Shown: positions 1-64,000, numbered from the stretch's first letter. The stretch is 64,000 nucleotides of DNA from an uncultured Ureaplasma sp. (GCA_947039515.1 CAMQYY010000001.1:62001-126000); one strand, 5' to 3'. Translations and numbers: made by a program. The notes: generated by a model from the sequence alone, not told the origin.

Positions 1-573
1 TAACGTCTTTAAAATATGAATTTAATGCATTAGAGCCATATTATAATGCTCAAACATTTGAAATCCATCATACAAAACATCATAAAGCTTATGTTAATAA
101 TCTAAATAATGCTCTTGAAAAATTAGATCAATTTAAAAATTGAGATTTAAATAAAATTTTGACTTCATTAAATGAATTTTCCAAATGAAATAAAAACTAC
201 AATTAGAAATAATACTGGTGCTATTTATAATCACGATTTATTCTGAGATCAATTTAGCAAAAATCCAAAATTTATTAGTGATAAATTTTTAAATTAATTG
301 AAAAAGATTTTAAATCATTTGATAATTTTAAAAATGAATTTGATACAAAAGCAAAAACAAATTTTGGTAGTAGTTGAACTTTTTTAGTTTTAGATAATGA
401 TGAACTAAAAATTGTAAATTTACCAAATCATGATTGTCCTATAAGTAATAACCAAAAACCTTTAATGGTTATTGACATCTGAGAACATGCTTATTATTTA
501 AAGTTTCAAAATAGAAGAAATGAATGAATAGATAGTTTTTGAAATATAATTGACTGGGAAGTTGTTAAAAAAA
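1..573 (+). pseudogene. Superoxide dismutase (Fe/Mn family), copy 1, frameshifted and truncated by window start
   Basis: Translates as [49 protein letters not shown]..., collinear with the intact copy at 1992-2579. One extra T near 180 (gaattttcc vs gaatttcc) and one missing A near 292 (tttttaaattaatt vs tttttaaaattaatt). The shifted stretch reaches a TAG. Confidence 0.85.
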
Positions 574-584
574 ATTAGATAGAT

Positions 585-630
585 AATTAAAAATCTTATT
601 ATATTAATCAATATAATAAGATTTTTAATT
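585..630. terminator. Bidirectional terminator-like perfect inverted repeat between convergent sod copy 1 and membrane protein copy 1
   Basis: aattaaaaatcttattatat-taatca-atataataagatttttaatt, 20-bp perfect stem. Confidence 0.75.
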
Positions 631-713
631 TCATAGGAATTAATCGCTAATTATTTATTAGCTATTTATCTTTTTTTATGTCTATGAAATTTAAGATATA
701 AAAATTAATCTTC

Positions 714-1928
714 TTAGACTTCTGTATGTAAAACAGTTCTTGAAATATCAAAAATATTATTTGAATATTTTTGAGATATTTTCTTAGCAATAAAGTAATA
801 GAAATAGAAGAATAATGTAAAAATGACAACAAATAAAAACATAAAAGAAAATACTCAATATTCGCCATTTTGTTCAAGTTTAAGAATTCCATCTACAACA
901 TGAAAATAAATCATTTCTGGATTTGTATTAGTTATAAATCCATAAGGAGTAAATCTAATAAAAAATGGAAGAATAAAAATAATAGCACCATATATTGTTG
1001 GATATACATACCCACTTAATGATAATGTTCTAAATTTAATTGGATTATATAAATTTGTTCTAAAACTTGAAATTGAAAATCAAATAAAAGTAATTGGAAC
1101 TAATGTATGTGTTCAAACAGATCTAGCATTTTGAGCAGGAGGTCTAGAATCAAAATCATTAGCAATAGGGAATAAATATGCTCAGTATATCAAACCTACA
1201 ATTGTAATGCATGCTGACATTATTATTAAAATTGTATTATTTCTAAATATATAATTTTTAGGAGAAAATAACATAAATAATAATATGAAAAAACAAATCA
1301 TATTAGTAGTATTAGTAAAATAACCAAATTTAGCAAATAAGAACATATTACTTGTTTCAGCAGGATCAGATGGCATTTGTATCATAATAAAACAAAATGA
1401 AATTAAAGCAACTAGAAATGTAAAATAAAATAATAAAGTATTTCAAAATAATCTATCTTTTTTTCCTCTAATACTAAAAAGCTTAAAGAAATGATTATGT
1501 GAAACTGTCGAATTTAAATCTGGATTAATATTTAATTTTAAGTAAAGAAAATAATCTTTAAAATAATTATTATTAATACTTCTTTTGAAAAAATAAGGAA
1601 CGAGAAGTCAAGAAATAAATCCTAATAAAGCAATGCTTTTGAAGCATTCATTTTTTATTTTTGGAATTAATCTAAATTGAATATAAAGAGAAATAGATAT
1701 ATAGAAGATTAATGTATAAACTAAAAAACCTCTAATAAGCTGAGCATGTGGACTAATAGCATCTACAAGAGGGCTATTGATTCCTCAACCAAATTCATTA
1801 AATGTTTGTGCTGTTAAAATAGCAAAACTTATTAATAGAATAAACATTATAAATTGTAATAATGAAAAAATACTTATTTTAGTTCATCAAATACTTGTAT
1901 AGTCATTTTTATTTTTCGATAAATTCAT
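714..1928 (-). CDS. Multi-pass membrane protein, copy 1 (possibly DUF1600-like mycoplasma family)
   Basis: 405-codon frame under code 4 containing ORF 1182-1385. Starts MNLSKNKNDYTSIWWTKISIFSLLQFIMFILL..., with many hydrophobic segments. Paralog at 2715-3932. Confidence 0.8.
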
Positions 1929-1991
1929 ATTAAAAATAATTATATATTAATATGATGTAAAATATTAAAAATAAGGAATCTAAAAAATATA

Positions 1992-2579
1992 ATGTTAAAA
2001 CTAAACCCTTTAAAGTACGAATTTGATGCATTAGAGCCATATTATGATGCTCAAACAGTTGAAATCCATCATACAAAACATCATCAAGCTTATGTTACTA
2101 ATCTAAATAATGCTCTTGAAAAATTAGATCAATTTAAGGATTGAGATTTAAATAAAATTTTGACTTCATTAGATGAATTTCCAAATGAAATAAAAACTAC
2201 AATTAGAAATAATGCTGGCGGTATTTATAATCATGATTTATTTTGAGATCAATTTAGCAAAAATCCAAAATCTATTAGTGATAAATTTTTAAAATTAATT
2301 GAAAAAGATTTTAAATCATTTGATAATTTTAAAAATGAATTTGATACAAAAGCAAAAACAAATTTTGGTAGTAGTTGAACTTTTTTAGTTTTAGATAATG
2401 ATGAACTAAAAATTGTAAATTTACCAAATCATGATTGTCCTATAAGTAATAACCAAAAACCTTTAATGGTTATTGACATCTGAGAACATGCTTATTATTT
2501 AAAGTTTCAAAATAGAAGAAATGAATGAATAGATAGTTTTTGAAATATAATTGACTGGGAAGTTGTTAAAAAAAATTAG
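1992..2579 (+). CDS. sodA: Superoxide dismutase (Fe/Mn family), intact copy
   Basis: 195 aa under code 4: [42 protein letters not shown]...[16 protein letters not shown]...FGSSWTFLVLDN...[31 protein letters not shown]. All Fe/MnSOD metal-ligand motifs are present (IHH, YNHDLFW, DxWEHAYY). Confidence 0.95.
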
Positions 2580-2585
2580 ATAGAT

Positions 2586-2631
2586 AATTAAAAATCTTAT
2601 TATATTAATCAATATAATAAGATTTTTAATT
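2586..2631. terminator. Bidirectional terminator-like inverted repeat, second copy of the 585-630 element
   Basis: Same 20-bp stem sequence, offset 2001 bp from the first copy. Confidence 0.75.
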
Positions 2632-2714
2632 TCATAGGAATTAATCACTAATTATTTATTAGCTATTTATCTTTTTTTATATCTATGTAATTTAAGATAT
2701 AAAAATTAATCTTC

Positions 2715-3932
2715 TTAGACTTCTGTATGTAAAACAATTCTTGAAATATCATTAATGTTATTTGAATATTTTACAGATATTTTTTTAGCTATAAAATAAT
2801 AAATAAAGAAAAATATTGTAAAAATAATAACAAATAAAAATACCAAAGAGAAAACTCAATATTCACCATTTTGAGAATGTTCAAGAACTCCATATTTATT
2901 AATATGAAAGTAAATCATTTCTGGATTTGGATTTGTTATTATTCCATAAGGAGTAAATCTAACAAAAAATGGAAGAATGAAAACAATTACACCATATATC
3001 AACGGATAAACATAACCACTTAATGATAATGTTCTAAATCTAATAGGATTGTATAAATTAGTTCTAAAACTTGAAATTGCAAATCAAGAAAAAGTAATTG
3101 GAACTAATGCATGTGTTCAAACAGATCTAATATTTTGACCAATATGACCTATTTCAAAATTAACTGAAGTTGGGAATAAATATGCTCAATATATTAAACC
3201 TACAATTGTAATGTATGCTGATGATGTTATTAAAATTGTATTGTTTCTAAAGATATAATTTTTAGGACTAAATAACATAATAAACAATATAATAAAACAA
3301 AGCATATTAGTAGTATTAGTAAAATAGCCAAATTTAGAAAATAAGAATATGTTACTTGTTTCTTTTGGATCATATGGAAATTGAACCATAATAAAACAAA
3401 ATGAAGTTAAAGCAACTAGAAATGTAAAATAAAATAATAAAGTATTTCAAAATAATCTATCTTTTTGTCCTTTATTTTTGATAGATTTAAAGAAATGACT
3501 ATGAGAAACTGTTGATCTTAAATCTGAATCAATATTTAATTTTAAATAAAGAAAATAATCTTTAAAATAATGATTTTTTATAGTTTGTTTAAAAAAATAA
3601 GGAACTAGAAGTCATGATAAAATTCCAAAAAAGGGAATGGCTTTAAATGATTCATCCTTTATTTTAGGAATTAATCTAAATTGAATATAAAGAGAAATAG
3701 ATATATAAAAAATTAATACATATACTAAAAAACCTCTAATAAGTTGAGCATGATTAGTAATAGAATCATGATCGATATTATTAATTCCCCAACCAAACTC
3801 ATTAAATGTTTGACTTGTTAAAACAGCAAAGCTGATTAACAAAATAAACATTATTAATTGTAATAATGAAAAAATACTTATTTTAGATCATCAGATGCTT
3901 GAATAATCATTTTTATTTTTTATTGAATTCAT
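2715..3932 (-). CDS. Multi-pass membrane protein, copy 2 (paralog of 714-1928)
   Basis: 406-codon frame under code 4 containing ORFs 3186-3389 and 3612-3851. Strong similarity to copy 1, e.g. PKETSNIFLFSKFGYFTNTTNM vs PAETSNMFLFAKFGYFTNTTNM. Confidence 0.8.
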
Positions 3933-4030
3933 ATTAAAAATTATTATATATCAAAAATGATATTTTATAGATATCATTAAATAACTTTTTATAAAATGTA
4001 AAACATATTAAAAAGAACATCGAAAAAATA

Positions 4031-4480
4031 ATGTTTAAACTTAAGACATATTTAAAGTATGTATTTGATGTGTTAGAGCCATATTATGATGCTTAAAAAG
4101 TTAAAATTCACAATATAAAAAAACACCACCAATTTTATGTTAATAATTTAAATAATGCTCTTGAAAATAGATGAATTTAAGATTGATATTTAAATAAAAT
4201 TTTGACTTAATTAGATGAATTTTCAAATGAAATAAAAACTACAATTAGAAATAATGCTGATGGTATTTATAATTATGATTTATTCTAAGACAATTTAGTA
4301 AAAATTTAAAATCTATTATTGATAAATTTTTAAAATTAATTAAAAGATATTTTAAATCATTTGATAATTTTAAAAATGGATTTGATACAAAAACAAATTT
4401 TATTAGTAGTTAAAAATTTTTAATTTTAGATAATGATGAATTAAAAATAATTAATTTACTAAATAAATTCCTTTAAAATA
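4031..4480 (+). pseudogene. Superoxide dismutase copy 3, decayed
   Basis: [45 protein letters not shown]..., alignable to the intact sod over most of its length but with several TAA/TAG stops and deletions. Confidence 0.85.
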
Positions 4481-4523
4481 TAAATAGATGTTATTTTAAA
4501 TATTAAAATATTAGGTTTTGTAT

Positions 4524-6254
4524 ATGGGTTTAAAGAAATTAACAAAGGGAATATTAATTACTCTTGGTTTAGCAACAGCTGTTACAGCAATAGGATTGCC
4601 AACTTTTGGTTTTGTTGAGTATTTTAAAAATTTAATAACTGGTGCATCACCATCAACACCTGATGTTCCTTTAAGTGAACTTCAAAAAGGTGGTAATATT
4701 TCATATGTTTCAAATAAGAATAATAGTTTAAGAGTAAGTAATTATTTAGAAATAGTAAAACTATTAAAAATTAATGAATATACAAATTACTCAACATTTA
4801 CAGATGCTTCAATTAATAAAACTTTACATAATATTGATGCAAAGTATCAAAATTTAAACTTAAAAATTTTAAACTTTGCTAATATTTCAAATAGAACAAG
4901 AACTTTTAGTCTTTCAATTGCTGGTGAATATCTTGGAACTACTATTGAACCTGAACAAATAGTAATAAGTAATATTCCAAATTTTTCAAATCATTTTTAT
5001 ATTAATAACAATCCAAAAATTAATAAATCATTATTTATTAATGATAAGCAAAATAAAATAACAGCAAAATCTTGAAATATTGAAGAATTCCTAAAATATA
5101 ATAATGATATTGAAATAGGTTTTACAACTGATAATTCAGATAATAATCAATTTAGTTTACTTGAGCTTTATAAAAATAAAATAATTAATTCAATTACTAT
5201 TTTATCTAGTGATTTTGGATCAATTAGGCAATGAAATATTCAATTAAATGTTAACACTTATACATATAATTATGCTAGTAGTACATGGGTTCCAGTTTCA
5301 AAAAATATAAATCTTAATAACTATATTACTATAGATGATAATTTCAATCAATGAGCTCTTGATTTATTAGCTAATGATATTATTTTGGTTAACAACCAAA
5401 ATCCAACAATTTATGCTTCTACTGAGTTTTTAAATTGAAAGAGAAAAACAGCGAACTTTAATAAATATTTTAATTTTGAAAATAGTTATTTAAGTTATTT
5501 AAATCCAAGAAACCTACCGGTTGAACAAGTTATTAGAATCGATGCTATAAAAATTGAAGCAAATGATGATAGTGGTTTAATTTATGGTGATTTTACATTA
5601 TTTCCATTGTTACCAACAAATTTATTATCTAGGGGTTTTAATGCAGTTATTAGTGATTTTGCTGTTGTTAATGAATTATTTAATCAAACTGATTTAAATC
5701 AAAATAATAATTTAGTTAATATAACTAGTGGAAGTCAATTTGTTAATAACATTATTGCTGATTTAAAAATACCTCAAAATAAAACTTCAATTGAACAGCA
5801 ACTAAGTAGTCAAAATTTTGCAGATATAAAAAAATCTGACTTTATAAATTCATTTGCTATTCATTTAGCAAATAATAAAATTATTTTTGATAACTTTTAT
5901 AATAATTCAATTTTAGATGGTCAAGAAAATACATCATTACATACTCTTTCTGATTTAAATCTATTAGGAATTAATTTTCATGCTTTAAATAATCCGATAA
6001 AATCATTACTTATGATTTTATCGGAAAATAATAATGCTGGGTTATTTAATAATCTCTTTATTAGTTCAATAAAGATTAGTGAAGATAATAATCAATTATT
6101 AAGAATTACTAAAAGTGAAAATGGAGCTGATTACATAATTAGTTCTGATATAACTTTAAAATTTTCATATCAAGCAGGTAAATCTCTATCTCATATAGAT
6201 ATTAATTTTAAAACTCAAGATGTTTCTATTCCAATTATTTCTTTATCTAATTAA
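4524..6254 (+). CDS. Hypothetical exported/membrane-anchored protein
   Basis: ORFs 4518-5075 and 5607-6254 share one frame joined through TGA(Trp). N-terminus MGLKKLTKGILITLGLATAVTAIGLPTFGFVEYF looks like a signal anchor. Confidence 0.75.
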
Positions 6255-6325
6255 AACCAGGATATTAGAAATTAATATTTAATATCTCAATCCAAAAATT
6301 ATTAACAATCAAGAATTTAAGATAT

Positions 6326-6360
6326 AAAAAAAGTAACAATCATACATGTTACTTTTTTTT
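6326..6360. terminator. Bidirectional terminator between convergent genes
   Basis: aaaaaaagtaaca-atcataca-tgttactttttttt hairpin with A- and T-tracts on either side. Confidence 0.75.
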
Positions 6361-6361
6361 A

Positions 6362-7141
6362 TTAATTAATATAGGTAATAATATTAGGTTCTGTTCATAT
6401 AGTTTCCAAAATTGTTTTGGCTGATCCAGATGCAGATATTTTATTAACTATTGGAAATGTAGCTGCAAAACCTCCATATTGATCTGATGTCCCCGTTGGA
6501 ACTCATTTATAAGGAAAGTCTAAATTTGTTAGAGCTGTAAATATAACACTTTGTCCTGTTGCTGGAGTAAAAGATGCTGAAATAGAAACTTCTGAAGTTG
6601 GAAATTTTAAAGTTTTTAAAACTGATGTACTTCCCATAAAACTTTTAGAAGTAAATTCAACATTTAACCCACTTTTTTGCATATCAAGAGATTCTAAATT
6701 AGGAATATCTTTAAAAATATTAGGACCAATACTTTTAATATTACTAGAAAGTTCAATACTTTTTATTCTTGCTTTAACTTCAGGAGTAAAAGCATTATCA
6801 GGAATTCCGGTAAGTTCAGTTAAATCACTAGCTCTAATAATACCTTTTAATTTCTCATTATTACCTGCTGCTGCATCATTCTTATCTAAAATCTCTGTAA
6901 TAATTTTAGATGTGAATTGAAAATCACTATTCCCAGGATCATTTAAATTAGGTTGATTTATTGAATCATTAATAGCAGTAATTTTAGTTTGATCAAAAAC
7001 TCAAAGAGTTACAATTGAAGTTGTTATAGGAATAGCAGTTAAAAGAAGTACACTAAATATAGTAAAAATTGTTTTTTTCTTTTTATCAATTTGATTCTTT
7101 TTCTCAATTTGATTCTTTTTCTCAATTTGATTATTTTTCAT
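6362..7141 (-). CDS. Hypothetical membrane-anchored protein with LRR/BspA-like segment and N-terminal NQIEKK repeats
   Basis: 260-codon frame: MKNNQIEKKNQIEKKNQIDKKKKTIFTIFSVLLLTAIPITTSIVTLWVF...IPDNAFTPEVKARIKSIELSSNIKSIGPNIFKDIPNLESLDM... Confidence 0.7.
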
Positions 7142-7208
7142 TTATTTCATAATCTCCACTTTTATTAATATTAACATAATTTTTATATAAAAATTAAAAA
7201 ACAAAATG

Positions 7209-8147
7209 CTAACGCTTAGTTTTATCAAAAGGTAAACCTAATGCTGCAGGATATAAGGATTTTTTACTAAAGATTACTAAAAATAATAATGAAAGCACAT
7301 ATGGTATTGTTCTTAATAATTCTCTAATATAAGTTAACCCTTCAATATTAATTAAACTGTTTGAATCAAAAATTTCAAAAATAATTGCAAATACAAATGA
7401 TGAAACAATTACTAAAGGCATTTTTCAAGACCCAGCAATTAAAATCGCTATTGCTAAGAATCCTAAACCATTAACTTCACCATTAAAAGTGATAGGGCTT
7501 CTTAACATAAATATAGACCCAGCTAAACTAGCTAATGCACCTGAAATTAAAATTCCAATTCATTTAATTTTATCAACATTAATCCCTTGAGCATCAATAG
7601 CATTAGGATTTTCACCAACAGCTCTAAATCTTAATCCAAAAGCAGTTTTATGAATAAAGAATCATAAAGCAATAAATATTAAACCAATAATAACGAACAT
7701 AATTAATGTACTACCAAAAATGTTTGTATCTCCTATTTGGAAAATAGGTACATAATCTGATTTTAATTTATTGGAATTACCATTTGAAATAATTGGTCCC
7801 AAAATTGGACTTAAGAAAGTTGCTAATCCAGCAAATAATAAATTAATAGCTACCCCTGAAATAACATGATCACTCTTAAGCTTAATTGTTAAGAAGCCGA
7901 ATAAACCACTTGATACGACTGAAAAGACCATTGAAAGAATCATAGGAATAACAAATGTTCCATTACCCAAAGGAAAGAATATCATAGCAAAGATAGAAAA
8001 GGTTAAAGCACCAAAGATCATTTGTCCATCAATAGAAAGATTAACAATTCCTACTTTTTCAGAAAAATAACCAGATAGTGAAGCTGCACCTAATATTAAA
8101 AACATGAAAAGGATACTTTCAATTAAACTTGTAACTGTACTTAGCAT
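7209..8147 (-). CDS. ABC transporter permease (BMP/nucleoside-type, RbsC/YufQ-like)
   Basis: ORFs 7209-7421 and 7662-8147 in one frame. GILISGALASLAGSIFMLR..., GxxAxNPxAIDAQGINV motifs of branched-chain/sugar-type permeases. Part of a collinear operon. Confidence 0.85.
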
Positions 8148-9802
8148 TATTGTTCATCTCCATTTCCATCAATAAATTCATCAACATCGTCGAAATCTTT
8201 ATTTTTAACTATTCGAGTTAATTTTTCACTACTTTTTTTATCTATTTTTAACTTCTCAATTTTATTAAGTCATTTATTAGAAAGATTTTCAAATTTAGAT
8301 TCATTATTAACATTTCTAGATAATCTATTTTTTAAAAAATTATCTGATGATTTTTTATAATCGTTAGCTTTACGAGTTCTTGAAATCATATCAATTTTTA
8401 TTTTTTCAATCTTAGCTCTTTGATTTGAATTATATTTTGTTAAATCCTCATCAATTTTTAAATTCTTATTAGTGCTAATAATTTGATATTCTGATTCAGG
8501 ATTTAATTCTTTTTCAATTTTTATTTTATTTAGATTGAATCTGAAATCATTAAAAATTTCACTTCGTTCCTTTTGATAATTTTCAACAGCATTTTTTTGT
8601 TCTTCTGTTAATTCGCCTTCATTTTTCTTAATATTCATTTGAATAAATTTATATTTAGAAATTAAAGAATCCATTCTATTATCAAAATTTTCTAATTCTT
8701 CTTTTGATTTATTACCATATTTTTTTGAAAGAAATAAACTCATAGGTTTGAAATCAAAGAAGACAACTGAAACAGCTGCTCCTAGCATAATAAAACCAAG
8801 AATAACATTTGTAAATACTGGTGTTGTTGGTAAGAATGGAGATGATGCTTGAAATAAACCTAATAAAGCACTAACTAAAAGTGTTCCAAATGGGTTTCCA
8901 GTTGCTATTAATCCAACAGCCATTCCATTAAATCCTTCAAGTGGGACTGATGATGATGTTATTGATATTGGAATAAAAGTATTAAGTGATGTATATAAAA
9001 CAGCGCCTAACAATCCAGCAATAGCACCACTTATAGCAAATGAAGATAATTTTAAAAGTTTAACATTATAACCAAAATTAAAAGATGCTTCTTCTGACTT
9101 CCCTACTGATTTTAATTTATGACCAAATGTTGTAAATTTAAAGATAACTCAAATAAAAATACCAACAATTAAAGTAATAATAATAGCAGGTAGTCATCCC
9201 CCAAGTTCACCAGCTTGTAGCAAAGCATTTGAATTAAAATTCTCAGATGATGAAAATTTTGTTGGATCATTTGGAAAAAATTCACCAATAATGAATTTTG
9301 AAATAAAAAATAAAACCCAATTTAATAATAATGAACTAATAACTTCATTAACATTAAAATATATCTTTAACAATCCAGTTGAAGTAGAAATTATAGAGGC
9401 TGATAACATTGTTAAAAATATTAAGAAAATTGGTCCTCATCCTAATAGCGCTTCATTAGGAATGGAATTGATTATTGCTAAAGCAACCACACCTGACATT
9501 AACATTTGACCTGAAATACCAATATTAAAAATACCGGCCTTCTTTGCAAAAATAAAAGAGAAGGCACTTAATGCAAAAATAGATGTATTAATAATTCATG
9601 ATTCTCATTCAATAGCACCTTCAGAGAATAGTTTTTGAATTAATTCAATTGGATTAATTCCAAACATAGTTGCAATTAAAACAGAAACAATAATTGATGC
9701 TAAAATAGAAAGTGAAACAACTATTATTGTTTTAGAAGTTGTTTTTCTACTTCTAGAATAAAGAAGTGATTCAATAGCTAAAGTAGAACTAAGACTTTTC
9801 AT
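8147..9802 (-). CDS. ABC transporter permease (BMP/nucleoside-type) with a long charged C-terminal extension
   Basis: ORFs 9605-9802, 9194-9409 and 8270-9013 share one frame. Permease core is followed by about 130 charged residues. Stop overlaps the next start (TAATG). Confidence 0.85.
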
Positions 9803-11614
9803 TTATAATTCCTTTCCAGCGAATAGTTCACCAATGTGAGCTTTTGTCATAATATCTTTATTACCGACTTCAATAAAATGACCATTGTGAATAACTGCAA
9901 TTTTATCTGCCAAAGCTAATATTTCATCTAATTCATATGAAATTAATAAAACAGCGTTACCTTTTTCTTTTTCACGCATGATTTGATAATGAACATATTC
10001 AATAGCACCTAAATCAAGACCTCTTGTTGGTTGAACCATAATAATTAATTTATGTTCATTAGAAATTTCTCTTCCAATAATTAATTTTTGTTGATTTCCA
10101 CCACTTAATAATCTTGAAGGGGCTGTTCCTCTTGTTGTTCCTCTAATATCATATTTTTGAATAATTTTTTTTGCATATTCATCAATTGATAATTCATTAA
10201 TAAAACCTTTTTTTGAAAAAGGTTCTTCATCAATTTTATTAATAACAATATTAGTTTTAATAGGCATATCAAGAATCAATCCATACTTATGTCTATCTTC
10301 TGGAACATTACTAATGCCCATATTTAATCTCTTTTTAATAGACATATTAGTAATATCTGTATCTAAAAATTTAATAACAGAAGTTTTATCTTTTACAATC
10401 CCATTTAAAATTAAGGCGAGTTCTGTTTGACCGTTACCTTCAACACCAGCAATAGCAAAAACTTCACCTTCTCTTATTTTAAAATCTATTGTATGACCAT
10501 TACTTTGAAATTCTTTTTTAAAATTAGTAATTTCATTAATTTTTTTATCAATTTTCATTTCCAATGGAGATGAACTTTTAACTTCATTTTTTTCTTTCAA
10601 CAAATCTAATTTCTTTTCAAGATTATTAAAAAGTCTTTTTTTAATATCATCAATTCGATCATCAATTGAATTTAATTCACTAATATGTGTTCTATTATTG
10701 TCAATTTGTCTTAATTTTGCTTTTTTATTAATAAGACTTCTAATTTTTTTTACATCTGGAATTAAACTAAATACTTTTGCTGAACTTGATACTGTTAAAT
10801 TTTTAACATCTAAAACAACATCACCAGGTTCATTATCACTATTATTTTTAACTTCAACGATTTTTTTACCAACCATTAAAGATGCCATTTCATCAACTGT
10901 TTTATCTTTAACAGCAAAAGTATCAATTAATTCTCCATGTCTAATAACAGTAGCATTATCAGCTATTTTTTTAATTTCATTAAATTTATGAGTGATAATA
11001 ATAATTGTTTTACCTTGCTTTTTAAAGTTTGAAAGCATTTTTAAAAATTGTTCAATTTCATCATCACTTAAAACAGCTGTGGGTTCATCAAAAATTAAAA
11101 TATTTGCATTTCTATATAAAAGTTTTAAAATTTCAGTTTTTTGCTGTTGTCCAACAGATAAATTTGAAATTTTAGAATTAATATTTAGGTTAAAATTATA
11201 TTCACTAATTAGAGCTTTTATTCTTTTTTTAGAATCTTTTGTTTCTAATAAAATCCCATTTGTATCTTCAACACCAAGAATGATATTTTCAAAAACAGTG
11301 TAATTTTGAACAAGTTTAAAATGTTGATGAACCATTCCAAGTCCAGCATTATTAGCATCCATAGCAGAATTAAAAAATACTCTTTTATCATTAATTAAAA
11401 TTTCACCAGAGTCAGGTGTATATAATCCAAATAAAATTGACATTAATGTTGATTTACCAGCACCGTTCTCACCAATAATTGTATGAATTTCATTTTCTCT
11501 AACATTTAAAGTAATATTAGTATTAGCTTTAATTTTTCCATTTAAAAATGTTTTATAAATGTTATTCATTTTAATAGCATATTGAGGTGGTATTTTTTTG
11601 TTTTCAACATTCAT
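9803..11614 (-). CDS. ABC transporter ATP-binding protein, double ABC cassette (BMP/nucleoside-type)
   Basis: Two nucleotide-binding domains: GENGAGKST/LSVGQQQ...LIFDEPT and GVEGNGQTE/LLSGGNQQK. 603 aa. Confidence 0.93.
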   Translation of the reverse strand: MNVENKKIPPQYAIKMNNIYKTFLNGKIKANTNITLNVRENEIHTIIGENGAGKSTLMSILFGLYTPDSGEILINDKRVFFNSAMDANNAGLGMVHQHFKLVQNYTVFENIILGVEDTNGILLETKDSKKRIKALISEYNFNLNINSKISNLSVGQQQKTEILKLLYRNANILIFDEPTAVLSDDEIEQFLKMLSNFKKQGKTIIIITHKFNEIKKIADNATVIRHGELIDTFAVKDKTVDEMASLMVGKKIVEVKNNSDNEPGDVVLDVKNLTVSSSAKVFSLIPDVKKIRSLINKKAKLRQIDNNRTHISELNSIDDRIDDIKKRLFNNLEKKLDLLKEKNEVKSSSPLEMKIDKKINEITNFKKEFQSNGHTIDFKIREGEVFAIAGVEGNGQTELALILNGIVKDKTSVIKFLDTDITNMSIKKRLNMGISNVPEDRHKYGLILDMPIKTNIVINKIDEEPFSKKGFINELSIDEYAKKIIQKYDIRGTTRGTAPSRLLSGGNQQKLIIGREISNEHKLIIMVQPTRGLDLGAIEYVHYQIMREKEKGNAVLLISYELDEILALADKIAVIHNGHFIEVGNKDIMTKAHIGELFAGKEL

Positions 11615-11650
11615 AAGATTCTTTTTTGCCTTTCTATTTTAGATCTTTAA

Positions 11651-13153
11651 CTAAATTTTTGGAATATTAATTCCGAGTGATTTTAGAAATTCAAAAATAC
11701 CTTCGTATGTTGATTGAGAAAAGGAAGCATCTTTTAATAATGTTGTAGCGGTCGATAAGGAAACTAATATTTTTTGATTATAAGCTTGATTATCTGGCAC
11801 TATAAAATTCTTTTTATTCATTGCTGGGATTGTTGCTTCTGGAGAATAGGGAACAAAATTTTGAATTAAAGGAAATTCTGAATCAACACCATATTTAAAT
11901 GTTGTAGGAACTCCTTTTTCAGTAGCAATATAAATCATACCAGCAGGTGTTGAAAGGAAATTTAATTTCTCATTATAAGCATCAATAACTCCTGGAATAG
12001 CTAATGCTTCTTGAAGATATTGCTCACCTGTCTTTGAAACACCAACAGAATTATTTTCTAAATTAGCAACACTATGGCTACCAAATCCACCGATTCCATT
12101 TTCATCAATTAGTTCTTGATAATAAATATTGGTTATATCATTGCCATCTTTGTCTATAACTTTTGGAGCTACATTACCATTTTGGATAATTTCTAAAATT
12201 TTCTTTCCAACTACATCTAATCTTTTTAAAGATGACATTTGAATAATTTTCCCATTACCAACATGACTACCATTTCTTAAAGGTAGATTAATATTGATAT
12301 CATTTTCAATAGCTGAATCAGCACCAATTAAAATTGTTCTTAAATTGTTAAATTTTCTAATCGAACTAAGTGCATCACTTATTTGTGGACCTGCTACTGG
12401 AAAAAATAGATCAACACCATTAACACCTGGTGTTTTAGGATTAAGATATAAATCAGAAATTTCGATACCACCACCAATTCCAAAATTATTATTTAAAAAA
12501 TTATTATTATCAATTGTTTTATGTTCAATAGGAAGATATTTATTTGTGTTTGTTGGAATTCCATTATAAGCGGGTAAGATTACTTCATTAAAAAATTCAA
12601 TCCCTTGTTGAAAACCACCTAAGAAAGATGTAACAGATGAAAAAGTAGCACCACCATAGCCAGCTCATTTAAAACTTTTTCTATTTAGAGTATTTGGATT
12701 ATCATCAAAATTTTCAGGCATAAAATATTCTTGATTTTTATTTAATAAAATAGCTGATGAAATTGCTGTTTGGAAACTTCCTAAATCACTTCTAAATGAA
12801 ACTGAAGCAGTATTAGCGCTTGCTAAAGTTGGTATATCACCACCAAATGGTAAGATTTCATCCAAAAAGATGAAACCTATATCTTTAAATATTTTTGAAT
12901 TAGCTGAATTATAAGCTAATTTAATTGGACTAGAATGTGAAAAACCTGCAGCCATTATTATTTCAGCATCTCTTTTTGCTAAGGTTTTATATGAATCAAG
13001 AGTACCTATTGGAGTATTTGCTGTTGGATTTGCATAATAATTAAATATAGCTCCTGAATTCATATTTAGAACATAACCAGTGGAAACTGCTGTTATAGTA
13101 GCAATTGAACCTAACGTTAATCCTAAAAATAAAGGCATTTTTTTATTAATCAT
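11651..13153 (-). CDS. BMP-family (PnrA-like) ABC substrate-binding protein, copy 1
   Basis: ORFs 11651-12238 and 12665-13153 in frame. Contains GGFQQGIEFFNEVI, GVDLFFPVAGPQISDAL, TILIGADSAIEN, QMSSLKRLDVVGKKIL. Adjacent to matching ABC genes. Confidence 0.85.
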
Positions 13154-13436
13154 TTCAGACTTCCAAAAATTTAATATTTAACTTTAATAAAACCATTATA
13201 AACATAATTATGAAATAAAGCAATATAAAAAAAAATAAAATAATATTACTATTCAATTCAATAAATAAATTTCATCTATAATATGAAAATTGTGTCTTTA
13301 AATATTTTATAATTAATTAACTATAAGACAATTAGATTAGAATAATAAGTATAAAAATTTATTATTTGAGCATGTCTTTTTTTTAAAAATATGTGTTAAC
13401 TAAGATTATTTTATTTCTTTATTTTCAGATCTTTAA

Positions 13437-14939
13437 CTAAATTTTTGGAATATTAATTCCAAGTGATTTTAGAAATTCAAAAATACCTTCATATGTTGAT
13501 TGAGAAAAGGAAGCATCTTTTAATAATGTTGTAGCAGTCGATAAGGAAACTAATATTTTTTGATTATAAGCTTGATTATCTGGCACTATAAAATTCTTTT
13601 TATTCATTGCTGGGATTGTTGCTTCTGGAGAATAGGGAACAAAATTTTGAATTGAGGGAAATTCTGAATCAGAACCATATTTAAATGTTGTAGGAACTCC
13701 TTTTTCAGTAGCAATATAAACCATACCAGCAGGTGTTGAAAGGAAATTCATTTTCTCATTATAAGCATCAATAACTCCTGGAATAGCTAATGCCTCTTGA
13801 AGATATTGATCTCCTGCTTTTGAAACACCAACAGAACCATTTTCTAAATTACCAACGCTATGGCTACCAAATCCACCAATTCCATTTTCATCAATTAGTT
13901 CTTGATAATAAATATTGGTTATATCATTGCCATCTTTGTCTATAACTTTTGGAGCTACATTACCATTTTGGATAATTTCTAAAATTTTCTTTCCAACTAC
14001 ATCTAATCTTTTTAAAGATGACATTTGAATAATTTTCCCATTACCAACATGACTACCATTTCTTAAAGGTAGATTAATATTGATATCATTTTCAATAGCT
14101 GAATCAGCACCAATTAAAATTGTTCTTAAATTGTTAAATTTTCTAATCGAACTAAGTGCATCACTTATTTGTGGACCTGCTACTGGAAAAAATAGATCAA
14201 CACCATTAACACCTGGTGTTTTAGGATTAAGATATAAATCAGAAATTTCGATACCACCACCAATTCCAAAATTATTATTTAAAAAATTATTATTATCAAT
14301 TGTTTTATGTTCAATAGGAAGATATTTATTTGTGTTTGTTGGAATTCCATTATAAGCGGGTAAGATTACTTCATTAAAAAATTCAATCCCTTGTTGAAAA
14401 CCACCTAAGAAAGATGTAACAGATGAAAAAGTAGCACCACCATAGCCAGCTCATTTAAAACTTTTTCTATTTAGAGTATTTGGATTATCATCAAAATTTT
14501 CAGGCATAAAATATTCTTGATTTTTATTTAATAAAATAGCTGATGAAATTGCTGTTTGGAAACTTCCTAAATCACTTCTAAATGAAACTGAAGCAGTATT
14601 AGCGCTTGCTAAAGTTGGTATATCACCACCAAATGGTAAGATTTCATCCAAAAAGATGAAACCTATATCTTTAAATATTTTTGAATTAGCTGAATTATAA
14701 GCTAATTTAATTGGACTAGAATGTGAAAAACCTGCAGCCATTATTATTTCAGCATCTCTTTTTGCTAAGGTTTTATATGAATCAAGAGTACCTATTGGAG
14801 TATTTGCTGTTGGATTTGCATAATAATTAAATATAGCTCCTGAATTCATATTTAGAACATAACCAGTAGAAACTGCTGTTATAGTAGCAATTGAACCTAA
14901 TGTTAATCCTAAAAATAAAGGTAATTTTTTATTAATCAT
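13437..14939 (-). CDS. BMP-family ABC substrate-binding protein, copy 2
   Basis: Near-identical to copy 1 and the same 1503-nt length. Confidence 0.85.
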
Positions 14940-15190
14940 TTCAGACTTTCAAGAGTTTAATATTTATTTTAAACAAAACTATTATAAACATAATTATAAA
15001 ATAAAGCAATATAAAAACAAACTAATATTAGTGTTGAATTTAATAAATAAATTCTATCTATATTAATTAAAATTCACATCTTTAAAGATTATGATTAAAT
15101 AAGCATAAAATAATTAAATTAAAATACCATATGAAAATAAATACAAAAATTATTATTTGATTATTTTATCTTTTAATTTTAGATCTTTAA

Positions 15191-16693
15191 CTAAATTTTT
15201 GGAATATTAATTCCAAGTGATTTTAGAAATTCAAAAATACCTTCATATGTTGATTGTGAAAAGGAAGCATCTTTTAATAATGTTGTAGTAGTTGATAAAG
15301 AAACTAATATTTTTTGATTATAAGCTTGATTATCTGGCACTATAAAATTATTTTTATTCATTGCTGGGATTGTTGCTTCTGGAGAATAGGGAACAAAATT
15401 TTTGATTAAAGGAAAATCTGAATCAGAACCATATTTAAATGTTGTAGGAACTCCTTTTTCAGTAGCAATATAAACCATACCAGCAGGTGTTGAAAGGAAA
15501 TTCATTTTCTCATTATAAGCATCAATAACTCCTGGAATAGCTAATGCCTCTTGAAGATATTGATCTCCTGCTTTTGAAACACCAACAGAACCATTTTCTA
15601 AATTACCAACGCTATGGCTACCAAATCCACCAATTCCATTTTCATCAATTAGTTCTTGATAATAAATATTGGTTATATCATTGCCATCTTTGTCTATAAC
15701 TTTTGGAGCTACATTACCATTTTGGATAATTTCTAAAATTTTCTTTCCAACTACATCTAATCTTTTTAAAGATGACATTTGAATAATTTTCCCATTACCA
15801 ACATGACTACCATTTCTTAAAGGTAGATTAATATTGATATCATTTTCAATAGCTGAATCAGCACCAATTAAAATTGTTCTTAAATTGTTAAATTTTCTAA
15901 TCGAACTAAGTGCATCACTTATTTGTGGACCTGCTACTGGAAAAAATAGATCAACACCATTAACACCTGGTGTTTTAGGATTAAGATATAAATCAGAAAT
16001 TTCGATACCACCACCAATTCCAAAATTATTATTTAAAAAATTATTATTATCAATTGTTTTATGTTCAATAGGAAGATATTTATTTGTGTTTGTTGGAATT
16101 CCATTATAAGCGGGTAAGATTACTTCATTAAAAAATTCAATCCCTTGTTGAAAACCACCTAAGAAAGATGTAACAGATGAAAAAGTAGCACCACCATAGC
16201 CAGCTCATTTAAAACTTTTTCTATTTAGAGTATTTGGATTATCATCAAAATTTTCAGGCATAAAATATTCTTGATTTTTATTTAATAAAATAGCTGATGA
16301 AATTGCTGTTTGGAAACTTCCTAAATCACTTCTAAAAGAAGTTGTAGCAGTATTAGCACTTGCTATAGCAGGTGTATCACCACCAAATGGTAAGATTTCA
16401 TCCATAAGAATGAAACCTATATCTTTAAATGTTTTTAAATTAGCTGGATTATAAGCTAATTTAATAGGACTAACATGTTGAAATCCTGCAGCCATTATTA
16501 TTTCAGCATTTCTTTTTGCTAAAGTTTTATATGAATCAAGATTTCCTATAGGTGTATCTGATGTGGGATTTGCATAATAATTAAATATAGAACCGATATT
16601 CATATTCAAAATATAACCCGTAGAAACAGCTGTTATAGTAACAATTGAACCTAGTGTTAATCCTAAAAATAAAGGCAATTTTTTATTAATCAT
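15191..16693 (-). CDS. BMP-family ABC substrate-binding protein, copy 3
   Basis: Same length. Central region identical to copies 1 and 2; N-terminal third diverged. Confidence 0.85.
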
Positions 16694-16795
16694 TTCAGAC
16701 TTTCAAGAATTTAATATTTTGGTTTGATAAATTTTAATATTACCATAATTATTAAAGAAAAATAATTCAAGATAATATTATTACATAATGGAATA

Positions 16796-16836
16796 AAAAA
16801 GTTTTATCCATATGGATAAAACTTTACCTTTTATTA
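16796..16836. terminator. Intrinsic terminator-like hairpin
   Basis: aaagttttatccatatggataaaacttt stem-loop between the BMP gene and the end of the ABC-2 operon. Confidence 0.7.
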
Positions 16837-16863
16837 TTTTTAAAATATTTATATATTTATATT

Positions 16864-17649
16864 TTAAATTATGATTAAATCTTCTAATTCAATTTCTTTT
16901 TTTGCTTTAGATGTTCCTGAATCTACTGAACCTAATTTTACTTTTTCAATATAAAGATCTGTTAATGATTTTTGTTTATCATACTTACCTGTATAAACAA
17001 TTTTTCCACCATCTAAAATAGTAACAGCATCGGTATACTTTTCAACTTCAGCCAAAATGTGTGAAGCTATGAAAATTGATTTGCCTTCTGATTTTAATTT
17101 TAATAATATTTCAAATAATTCATATCTTGCAAGTGGGTCAAGATTAGCAGCTGGTTCATCCATTATCAATAAAGATGGTTCAATTATTAATGCTTGAGCT
17201 AAAAGTATTTTTTTCTTTTGACCAGATGAAAAAGTGTGTGGTTTCTTATTAAGCATATTTTGCATATTAAGTTCTTCTAATTTTTCAATACAATATTTAG
17301 TTGCATCTTTTTTAGTTAAACCAGAAAGAATTCCCATTGAAACTAAATAATCCTTTGTTGTAAATTCTTTAGGAAAAACAGCATGTTCTGGAATATATCC
17401 AATATGTCTTTTAGCTTCAAATTTTCAAATGTCTTGACCATAAACTTTAATTTGACCATCTCATTTTTTATAAGCTCCAACTAAAGCTTTAATTGTTGTA
17501 GTTTTTCCAGCACCATTAGCACCAATAAAAACATGAAATTCACCTTCAGCAATTTTAAAATTTATTTTGTCAATAGCAGCTCTATCAGATTTATGATATT
17601 TTTTGTGTAGATCAATTACCTCTAGAATAATTTTTTCATTATTTTCCAT
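16864..17649 (-). CDS. ABC transporter ATP-binding protein (ABC-2 type)
   Basis: GANGAGKTTTIKALVGAYKKWDGQIKVYGQD...FSSGQKKKILLAQALIIEPSLLIMDEPAANLDPLARYE. Start at MENNEK (17649) preferred over 17667. Confidence 0.9.
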
Positions 17650-17650
17650 A

Positions 17651-19306
17651 TTAAACAAAGTCCTCATTATAATAGTAAGCTGATGCTAATATAAATAATA
17701 AAATTAAAACACTACCTCAAAAAAGCATAACACCTCAAGTAGGTGAACGAAATCCTTCAACATTAATGTTAATAACACCCTCAGTAGTTGGTAAAGTATA
17801 AATAAAAGGTTCTATAGTTTCTGTTGCAGGGTCAACATCATTAAATTTAAATAAAATAGTTCAACCAGCAATAAAACTTTCTGCAGGAATAGTTATTGGT
17901 CCAGGACCAATCAACATTTTATTAAAGAAATCAACTCCTAAAATTTTATTCAATAAATTTTTTGGGTTTTTAAAATTATCCCCAAATTCTCATTTTAAAT
18001 AATCATCTGAACTAATTTCATAAGATCTCATATATAACAATGCTAATGCAGTTTCAACTGTGGTTTGAAGTATTGGGGGAGGAATATTATCAAACATTGT
18101 TTCACTATAAGGCGCTTTTAAAACTTCATCAAGTTTTCTTACTATTTCATCTTGCTTTAATAATTTGCTTATAGTTGGTATATCAACAGATATAGCATTG
18201 GTAGTATCTAAAGAGCCATCAACATTTTGTTTATATAAAAAATAATTTTTTTGTGAAGAATCGTTTTTAATGACGTTTTCACCTAAATGATTAGAATTAA
18301 CTGGTATTGATGTGTTAAAGTCAAAAATAGTTTGAGATGCAAAAGATTGAATTTCTCCATTAGATTTTCATGAAACTTTAATTTCAGGTGTTTGTTCACC
18401 ATTAAATGATTGAGAAATCATAGATGTAGGATTAAGAAAACTATTAAATGCTGATAAAATTCCAGCATCAGAACTTGAATCTCAAGCTTTTTGAAATCTT
18501 TCTATTTGAATAGGAGTAAAAGGTTTATTATTAGAATTTAAAAGAACCATACCGTTTGGTGAGAGATTTACAATAGGATTTTTATCAAAAATTGGTTCTA
18601 TAGCAGCATCTTCAGTAATAATTTTAAATAGAGTTTCTGTCGGTCTATTTTTAAATAAAATTGGATTAGAAAAGATTGTTCCAACTATTGTTAATAATGG
18701 AAAACTAATTAAAACCATTGATAAAGTATTTTTGACAGATAATTTAATAGAAATAAATGATGATAATAGAGCAAAAATAAAAAAGATTAATATTAAACCT
18801 ATTGTTAGACCAAACATAAAATCATGTATGTTTGAATCAATATAATCAAAAAAAATAGGTTGGCTTCTTAACATATATAATGTGCTAATAAAAATTAAAA
18901 AAATTCACAACCAATAGACAATACCAATCAATAATAAATATAAAAACTTAGCTAATATTATTGTTTTTCTTGTAATTGGTTTTGAAACAACGAGTGTTTC
19001 AATTCCATCCATTTTACCTTCTTTGAAAATGGTAAGAGTAATCATACAACCAAATAAAATCATAAAAGATCAAGCAATACTAAAATTAATTGGGACAAAA
19101 ATATTTATTGCCGTTAATTTAAAGATTGGATCATTATCTGGTAATAACATAGTTATTATAGGAAAGATTAACAAAAGAATAAAAGCGCCTATAGGAACTA
19201 TTATTGTTGGTTTTCTTTTTAAAACATACATATTCAAAAAGTATAAATAGTTAAAAAAGGATTGCACTTCATTTTTAGAAGTTCTCATATTAGTAGTATT
19301 TTCCAT
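17651..19306 (-). CDS. ABC-2 type permease/multi-pass membrane protein
   Basis: ORFs 19070-19306 and 18482-18874 in one frame. MENTTNMRTSKNEVQSFFNYLYFLNMYVLKRKPTIIVPIGAFILLL...KMDGIETLVVSKPITRKTIILAKFLYLLL. Abuts the ATPase gene. Confidence 0.8.
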
Positions 19307-19331
19307 TAATAAATCCTTCTAAAATTCATAA

Positions 19332-20255
19332 CTATTTCTTTTCAGCTCTTAGTTTTTTTAATAATACAGTAGAATATTTACCAATTTTATCAAACACTAA
19401 TAATTTTTCATCAATAGTATTACCTGGATTAGCTTTTAGTTTATTAATATTATCCTTTAATTCTTCAATAGACATTGATTCTAAATCTTCAACATCTTCA
19501 TTTATTACACTAGGTGGTGGTTCTTTTGCTATTTCAGCTTCTTTTTTTGATTTTTCTTCTACTTCTCTTAATGCATCTCTTTGAGCATTTTCAATCAAAT
19601 CTTGTTCTTCCTGTAATCTTATTGCTTCTAATTGCATCGCTTTTTGAGCGTTCTCTTCATCAATTCTTGCTTGTTCTAATTGAAATTTAGCATTTTCTTC
19701 AGCTATTCTTGCTGTTTCTAATTCAGCTTCTTTTGCATGATCAAATGCAGGAACAATAGGTTCTGGTGATGGAGTAAAAGAATTAAAATCAGAACTTCCA
19801 AATGATGAAGTTGGAGTTGAAGCAAATGGATCATTATCACTACCAAATGATGAAGATGAAGAAGAACCAAATGGATTATCATTAAATGATGAAGTTGGAG
19901 TTGAACCAAATGGATTATCATTAAATGATGAAGTTGGAGTTGAGCCAAATGGATCATTACCACTACCAAATGATGAAGATGAAGAAGAACCAAATGGATT
20001 ATCATTAAATGATGAAGTTGGAGTTGAACCAAATGGATTATCATTATTAAATGATGGAGGCGGAATTAAAGATAATGAGTCTTCACTCACTAATGCTGAT
20101 GTAGAGCTAAACGGATCGAATAAAACTTCTTCTGCCGGTGGAGCTTCATTATTACTAAATGAAGAATTTTCTTGATTTAAATAAGATGTATAATTTGCAT
20201 TATAATCATTTTTAATAGTTTTATTATTATTGGATGAACGATCTTTTTTTGCCAT
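19332..20255 (-). CDS. Repeat protein: low-complexity NPFGS/STPTSSFND array followed by a charged helical region
   Basis: 307-aa uninterrupted ORF. No obvious signal peptide or TM segment. Confidence 0.8.
   Translation of the reverse strand: MAKKDRSSNNNKTIKNDYNANYTSYLNQENSSFSNNEAPPAEEVLFDPFSSTSALVSEDSLSLIPPPSFNNDNPFGSTPTSSFNDNPFGSSSSSSFGSGNDPFGSTPTSSFNDNPFGSTPTSSFNDNPFGSSSSSSFGSDNDPFASTPTSSFGSSDFNSFTPSPEPIVPAFDHAKEAELETARIAEENAKFQLEQARIDEENAQKAMQLEAIRLQEEQDLIENAQRDALREVEEKSKKEAEIAKEPPPSVINEDVEDLESMSIEELKDNINKLKANPGNTIDEKLLVFDKIGKYSTVLLKKLRAEKK
19730..20045 (-). repeat. Degenerate coding tandem repeat (NDNPFGSTPTSSF / NPFGSSSSSSFGS / NDPFGSTPTSSF)
   Basis: Repeated ccaaatggattatcattaaatgatgaagttggagttgaa and aaatgatgaagatgaagaagaaccaaatgg modules visible in the DNA. 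Confidence 0.85.
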
Positions 20256-20301
20256 AAAAAATTCCTTAGTTAACTATAAAATCAATTTATAGTTATTATA
20301 C

Positions 20302-20970
20302 CTATTTAAAATTATAAATTATTTTATTTATATTTTTGTTAATATTCACAAATTTTTTTTCATACTCTGTTTGAATATTATTGAAATTATATTTATTTTC
20401 AAGATTTTCATACAAATTTTCAGTATTATAAATCAAATTAATTCTATCAATATTATTTAAAATAACTTCGTTTAAAGTGTATAAATACAATAAATCATTA
20501 TCTGTTTTGAATTCAATTGTCTTATTTGGTAATAAAATTTTTTCATAAATATCTAAAAATTTTCAATTTGTTAAACGATTTTTTTCATGTCTTTTTTTGG
20601 GTCAAGGATCAGAGAAATTTAAATATATTTTATTAATCATTTTTTCATTAAAAATATTTTCTAATTCACTTGCATCAAAAACCAATAATTTTAAATTATT
20701 AATTTTACTATCTAACTTAATTAACTTATTAATACAAATAGCTAAAACAGCCGGCATTTTTTCAATGCCAATAAAATTTATATTAGGATTATTAATGGCT
20801 TTTTGAATAATGAAATCACCTTTACCAACTCCGATTTCAAGTTCAATTTTTTCATTATCATTATCAAAAATTTTTTTTCAATTTAATTTATTGTTTTCTG
20901 AATAATTAATTAAATAATTATCATCTAAATTCATTTGTTCAATTAATTTAGGATTTTTTCTAAGTCGCAT
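20302..20970 (-). CDS. trmB: tRNA (guanine-N7-)-methyltransferase
   Basis: MRLRKNPKLIEQMN...IELEIGVGKGDFIIQKA...NFIGIEK...[20 protein letters not shown]. Confidence 0.93.
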
Positions 20971-20973
20971 TAA

Positions 20974-21465
20974 TTAATCCTTAAAAGTTTCATATTTTAA
21001 TAATGAAAAATATTTTCTTTGTCTAATAACTTCATAAATGGCAATTGCTACTGTATTTGATAAATTAATACTAATAGATTCTTCATTCATTGGAATTCTA
21101 ATTGATGTATCTAAATAATTTTTTAAAATTATCTTATCAATTCCTGTTGACTCTTTACCAAACATAAAATAAATATCTTCATCAATATCTTGATAATTAT
21201 GTTCATCAAGCATTTTTTTACCATAACGGGAAAACATATAAATTTTATTAGGTTTGTTTTTAAAAACGAATTCATCAAATGAATCATATTGCTTAATATT
21301 TTCTAAGTCAAAATGATTAGTTGATGATCTTTTAATGTATTTATTATCCAAAAAAAATCCATAAGGTCTTATTAAATGTAAATTAGCATTAAAAGCATGA
21401 CAAGTTCTCAATATATTACCTGTATTATTAGCTATTTCTGGTTCAAATAAAACAATGTTAATCAT
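20974..21465 (-). CDS. trmL: tRNA (cytidine(34)-2'-O)-methyltransferase, SPOUT family
   Basis: MINIVLFEPEIANNTGNILRTC...FMFGKESTGI...IPMNEESISINLSNTVAIAIYEVIRQ. Confidence 0.92.
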   Translation of the reverse strand: MINIVLFEPEIANNTGNILRTCHAFNANLHLIRPYGFFLDNKYIKRSSTNHFDLENIKQYDSFDEFVFKNKPNKIYMFSRYGKKMLDEHNYQDIDEDIYFMFGKESTGIDKIILKNYLDTSIRIPMNEESISINLSNTVAIAIYEVIRQRKYFSLLKYETFKD

Positions 21466-21478
21466 CTTTTTTTACTTC

Positions 21479-24112
21479 TTAATTAAATTCTTTAGTTTTT
21501 GTTTCAATCTTTAGTGATTTTAAAGATTCTAAACTTGAATTTAATTGCCCTTTATAATTTTCTAGTTTTGTTTTTTCTTCATCTATTTTATTTTTTGGAG
21601 CTTTAGTAATAAAATTTTCATTGCTTAATATTTGATTACTTCTGTTGATTTCATTTTCAAGAAAGATAATCATTTTATCAATTTTAAGAATTTCATTTTC
21701 AGAATGGAATTCAACTTTAGCATAAACTTCAATTACAAAGTCATCAACTAATTTAGTATATTTATTAGCTAAAATACCAACATTAGTAACACTTACTATT
21801 TTTGCTTTCTTTAAAAATAAATAATCATTAATTTTATCTATTATTTTATAAAATAATTTAATATCTTTTTTAGTTAAAATATTAATTTCTAAAAATTCGC
21901 TATTATTTAAATTTTCTTCTGCTCTAATCTGATTTATTGCAGTTATGATTTGAATAGTTTTATTAATTATTTTCTCATTTCCTATTTTTAATTGAACTGG
22001 TCATTTTTCTTTTAGTATTGAAATTTTAGGATTATAAAAATAAGAATAAATTTCTTCAGTTAAAAATGGACATTGAGGATGAAGCATAATTAATATTTGC
22101 TTTAATACATATTGAGCAACAGCAATTTCATTTTGAGCATACATTTTATTATTAGTATTAATTTTTGTAAATTCAATGTAGTTATTACAAAAATCATTTC
22201 AAATAAAATCATAAAGAGTCTTTGAAGCTAGAATAAAATTATATTTATCCATGTTTTTTGAAACATTTTTGATGACTTTGTTTAATTTCTTCAAAATTCA
22301 TTTACTTGAATCTGAAAGTTCACCAATTTTAATTTTATAATTTTTGTTTGGTTTTGAATTTAGAAAGATAAATCTTGCAGAATTTCATATTTTATTTAAA
22401 AAGTTTCAATTAGATCTAATTTTTTCATTACTAAATTTAATGTCTTCTCCTACTGATGAAGATGAAGTTAAAAAATATCTTAGAGCATCAGCCCCATATT
22501 CATTTATTATTGAATTAGGATCAATACCATTGTTTAATGATTTTGACATTTTTTTTCCTTTTTCATCACGAATTAAACCATGAATGTAGACATTTTTAAA
22601 AGGCACTTTATTGGTAAAATATGATGATAAAGTCATCATTCTTGAAATTCAAAAATAAAGAATATCATGACCAGTTACCATCATATCTGTTGGAAAAAAG
22701 GTTTTAAACTTTACTGAAGTGTCCTTTGGTCATTCAAAACAAACAAGTGGTCAAATAGCTGAAGAAAATCATGTATCTAAAACATCTGGATGTCTTGTTC
22801 AATTTTTTATTGGTTTGGGTTCTTTTTCACTAACATACACTTCATTAGTGTCACTATTGATTCAAACAGGTAATTGATGCCCTCATCATAATTGTCTACT
22901 AATACATCAATCTTCGATATTAACTAATCAATTAATCAAATTTTTATCAAATCTATCTGGATAAATTTTAACTTTGTTTTCAACAGAACCTCTTCTTTGA
23001 TTATTAATAACATTCTTAACAAGCGGTTTCATTTTAATGAATCATTGTTTAGAAATAATAGGTTCAACAATTTCATCAGTTCTTTCAGAAAAACCAATTT
23101 GAGTTTCATAATTTTCATCAATTTTTTCAACAAAAGAATTTTTATTTAGTTTTTCAACTAGTAACTTACGACATAATAATCTATCTAAACCTTCAAATTC
23201 TCCAGCTTCTGAATTCATCGTCCCATCATTATTCATAATATTAATTGAAGGTAACTTGTGCTTTTTACCTAAAAGATTATCATTAAAATCATGACTAGGA
23301 GTACATTTCATAATCCCTGTACCGAATTCAATTTCAATATATTGATCGCTTAATATCTTTAATTCCTGATTATTAACTGGATTAATAACTACTTGATTAA
23401 TTAAATGTTTATATCTTTCATCACTAGGATTAACAAATACAGCAACATCTCCAAACATAGTTTCAGGTCTTGTAGTTGAAATTGTAATATACTCATTTTT
23501 ATCTTTTAAATAATATTTAAAATAATAAAGTTTAGAAATAACTTGTTTATGAATTACTTCAATATCACTAATAGCTGTTTGAAGTTTAACATCTCAATTA
23601 ACAAGTTTTTCACCTTCATAAATTAAATTATTTTGATAAAGTTCGCAAAAAACTTTATTAACAGCACTATTAACAGATTTATCCATTGTAAAAAGTTCAG
23701 AAGAATAATCTAAACTAAGTCCAAGATTTTTTCACTGAGAATGAATGAAATTAGAATGAGATTCTTTTCATTTCATTAATTCACTAACAAATTTCTTTCT
23801 ACCAAGTTCTCGATAATCAATATTTTTTTCATTTAATAAATATTTTTGAAATTTTGTTTGAGTAGCAATACCAGCATGATCAGTTCCTGGAACCCAAATT
23901 GTTCTATATCCTTGCAATTTTTTATATCTAATAATACTATCTTGAATAGTAGCATTTAATGCATGACCTAAATGAAGATGTCCTGTAATATTTGGCGGAG
24001 GTAAAACAATTGAAAAAGGTTTCCCTTTTAATGATGGTTTGAAAAGTTCCTTGTTTAACCAATCATCATACTTATCTTTTTCAACTATTAAATGATTATA
24101 TTTTTTTTCCAT
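21479..24112 (-). CDS. valS: Valyl-tRNA synthetase
   Basis: Single frame under code 4. [52 protein letters not shown]. Confidence 0.96.
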
Positions 24113-24125
24113 AATTAACTCTTAT

Positions 24126-24686
24126 TTATGATTGAACTATTGACTTTATTTTTGATAGAACTAAATTAATATTTATTCTATTCCTTGCGCTTATCATAAT
24201 AATATTTTCTTTATCAACATTTAAAAATTGAGCAGTTTTTTCTAAGTTATTAACATATCTACTAATATTTTGTTTATCTATTTTATTCATTATAATAATA
24301 TGATTTGAAAAATTATCTTGAAAATAATTACTCATTTCTTGATCTAAATTAGTTATCACATTCCCATCAACAATTTGAAAGATGGCTTTAAGAGATGTTG
24401 AGTTAAATAAATATTCTTCAACAATATGAATTAATTCTTTTCTTTTTTGTTTTGAAACATTAGCATAACCATAACCTGGTAAATCTACTAATCTAAAATT
24501 CTTATCTTCAAAATAATTAATTAATTGAGTTCTTCCAGGAGTATTAGAAACTCTTGAAATCTTTGAATTAGAAAGAGCATTTATTAATGAACTTTTACCG
24601 ACATTAGAACGACCAATAAAACATACTTCACTTAAATTATCATAAATTAATTCACTAGCTTTAGTAGCTGATTTAATAAATTTCAT
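24126..24686 (-). CDS. engB: Ribosome biogenesis GTP-binding protein YsxC/EngB
   Basis: GRSNVGKSSLINAL, TPGRTQLINYF, DLPGYGYA, NKID. Confidence 0.95.
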   Translation of the reverse strand: MKFIKSATKASELIYDNLSEVCFIGRSNVGKSSLINALSNSKISRVSNTPGRTQLINYFEDKNFRLVDLPGYGYANVSKQKRKELIHIVEEYLFNSTSLKAIFQIVDGNVITNLDQEMSNYFQDNFSNHIIIMNKIDKQNISRYVNNLEKTAQFLNVDKENIIMISARNRININLVLSKIKSIVQS

Positions 24687-24910
24687 TATTTCTTTTTAAC
24701 AGCTTTATTATAAATTTCATTGATTTGTTTTTCAGTTGGTTTTCTACCTACTTGTTGGTAGATCATTCTAATAGTATCTTTTGAGATTGGTGGATTTTTT
24801 TCTAATTGTTTCTTAAATACTTTCATAGCAATAAAATAACCTAAAGCAGCACCAGCTAATAATGCTAATGGAATTCCGACACTTATACCAACTATTAATC
24901 CAATTTCCAT
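24686..24910 (-). CDS. UPF0154-like small membrane protein
   Basis: 74 aa: MEIGLIVGISVGIPLALLAGAALGYFIAMKVFKKQLEKNPPISKDTIRMIYQQVGRKPTEKQINEIY. Confidence 0.85.
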   Translation of the reverse strand: MEIGLIVGISVGIPLALLAGAALGYFIAMKVFKKQLEKNPPISKDTIRMIYQQVGRKPTEKQINEIYNKAVKKK

Positions 24911-24926
24911 AAAATCTCCTTATTTT

Positions 24927-27809
24927 CTAAATTATACTATTATGTTTTTTATTTTTAAATTGTTCTTTCATATGCAAAATATAATTTATTATTTTTGGAA
25001 AAATAATTTGATTGAAGTATTTTGATAAATTAACAATCGGGATTATTAAAAAAGCAAATGCAATTCCATAAAAGAAATTAGTTGGATTAAAATAAATATT
25101 AATATCTTCTATTGGGAATTCATTACCAGTTGGATTAAAAAATAAACCTTGAACACCTGGAGTAAAGTAAATAAATACTAATAACATAAATCCTAAAACT
25201 AATGAACCTCATAAATATTTATTATTGTAGAAATTTTTAGTAAACAAAGTAGGTTTTGAATCTTTACAATTAAAACTATGAAATATTCTTATCATTCCTA
25301 GTGTAATAAAAGAAAAATTTGATGATAAAAGAAATCTAATATCAGGACTAACATTTGGTCCTTCAATTTGAGTATTATTAAAAATAAAGAATCAACTTAT
25401 AAAGAATGAGATAATAACCACTAAAGCTATAATAATTGCTTCTGATACTAATCGTCTTATAAATTCTTTTGTAATAAAAGTTTCATCAGCTAGTCGTGGT
25501 TTTTCATTAATTACACTTTCTTTTGCTTTTTCAAAACCAATTGAAACAGCAGGGAAAAGATCAGTAAGTAAATTTAAAAATAAAAGTTGAATAGCACTAT
25601 ATGGAAATAATTGAGTTTGTGGAACTTGAGACAAACCAAAAATTAAAAGAGTTATTACAACAAAAATTGTTGCTATATTTCCAGTTAATAAGTATCTAAT
25701 AACATTTTTAATATTATTATAAGCATTTCTACCTAATTTAATAGCTGTAATTATTGTAGAGAAATTATCATCTGTTAAAACCATAGATGCTGCTTCTTTA
25801 GAAACTTCCGTTCCCGTGATTCCCATAGCAACACCAATGTTTGCTTCTTTTAGTGCTGGTGCATCATTAACACCATCACCAGTCATTGAAACAATTTTAT
25901 TTTTAGTTTGTCATGCTCTTACTATTTTAATTTTATCTTCAGGTGAAACTCTTGCATAAACTGAATAATTTTCAACTTTTTCATTAAGTTCCTCTTGAGA
26001 CATTTTGCTTAATTCCATACCACTTAAATAACTATCTGTTTCAGGATTGAAAATTCCAATTTGAGTGGCAATAGCAACTGCTGTTGAGTAATGGTCTCCA
26101 GTTATCATAACTGGTTTTATTGAAGCAGCTTTACATTCTTTAATAGATTCAATAACTTCTGGTCTTGGCGGGTCAATCATTGCTATTAAACCTAAGATAG
26201 TTAAATTTTCTTCATCATCAAAAGAAATTTTATCTTTTTTTATTTCTTTAGAACAAATAGCTAAAACACGGTATCCATTATCAGCAAAATTATTATTTAC
26301 TTCGTTTAATTTTTCAATGTCTTTTTCAGTTATTTTTCTAACTTTAGAATTAGAAACAATATTTGTTGTTGAAAGTAAAATTTTATCGATAGCACCTTTT
26401 GTAATCATAATCTTTTGGTTATCATCATTAATCAAAACTGACATTTTCATTCTCACTGAGTCAAATGGAATTTCAGCCAATCTTTCATGTCTATCTCTTA
26501 GATAACTTGCATTTTTATTATTATATTTTTGGTAGAAATCAATTAGAGCAACCTCAGTAGGATCACCAATTAATCTACCATCTTCATTAATAGCATCACT
26601 AGAGTGTACAAAATATTCCATTAATTTAACTTCATTAGAATTATTTAAATCAATTTCTTCAGCAAGTTTTGTTTCTTCATTAGTATAAAAAGAAACAACA
26701 GTCATTTTATTTTGAGTTAAAGTTCCTGTTTTATCTGAACATATTACTGAAATTGATCCTAATGTTTCAACTGATTTTAATGTTTTTAAAATAGCTTTGT
26801 TTTTTGATAAAACTTTTGAAGATGTTGTTAAAATAATTATTACAATTGAACTTAATGCTTCTGGAATAACAGCTACAGCTAATGCTACTGAAAAATTTAA
26901 AGAACCAGCAATTATTCCTGCTACATTAGATGGATCTGAATGTATTTTTGAAAGATTAATTGAAAAAACAATAAGACAAATAGTTGAAATTACATATAAT
27001 AAAATTTTTGCTAAATTATCTAAGTTACGTTGTAAAGGAGTTTTCTTTTCTTTAACTTCAGATAATAAAGTACTAATTTTTCCAATTTCAGTATTCTTAC
27101 CAACACCAATAACAACAGCAAAAGCATTTCCGTTTGTAATTAATGAACTTGAAAAAGCCATATTTTTTTTATCACCAACTGGAATTTGTTCAGCTAGAAT
27201 AATTTCAGAAGTTTTATAAATTGGTTCAGATTCACCTGTTAATGAACTTTCATTAAGTTGAATATTATTTGATTCAATAATTCTAGCATCAGCTGGTACA
27301 TAATTACCTGCTTCTAGAAAAATTAAATCTCCTGCAACCAAATCAGCACTATTAATTGTTGATTTTATTCCGTCTCTAATAACAATAGCAACAGGAGTAA
27401 TTACATTTTTTAAGGCATCAAGAGATTTTTGGGATTTCATTGTCTGAACTGTACCAAGTGTGACATTAATAAGAACTACAGCTATTATTAAAAGAAAGTT
27501 TTCTCATCCAGAAATATGGCCTAGTTTTGCAAAAGGAGGTTCACCATTACTAGGAATACCTGAAACTAAAAGAGATACTACTGATGAAATCATTAATACT
27601 ATTAGAATTAAATCTTTAAATTGTTCAAGCATAACTTGATATCATTTTTTAGGTTTTGCTAATTCAATTGCATTAGAACCATATTTATCACGGTTTTCCT
27701 GAATTTGACTAATTGACAAACCTGTTTTTATTGATGTACTAAAATCAGAAACAATTTCATCTATATTTCTATTATGAAATGTTTTTTGTTCATTATTTAT
27801 ATTTTCCAT
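24927..27809 (-). CDS. Cation-transporting P-type ATPase (Ca2+-type)
   Basis: 960 aa under code 4. ICSDKTGTLTQNKM, TGES, MITGDH, MTGDGVNDAPALKEANIGVAMG. Confidence 0.94.
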
Positions 27810-27811
27810 AA

Positions 27812-28219
27812 TTAATTAAAGATAACTTCATAAGAAGCATATATCTTTTTGTTAGGCACCTTTCTGACATTGATATTATATTTATTTCAATCAACAGATT
27901 CATAAATCATTAATCATTTTTCTTCAGCATTACTTTGAGTAAATTTTAATTCTTTTGCTGTTTCTTCTAAAGTATAATCATTAAGCATACAATTTAGCAT
28001 TTTGATTCATTTTTCTTCGCTTAATCTAATCTTGCTAAAAATAGAATTTTTTTTAGGACTAAAAACTTTCTTACAATCTGAACATTTATATTCAAATTTA
28101 ATTTCATTTTTTAATTCTATATTTTCAGAATTACAAAAAACACATTCAGTTGAATAATGATAAAGATTATAAAAATCATAATATAGTTTTTTACAAATTT
28201 GGATGTTATTGTTAATCAT
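27812..28219 (-). CDS. Small zinc-ribbon plus HTH-like protein (transposase-type zinc ribbon resemblance)
   Basis: 135 aa: ECVFCNSENIELKNEIKFEYKCSDCKKVFSPKKNSIFSKIRLSEEKWIKMLNCMLNDYTLEETAKELKFTQSNAEEKWLMIYE. Two CxxC pairs. Confidence 0.7.
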
Positions 28220-28236
28220 AATTCACTCTTTGTTTT

Positions 28237-29667
28237 TTAAAGAAATTTTTTAATTTTTTCATTGAATATTTCTAATACTATTTTTGGATCAACTTGAGCT
28301 TTTGTTTCCTTCATAACCATTCCAATGAAAAATTTAGAAACTCGCTCTGGTCTTTCTTTATATTCTAATACTAATTTATTATTATCATTAAAATAATTAT
28401 TTAATATTTTTTCAATATCTTCTTTTGTATAAACATTTCCTGTTTGATTTTTTTGAATTAAATTTTTTAATTCATCATTATTAGCAATGATTAATTTATT
28501 AAATGATTTAGCTTCTTTAATATTTATCCTATTTGATTGTAGTAATTTAATTAATTCAATTAAATCATTTATTTGATTTTCTGTTAGTGATTTTCAATTA
28601 ATTTTTGATTTATTTAAATTACCTGAAATTTCATTAGTTACAAAATTAAATAAATTTATTTTATCAACTATTTCAGGAACATTAAATCTAATAAATAATG
28701 AATAGAGATTAAAATCATTCATCAAAAGATCAATATTTGATTTAGAAAAATTTAAATTTTTTAGTTCTTCTTCAATTAATTGAACTGATTTATTTGAATT
28801 ATTAATAAGATTAAGAACATATTCTTCTTTAAGAGAAATAATAGGAATATTCGGTTCTGGGCAATAGCTATAACCAATTGCATCTGTTTTATCTCTCATA
28901 GAAAGAGTTATTGATTTATTATCATCATATCTTCTAGTTTCTTGAATGATTAATTCGTTATTATCTAAAAGTTCAGATTGTCTTGAAATTTCATAACTAA
29001 TTGCTTTAATAACGTTATTAAAAGAATTAATATTTTTGATTTCTACTTTAGTTCCTAATATATTTGTATCTTTCTTTTTTAGAGAAATATTAATATCAGC
29101 TCTCATAGAACCATCTTCAAGTTTAGCATCTGAAATATCTTTAAATATTAGAATTTTTTTAAGTTCATTTAAATATTCACTAGCTTCAATAGCAGAATTA
29201 ATACAAGGGTCAGATACTATCTCAATTAATGGCATTCCTGAACGATTATAATCTAAATACTTAATCTTATTTTTAGTTATTTGTTTAGCAGTATCCTCTT
29301 CAATATGAATTCTTTCAATGGTTATCTTTTTATTATTGCTTAAAATAATTGATCCATTTCTACCTATCGGATGATATTGTTGAGTTATTTGATAACCTTT
29401 TGGTAAATCATAATAAATATAATGTTTTCTATCAAAAGCAATATTATTATAAAAAATTTCCATGTTTAAACTATCGGCTAGAATGATTGATTTATTAATA
29501 ACTTCCATATTAACAGTTGGTAAAACTCCTAAAATAGCAATATCTAAAAGATCGACTTGGCTATTTGGTTTTTGATTATGTGAATTAGGTGCATATGAAA
29601 ACATTTTTGCTTTTGAATTAATATTAACATGGACTTCAATTCCAATAATTACATCATAATTAATCAT
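28237..29667 (-). CDS. gatB: Aspartyl/glutamyl-tRNA amidotransferase subunit B
   Basis: YDVIIGIEVHVNINSKAKMFS..., YDLPKGYQITQQYHPIGRNG, YNRSGMPLIEIVSDP, ADINISL. Confidence 0.95.
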
Positions 29668-31067
29668 TATTTTTTCACCATTTTTTTAATATTAAAATCT
29701 TCAATAGCTAAAGCAATATTCAACAATGTTTCATCATTAAAATTTTTAGATGTTATATTAATTCCAAGCGGGTTGTTTAAATATTCTATTGCTGGAAGAG
29801 TAATAGATGGTAAACCTGCAAAATTTGCTATTTGCAATAAATCATCACCATAATTACTATCTGAAATATTATTTTCAAAATCAGTTATTAAAGGGGCAAT
29901 TCTTGAAGCTCCTGGAAGAATATAAGCATCAAACTTATCTAATATTCTATTAACTTCATTAATAACAAGAGTTCTTATTTTTTTTGATTTTATGTATATG
30001 TTTTCAAAATTTTCATCAATAATACTATATGAACCAATAACAAATCTTCTCTTTAATTGATTACCTAATTTTTCAGTTCTATTTTTAATAATTAAATCTT
30101 TTCAATTTTTATAATCATTATTACTATCACCAAAAGTAATTCCTGTTAAATTACTATAACAACTATTAGCTTCTGAATATGAAATTATTTTATAAATTGG
30201 ATCTATTGCTTCTATTAAAATTTGGTTAAAATCAATTTCAGTAATTGAAAATCCATCATTTTTAAGTTGAGAAATATAATTAAGAAATATATTTTTTTCC
30301 CCAGAAAGCATATAATCTAAACTTTGTTTAATAATTGCTATTTTCTTAGTTTTATCTGCTTTTAAATTATTAAAATCATATTTTTTATTCAATTCAATTG
30401 AAGTTAAATCTTTTTTATCAAATTTATTCAAAGTGGAAAAAACAATTGCAACATCTGTAATATACTGAGCAATGATACCGACATGATCCATTGAAGGAGC
30501 ATATGGAAAAACACCATGTCTTGAAATTAATCCATAACTTGGTTTAAAACCAACTATACCAAGAAATGATGCTGGTTTTCTAATAGAATCTCCAGTATCA
30601 GTTCCAATTGAAAAAGAAACTAAATTTTTTTTTACCATTACTGATGATCCACTACTAGACCCACCAACAATTCTTTTTTTATCAATTGGATTAGTTAGTT
30701 GACCAAACGCTGAAAACATTCCTGTTCCACCAAGACCAAATTCATCCATATTATCTTTTGTTAATAAATTAGCACCTGTTTCTTTCAATAATTTATAAAC
30801 AGTAGAATCATAGATAGGCATATGATTTTTTAAAAATAAAGACCCACCTGTTGTTATAATATTACTGGTTGTAATATTATCTTTTAAGGAATAAATAATT
30901 CCGTTTAATATGTGATTAGTATTTATTTCATTATTAATTGTATTTTTATTTATTCATGCGTTGTAATCATTATTTAAATTCTTTGAGTTATTTAAAAAAT
31001 AGTTTTCTTTTTCAAGAATACTATTTTTATATTGATTATTAATTTTTAAAATATTACTATTCTTCAT
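29667..31067 (-). CDS. gatA: Aspartyl/glutamyl-tRNA amidotransferase subunit A
   Basis: Amidase signature GGSSSGSSVMVKKNLVSFSIGTDTGDSIRKPASFLGIVGFKPSYG. TAATG overlap with gatB. Confidence 0.94.
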
Positions 31068-31335
31068 CTTTTATTTCTAAAAAATCACCTTTAAAATTTT
31101 TAGTATTATTAAATAAATTTTTATTTGTTTTAACAAATTCATCATTATTTAATATTGCACTTGAATTGTTGTTAATAAAATCTGTTGGGAGAATACCATT
31201 TGTATCAATTTTTTTAATACTATCTAATAAATTTACAATATAATCAAATTCATTTGATATTTTTTCAATTTGCTCATTAGATAAATTAAAATCGCAATGA
31301 GAAGCAATCTTTTTTATTTTTTCAATTTTTGACAT
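31057..31335 (-). CDS. gatC: Aspartyl/glutamyl-tRNA amidotransferase subunit C
   Basis: 92 aa, collinear with gatA/gatB. Typical GatC helical pattern with ...ILPTDF. Confidence 0.88.
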   Translation of the reverse strand: MSKIEKIKKIASHCDFNLSNEQIEKISNEFDYIVNLLDSIKKIDTNGILPTDFINNNSSAILNNDEFVKTNKNLFNNTKNFKGDFLEIKDEE

Positions 31336-31350
31336 TTAAATCCTTAAAAA

Positions 31351-32268
31351 TTAAGGTAACTTACTCACCGCTAGATTAAATGCTTCAGCACTAACTCTTC
31401 TTTGAGCAATGACATTTAATAAAGCATCAAAATACTTTTGTGTCGTTGCATCAAATTTTGGTGCTTCATTTTGACTTGCTAAATTAGCTTCTCCAGTGTA
31501 TTTATAACCTGTACTAGATGTACTATTAGAAGCCAGTTTATTAACAATTTTAATTTCAGAAGTTACAGTAAATGGCATTGCCAAGTTTACAGCTGGATTT
31601 GTTGGAGCTGGAGGTTTTGATGAATAAAAAGGTGCTCATACTTGAGCATAGTTACTATTTGCTAATTCATTATTTGTAGCTTTACTATATGTTGACCAAA
31701 AATCAAATTGAACATTACCTGAAATTAACATTGAAACATTAAATGATGTATCTATTTCTGGATCAGGTTTTGGAGCTTCTCCTCCTTCTGGTTTAATTAA
31801 TTCAAGACCTCTATAATCAAAATTAATATTAGACATTTTTAAAGCTATTGAACCTGAACCTGTATTAAGAGGGTTTGAAAAGATAGCAAAATTTTCAGAA
31901 ACTCTTGGGTATTTATATGCTGATGGTTTACCATTAACTGTTGAAGGTTGAGTCGATTGATATGAAGCAAACTGATCAATAAAATTTAATAAAGGTGTTG
32001 AAAGAATTGATGAAAATAGATAACTATAGTATTCTTTAGGAGCTGTTTTATCATGTTTTGGAGGAGGTAAAACAGTATTACTATCAGGTGATTCAACTAA
32101 AGATAATCTGCCGCCAATATATTTATAATTTTTACCATCAATTACTGAAGTAAAAGCTGTTCGAGATGGTGGTTGAGCTGAACATGCAGATAATAAAAAT
32201 AATGGTGTCAAACCTAAAAGACCTATAAATCCTAGAGCTATCTTTCTTTTATTATCAAATTTTCTCAT
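31351..32268 (-). CDS. Putative lipoprotein
   Basis: MRKFDNKRKIALGFIGLLGLTPLFLLSACSAQPP lipobox. Frame joined with 31351-31584 through TGA. Confidence 0.8.
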
Positions 32269-32317
32269 TTTAATCCTTATGTAAATTAAATTATATAGTA
32301 AAAAAAGAATCAAATAA

Positions 32318-33652
32318 TTAATTTGTAACTTTTTTTATTGTTATGAATTTACCAATATCTTTTTTGAAAAATAACTTAACATTACCAACTGCACCGTTTC
32401 TATGTTTTGCTATATAATAATTAACAGGAATGATGTCATCATTAACAGTATCAGTATCATGATTTAAGAAGGTAACAAGATCAGCATCTTGTTCAATTGA
32501 TCCAGATTCTCTCAAGTCAGAAAGTATAGGTTTTTTGTCTTCACCTTTTCTTTCTTCTATCTTTCTTGATAATTGTGCAATTGCTATTAATGGACAATCA
32601 TACGTTCGTGCAATTGATTTTAATGTTCTTGATATTTGAGAAACTTCTTGTTGTCTATTAGAACCTATTTTGTTATTACCAGCAATCAATTGCAAATAAT
32701 CAATAATAATTAATTTAATTTTTTTATCATTATGAATTTTTTGAAGTTTTGATTGAATATCTAAAATTGTCGGATTGCTATCATCATCAATTTTAATATC
32801 TAATTGCCCAATTTCTTTAGCTGCTGAAAATATAATAAATTCTTCTGTTTCATTTCAACTACCAGTTGATAATTTAGATGAGCTTACTTCAGAATAGTTA
32901 CTTAATAATCTTTGCATTAATTGATTACTACCCATTTCAAGTGAAAACATAACAACACATTCATCTGATTCTAAACCTTGTGCTGCATTTAATAAGAAAT
33001 TTAAGGCAAGTGCAGTTTTACCAACTGATGGTCTTGCTGCTAAAATAATTAAATCACCTTTTTGAAAACCATTAGTAAGATTGTCAATTCCATCAAAGCC
33101 AGAACTTGTTCCAGTTAATTTACTTTGGTTCTCTTTAATTTTCTTTAACTTCTCAATATAGTTTTCTGAAATAGTTTTCATATCTAAAATACTAGATGTT
33201 GATCTGTTTTGAATAATTTTTAAAAACTCATTTTGCAAATTTCAAATAGATGTTGAAAAATTAGAATCATCTATTTCTAATGAAGATAATTTTTCTGAAA
33301 ATTCATTCAAAGATTCTACCATATGGTTTGAAATTAATAAATCGATATATGCTTCAAGATCAACTGTTGTTGAATATTGCTTCATAATATCTTTAAGAAA
33401 AATTCCTGGATTTTTAAAGGGTGCTTCTGTATCGTTAGTAATAATTTGAGATAGGATTAAATGATCTATTTTGACTTTATTTTTATCCATTTCTATTATT
33501 TTAGAATAAATATAACGATTTTCTAAACTTGTAAAGTGTTTTGGTTCTAATGCAGATAGTATTGTTAAAATACTATTCTTATCTACTAAAATAGTGGCAA
33601 TAATAATTCTTTCAATATTTTCAATTACTAAATTAGTTTTAAAATTTGGCAT
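32318..33652 (-). CDS. dnaB: Replicative DNA helicase
   Basis: Three ORFs in one frame. GDLIILAARPSVGKTALALNFLLN, SLEMGSNQLMQRLL, LSDLRESGSIEQDADLV. Confidence 0.95.
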
Positions 33653-34095
33653 TATTCCTCACTAATAATTATTTCAACTTCTGCTATAACATCTTTATAT
33701 AGATAAAGTTTAACTTTAAATTCTCCGATTCCTAAATCATTAAATTTTTTAAACATATATTTATTAATAACTTTGAAGTTATGTTTTTCATTAATTTCAG
33801 AAATAATATTTTTTGAACTTATTTTATGAAAAGTTAATCCATTATTAGTTTTTAAAGTGAAATAATATTTTTCTCTTTCAAGTTCTAATTTTAATAGCTT
33901 ATTTTCATTTATTTTGCTTTCTTCATCTAAAAATAAAGTTTCAAGATTCTTTTCTAGAGTTTTTAAAGTTCCTTCTGAATGCATAGCCGCTAGTTTTCTT
34001 TTAATTAAGAAATTTTTAGCATAACCATCACTAACTTCTTTTATCTCATTTTTTTTACCAATATTAGGTACATCTGCTAATAAAATAACTTTCAT
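33652..34095 (-). CDS. rplI: Ribosomal protein L9
   Basis: MKVILLADVPNIGKKNEIKEVSDGYAKNFLIKRKLA. Confidence 0.95.
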   Translation of the reverse strand: MKVILLADVPNIGKKNEIKEVSDGYAKNFLIKRKLAAMHSEGTLKTLEKNLETLFLDEESKINENKLLKLELEREKYYFTLKTNNGLTFHKISSKNIISEINEKHNFKVINKYMFKKFNDLGIGEFKVKLYLYKDVIAEVEIIISEE

Positions 34096-34157
34096 AATAC
34101 TCCTTATAATTAAATATATTATATAAAAAAAGATAGACTAAATCTATCTTTAATTTA

Positions 34158-34385
34158 TTAATCTCTAACAAATGGCAATAAAGCTACAATTCTAGCTCTT
34201 TTTATCGCTGAAGAAATTCTTCTTTGGTGTTTAGAACAAGCACCTGATATTCTTTTAGGTGTTATTTTACCTAATAAAGTTGTATATTTTTGAATTAAAC
34301 GAATATCTTTATAATCGATATGTTCAACGCCTTTTTTACATAATATACAAACTTTTTTTTTAACTCTTTTATTATAAACTGTCAT
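34158..34385 (-). CDS. rpsR: Ribosomal protein S18
   Basis: KRVKKKVCILCKKGVEHIDYKDIRLIQKYTTLLGKITPKRISGACSKHQRRISSAIKRARIVALLPF. Confidence 0.96.
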   Translation of the reverse strand: MTVYNKRVKKKVCILCKKGVEHIDYKDIRLIQKYTTLLGKITPKRISGACSKHQRRISSAIKRARIVALLPFVRD

Positions 34386-34399
34386 TTTCTATATTCTTT

Positions 34400-34825
34400 C
34401 TATTCTAATTCATCTTCTCATTCAAAGTTTGATGTTGAAGTTGCATCTTTTATTTCAGATGTCTTATTGTTATATGATTGATAATTACTATCACTTGCTC
34501 TTTTTTCAGATTTACCATAATTTTTAATTTGGTCAATAACAACTTCCATAATATAAACTTTATTACCTTCTTTATTTAGATAACTTCGTCTAATTAATCG
34601 TCCGTCAATTGCAACAAAACTGCCTTTTTCTAAATTTTTAGAAATATAAACAGCTGTGTTATTTCAAGCAACACATGGGATAAAATAACTTTCTTTTGAA
34701 TTTCTAGCATCATATACTGCTACTGATATTTTAGCTAAGCTAGAACCTGAATTATTATCTCTCGATTCAAATTCTCTAAATTCGGGATCCTGTCCTAAAT
34801 AACCTGTCAAAAAAACTTTATTCAT
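34400..34825 (-). CDS. ssb: Single-stranded DNA-binding protein
   Basis: 142-codon frame under code 4 between rpsF and rpsR: MNKVFLTGYLGQDPEFREFESRDNNSGSSLAKISVAVYDARNSKESYFIPCVAWNNTAVYIS... with acidic C-terminus SNFEWEDELE. Confidence 0.92.
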
Positions 34826-34828
34826 AAA

Positions 34829-35317
34829 TTATTTATTGCCAGAATTTGAAGAATCTGAATAACTTTTCTTTTCATAAGGTTTATTCATTCTTTCTTCTTT
34901 GTTTTTTAAGTACTCTTCTTTGTTTTTTAAGTACTCTTCTTGTCTTCTTTTAAACTCAATTTGTTTTTGAGCATAAATTTCAGCAGTTTTTTTGCTACGT
35001 GCTACTTTTTTAGGATTAACTGTTGCTCTATATCCATAATCTTTTTCAAGATTAATGATCAAATGTCTTAAAACATTTTTATTTATAGTTGTTAATCTTC
35101 TAAATTCATTAATACCAGCAATATTTTCAGAATTAAAATTTAATTGAAAATAATGTCCCTTAGTATTTTTATTAATTTGATATGCTAATGGATTAAAACC
35201 TAATTTAGTCACTTCAATTTTTGCATTTAAATGTTTAGATAAATCTATACATAAATCGCTCGCTTCTTTTTCATTTAATTTTTCTGAAAGAATAAGCATA
35301 ATTTCATATTTAGCCAT
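34829..35317 (-). CDS. rpsF: Ribosomal protein S6 with extended charged C-terminus
   Basis: MAKYEIMLILSEKLNEKEASDL...GFNPLAYQINKNTKGHYFQLNF...RRLTTINKNVLRHLIINLEKD. Upstream of ssb-rpsR. Confidence 0.94.
   Translation of the reverse strand: MAKYEIMLILSEKLNEKEASDLCIDLSKHLNAKIEVTKLGFNPLAYQINKNTKGHYFQLNFNSENIAGINEFRRLTTINKNVLRHLIINLEKDYGYRATVNPKKVARSKKTAEIYAQKQIEFKRRQEEYLKNKEEYLKNKEERMNKPYEKKSYSDSSNSGNK
34895..34936 (-). repeat. Two perfect 21-bp in-frame tandem repeats within the rpsF C-terminus (EEYLKNK x2)
   Basis: ttctttgttttttaagtactc repeated directly. Confidence 0.85.
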
Positions 35318-35461
35318 TGTAAATTCCTTGCTTTTGGATAAAACCCAATTGGGTAAGTTTGTAGAATTATTTTAATTATACTAACAAATTATATCATATA
35401 AATAAAAAAAAATATCAATTATTTAATTGATATTTTTAAAATATAATTATAAAAAATATTA

Positions 35462-35914
35462 TTATTTTTTAGTTTCTTGTTGAACTTTATATTTAGCAAC
35501 TTTAGATGGATCTGGTTCATTTCACATTTTAGATAATTTATTTTTTCATTCAGAAAATTTACCACTAATTTTTTTGTTACTTGCTGAAAAGAAGCTAATA
35601 GCTTTATTAGCTAATTCACCAGCAGCTGATCCATCGTTTCTTTTAGTAACGATAAGTGAAGTCATTTTTCCAAATAAACCTCCACCTTGATTAGCATCTT
35701 GAATTTTTTTATATTCTTCATATAATTTTGGAGCTTCAGCTAATAATTTTTGTTCTTCTGGACTAATTCCTAAAAATAATTTTTCATCAACATATTCAAC
35801 TTTAATAGGTTTACCATTAATAGTAATTGCTTGTTCATTACCTCTAAAAATACCTAATGCTCTCGCATCATTTTCATCAATATAAATTGTATCTGGTCTC
35901 ATTTGTTCTGCCAT
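35462..35914 (-). CDS. Hypothetical protein
   Basis: ORF 35546-35914 extended through TGA to TAA at 35462. MAEQMRPDTIYIDENDARALGIFRGNEQAITINGKPIKVEYVDEKLFLGIS... Confidence 0.75.
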
Positions 35915-36080
35915 TATTTACCTCATTTTTATCTCTTATAATATATTAATAATATTACAATAAAAAAAGTAAAAAGTAAAATTTTTATTTAAAAAATTAC
36001 TAAAATACAAAGAAATTCAATCTATTTAACGAATAAATGTGTTAAATTATTAAAATAATACAAAAAAAGAGAATTAATTA

Positions 36081-37016
36081 ATGAAAAATAAATTTGATTT
36101 AATCATATTGGGAGCTGGTCCTGTTGGAATTTATACAACTTATATGGCTGCATTGTATGGTCTTAAAACTTTATTAGTAGAAAAAGACGTTAATATTGGT
36201 GGAGAACCTTTTCATAAATATAGTTCAAAAAAAGTTCATAATATTCCAGGCATGGTTAATATCACTGGAAATGATCTAATAAGAAATCTTGAAAAACAAT
36301 TAAATACACAAAAAGAAAATTATGAATTAATAACTAATACAGAAATTATGGATATTAATTTTATTGATGATGAAACATATGAGTTAATTGATAAAAATGA
36401 AAATAAATTTTATACTAAAAATATTATTATAGCGATTGGTAATGGTTTTTATCAACCAAAAATATTTTCTATAGAATCAGATATTGATTACTCAAAATTT
36501 ATTTTCTATTCTATTAATGAAAAGGAAATTAAAAATGATAATGAGAGAATTGTTGTTTTAGGTGGTGGTGATTCTGCTATTGATTGTTTAATGCATTTTA
36601 AAAATAGAAACTTAATTTCAATTCATAGAAGTGAAACTTATAAAGCTAATCCTAAAAATTTGGCTTTATTAAAAGAACTTAATAATATTGAATTTATTGA
36701 AAACCAAGAAATTATTAATATTAGAGAACAAAAAATTATTTTAAATAATGGTAGAGAAATTGAATTTGATAAAATTTTTGTTTTCTATGGAAGTAATTAT
36801 GTTTCTAATTATAGTAATAAACCAAATTGATGAAAATTTTCTAATTCAATAACAACAAATGAATTTAATGAAACTGAAATTAAAAATATTTATGCTGCTG
36901 GTGATGCTGTTTATAAAAAACATCAAAAAAATAATATTATTACAGGAATGAGTACTGGACTAGATATTATTTTTCACATCATTAAAAAGAATAAAAAAAA
37001 AGTATCTATTTGATAG
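36081..37016 (+). CDS. FAD/NAD(P)-dependent oxidoreductase (ferredoxin-NADP reductase type 2 / TrxR-like fold, no CxxC)
   Basis: LIILGAGPVGIYTTYMAALYGLKTLLVEKDVNIGGEP, IVVLGGGDSAIDCLMHFKN, IYAAGDAV. No CATC-type redox motif. Confidence 0.85.
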
Positions 37017-37028
37017 ATACTTTTTTTA
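36991..37028. terminator. Bidirectional terminator overlapping the 3' end of the oxidoreductase CDS
   Basis: aaaaaaaaagtatctat-tt-gatagatactttttttaatt. Confidence 0.8.
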
Positions 37029-37033
37029 ATTAA

Positions 37034-37405
37034 TTATTCAAAATCTATTTTAGCGCCAGCATCTTCGAATTTCTTCTTAATAACTTGAGCTTCTTCTATT
37101 TTTACGTTTTCTTTAACAACAGAAGGTGCATTATCAACTGCTTTTTTAGCTTCCATTAAACCAAGACCTTCATTAATTTCTCTAACGATTTTAATGATAG
37201 CAACTTTATTAGTTCCTGCATCAGTTAATTTAATATTAACTTCAGTAGGTGCATCAGCAGCACTAGCTCCACTAGCAACAGCAGCAACAGGTGCAGCAGC
37301 TGATACTCCAAATTCTGTTTCAATACTTTTGATTAAATCATGAATTTCAATAATAGTCATTTCTTTTAAACAAGTAATGATATCTTCTTTTTTTATTTTA
37401 GCCAT
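37034..37405 (-). CDS. rplL: Ribosomal protein L7/L12
   Basis: ...[69 protein letters not shown]. Confidence 0.96.
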
Positions 37406-37422
37406 AATTGGTTTCCTTAATA

Positions 37423-37908
37423 TTATATTTTATTATCTGCAATAGCTTTAAGACCATACATAAATTTTTTAATTGGTGATTCTAAACATGATAGTAGCAT
37501 TGAATATAGTCCATCTCTACTTGGAATATTCGCTAATGCTATAACTTCTTGTTCAGTAATGAACTTATTTTCAAAATATCCACCTTTGATTTTTACAAAG
37601 TTAAATTCTTTTGCAATATCAACAATATTTTTGAAAACAGAAAGTTCATCTTTTAAACCGATAGCAATTGCATTAGGACCTGAAATTTTTTCAAATTCCA
37701 TAATCTTATTATCAATAGCAGCTCTTCTTAAAATATTATTTTTAAGAACAATAGTTTTAGAACCAGAGTCAAAATTCTTTTTTCTAAGGTTTGTCATTGT
37801 AGAAGCTGTTAATCCACGATATTCAAAAATCACAAATGATTTGCAATCTTTCATTAATATAGAAAGATCGGCTACTTGTTTTTGTTTAGCTACAATAATA
37901 TCTTTCAT
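37423..37908 (-). CDS. rplJ: Ribosomal protein L10
   Basis: [44 protein letters not shown]. Confidence 0.94.
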
Positions 37909-38095
37909 TATTACTCCTATTTTAACAATCACAAAAACTAATTATATTCTATATATAGAATATAAAATGTAACTCACTTAAAATAAAAATTTTTGATTTA
38001 AAAATAATTACCTAAATAACAAATTAAGCATAAGCAGTTATTTTCTTTGGTGATTGTTATAAACATTATACATAAATTTAAATCTTAATAATAAT

Positions 38096-40258
38096 TTAAT
38101 TAACTATTTCAAATGTAATTTGTGAGGTTATTAAATCGGTGCCGATTAATTTAACTTTAACTTTTTGACCATATACAAATTTTTTATTAGTTTTACTACC
38201 AATAATCATTCCATTGCTTTCATCAAATTTATAAAAGTCATCAGGAATATTTTTGATTAAAACTAATCCTTCTATTGTATTTTCAAGTTCCACATAAAAT
38301 CCAAATGATTTAATTGTTGAAATATTTCCAACAAATTCTTCACCAATTTTCTTACTCATATATTGAGTTGCTTTATAATCATTAACATCTCATTCACACT
38401 TAACAGCATTTTTTTCTGTAATAGTACAACTTTCAGTAAGTTTATTTAATGATTTTTTGAATTTATTTCTTTGTTCATCAGTAAAATTTTCAGGAGTAAA
38501 AAGATACATTCAAAATAAACGATGAACAATTAGATCTGGATATCTCCTAATTGGCGATGTGAAATGAGTATATTTTTTTGAAGCTAAACCGAAGTGACCA
38601 ATATTATTAGTAGAATAAATTGCTTTTTGCATTGATCGTAATAAAAGTTTACTAATCAAATTAATATTTTCATTGTCTTCATTATTTTTTAAAATATTTG
38701 CAAATTTTTTAGGGGTAATATTTTCTGGTAATAAATCATCTCTATGATATTTAATTTTTAAATGTCTTGCTTCAATACTTAAATTTTCTAAATTAACTTT
38801 TTTAGGTGTATCGTGAATTCTATATATAAAAGGAATTTTTAATTCATCAGCTTTAACAGTAACAGCTTCATTAGCAGCTACCATAAAGTTTTCAATCATT
38901 TGTTGAGCTTGTCCTGTTTTTTTAATAATAATATCAATTGGAAAACCTTTATCATCTAAAACAAAAGATTTTTCTTTAATATCAAAACTAATATATCCTT
39001 CATTCTTTTTTTTCTTAGCTAAAATTTTATGTAATTCTCTTGAATCATTCAAAACTTTAATAATATTATCTTCATATTTTTTTTCATTAATGTCATTTTT
39101 AAAATATTCATTTACTTCATCATAACTTAATCTTTTTTTAGGTATTATCTTTGATGGATAAACATTAATATCTTTGAACTCTCCATTTAATCCAACAATA
39201 ATATCAACAGTTAAAGTATTCTTTTCCTCATTAGGATTTAAAGAACAAATATCATTGGAAATCTTATGAGGAAGCATTGGAATTACTCTATCTATTAAAT
39301 AAACAGAAGTTCCTCTTTTAATACTTTCAACATCAATTAAACTATCATATTTAATATAACTACTAACATCAGCAATAGAAACACTTAAAAGAAAGTCATC
39401 TTTATTCTTTTTAACATAGATAGCATCATCTAAGTCTTTAGCTGTTTCTGGATCAATTGTAATAATATCAAGATGAGATAAATCTATTCTACATTTTTCA
39501 TTACCAATTTTTGAATAGTCAATTGTTTTTAAATAATCAAGAGCATCTTGACTAAATTCTGGTTCAATACTATTTTTATAAACATATTTTAAAACATCCA
39601 TTCCAACATCATGAACATGACCAATAATCTTTTTTAAAGTAGCTTGAGCTCTTTTTTTCTCTTGATTAAAATAATTAATTTCAAAAAGAATTTTATGCCC
39701 ATTGATTAAATTATCATCATCTTCTAAATCGATTTCATAATACATTTTTGAATCATCTAGTAAAACACTATGAGTATTTCCTGTTAATTGAAACGTTCCA
39801 ATAAAAATATTTTTATCTCTTTCTATAACTTCTTTAATAACTCCGTGTTGCATTCCATCTTTTTTAGAAAAGAAATCAGTTTTATAAAAACTAACAAGAT
39901 CATTATTCAATGCACCTGCAAGATTAGAAAAATGAACAAAATAAGTTTTATTATCTTCATTAGAAATAATATAACCATCTAAATTTTTATTAAGAGAAAT
40001 TTTTCCATTAATAACTATTGATTTATCAATTTTACCTGTTTTATAACTTAATAATAAATTGCCATTAAAAGTTTCTTTTATTTGTTTTTCACTAATAAGT
40101 TCTTCAGATAATTTAGAAATATAATTCCTATTTATTTTAGGATGTTTTTCATTCATTTTTCTAATTAAAATAAATAATGGTAGTGGCCTGTCATTTTCTT
40201 TTTTCAAAATTTCAATTATTTCATTTTTATAAAAAGATTTATCAAATGCTTGAGCCAT
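38096..40258 (-). CDS. rnr: Ribonuclease R / RNase II family 3'-5' exoribonuclease
   Basis: DIITIDPETAKDLDDAIYVKKN, SIADVSSYIKYDS, RGTSVYLIDRVIPMLPHKISNDICSLNPNEEKNTLT, HFTSPIRRYPDLIVHRLFW, plus C-terminal S1 domain. Confidence 0.95.
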
Positions 40259-40276
40259 ATTATATAACTTCCCTTT

Positions 40277-40507
40277 TTATCCAGCAAAAGCAAAGATTAA
40301 TATTATTACTAATAGAATAATTATCAATAATACCATTGCCATTTGCAGTACCTTGATAAACCCTCTATCTTTTGTTTTCTTAAAGATTTCAAGATCTTGT
40401 CCAGCTAGATTACTTAGACCGGTTGAAGAACCAGCTTTTGAAAGTAAAACACCAATTATTATTGCAATAATTGAAATAATTAAAATAATAACAGCTGCAA
40501 CAAACAT
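40277..40507 (-). CDS. secG: Preprotein translocase subunit SecG
   Basis: 76 aa, two hydrophobic helices around GSSTGLSNLAGQDLEIFKKTKDRG. Upstream of rnr, a common arrangement. Confidence 0.8.
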   Translation of the reverse strand: MFVAAVIILIISIIAIIIGVLLSKAGSSTGLSNLAGQDLEIFKKTKDRGFIKVLQMAMVLLIIILLVIILIFAFAG

Positions 40508-40603
40508 CTTTTTTTCCTTATAAAAAACTATGTTATTAATTATATAATATAAATATTAAAAAAATGTACTATTGGAAATTTTTTATTTTAATGCAGGAAA
40601 AAT

Positions 40604-41206
40604 ATGGCAAAAGCAAATACTTATGAAGAAATTAGAAATTTAATTGATGATAAACTTTTAAATGAAAAAATAATTAAGTCTCTTAAAAATAGCAAATTAT
40701 TATTAATAGCAAATTCATTAATAGTTTCTATAGTTGTTTTAGTAGGAATAATCCTTAGTAGTACTATTATTTCACCAGATACTGCTAAACCGAATGCTCA
40801 ATTAATAATTTATTTCACAATAATATTATTTGGTATTTTAGGTTTTTTCACAGTTTTTTTTACTCATAATTTATTATTCAAAATTAATATTAGAAGAATT
40901 GAAGATGAAATAAATCAAACATTTGTTATGAATGTTCTTGAGATAATTCTTAAAGATTTTAATAAGTTTCAAATTTTAAAAAATACATCAGATTGAGAAA
41001 ATGGTTTAATTTTTCTTACAGATGGAAATATAGTAGTTGAAAATAAGTTAAATACTACTGATCTATTTAATGCAAATACTTGAAAGGCTAGAAAATTTAA
41101 TAATCAAAAAACAAATCAAATAACTTTTTTAAGAGAAACTATTTTAAATATTTTTATGAGAGATTTTTATGAAAATATTGAAAAATCAATTGAGGAAAAT
41201 CAATAA
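40604..41206 (+). CDS. Hypothetical protein with two TM helices
   Basis: ORF 40604-40996 extended through TGA to TAA at 41204. Stop overlaps the next start. Confidence 0.75.
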
Positions 41207-41754
41207 TGATAATAGGTATTACAGGATTTAAAAATGTTGGTAAAACAACGTTTTTAAATAAATTAAAATCGATGGGAAAAATAGTTTTTAATATTGATGA
41301 CTTTATCACAGAAATTTATCGATATAATGAAGTTGGTTTTATACTTATTAGAAATAATTTTGGAAAAGAATTTGTTAAAAGTACTCAAGTTAATCGTGAA
41401 AAATTAAATAAATTAGTAGTTGAAGATATTGATGCATTCATAAAACTAAAGAAAATCACTGGTGAATTAATTGTTGATTATATTTTAGATATCAAAAAAA
41501 AATATCCTAATGATAATGTTTTTATCGAACAAGCAACACTGATTAATGATAATGAAGGTTATTATAAAAATCTATATGATAAAGTCATATTTGTTCAAAA
41601 GGAAAATATTATTTTAAATAATAATCATGTTAGTAAATATTTATATATGGACAGAGATAAAGACTTTAAATATGATTATAAATTCACTAATAATAAAACT
41701 ATTGAAGAATTCCAAAAAAAAATAACTCAATTTATAGATGCAAATAATTTTTAA
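41206..41754 (+). CDS. coaE: Dephospho-CoA kinase-like P-loop protein
   Basis: MIIGITGFKNVGKTTFLNKLKSMGKIVFNIDDFITEIY. CoaE-like domain order but a divergent P-loop. Confidence 0.7.
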   Translation: MIIGITGFKNVGKTTFLNKLKSMGKIVFNIDDFITEIYRYNEVGFILIRNNFGKEFVKSTQVNREKLNKLVVEDIDAFIKLKKITGELIVDYILDIKKKYPNDNVFIEQATLINDNEGYYKNLYDKVIFVQKENIILNNNHVSKYLYMDRDKDFKYDYKFTNNKTIEEFQKKITQFIDANNF

Positions 41755-41858
41755 TTTAATTTGAGAAAAAATATTTGTGTTATAATAATTTAGTTATTAA
41801 ATATTTTATTAATAAATATTTATCAAAATTATTTTAAATTTTAATGAAAGGTATTTTT

Positions 41859-42308
41859 ATGCAAAAAACAACAATGCTTAAAAAAGAACAAGCTGAAAGT
41901 AATCGTAAATGATATGTTATTGATGCTACTGATATTGTACTTGGAAAATTATCTGTTAAAGTTGCTGATACTTTAAGAGGAAAAAATAAAGCAATTTTCA
42001 CACCAAATGTTGATTGTGGCGATTTTGTTATTGTTATAAATGCTAATAAAGTTAAATTAACTGGTAATAAATTAGATGGTGAATCTTGATTTACTCACTC
42101 ACACTATATGGGTGGTTTAAGAGAACGAACAGGTAGAGAAATGGTTAATAAATATTCTGTTGAATTAATCACTAATGCTGTTAAAAGAATGTTACCTAAA
42201 AACAAACTATCAAGAGCTATCATTACTAAATTGAATGTTTATGAAAATGGTGTTCATAATCATGAATCACAAAAACCAATTGAATTATTAATAGAAGGTA
42301 AAAAATAA
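41859..42308 (+). CDS. rplM: Ribosomal protein L13
   Basis: [28 protein letters not shown]...[14 protein letters not shown]. Confidence 0.96.
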
Positions 42309-42700
42309 TGGCACAAATTGAATTAAAAGGACTTGGAAGAAGAAAATCTTCAGTAGCTAAAGTTAAAATGATTCCTGGAACTGGAAAAATATCTATTAAT
42401 AATAAAACACCTCAAGAATATTTTCCTAATTCAATTGTTATCCAAGAAATGGAACAACCTTTAACTATTACTAATTCTAAAAATTCTTATGATATTTTTG
42501 TTAAAGTTTCTGGTGGTGGTTTTACTGGTCAAGCTGGTGCTATTAGATTAGGAATAACAAGAGCTATTATTAGTCAAAATCCTGATTTAAAACCTATATT
42601 AAAAAAAGCTGGTTTAGTTACTAGAGATTCAAGAGTTAAGGAAAGAAAGAAATTTGGTTTATATGGCGCTAGAAGAAGCCCACAATTTACAAAACGTTAA
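42308..42700 (+). CDS. rpsI: Ribosomal protein S9
   Basis: [34 protein letters not shown]...[17 protein letters not shown]. Confidence 0.97.
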
Positions 42701-42719
42701 TTCTATTATATTTACAATA

Positions 42720-42754
42720 AAAAAACACTTATTAAAAATTAAGTGTTTTTTTAT
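42720..42754. terminator. Bidirectional terminator between rpsI and smpB
   Basis: aaaaaacactta-ttaaaaat-taagtgttttttt. Confidence 0.8.
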
Positions 42755-43189
42755 TTAATAGTTTTTTTGAATGAATCTGATTTCATCCCTTTTTTTAATG
42801 TCTTCTCTTTTATCAAAAATTTTCTTACCTTTAGCTAGACCAATCAAAACTTTTATCTTATTTTTTTTTCAATAAAGTTTAATTGGAATAATAGTTAATG
42901 ATTCTTTTTTCTTATCAAAATCTAATCTAATAATCTCATTTTTGTGTAATAATAATTTCCTATTTCTTAAAGGATCTTTATTTTGAATATTGCCTTCAAA
43001 AAAATTAGCAACATGCATATTCATAATATAAGCCTCTGATTTATTGATCATGATATAGGCTTCATTAATTGAACAATTTGATTTTGAAATGGATTTTACT
43101 TCTGTTCCAAATAATTCAATTCCTGCTTCAAAAGTTTTTAGAATTTCATAATTTCTCTTAGCGTTTTTATTACTTGCAATATTTTTCAT
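42755..43189 (-). CDS. smpB: SsrA-binding protein
   Basis: NKNAKRNYEILKTFEAGIELFGTEVKSISKSNCSINEAYIMI...DPLRNRKLLLHKNEI. Confidence 0.95.
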
Positions 43190-43193
43190 TAAA

Positions 43194-45008
43194 TTATTTT
43201 AACATTTTTTTAGTTTCAATATTGAAGATATTAATATAATTATCAATTATTTTTTTTGCTAATACTCATGGTTTATCTTCATATAAATCAATACCTAATA
43301 ATTTGATTGTTTCAATTGGTGATAAACTTGTTCCTGATTTTAAGAATTTAAAATAATTTTCAAGAGCATTTGGTTCTTTTTTAATTATCTTATCAGCAAT
43401 AATAGTACCAACTACTTGACCAATAGCATATTTATAAACATAAAAATTACCTGCATAAAAATGTGAAATTCTTAAAATTGTAGCAAGAGAATAATTGTAT
43501 GGAGGTTTCGAATATTTTTTTAGATTTTTAATTCCAATATATTCATCCATTAATTTTAAATATTTATCACTAATAACATCATAAGTAATTGATTCATCTT
43601 TATTAATTAAATCATTAATATCATATTCAAAATTAGAGAAAATTATTTGTCTTGTAGTTGTTGCAAAAAAACCACTTATCAATTGATCTAAAATAAAAAC
43701 TTTTGTTTTGTTATCTTTTTCTTTATCAGCATTATTTAATAAATAATGACTTAATAAAACTTCATTAGTTATTGAGGCTACTTCAGCACAAAAAATAGAA
43801 GTAGATTGATATATTTTCTGTCCAATTCCATAATAATAACTATTTAATGAATGACCTAATTCATGAGCTAATGTATAAACTGAATCAATTGAATTATCAT
43901 AATTCATTAAAATAAAATATTTACTTAATCCACTAGTCCCGCCAATAGAATAAGCTCCTGTTGTTTTATTTTCTTTAGGCATTCAAGAGATTCATCTTTC
44001 ATCAAATGCTCTTTTTAAAACACCAACATATTCTTCTCCAAGTAATTGTAAAGAATCAACAATAATTTCTTTAGCTTCTTCTGGTGAAAAGTTTTTACTT
44101 GTTTTAATTAAATCTAAATAACCATCTCAAGGCTCAATTTTATCAACATTAATAATTTTCTTAAGAAAATTATTTCTTGTTTCTGAATATATTCTGTATG
44201 ATTTCTTATAATCCTTTACATTTTTATAAATGTGAGGAATTAATTTAACATCTATTTCATCACTAAAAGCACAAGCATGAATATAATCATTAAAGTTTCT
44301 AATTTTAGTTGATGTATTAAGTTCTAAATAATTATAATAAAGTGAATGAGTTAATGTATTTCTAAAACTATAAAAAGCATTATTGAAACTTATTCATACA
44401 TTTTTTCTTAATAATCTATCAGGAGATTTTAAATTTTTAAAAACATCAGCTTGTGTTTTTAATTTAATTACTTTATTTTTCGAATTAACTACATCTTGAA
44501 ATTTTATATCACCATTAATTAAACTATTATAAAGTTCATCAACACCTCCAGCTGACTTAGAAATTTTTGATATTAGTTTTTCTTCTACATCTAATAATGT
44601 ATGTGGTTTTGTTTTGATAATCAAATCAAAAGATCTACTATATTCTTTTAATTCTTCATCTTTAAGGTATTCAAAAATTTTAGCTTCATTTTTTAAAATG
44701 ATATTTTCAAAATCACTTAAAATAACTGAATAATCATTTGATTCATTTGAAATCTTTTGGCCTCAAGATATTCACTCTTGATCAATAATATTTTCATTTG
44801 CTTTATTACTAATATAATTAGAAAACCTATTTGATAAAATTTCCATTTCTTCAGTTAATGCAATTCATTTTTTGAAATTATCTAAATTATCAATAAAAAT
44901 TTTATAGTGTTCAATAATTTCAGATCACTTAGTTTTTCATTCTTGATATAAAAAATCTAATGGTTTATTTTCTAATAGACTTTCTAAATCTCATTCATAA
45001 TTTGACAT
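43194..45008 (-). CDS. pepF: Oligoendopeptidase F
   Basis: 605-codon frame under code 4. TLAHELGHSLNSYY (HExxH), TSIFCAEVASITNEVLLSHYLL. Confidence 0.95.
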
Positions 45009-45112
45009 AAAAAAGTTCCTTTTGCTTAATATTTAATTTTAATCTTAAAATTTTATTTAATATTTTTATTATATAATATAGATATTATATTTTTAAAAAC
45101 AGGAGACAAAAT

Positions 45113-46045
45113 ATGTCAAGAATTGTAATCGCTTTAGGTGGGAATGCATTAGGTAATAATCCAGAGGAACAAAAAAAATTAGTTGATATTCCAGCTGCTA
45201 AAATAGTTTCATTAATAAAAGAAGGACATGAAGTTATTGTTGGTCATGGTAATGGTCCACAAGTTGGAATGATTGTTAATTCATTTGCAAATTCAGATGT
45301 TATTAAAGCTAATAAGTTTAATATGCCTTTTCCAGAAGCTGGAGGAATGAGTCAAGGTTATATTGGTTTTCATTTACAAAATGCAATTTATAATGAACTA
45401 AAAAAAGTAGGAATTAAAAAAGATGTTCAATATATCTTAACTCAAACATTAGTTGATGGAAATGATACAGCTTTTAAAAATCCTACAAAACCAGTTGGTC
45501 CTTTCTATGATACAAAAAAAGATGGTGAAGAAGCTAATCCAGGTTCTATCATTGTTGAAGATGCTGGTAGAGGTTTTAGAAAAGTAGTAGCAAGTCCATT
45601 ACCAATTGGCTTTTTAGGTCTTGATGCTATTAAAAAAACTGTTGATAGTGGTTCTATAGCAATTGTTTGTGGTGGTGGGGGAATTCCTACTATTGAAACA
45701 AAAACTGGTTTTGAAGGTGTAGATGGCGTTATTGATAAAGACTTTGCATTAGCAAAAATGGCTGCAGGTTTAAAGGCAGATAAATTAGTAATCTTAACTG
45801 GTGTTGAAAAAATTGCAATCAATTGAGGAAAACCTGATCAAAAAGGTTTGGATAGATGTACAGTTGAAGAAATCAAAAAACATATTGCTGATAATCAATT
45901 TGCTCCTGGTTCAATGTTGCCAAAAGTTGAAGCTGCTATAGCATTCTTAAGAGATAATCCAACTGGTGAAGCTCTTATTGCTCACTTAGAAAAAGTTGAA
46001 GATTCAATTAATGGAAAAAATGGAACAATTATAGTTTCTAAATAA
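45113..46045 (+). CDS. arcC: Carbamate kinase
   Basis: MSRIVIALGGNALGNNPEEQKK, GHGNGPQVGMI, VVASPLPIGFLGLDAI, IVCGGGGIPTIE, GSMLPKVEAAIAFL. Confidence 0.96.
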
Positions 46046-46049
46046 AATA

Positions 46050-46090
46050 TTAAAAAAAAAAGCAAAAGAATTTTCTTTTGCTTTTTTTAA
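46050..46090 (+). terminator. Intrinsic terminator downstream of arcC
   Basis: aaaaaaagcaaaagaattttcttttgcttttttt. Confidence 0.8.
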
Positions 46091-46165
46091 ATATCTCATC
46101 AAGAGAAAAAAAGTAATTTAATGCTATAAATATAATATTATTAATAAATATTTACATGGAATAAT

Positions 46166-47092
46166 ATGAATAATTTACAAATTAACTCAGATTCATTAAG
46201 AATGAAATATGTTTCATCAAAAGCCCTTTTTAAATTAACAAATAGGCAATTTTGACAATCTATAGGTGAACCTATTTATGCATATATTTTTTCAATTTTA
46301 TTATTAGGAATTTTTGGTGGTATTAATGGCGGAAATTTTGAAACCTTAACAGAATTACAAACATTTAAAGCTGGTATCATCGGCTTAATATCTATGCAAA
46401 TTCTTTCTGTAGGAATAATGACTTTACCTACAGTTGTAATGGAGTTTAAAACATCAGTTCTTTTAAAAAGAATTGGAGCAACATCAATAACACCTATTTT
46501 ATTTCTTTTTACTATTTCTTTTTACTATTTTATAATCTTAATTTCTGAAGTCATTTGAATGTTACTTTGAGTTATACTATTTTTTGGATTTAATACTGTA
46601 AAGGATATTGGTATACCAGAATCTGGTCAATTATGAGTTAATGTTATGTTTTCAACAATTGACTGACCTGGATTTATTTTTTCAACTCTTTATACAGTAG
46701 TTACAACATTATCTTTTGCTTCATTAATAATAGCTATTAGTAAAACTGCTGTTGGTGTTAACGTAGTTGGTTCTATTATTTTCTTTAGTTGTATGTTTTT
46801 AAGTGGTCAGTTATTACCAATGGTTCAAATTGTTCAAAATGATGCTTTAAGAATTATAAGTTATTTAACTCCTTTTAGATATACAACTGGTTTAACTTTA
46901 ATGTCATGAGTTGGTGATAGTCCATTTATTATTGATAGTGACTTTACTCAAAAAATATTTACTTCTGAGGGAATAAAAGATATTGTTGTTTATAATATTG
47001 CTGATCAATATTTAAATTGATTTATTCCGTTATTAATAATTGGAATAACAACATTTGCCTCATTAAAATTATTTAAGTGAAATGCTAGATAG
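46166..47092 (+). CDS. ABC-2 type transporter permease
   Basis: Code-4 frame absent from the ORF track: MNNLQINSDSLRMKYVSSKALFKLTNRQFWQSIGEPIYAYIFSILLLGIFGG...FSCMFLSGQLLPMVQIV...YLTPFRYTTG. Followed by a matching ATPase. Confidence 0.85.
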
Positions 47093-47101
47093 GAGTTTTT
47101 T

Positions 47102-47914
47102 ATGAATGATAACATAGAGAAAAAAACAATATATCCAAGTTTAGCATTAGATCAAAATGATAAATTGGAAGCTGAAACTATTATTATAAATGACTATGAA
47201 AATTTAAAACCAATGATTAGAGTTGATGGTTTAACTAAAATTTTTGGTAAAAACCAGAAGAAAAATATTGCTGTTGATAATTTAAATTTTACTTTTTATG
47301 ATGGGCAAAAAATTGCTTTTCTTGGTGCAAATGGGGCTGGTAAAACTACTACAATTGAAATGATTGCTGGGATTACAAAACCAACATCAGGTTCAATTAA
47401 CTTTTTATATGATTATGTAAATACATATCAAGAAACAATCGGTATTCAGTTTCAGGATTCAATTTATCCAATGGGTATTAAAGTAAGGGATGTTATTAAT
47501 TTCATTCTTGAAGTTTATAACATTAAAATGTCTAAAGATGAAATTATGAATATTGTTCAATCTTTTGATTTAACACATTTGTATAAAAAGAATGCAAGAT
47601 CACTTTCTGGTGGCCAACAACAAAGATTAAATATTTTACTTTCTCTTGTTCATAAACCTAAATATGTATTCTTAGATGAACTATCAACAGGTCTTGATAT
47701 TTCAGTTAGATCTAAAATTAAGAAATTTATTAAAGAGTATATAAGTTTAAATGATATTAATATGGTGCTAATATCACATGATGCTAGTGAAATAGAAACT
47801 TTATGCAATAGAATAATTATCTTACAAAAAGGTATATTAAAGGTGGATATGCCTATGGAAGAAGTATTAAAAAGATTTGATAGTGTTGAAGCTTTATTAG
47901 AAAAATATATATAA
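47102..47914 (+). CDS. ABC transporter ATP-binding protein
   Basis: FLGANGAGKTTTIEMIAGITKP, LSGGQQQRLNILLSLVHKPKYVFLDELSTGLD. Confidence 0.92.
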   Translation: MNDNIEKKTIYPSLALDQNDKLEAETIIINDYENLKPMIRVDGLTKIFGKNQKKNIAVDNLNFTFYDGQKIAFLGANGAGKTTTIEMIAGITKPTSGSINFLYDYVNTYQETIGIQFQDSIYPMGIKVRDVINFILEVYNIKMSKDEIMNIVQSFDLTHLYKKNARSLSGGQQQRLNILLSLVHKPKYVFLDELSTGLDISVRSKIKKFIKEYISLNDINMVLISHDASEIETLCNRIIILQKGILKVDMPMEEVLKRFDSVEALLEKYI

Positions 47915-47947
47915 TATAAATAGTTTATATTATATATAGGAGTAAAA

Positions 47948-49300
47948 ATGAAAGATAGTATTAATTTATCTATAAAATCGCTTTTTGATAACAAAAAAGT
48001 AAATAGTGATGTTAAATTAACTGGCTGAATAAAATTTATTAGAGAACACAAATCAATTATTTTTATTGAGTTTATGGATGGCTCTATTTTCAAAACTATC
48101 CAGCTAGTAATAAAAAAAGATGGTTTTGATAATTTTGAACAAATAAAAGAAGATATTTCAATTGGAAGTGCAATTGAAATATTTGGTACTCTTATTGAAA
48201 ATAATAAAAATGAGTTGGAAATAATTTGTAAAGAAATTTTAGTTATTGGAAAATGTATTGATGAATATCCATTACAAAATAAAATTCATGGAAATGAGTT
48301 TTTAAGAGAGATAAGTAATATTAGATCAAGAACTAAATATTTTAATATTATTTTTGATATTAGAAGTTTTTTATTTAATACTATTAATAATTATTTTTAT
48401 AAAAATAATTTTAAATGAATATCAACTCCAATTTTGTCTTCTTCAGATGCTGAAGGAGCTGGTGATGTTTTTAATATCTCTGATAAAGATTTTTTTAATT
48501 CAGAAGCAAGTTTATCAGTAACTGGGCAATTACATCTAGAAGCAATGGCTTTAACTTATAAAAATGTTTATACATTGGGTCCACAATTTAGAGCTGAAAA
48601 ATCACATACAAGTCGTCATCTATCAGAATTTTGAATGCTTGAAGCTGAAATGAATTTTATGAATCTCGATGAATTAATAATTTTTATGGAGGGAATGATT
48701 AAACACTTTGCTACAGAATTATTAAAAAATAAAAAAGATGAAATAGTCTATTTAGATTCATTAAATATTGGTTTAATAGATAAACTTGAAAATTTAATTA
48801 ATAATGATTTTGCTAAAAAAAGTTATCGTGAAGCTATTGAAATTTTAAAGGAAGCAAGGGATTCAAAGAAAGTTATTTTTCAAAATAATAATATTGATTT
48901 TGGAACAGATCTTGATTCTGAACATGAGAGATATTTATGTGAAAAACATTTTAAAAAGCCAACATTCATTTATAATTATCCAACTGCAATAAAAGCGTTT
49001 TACATGAAAAGAAATGATGATGAAACTGTTAAGGGAGTAGATCTTTTAGTTCCTTTAATAGGTGAATTATGTGGTGGTAGTGAAAGAGAAAATAGCTATG
49101 ATGTTTTAATGGAAAACATGAAAGATAAAAATATTCCTCTGGATGAACTATCTTGATATCTTGAATTAAGAAAATATGGTTATGCTAGTTCATCTGGTTT
49201 TGGGATGGGTTTTGAAAGATTAATAATGTTTTTAACTGGTGTTGAAAATATTAAGGATGCTATTCCTTTTGCAAGATCTCATGAAAATATCAAATTTTAA
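47948..49300 (+). CDS. asnS: Asparaginyl-tRNA synthetase
   Basis: Class II aa[94 protein letters not shown]. Confidence 0.94.
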
Positions 49301-49916
49301 AAAAAATATACCTAATATTGCTACTATCTTTAGAATAATAATCATAATCCCTATTGTTGTTTTAATGATTTTGGCACCTTTATATAATCAAAATGTAATT
49401 TACTCTTTCCAATCATTTGATAACCAAGCAATAAATATTAATACTTTTAATTTTGTTGCTTTTATTCTATTTCTTATAGCATCTATAACAGATTGATTTG
49501 ATGGTTGGTATGCTAGAAAGAATAATATAGTTTCTGATTTTGGTAAATTTTGAGATCCTATTGCTGATAAAATATTAATAAATAGTGTTCTTATTTTACT
49601 TCTTTATAATAATCTTATTGAAGTTTGGATAGTTATTTTAATAATTATTAGAGATGTTTTAGTTGATGGATTAAAAATGAGTTCTGCTAAAAATGGTATT
49701 GTTGTTTCTGCTAGTATTTGAGGAAAAATAAAAACAATTTTATTGATGTTCAGTATTATCATTGTTTTTCTATTAGGTGGAAATGATGTTGATAAAGCAT
49801 CTTTATATTATTGATTAATTCAAAATATGTTATTAATAGTAAGTTTGTTTTTCGTTTTAGCTTCAGGATTAAATTATTTTTTAAATATTAAAAAACAAAA
49901 AAAAGTAATGTTATAA
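49281..49916 (+). CDS. pgsA: CDP-alcohol phosphatidyltransferase (PgsA-like)
   Basis: NIPNIATIFRIIIIIP...[29 protein letters not shown] (CDP-alcohol phosphotransferase motif). Start overlaps the asnS end. Confidence 0.9.
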
Positions 49917-49931
49917 AACATTACTTTTTTT
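49896..49931. terminator. Terminator hairpin overlapping the pgsA stop codon
   Basis: aaaaagtaatgtt-ataa-aacattacttttttt. Confidence 0.8.
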
Positions 49932-50523
49932 ATATTTTTCTTCGATTATTAAATGAATGTTTTAATGTTTCATTATCAGCATAATCAACTGATGCATTTA
50001 GCGGAATCCCAAAACCTATTCTGCTTATAATAATATCTTTTTTTGAAAGAATTTCTTTTATATATTGAGCTGTCATTTCGCCATCATGTGTAAAATTTGT
50101 TGCAATTATTACTTCAAGAATATCATTATCAATTCTATCAATTAATGAATTAATATTAGTATGTTCTACTAAAACATTTTTCTTAAAAGAAATTTCACCA
50201 TTAGTGATATGATAGAGACCATTATATAATTTAGAATCTTCAATCCTATCTAATTCATCAATATTAGAAACAACACAAATTTTTGTTCTATCTCTTGAAC
50301 TACTAAGACAAATAGCGCATTCATCTTTTACTGCAATATTTCCGCAAGTTTTACAAATTTTAACATAATCATGAGCTTCTTTTATTTTCAAAATGAAAGT
50401 TCTTATATATTTATCATCTTGTTTTAATATAAAATGAGCTATCTTATTTGCTGATTTTAAACCTATATTGGGTAAAGATCTTATTGCATCTATTAAATGT
50501 TCAAATTCTTTGGGTTTAGTCAT
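49930..50523 (-). CDS. recR: Recombination protein RecR
   Basis: LPNIGLKSANKIAHFIL, C4 zinc finger CKTCGNIAVKDECAIC, Toprim-like VVSNIDELDRIED. Confidence 0.93.
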   Translation of the reverse strand: MTKPKEFEHLIDAIRSLPNIGLKSANKIAHFILKQDDKYIRTFILKIKEAHDYVKICKTCGNIAVKDECAICLSSSRDRTKICVVSNIDELDRIEDSKLYNGLYHITNGEISFKKNVLVEHTNINSLIDRIDNDILEVIIATNFTHDGEMTAQYIKEILSKKDIIISRIGFGIPLNASVDYADNETLKHSFNNRRKI

Positions 50524-50529
50524 ATATAA

Positions 50530-50832
50530 TTAGATTAAATTAGCTAAACCTGGTGCTAAATTATTAGCTAAATCATTTTTGCCTTTAACAACACCATTAA
50601 TAGCTTGGTTACAAGCAGTTGCAATAATAGCTTGTAATGTTTCTTTATCTGAAGCATCAATTAATGACTCATCTAAAATTTTAATTTCAATAATTTGAAA
50701 AGAACCTTTTATTAAAACTGAAATTGCATTTTGATAAGTATATTCAAAAACTCTAACATCATATTCTGCCATTTCTTTTTTCATTTTGCTTTGCATTTGA
50801 GTAGCTTGAGCCATTAAATCTTTCATGTTCAT
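50530..50832 (-). CDS. YbaB/EbfC family nucleoid-associated protein
   Basis: MNMKDLMAQATQMQSKMKKEMAEYDV..., located between dnaX and recR. Confidence 0.9.
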   Translation of the reverse strand: MNMKDLMAQATQMQSKMKKEMAEYDVRVFEYTYQNAISVLIKGSFQIIEIKILDESLIDASDKETLQAIIATACNQAINGVVKGKNDLANNLAPGLANLI

Positions 50833-50846
50833 AATTTATTTTTCCT

Positions 50847-52700
50847 CTAATTATTTAAAATATCTAGCAATAATTTTGTGCTATTTTCTTCACTATTACT
50901 ATTTTTTATTATATCAATATTTAAATCTTTTTGTAGTTTTATGTCATTTGAAATTTCTTTTAAAACTATTGCATATCTTTTTGATAAATCCCTATCAACT
51001 CCAATTACAATATTTAATTCACCAAACATTTTTTCAAATCAATTATTAAACAATTCAGATTGAATAATTCGATTAAAATTATTAGCACTTGTTTGATTTT
51101 TAAAAAGAATAACACATCCTTTTTCTGAAGTAATTAAAAATTTTTCAGCAAATTGAAGTAAATATAATTCATCTGGAAAATTATTTTCTTTAAGGATATC
51201 TATTAATTTTTCATTAAATTCTATTTTTTTTTGATTATTTGAATTATTTGCTATTCTAGAAAAAATTTCTTCTAATGAAAGAGTAATATTCAATTTTCTT
51301 TTTAAAGTATTATCAAAGGAAATTGAATCATGGTTTTGTTGACTTTCTTTTTCTTTTATTTCACTTAATGTTTGTTCAAATGGAAATTGTTCGATTAATG
51401 ATTCTTTTTTTACTGTTTTATTTTTCAAGCTTGAAATATTTAGTGGTGTTATTTTAAAAATACTCTCATCAAAAAAAATATCTTCTTTTTTTGAAAATAT
51501 TATCATATCTTTAATATTTTCTTTATCTTCTAAATTTTCTTTTACTTCTATTTTAAACTCTTCACTTAAAGTTTCATAGTTAATTTGTTTGTCATTTATT
51601 TGAAGACTTTTATTTTTTTCATCATTATTTTGACTAAATATTTCAGTCGCCTTTAAAGTTAATATTTCAAAATTAAATCTTGGTTTATAACATTTTTTAA
51701 TTTTAGGTAATTCTTTATTTCAAAGATCAACAACTTCAATTATTTTTTCAATATTAAATATTTTAAGATCGTCAACATTTAGTGAAGTTAATTTATTTAA
51801 AAGAATAAAATTATTAGTTTTTATAAAAATTAATTTATCTAAAAGTATTTCTAATAAGTCACTTAATAAAATATAAAAATCAATTCCTTTTTTATCATAT
51901 TCATTAATTGCAATAATTAAATCTTGATAAGAATATGAAAAAATTAAGTTTAATAAATTAATCTTATTATTAATATTTATTAAACCATATATTTCTTCTA
52001 CATTAGCTAACTTAATTTTTTCAAATAAAGTACTTAATTGATCTAAAATAGAAATAGCATCTCTAGCAGAACCATCAGCTATATCTACAATAGTGGTAAT
52101 TGCAGCATTATCAACTTTTATATTTTCATTGATAGCTATTTGATTTAAATGCTTTATCAATGAAATATTACTTATTTTTTTGAAATCATATCTTTGGCAT
52201 CGACTAATAATTGTTCCTGGTATTTTATTAAATTCAGTAGTGGCAAATATAAAAATAATATGTGAAGGAGCTTCTTCTAATGTTTTTAGAAAAGCATTTC
52301 AAGCATTTGTTGTTAACATATGAGCTTCATCAATAATATAAACTTTATATTTTAATCTCATTGGTTGATAAACGACTGTTTCAATTATTTTTCTAATTTC
52401 ATCAACACCATTATTAGAAGCAGCATCAAGTTCTAAAAAATCGATTGATTTATCAATAGATAGGCAATTTTCACATTTATTACAACAATCAGAAAATTGT
52501 AAATCTAAACAATTAACAGATTTTGCAAAAATTTTTGCAATTGATGTTTTTCCAGAACCTTTTGGACCTGAAAAAATATAAGCATGATTAATTCTTTTTG
52601 AACTAATTGAGTTAATCAAAGTTTGAATAATTAATTTTTGATCAATTATTTGAGAAAAATTAGAAGGTCTATATTTTCTATAAAGGGCTATTTTAGACAT
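50847..52700 (-). CDS. dnaX: DNA polymerase III subunit gamma/tau
   Basis: YRKYRPSNFSQIIDQKLIIQTLINSI, GPKGSGKTSIAKIFAKSVNC, CCNKCENC, LELDAASNNGVDEIR, VYIIDEAHMLTTNA. Confidence 0.95.
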
Positions 52701-54462
52701 ATTCACTTTCTTTTTTAAATTCAATAATATCTTTGTTTCTAAATTTTAATAAAAAACTTTGAGAATAAAATTTAAAATCATCTTTTAAGAAAATATAAGA
52801 ATTAAGGAGAGTAAAACCAAAAATGACAAAAGGCAAAATAATTGATAAAGATAAGGCAAGGAAGTTATTATTATTAATTGCTTCAATATTATTAAAATTA
52901 GTTATATAAACAATTGACATTGACAAGTAAATTATAAAAATTGGAATTAATGGAATTAGAACATTTTTCTTAAAGAATGTTTTCTCATAATTTATAATAT
53001 GTTCTTTAATATGATTTGAAACTAAAAAATATTCAACAGTAGAACTAATACTTCAGCCTATTATTATTCCTAAAAATAAAGCTGAATTAATGTGTTCAAC
53101 TGGAAAAGAAAAACAAAATATTAAAAGAAAAATAGTAGTAGAAATAATTAAGATTACTACTTTAATAAAACTATATTTTAATATCCTATCAAAACATCCT
53201 AAAATTGGTAATAAATGTCGATATGGTGCTGATAAACTCTCTATAACAAATGGGATTATTAAACCAATAGTTAATGTTAAATTTAAAAAAATTGTAGTTT
53301 TATTTGCTAAAAGAGAATACATAAATGGAGAAAGTGTAATAAATGACACAACAATAAAACTAATATTTAATATAGCTCCTAAGTGATATCTTTTAAATGT
53401 TTCAAAAGAAAATTTTCTTTCATCATTATATTCATGAGCAATACTTGGTAATGATGCATCAAGAATAGAATGCAATATCTCTGAATAGGAAACTATTATC
53501 AATAAGTAAAGAGAGAATTCTCCTGCAGCTTCAAAGGTTGGAAATAAACCACTACCTCCTCCATGATCTCCATGAAAAGGTACATGTTCACCAAGATTTA
53601 ATGTTAAGATACCAAAAATAACAAAAATTATTGCATTTAAATCAGAACCTATTTGTTTAAGAAAATCATTAACTATTGAAATAAAATTATTTTTATATAT
53701 TTTTTTTACTTCTGGTTTTACTTTTCTATATCAAGGCATGTATTTTTTTAAATATATTCTAGCTATTGATATTACAAAGAAAGTTTTAAACGCTAAAAGA
53801 AAAGTTATTATTATATTCATATTAATAAAGGATAGATTTATCTGGTTATTTATTTGCAAAACTAAAAGAGTAATAATTATTCCATTAAATATAAATGTAA
53901 AGAAAATATTCAAGAAATTAGAATAAAAATCTTTTTTATAAATAAATAATAAAATAGTTATTATTGGAGTGATTCCAAAAGTAATTAAAGCTTCAGTTAC
54001 ATTTGCTAAAATAAATAATGTTGCTTCATATCAAGGAATTGGAATATTATGAGCAGGATCATTTGAAGTAGGAATACTTCCATTAGGTCAAAATCAAGGG
54101 AAAATAAAGGCTAATAAAATAATAAGAGTAATATAAAAAGCACCAATTTTTCGATATTGAAGCTTAAGATTAGCGATCATTAAATTGGCATCTTCATGCC
54201 TATTTTCAAAAATAGGGCCGTAAAGATTTTTCTTACTAACATTATTGATACCAGCATGAGAAAAATTAACATAAGGTAATAATCCTAAAATAACTGATAA
54301 AAATCCAAATGATCCTAGGCTAAAAGCATTTTCAATAAGTGAGCTTCTTATAAATACAAAAAGTAATGTAATAAGAGCCAACATAACTGAAACAACGGTA
54401 TTTATTACTGTTGTTTTTGATAGAGCATATTTATCATTTTTATTATAAATAGATCTATGCAT
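52693..54462 (-). CDS. Large multi-pass membrane protein (MATE/Wzx-like flippase resemblance)
   Basis: Four ORFs in one frame under code 4. Repeated hydrophobic helices: VINTVVSVMLALITLLFVFIRSSLIENAFSLGSFGFLSVILGLLPYVNF... Confidence 0.7.
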
Positions 54463-54464
54463 TT

Positions 54465-55313
54465 CTAGTCCAAATTCAACATTTTTAATAATTCTCTAGT
54501 AGCACCGTTCTCATTATTATTATATTTTGTAGTTCTTCTTGCAGATAATTTTGGTCCAGTTGTAGCATTTTTCATAGCAATTCCCCAAGTAGCAGCATCA
54601 ATCATACTAATATCATTATCACCATCACCAATTGCAAAACATCTTTCAATTGGAATACCATAATAAGAACTTAAGTATTTTAAAGCACTACCTTTTGATA
54701 CATATTCAGAGTTAATTTCAATAATGCAACTATCATTGATTGTATAATTTCTAATAATTAATGTTGGTGCTATTTCTTTTACTTCAAAGAATAATTCATT
54801 CATTTTTTCAGAATTTTTTATTGAAATAAGTATACTACAAATATTGTTTTTAATTTTATTAGTATCTTCATATAAATATTTAATTTTATTTTCATCTAAA
54901 TGAAAAATTTTAAGCATTTTGTCATAAAGTTCTGAATTTTCATGTTTCTTTCAAAACCAAGCATTTTCAGTATCTTCAATAATTATGTTATCAATTAAAT
55001 CAATAATTTTTTTATTTGAAAAAAGAGCTTTAAAAATTTCTTTGCTAAAAGTTAATGGAATTGAATATTCATTATCTTTTTCAAAGTTATAAATAATTGA
55101 GCCATTTCCAGTTACTAATAAACTTTCTAAATTTAGTTCATCATAAATGTATTTAGCGCCTCTTATAGGTCGACCAGTAGCTATACAAAAAATATGTCCT
55201 GCATCAACTATTTTTTTAACTGCTTCCTTTGTAAAATCTGTTAATTTTCCTTCTGAATTCAATAGTGTGCCATCTAAGTCACTTAATATTAAAGTTCTAT
55301 TTTTATTTATCAT
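54465..55313 (-). CDS. HAD-superfamily hydrolase, Cof type
   Basis: LILSDLDGTLLNSEGKLTDFTKEAV...ATGRPIRGAKYI...KGSALKYLSSYYGIPIERCFAIGDGDNDISMI. Confidence 0.92.
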
Positions 55314-56308
55314 TTTAAGTTCATTTCTTTTAAGAAAATATCTATATTTTCTTTTGCTATTTTTTTAGCCTTATTTTTGCCAATATCAAGTATTTTTATT
55401 ACTTCTTCATCACTGATATTATTTTTTTTATTTTGAATATCCATAATAAAATTACAAATAACATCACTAATTTTAACTTTAAAAATATGATAATTTTCAA
55501 TATTTTTAAACTCTTCTTCAATTTCCTTAATGGACTTATTTGTTATATATTTGTAAATATTAATTAAATTAGAAATACCTTTTTGATTAATAAGATCAAA
55601 TTTAACTCTATTAAAATTATCTGTTAAAGAAGTGTTAATTTTTTTTCTAATTTCTTTTTCAGAGTCTGATATTAGAATTGTTCCCTTAGAATCATTTGAT
55701 TTAGACATTTTAGTTTCAGGATTAACTAAGTCCATTATTCTAATGTCTATTGTACTTTCACATGGTACTGGTACTTTAAAAATTTCTTTTTTAAACTTAT
55801 TATTTATTCTAACTGCAATATTCTTTGTTAACTCTAAATGTTGTCTTTGATCATTACCAACAACTACAATATCAGATTGATATAATAATATATCAGCTGC
55901 CATTAATGTTGGATAAATTAACAAACCAGTTGGTATGTATTCGGTTTTATTATCAAGTTTTGATTTTAGAGACTTATCCTTAAATTGAGTCATTCGATTC
56001 AATTCACCTAATGTTGTATTACAAGCAAGAATATAACCTAATTGAGTATGTTCAGGTACATCACTTTGAGTAAAAAGAACATTTTTATTAAAATCAAAAC
56101 CACAAGCAATTAGTGTTTTAGCTAAATCAATTTTATATTCTAAGAATTGTTTTGTAATTAAATTATTTGTAGTAATGGCATGCAAATCAGCTATAAAAAC
56201 AATAATATCATTATCCTTTTGCAAATTAATTAATTCTTTTATAGCACCAAGATAATTACCTAAAGTTATATTATTTGAGGGTTGTATTCCTGCGATTGCT
56301 TTTTTCAT
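55310..56308 (-). CDS. trpS: Tryptophanyl-tRNA synthetase
   Basis: AGIQPSNNITLGNYLGAI, VGNDQRQHLELTK, KMSKSND. Confidence 0.96.
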   Translation of the reverse strand: MKKAIAGIQPSNNITLGNYLGAIKELINLQKDNDIIVFIADLHAITTNNLITKQFLEYKIDLAKTLIACGFDFNKNVLFTQSDVPEHTQLGYILACNTTLGELNRMTQFKDKSLKSKLDNKTEYIPTGLLIYPTLMAADILLYQSDIVVVGNDQRQHLELTKNIAVRINNKFKKEIFKVPVPCESTIDIRIMDLVNPETKMSKSNDSKGTILISDSEKEIRKKINTSLTDNFNRVKFDLINQKGISNLINIYKYITNKSIKEIEEEFKNIENYHIFKVKISDVICNFIMDIQNKKNNISDEEVIKILDIGKNKAKKIAKENIDIFLKEMNLK

Positions 56309-56428
56309 TCTTTTCCAATTTTTTAATATATAATTTTAAATTATATAAAAATTTATATTAAATTAAATTAATTATTGAAATGTAGTAAATAATAATGTAT
56401 ATTATAAAAGTAAAATATAGGAGTATTT

Positions 56429-56626
56429 ATGTCAAGAGTAGATGATATAACAAAAAAAGGTCCACTTTTTGGTAATACAAGATCTCATGCTATGAATCAC
56501 TCTCGTAGAAATTGAAATCTTAACTTGCAAACAGTTGTAATTAAAGATGGACCAAATAAAACTAAAAGAGTAAAAGTTTCTGCTAGAACAATGAAAACTT
56601 TAAAAAAGAAAAATTTAATTGCTTAA
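56429..56626 (+). CDS. rpmB: Ribosomal protein L28
   Basis: 65 aa: MSRVDDITKKGPLFGNTRSHAMNHSRRNWNLNLQTVVIKDGPNKTKRVKVSARTMKTLKKKNLIA. Absent from the supplied ORF track because of TGA. Confidence 0.93.
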
Positions 56627-56631
56627 TATAT

Positions 56632-56666
56632 AAAAAAAATTCATTTTAAAAATGAATTTTTTTTAT
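56632..56666. terminator. Bidirectional terminator between rpmB and rpe
   Basis: aaaaaaaattcatt-ttaa-aaatgaattttttttat. Confidence 0.8.
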
Positions 56667-57319
56667 ATATTTTTCATAACTAAGGCAATCATTTTTTGTT
56701 TATTAACTTTATTCGAATTAGCAAAATTACTACCTGAAACTACATAATCAACTTTATCAATAATTAATGGAATATTATCTAAATTTATCCCGCCATCTAT
56801 TTCAATTTTTAGATTATTATTATTTTCTTGTTTATATTTAAAAACATCCATTAAATTTTGAATACCTTCATTCATAAACTTTTGCCCGCCTTTACCAGGG
56901 ATAACAGTCATTATTGTGATAATTTCACAGTGATCTAAAAATTTGGAATAATCAGCAAATTTAGAATCTGGTCTAATAGCAATTCCGCCCATAAATTTTT
57001 GATTCTTTAAAAAATTTAAACATTCAAAAATAGATTTTTCATCAATGAATTCATATTGAAAAGTATATGAATCAATATTAAATTTTGATAATGATTTTAA
57101 TCATTTTAAGGGTTCTCAAACCATGGTATGAACATTAATTTTCAATCCCATATCTAAAATTGGTTGAATATGTTTGATATCAAAAGCTGTATTATTAACA
57201 TAAGAATCCATAATATCAAAATGAATAGTATTAATTCCTATATCTTTTGCTTCTTTAATTTCTTCCATTAAACTTTCTTTATTAAATCCTAATATTGAAG
57301 GTTCTAAAATTTTATTCAT
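56663..57319 (-). CDS. rpe: Ribulose-phosphate 3-epimerase
   Basis: EPSILGFNKESLMEEIKEAKDIGINTIHFDIMD, GGIAIRPDSK, ITIMTVIPGKGGQKFM, IEIDGGI. Confidence 0.92.
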
Positions 57320-58175
57320 TGTAAATTTCCTTCATAATAAAGTCATGAATTGCAGATGTTTCGTTCGAACCAATTATATAATTAGCAACTTTTTTAACAT
57401 TTTCTGAAGCATTTTCAAATGTAACAGAATTTTTAAACTTTTTAAGCATTTTATAATCATTATCTGAATCACCAAAAACATAAATATCTTCATCATTATT
57501 AATATTTAATAGTTTAGCTACTTTTTTAATTGAATAATATTTATCAATTCCAATTGGGTCACAATCAATATAACAGTATTGTGGTTTTAGAATACTTACA
57601 TCTTTTGAATTAGTAAATTTTTCTTTTACTTCTTCATAAATTATGTCTCTTAAAAAAGATTCTGTTTTTAGAGCCATATGAATAATATTTTCACTTAATG
57701 TGTCTTTAACATCATTAAGTTTACTATAAGATTTTTTAAGAGTTTCTATATCATCACCACCAAAAAAATGACTACACTTAATGTCATTAAAATTTGAATA
57801 AAAATTAGTTTTATAATTTTTATTCAATGTGCTTCAATGAAAGTCTACCTTATGCTTTTTTGCTAAATCAAGAAAAATATCAATGTTCTTCTTATCGATA
57901 AATTTTTCAGTTATAAAAATTGGTTTTGAATTACTAACATCAGTAATAACGCCGCCATTTGATGTAATAATATATTTTTCTATCCCTAATTCTCTAATGT
58001 ATTCTAATGAAGAAGTATAGTGTCTACCAGTTGCTAAAATAACATGATAATCATCTTTAATAAGTTTTTTAATAACTAATGATGCTGATGGATTTATTTT
58101 TCTAATATCTCCTGTTTCTTTATTTCTATATAATAAAGTTCCATCTAAATCAAAGACAAATAATTTATTTTTCAT
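57312..58175 (-). CDS. HAD-superfamily hydrolase, Cof type
   Basis: MKNKLFVFDLDGTLLYRNKETG...LATGRHYTSSLEYI...YVFGDSDNDYKMLKKF. Confidence 0.9.
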
Positions 58176-58267
58176 ATATTCTCCATATTCATTGTAATTA
58201 TACATTTAATGATACTTAATATAATGATTATTTATATAATGTGAAAATATTTGTTAAAATATACTAT

Positions 58268-58984
58268 ATGAATAGTGAATTAGCAATTTTTATTACAATA
58301 TTATTAGCAATTTTTATTGGCTATTTTTGAGGAAGTTTAATTTGATCTTCAATAATAGGAAGGTTTTTTTATAATATCAATGTTGTGGATTTAGGTAGTG
58401 GTAGTGCTGGAAGTACTAATACTGGCCGTTTTTTACCTAAAAAAGTTAAGTATTTAGTTTTTATTCTTGATGCTTTAAAAGGAGTCATTCCTGTTTTAAT
58501 AATATATGGAATACAAATCACATTATTAAAAGAACATTTAATAAAGACACAATATTTTGATTCTTTTTTATTGAGTTATATTGCTGGTTTTTTTGGTATC
58601 ATTGGGCATTGTTTTCCAATATTTTTTAAATTTAAAGGCGGAAAAGGAATTGCTAGTTTCTTTGGTTTAATATGTATGTTATCTATATTAATTACCATTG
58701 GTGGTTCTATAGTATGATACATAGTATTGAAAATTCGAAAAACTGTTTCACTCGCTTCAATAATGGCTTCACTTTCAACTATGGTTTTTATATTTATTCC
58801 TGGATTTAATTTTTTCTATTTATTAGATGATAACATTAACAGTGTTTTTAGTTATCTTACAACTGATATATATATAACAACTTATATATTTGTATTATTA
58901 CTTTTAATTAACATAGTTGTTATTTATTCACATAGAGATAACATACATAAATTAAGAGAAAAAAGAGAATATTCTTACAAATAA
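58268..58984 (+). CDS. plsY: Acyl-phosphate:glycerol-3-phosphate acyltransferase
   Basis: GYFWGSLIWSSIIGRFFYNINVVDLGSGSAGSTNTGR...LDALKGVIPV...GHCFPIFFKFKGGKGIASFFG. Confidence 0.93.
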
Positions 58985-58985
58985 T

Positions 58986-59483
58986 TTACTTAATTAAGAT
59001 ACTAAATTGATCATAGTAAACTTTATAATTATTTTGGATATTATTTCTTTTTGATCAACGGATATCAATTAATAATTCTTTATTGTTTTGATTGATTTTG
59101 TATTTTGGTAATATTAGATAGTCATCACTATTTTTAAAAGCTGGAATCATTCCAATAGTTTCAGTCATTATCTTTAGAATATTATTATCAATGTTTTTAT
59201 AAATAAACATTATCTTATCTTCATCATGTTGTTCATTAACATTAGTAAGAATATTTAGTGCTTTTTTCTTATCTATAAAATTATTAATTTTATACTTCAT
59301 ATGTTTTTCATTATCATGTTTATCTAAAAAAGTTTCTTTTCATGTTTTGTAATCAAAAGAATTATCAGAACTAGATGTTATGTTATTGTAATCATAATTT
59401 ATAAAAAGAGATAACACTACTGAACTAGTTATTGTTAGAAGTGCTATTAATGATATTAATATATTTTTTTTAGGTGATTTCAT
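58986..59483 (-). CDS. Hypothetical protein with N-terminal signal anchor
   Basis: MKSPKKNILISLIALLTITSSVVLSLFINYDYN... in frame with ORF 59055-59300. Confidence 0.7.
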
Positions 59484-60507
59484 TGCCATCAATATAGTCC
59501 TCTAAATTTTCAATAGTGATATTTTTTATTGATGTCTTGTTAATTAAATTATTTTTAATATTTTTTGTAAAATTAAATGATTTTTTAATTGCAATTCTTT
59601 TTATTTTGTTCTTAAATTCAATATCAAATGAACAATTGATATTACCATTTGAATTATAGGGAATAAATATTCCTGAATAGCCATCATTTATTGCTACTTC
59701 TAATGTTTTTGTTTCATCATTAAAATGAAATTTTTCATCAATATTTAGTGAGAAATTAGTTCCAAATAAATATTTATTATTAATCGAAAATTTTAATGTT
59801 TTCAAAATATTATCAATATAATAGTCAATCTCAAAATTAATATTTGAAAAAATAATATTTTCAATATTATTTTTCTTAAAATTAATTATGGTATTAATAG
59901 GCTCTGTTAAATCGTTAAAATTATTCATTCCATATGTCAATAATTCAGTTGAATCACTCACATAAGGATTTAAATTAATATCTCCATTTTGATTATTAAT
60001 CTCATAAAAATTAGAATATTGAACATTAAAATTTGCTATATTTTTATTAACTTCATTAATAAAAATATATCTATCAACATCATCATTAAGACCTGTTATT
60101 ACATAATCATTAAAAATATTTTGATTAAAAACTGGTTCAAAATTAAAATTAATATTCTTATTATTTTGAATATTTTCATCTAAATTTGATTTTTTTGTAT
60201 CAAGTATAAAATCAAAACTATACTGGTTGATATTATATGCTGGTTTTTCTGTATTAAGAATTTGTTTTGAAATATATTCTTTTTCTCATTTAAGGGGGAT
60301 GTTTAAAACAGAAGCAAAATATGTTTTAAGATTTAGATAAAAAGAATTTATTGGTAAAAATGAATTTGAATAAATATAAAAGTTACCATTAAAATTTCAT
60401 GAACCATAATTATCATCAATTTCAATATTATCAATTCATGATTTATAATAAATACTTGGATTTAATTCATTTAAATCAGGATAAGTAGGCTTAATAAAAT
60501 ATGACAT
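59470..60507 (-). CDS. Hypothetical protein, no recognised domain
   Basis: 346-codon frame including ORF 59470-59961. MSYFIKPTYPDLNELNPSIYYKSWIDNIEIDDNYGSWNFNGNF... Overlaps the start of 58986-59483. Confidence 0.7.
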
Positions 60508-60569
60508 TATTTTCTCCTATAAAAATATATAGAAGTTTTTTATTTAAAAAGACTAAATAATATAATAAA

Positions 60570-60608
60570 AAAACCTTTTCTATTTAAATTAGTAAAAGGT
60601 TTTTTTAT
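60570..60608. terminator. Terminator-like hairpin between hypothetical gene start region and ppa
   Basis: aaaaaaacctttt-ctatttaaattagt-aaaaggttttttt. Confidence 0.7.
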
Positions 60609-60635
60609 ATTTGAGTATAAATTTTATTTACACTA

Positions 60636-61187
60636 TTATTTAGTATATTTTTCAGGTCTTTCAATTATCATTTTTTTAACAAATTCTTCTTTTGGTAAAT
60701 CTCTGTATTTATTCATTAATTCAACACATTCATCATAAACTTCAATTGCTCATTCCTTATCTTTGAAACCATTAATCACAACTTTTTTCTTTTGAAGGTT
60801 TTTATAATTTTCAAAAAAATCTTGAATTTCCTTTAATAAATGTTCAGGAATATCATTTAAAGTTTCAATATGATTGTATCTAGGATCACAATCAATAATA
60901 CCAATAAGTTTTGTATCTGTTTCATTTCCATCAATCATATCCATAGCTCCAACTATTCTAGTAGGAACAACAACACCTGGTTGAAATTCTTGATCAGCAA
61001 ATAATACTACATCAAGTTCATCTCCATCTCAATCTAAAGCCTCTTTTATAAAACCGTAATTTTGTGGATAAGCTGATGAACCATATAAAATTCTATCTAC
61101 TCTTATTTCTTTACTATTTCTATCAAATTCATATTTAATCTTTGAATTCTTTGGAATTTCAATTGTCACATCTAAAATTTTTTTCAT
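60636..61187 (-). CDS. ppa: Inorganic pyrophosphatase
   Basis: [57 protein letters not shown]. Confidence 0.95.
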
Positions 61188-61360
61188 TTTTACTCTTTTA
61201 TGTTTTAATATTTTAAAAATTATAACAAAAAAAATAAAATGATGCCAATAAAATTATTATCTTATTTTTTGTTATTTAAACTTTTTTTAATTAAGAAGAC
61301 TTTATAAATATCTATAAGGATTTAGTTTTATAATAATTTACATATACTAAGGACATAGTG

Positions 61361-62890
61361 ATGATTATGAAAGAAAAAAAAATATTAAGAGATTCTAAAG
61401 GGTCTCCTGTTGATAATGATCAGGCTTCAAAATCATTAAATATAAGTAAAAATCATGGTTATACTTTAATACAAGATACACATTTACTTGATAAACTAGC
61501 TCATTTTTCAAGGGAAAGAATTCCTGAAAGGGTTGTACATGCAAAAGGTGCAGGTGCTTATGGTAAATTTACACTAAAAAAAGATATGAGTGAATATACA
61601 GATGCTAAAATTTTTACTAATATGAAAGTAGAAACACCTTTATTTATTAGATTTTCAACAGTTGGTGGTGAATCTGGTTCTGCTGATGTTGCTAGAGACC
61701 CAAGAGGTTTTGCTGTTAAGTTCTATACTGAAGATGGTAATTATGATATTGTTGGAAATAACACACCTATATTTTTTATAAGAGATGCTATAAAATTTCC
61801 TGATTTTATTCATACTCAAAAAAGACACCCCCAAACAAATTTAAAAGATGCAAACATGGTTTGAGATTTTTGAAGTTTAACTCCAGAATCACTTCATCAA
61901 GTTTTATTTCTTTTTACAGATAGGGGAACACCTAAGAATTATCGAGAAATGAATGGATTTGGAAGCCATACTTTTATGTGATATAAGGCTAATGGAGAAT
62001 TTTCATGAGTTAAATATCATTTCATTTCAACTCTTGGTTTTAAGGGTTTAACTTCTGAAGAAGGTGATGAAATTGCTAAAATAGATCCAGATCATGCTAC
62101 TAGAGATTTATTTGAAAATATTAAAAATGGTAATTTTCCTAAGTGAAAATTATTTGTTCAAATAATGTCAGATAAAGAAGTTAAAAAAATGAAATTAAAT
62201 CCATTTGATGTAACTAAGGTTTGATTGCATAAAGATGCTCCTTTAGTAGAAGTTGGAGAAATTGTTTTAGATAGAAATCCAGAAAACTACTTTACAGATG
62301 TTGAACAAGTAACTTTTTCACCAGGTAATTTCGTTTCAGGTACATCAGCTAGCCCAGATAAACTATTACAAGGTAGATTATTTGCATATGGAGATGCTGC
62401 AAGATATAGAGTCGGTGCTAATCATAATCAATTAGAAGTTAATAGACCAAAAACTAAGGATAACTATACAAATGAAAGAGCTGGAACTATGGCTAGTTCA
62501 AAAGATTATGGTTCATCTAATAATTATTTCCCAAATTCACAAAATGATGGAAGTACTACAAATGCTATTTCACCTCCAATAATTGGTATCAATTCAGCTT
62601 GAATTGATAAAAATGAAGTTATAACTTATGAAGATGATTTTGTTCAACCAAATATCTTCTATACAAAAGTTTTAGATGAAAGTAAGAAGGAAGAGTTGAT
62701 AAAAAATCTTTCTAATAGTATGATGGGAATTTATGAAAATCTAAAATACAGACAAGTAGCTCTATTCTATAAAGTAGCAGAAGAATTAGGAACTAGGCTA
62801 TCTGAAAAAATGAATCTAGATTTAGAAAAAGTTAAAAGATTATCATTTTTATCTCAAGATGAAAGAATTAAAGAGACACCACTATTTTAA
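61361..62890 (+). CDS. katE: Heme catalase (monofunctional, clade undetermined)
   Basis: Full length under code 4. Catalytic His [13 protein letters not shown], Asn [14 protein letters not shown], proximal Tyr [47 protein letters not shown]. Confidence 0.96.
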
Positions 62891-62891
62891 T

Positions 62892-62927
62892 AAATAAAAA
62901 AAATCACTAATGTGATTTTTTTTATTA
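62892..62927. terminator. Bidirectional terminator between catalase and fhs
   Basis: aaaaaaaatcac-taat-gtgatttttttt. Confidence 0.8.
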
Positions 62928-64000
62928 TATTTTAAAATTCTTAGCTAATGGATTTCTTGGTAATCCTGGTAATTTAATAGTATTTCCGCAATTTACAATA
63001 ACCATATTTAATGATGAATTATAATTAAAACTTGTCACAAATATCTTTCTATTTTTTTCGTAATTTAACAAATTAGGATCACTTGAAAGTGACATTGGAG
63101 TTTTTGATATACATACTAAAGCATCTTTATAATCAAATTTTTTAATATCATTTATGCAATTATTAGAAAATTCAATATCTTCAATTTCATATGCATTTTT
63201 AGCGATTTTTCTAATTTTTAATTCTAAATCATCTTCTAGATTGTAAGTAAAATTTACTTTTGGTTTTTCAATAATATTCTTTTTTACTAATTCAACTATT
63301 TTTTTAGAATTATCAAAACCTTCATTATAAAAATCAACAATTCCAAATATCAATTTTTTTTCTTCTAAAATATTTTTAATCAAGGTAATATCTTCATCAG
63401 AATCATTAGCAAATTTATTTAATAGAATTATTGGTTCAAAGTTATAACTTCTAATATGGTTAATATGAACATTTAAAAAATCAAAACAATTTTCTAATGG
63501 ATTGTTCTTTTTATTATTAAATTTACCATGATGTTTTAGAGCTTTTATAGTAATACATAAAATAACAGCACTAGGATATATGTTACCAACTCTACATTTA
63601 ATATTCATAAATTTTTCAAAACCTAAATCAGCACCAAATCCAGCTTCTGTAAAACTATAATCAGCTAATGACATACTTGTTTTTGTTGCTATTAAGGAAT
63701 TACAACCATGAGCAATATTAGCAAATGGACCACCATGAATGATTATTGGTGAACTTATTAATGATTGAACTAGATTTGGTTTAAGAGCATCTTCTAATAG
63801 ACTTAAAATTGCATCAGTAATTTCTAAATCTTTAATTTTAATTTCTTGATTATCAAAACTATATGCAACAATTGTATTATCTAATTTTTCTTTCAATTCT
63901 TCTCTATTATTAACTAAACAAAAAAGAGCCATAATATCACTAGCTGCTGTAATATTAAATCCAGTATTATATGATATCTTGTCTTTTATTTTTATTTCAA
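62925..64000 (-). CDS. fhs: Formate--tetrahydrofolate ligase, C-terminal part (continues past window end)
   Basis: DKISYNTGFNITAASDIMALFCLVNNREELKEKL...HGGPFANIAHGCNSLIATKTSMSLADYSFTEAGFGADLGFEKFMNIKCR. Confidence 0.95.
   Translation of the reverse strand, partial: EIKIKDKISYNTGFNITAASDIMALFCLVNNREELKEKLDNTIVAYSFDNQEIKIKDLEITDAILSLLEDALKPNLVQSLISSPIIIHGGPFANIAHGCNSLIATKTSMSLADYSFTEAGFGADLGFEKFMNIKCRVGNIYPSAVILCITIKALKHHGKFNNKKNNPLENCFDFLNVHINHIRSYNFEPIILLNKFANDSDEDITLIKNILEEKKLIFGIVDFYNEGFDNSKKIVELVKKNIIEKPKVNFTYNLEDDLELKIRKIAKNAYEIEDIEFSNNCINDIKKFDYKDALVCISKTPMSLSSDPNLLNYEKNRKIFVTSFNYNSSLNMVIVNCGNTIKLPGLPRNPLAKNFKI

Follow-up and report, generated by a model that had tools for sequence, protein, structure and literature searches.

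Domain order points to natural circular permutation in a PnrA/BMP branch encoded by a tandem Ureaplasma transporter array

We describe a branch of the PnrA/BMP substrate-binding proteins that has undergone natural circular permutation, encountered as three tandem genes in a 64,000-nucleotide stretch of DNA (henceforth termed the window) from an uncultured Ureaplasma sp. (GCA_947039515.1 CAMQYY010000001.1:62001-126000). Judged by the order of their sequence elements, the encoded proteins have a PnrA fold that is circularly permuted by nature. The locus as a whole is very probably a PnrA/BMP-type importer locus in which the binding proteins are permuted and their genes are tandem duplicates with a middle part homogenised by gene conversion. 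Natural circular permutation is rare among ABC-transporter binding proteins, with one case, TpMglB-2, in the literature searched. Permuted and linear sisters occur here in one bacterial family, with the same type of operon and mostly the same mapped ligand residues, so that the consequences of permutation for tethering, export and binding become directly comparable. Annotation is affected as well, since a domain with a displaced part earns only a weak score from standard models. In addition, the linear mycoplasma relative P48 controls uptake of conjugative elements and nucleosides (PMC12892991), and the topology of its relatives is therefore of practical interest.

The window has a G+C content of 24% and lies within contig C1 (269 kb) of a 687-kb, 7-contig genome. 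TGA codons are read through in its genes and translation table 4 therefore applies: each binding-protein gene contains a single TGA read as tryptophan, and table 11 cuts each gene in two. The three binding-protein genes lie directly upstream of genes for an ATPase and two permeases, the neighbourhood typical of the family. In transcription order, the features are:

16798..16825, minus strand: hairpin resembling a terminator (stem of 12 pairs followed by a T-run), lying between copy 3 and the ABC-2 gene upstream of it
15191..16693, minus strand: copy 3 of the Bmp/PnrA-like substrate-binding protein, 500 aa, the first to be transcribed and, as judged by its domains, circularly permuted (table 4 ORF; PF02608 E=4.7e-8; swapped-order HMM domains)
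13437..14939, minus strand: Bmp/PnrA-like substrate-binding protein copy 2, 500 aa, a mosaic whose N-terminal part equals copy 1 and whose residues 354-425 equal copy 3 (table 4 ORF; segment comparison; HMM domains)
11651..13153, minus strand: Bmp/PnrA-like substrate-binding protein copy 1, 500 aa, adjoining the ATPase gene (table 4 ORF; PF02608; HMM domains; AlphaFold model)
9803..11614, minus strand: ABC transporter ATPase with two nucleotide-binding domains, adjoining the array (PF00005 in two stretches; relatives with the same gene order)
8147..9802, minus strand: permease 1, BPD_transp_2 (PF02653 E=4e-42)
7209..8147, minus strand: permease 2, BPD_transp_2 (PF02653 E=7.9e-37)

The hairpin is the probable upstream limit of transcription of the array; terminator-like sites number 5 in the region, with 1.1 expected. 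Promoter-like sites are no commoner than in shuffled sequence (39 found versus 40.6 expected), so separate promoters for the individual copies cannot be claimed. Bmp adjoins ATPase and permease genes in 14 of 16 relatives examined. Relatives of the same genus carry a single Bmp before the same ATPase and permeases, which makes the three-gene array lineage-specific. These three are the only Bmp genes in the genome, which is 86% complete.

Copy 1 matches PF02608 with E=5.2e-9 and 36 bits, above the cut-off of 24.1, and thus belongs to the family. The tandem BMP genes named in a preliminary description of this DNA are accordingly present as three PF02608-type genes, yet they do not encode ordinary BMP proteins. 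The best PF02608 stretch begins at profile position 52, and the match is weak because the canonical N-terminal segment sits at the other end of the chain. In an alignment with linear mycoplasma homologues, this segment, consisting of the first strand, a D-x-S-F-[N/S] motif and the first helix, is found at the C-terminus (KILVSLSTATTLLKDASFSQSTYEGIFEFLKSLGI), and the N-terminal membrane anchor joins straight onto the canonical second strand. As the beta1-motif-alpha1 element is C-terminal instead of N-terminal, we regard the proteins as a permuted variant rather than as canonical PnrA/BMP members. The parts concerned are:

11654..11782, minus strand: relocated beta1-motif-alpha1 element of copy 1, residues ~458-500, with the motif DASFSQ at 11714-11731 (HMMs, Pfam pieces, PnrA profile, motif counts, model strand and helix)
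13440..13568, minus strand: relocated beta1-motif-alpha1 element of copy 2, motif at 13500-13517 (HMM domains, motif counts)
15194..15322, minus strand: relocated beta1-motif-alpha1 element of copy 3, motif at 15254-15271 (HMM domains, motif counts)
13061..13138, minus strand: predicted N-terminal membrane helix of copy 1, residues 6-31, without lipobox cysteine and in the same place in the other copies (sequence; model helix 6-31, low confidence)

Profile comparisons in both directions recover the swapped order. An HMM built from nine linear family members matched all 12 permuted proteins on which it was tested as two domains in swapped order, with model positions ~89-97 to ~411-472 coming first and ~40-74 at the C-terminus (iE 1e-4 to 2e-10), and linear controls were collinear. 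The reciprocal HMM of permuted proteins gave the mirror-image order in linear proteins outside both training sets. The Pfam Bmp model matched the C-terminal pieces through its positions 2-44, with E-values of 0.0007-0.03 that fall below its cut-off. Real C-terminal pieces scored 14.8-34.8 bits, compared with 8.1 at most in 1000 shuffles. When the permuted profile was aligned with S. pneumoniae PnrA, positions 444-468 matched chain residues 27-51, 63-143 matched 80-147 and 206-312 matched 178-283, with a whole-chain E of 1.2e-7 and weak individual stretches; in C. thermocellum Lbp, profile positions 422-472 matched chain residues 9-61. The motif is C-terminal in 20 of 20 permuted proteins and 0 of 31 linear ones, and N-terminal in 0 of 20 and 30 of 31, respectively. 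Searches with copy 1 alone were less productive: in the PDB, its sequence returned chance matches only (viral glycoproteins, E about 0.2), and a contig scan with this lone query gave no confirmed relatives, whereas an alignment of permuted proteins succeeded as query.

It could be argued that no permutation took place, and that the N-terminal element was lost while a similar C-terminal extension arose convergently, as was raised for T. pallidum MglB-2 (PMC4990184). The element is indeed short, about 35 residues, but its sequence similarity is detectable both ways and includes a D-x-[S/G]-F motif within the element in 20 of 20 permuted proteins, which leaves convergence highly improbable and circular permutation as the preferred reading.

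The AlphaFold model of copy 1 (pLDDT 82.9, pTM 0.85) agrees with this order, with a C-terminal strand at residues 462-465 and a helix at 478-492 in blocks of mean pLDDT 76-94; strand pairing was read solely from the order of secondary-structure elements. The best fold matches of the model in Foldseek are BmpD and PnrA with bound nucleosides. The TM-scores to PnrA are modest (0.36-0.57), which fits expectation for the sequential comparison of a permuted and extended protein without being proof. We propose that the relocated element would fold back to complete lobe 1 of its own molecule and thereby restore the usual nucleoside pocket.

At the other end of the chain, the window copies lack the cysteine that would follow the signal peptide in a lipobox; many homologues from genus g11 (Ureaplasma-type) have it. 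Loss of the lipoprotein pathway was rejected as the cause of the missing lipobox, since the genome encodes both Lgt and LspA. In a separate observation, genera g5 and g6 (10 genomes, some of them single-contig) gave no match to Lgt, LspA or Bmp, and these lineages seem to be without both the lipoprotein pathway and the Bmp transporter.

The named relatives of the window protein come from uncultured Mycoplasmataceae, Ureaplasma records and Ureaplasma sp. ES3154-GEN, which places the source among the Ureaplasma-related mycoplasmas. Among the homologues compared, the permuted order is confined to this part of the family, occurring in 20 of 20 homologues of the Ureaplasma-related group and in 0 of 31 elsewhere. 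Across 95 family genomes, full-length collinear matches to the permuted model were obtained in the window's genus, in g11 and on one contig of genome G025, and split, out-of-order matches in many genomes of other genera. A wider scan of 248 genomes across the order revealed, among the matches listed, no full-length permuted match outside those groups. Outgroup proteins in other families are linear, as are the solved PnrA/BMP structures, and the linear order is therefore probably ancestral. The best core tree requires two changes between the linear and permuted states. Constraining the permuted proteins together gave a p-AU of 0.205, by which a single origin is not rejected, nor thereby shown. 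None of the homologues examined carries the element at both ends. The Bmp contig of G025 (L052/L036; G025:C81, 3.2 kb), assigned to genus g3, nests inside the clade of the window's genus, and the g3 genome G007 carries a linear Bmp; either a mis-binned contig or horizontal transfer would explain this placement.

The ligand can be approached through P48 of M. agalactiae, in which D78, F81, N82, D166, F274, G299, D323 and K341 line the pocket (PMC12892991). As read from the alignment, P48 F274, G299, D323 and K341 correspond to F224, G255, D279 and K310 of the window copies, and D78 and F81 to D475 and F478 within the relocated element. N82 is matched by Ser479 in the window copies and by Asn in several of the Ureaplasma-type homologues; no position of the aligned copies corresponds clearly to D166. 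Every nucleoside-contact position that can be mapped (F224, G255, D279, K310, D475, F478, plus S479) is the same in all three copies. Since P48 binds nucleosides broadly and is required for their uptake (PMC12892991), we infer nucleoside uptake for the window locus, which would form the substrate-binding side of a PnrA/BMP (P48)-type nucleoside ABC importer. The three copies would then bind the same ligands, and they probably raise the dosage of binding protein for one transporter.

The three copies are 93-98% identical overall, and the identity is unevenly distributed:

12093..12796, minus strand: 704-bp block common to all copies, copy 1 instance, residues ~120-353 (exact identity)
13879..14582, minus strand: 704-bp identical block, copy 2 instance (exact identity)
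15633..16336, minus strand: 704-bp identical block, copy 3 instance (exact identity)
12093..13081, minus strand: 989-bp tract in which copy 1 is identical to copy 2 (13879-14867) (exact identity)
13663..14582, minus strand: 920-bp tract in which copy 2 is identical to copy 3 (15417-16336) (exact identity)

The three-way block arises because the two longer pairwise tracts of 989 and 920 bp overlap there. The preliminary description had placed a block of about 700 bp in all three copies and near-identity of copies 1 and 2 over about 12092-13080; the block is exact over 704 bp, with left edges one base away from those first given, and copies 1 and 2 turn out to be fully identical over the slightly shifted 989 bp. 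Copy 2 is a mosaic: before the core it follows copy 1, over residues 354-425 it matches copy 3 without a difference, and in its last ~75 codons it is mostly nearer copy 1 than copy 3. Within the core, ~148 synonymous sites show zero changes; the flanking segments have diverged, with dS of 0.09-0.40 for pairs outside their own identical tract and of 0.12-0.40 in most segments. In the variable parts dN/dS is ~0.5 or lower and never exceeds 1. The spacers between the genes, 251 and 283 bp long, can be aligned only in part.

When 74 variable sites were scattered at random over 1500 bp, three-way runs reached 279 bp at most over 20,000 trials, versus 704 observed. A GENECONV comparison had been suggested at the outset, and GENECONV-style shuffles of the polymorphic columns reached the observed tracts in 0 of 20,000 cases for copies 1/2 and likewise for copies 2/3. 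The tracts are thus longer than the flanking divergence predicts, synonymous sites included. Because identical tracts stand beside diverged flanking codons and spacers, the simplest reading of the sequences is that the three genes are older duplicates that later underwent gene conversion, rather than a fresh triplication. This would have involved at least one tract between copies 1 and 2 (989 bp) and at least one between copies 2 and 3 (920 bp), and the pattern of core and edges may have arisen from tracts kept inside alignable coding sequence. An identical core with differing edges is the default outcome of conversion tracts bounded by unalignable spacers. The original proposal that conversion homogenises the core is therefore backed by the exact tracts, the lack of synonymous change in the core and the diverged flanks and spacers. 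Its extension to a diversified ligand range or antigenicity is not borne out, with all mapped contact positions identical between copies and dN/dS below 1; ligand diversification was rejected on the pocket residues.

Tandem Bmp genes recur within the family, as seen by comparison of several loci. Ureaplasma sp. ES3154-GEN carries a tandem permuted pair (L060 3710-7101) with a near-identical core: the two genes are near-identical over the window-equivalent residues 123-295 and far more diverged outside. With the window's core, residues 120-353, as test region, 20 synonymous codon differences and 171 identical codons lie inside it, compared with 59 and 120, respectively, in the remainder (p about 1e-7). 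The dip in synonymous divergence is clear in L060 and mild in L092, and no sharp homogenised core was found in the tandem arrays L089, L090, L091, L093 and L094. The last of these (G065:C7), from another genus, comprises three tandem linear Bmp genes that are 59-68% identical and is an independent triplication without a homogenised core. In the window and in L060 the block starts near residue 120, which may mark a lobe boundary or simply a well-conserved stretch at which exchange can start in these two cases.

Three other accounts of the identical block deserve consideration. Conversion could be delimited by lobe under selection, holding the second lobe identical while lobe 1 diversifies freely, be it for antigenicity or for interaction with the permease. 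The block corresponds roughly to the second lobe, as deduced from the fold order, and its N-side border lies near residue 120 in the window, close to that of the Ureaplasma pair (near residue 122). These are, however, two cases, mid-gene homogenisation is expected wherever unalignable spacers bound the tracts, and both dN/dS below 1 and the invariant mapped pocket residues speak against diversification, so that we consider selection of this kind unlikely. Recent unequal crossing-over of two tandem genes, which is quite unlikely, would render conversion unneeded by creating a hybrid middle copy with the N-half of copy 1 and the C-half of copy 3. Copy 2 shows the hybrid order expected, with the sequence of copy 1 before the core and that of copy 3 over residues 354-425, but its final ~75 codons are nearer copy 1 than copy 3, and the exact 704-bp block between copies 1 and 3 is still unexplained. 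Crossing-over should moreover have duplicated the spacer, yet the two spacers are diverged and unequal in length, on which ground a simple unequal crossover was rejected.

We also considered that the block might be an assembly artefact, i.e., a collapsed or over-polished repeat, as exact identity over 704-989 bp exceeds ordinary short-read length. This is very unlikely, given that every copy has flanks and spacers of its own, which the 269-kb contig resolves, and that a tandem pair of another species has a similar, imperfectly identical homogenised core. The existence of three copies is supported by their unique spacers and flanks; the linkage of N- and C-termini across the identical blocks rests on the assembly.

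Gene conversion between older duplicates of a permuted binding protein can be set beside several known systems. With the PnrA/BMP proteins (PF02608), such as M. agalactiae P48 (PMC12892991), S. pneumoniae PnrA, T. pallidum PnrA and Borrelia BmpA/BmpD, the window proteins share homology over the fold, an operon type of binding protein, ATPase and two permeases, and, as read from the alignment, most nucleoside-contact positions. They differ from canonical members in the C-terminal position of the first strand, D-x-S-F motif and first helix, in the missing lipobox cysteine and in the replacement of the pocket Asn by Ser. The bmpD-bmpC-bmpA-bmpB locus of Borrelia burgdorferi (PMC13325309) likewise holds several PnrA/BMP paralogues in a genome-reduced bacterium. 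Those paralogues have the canonical fold and are diverged, and members that have been characterised bind different ligands (thymidine versus purines), whereas the window copies are permuted, 93-98% identical and alike in their mapped pocket. In gene conversion among bacterial surface-antigen genes (review PMC4534519), local exchange between related genes yields mosaics, as in the window; compared with those systems, conversion in the window would homogenise a transporter component, and no silent cassettes or expression site were seen.

The closest topological parallel is T. pallidum MglB-2 (Tp0684, Type Ic / Cluster Bc, PDB 5jx2), a natural circular permutant that binds glucose; its authors suggested that permutation may suit tethered proteins because the anchored N-terminus is taken away from the ligand residues (PMC4990184). 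The window proteins resemble it as permuted, membrane-tethered type I/cluster B binding proteins with N-lobe strands at the C-terminus, and their permutation also separates ligand contacts, here D and F, from the anchor. In MglB-2, however, three N-lobe strands are relocated and show poor sequence similarity to their canonical counterpart, whereas the window proteins have relocated one strand and one helix with detectable similarity. By sequence order and predicted secondary structure, the window proteins have the permuted type I fold of Type Ic/Cluster Bc; they do not share the cut site or homology of MglB-2, their closest folds being BmpD/PnrA with 5jx2 at rank 43. They thus work like the Type Ic/Cluster Bc protein TpMglB-2 but are not members of its class. 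The MglB-2 paper (PMC4990184) describes the sole precedent in the literature searched, and no permuted PnrA/BMP protein was found there, which is no proof of novelty as most subscription papers fall outside that literature. A broader idea, which we hold doubtful, is that tethered binding proteins were permuted independently at least twice, in glucose-binding MglB-2 and in this nucleoside-binding group, each time with ligand residues of the first strand leaving the anchored N-terminus, and that conversion in arrays preferentially keeps the second lobe identical. If true, at least two independent permutations would support permutation as an adaptation to tethering.

Two further genes near the locus may be mentioned. 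Directly after permease 2, window positions 6362-7141 encode a short protein that is hydrophobic in an N-terminal segment and weakly matches BspA-type leucine-rich repeats, slightly below the Pfam cut-off. Upstream of the ABC-2 transporter pair, the gene at 19332-20255 encodes a 307-aa protein with NDNPFGSTPTSSF / GSSSSSSFGSGNDPFG repeats that derive from an alternating 45+39 nt unit.
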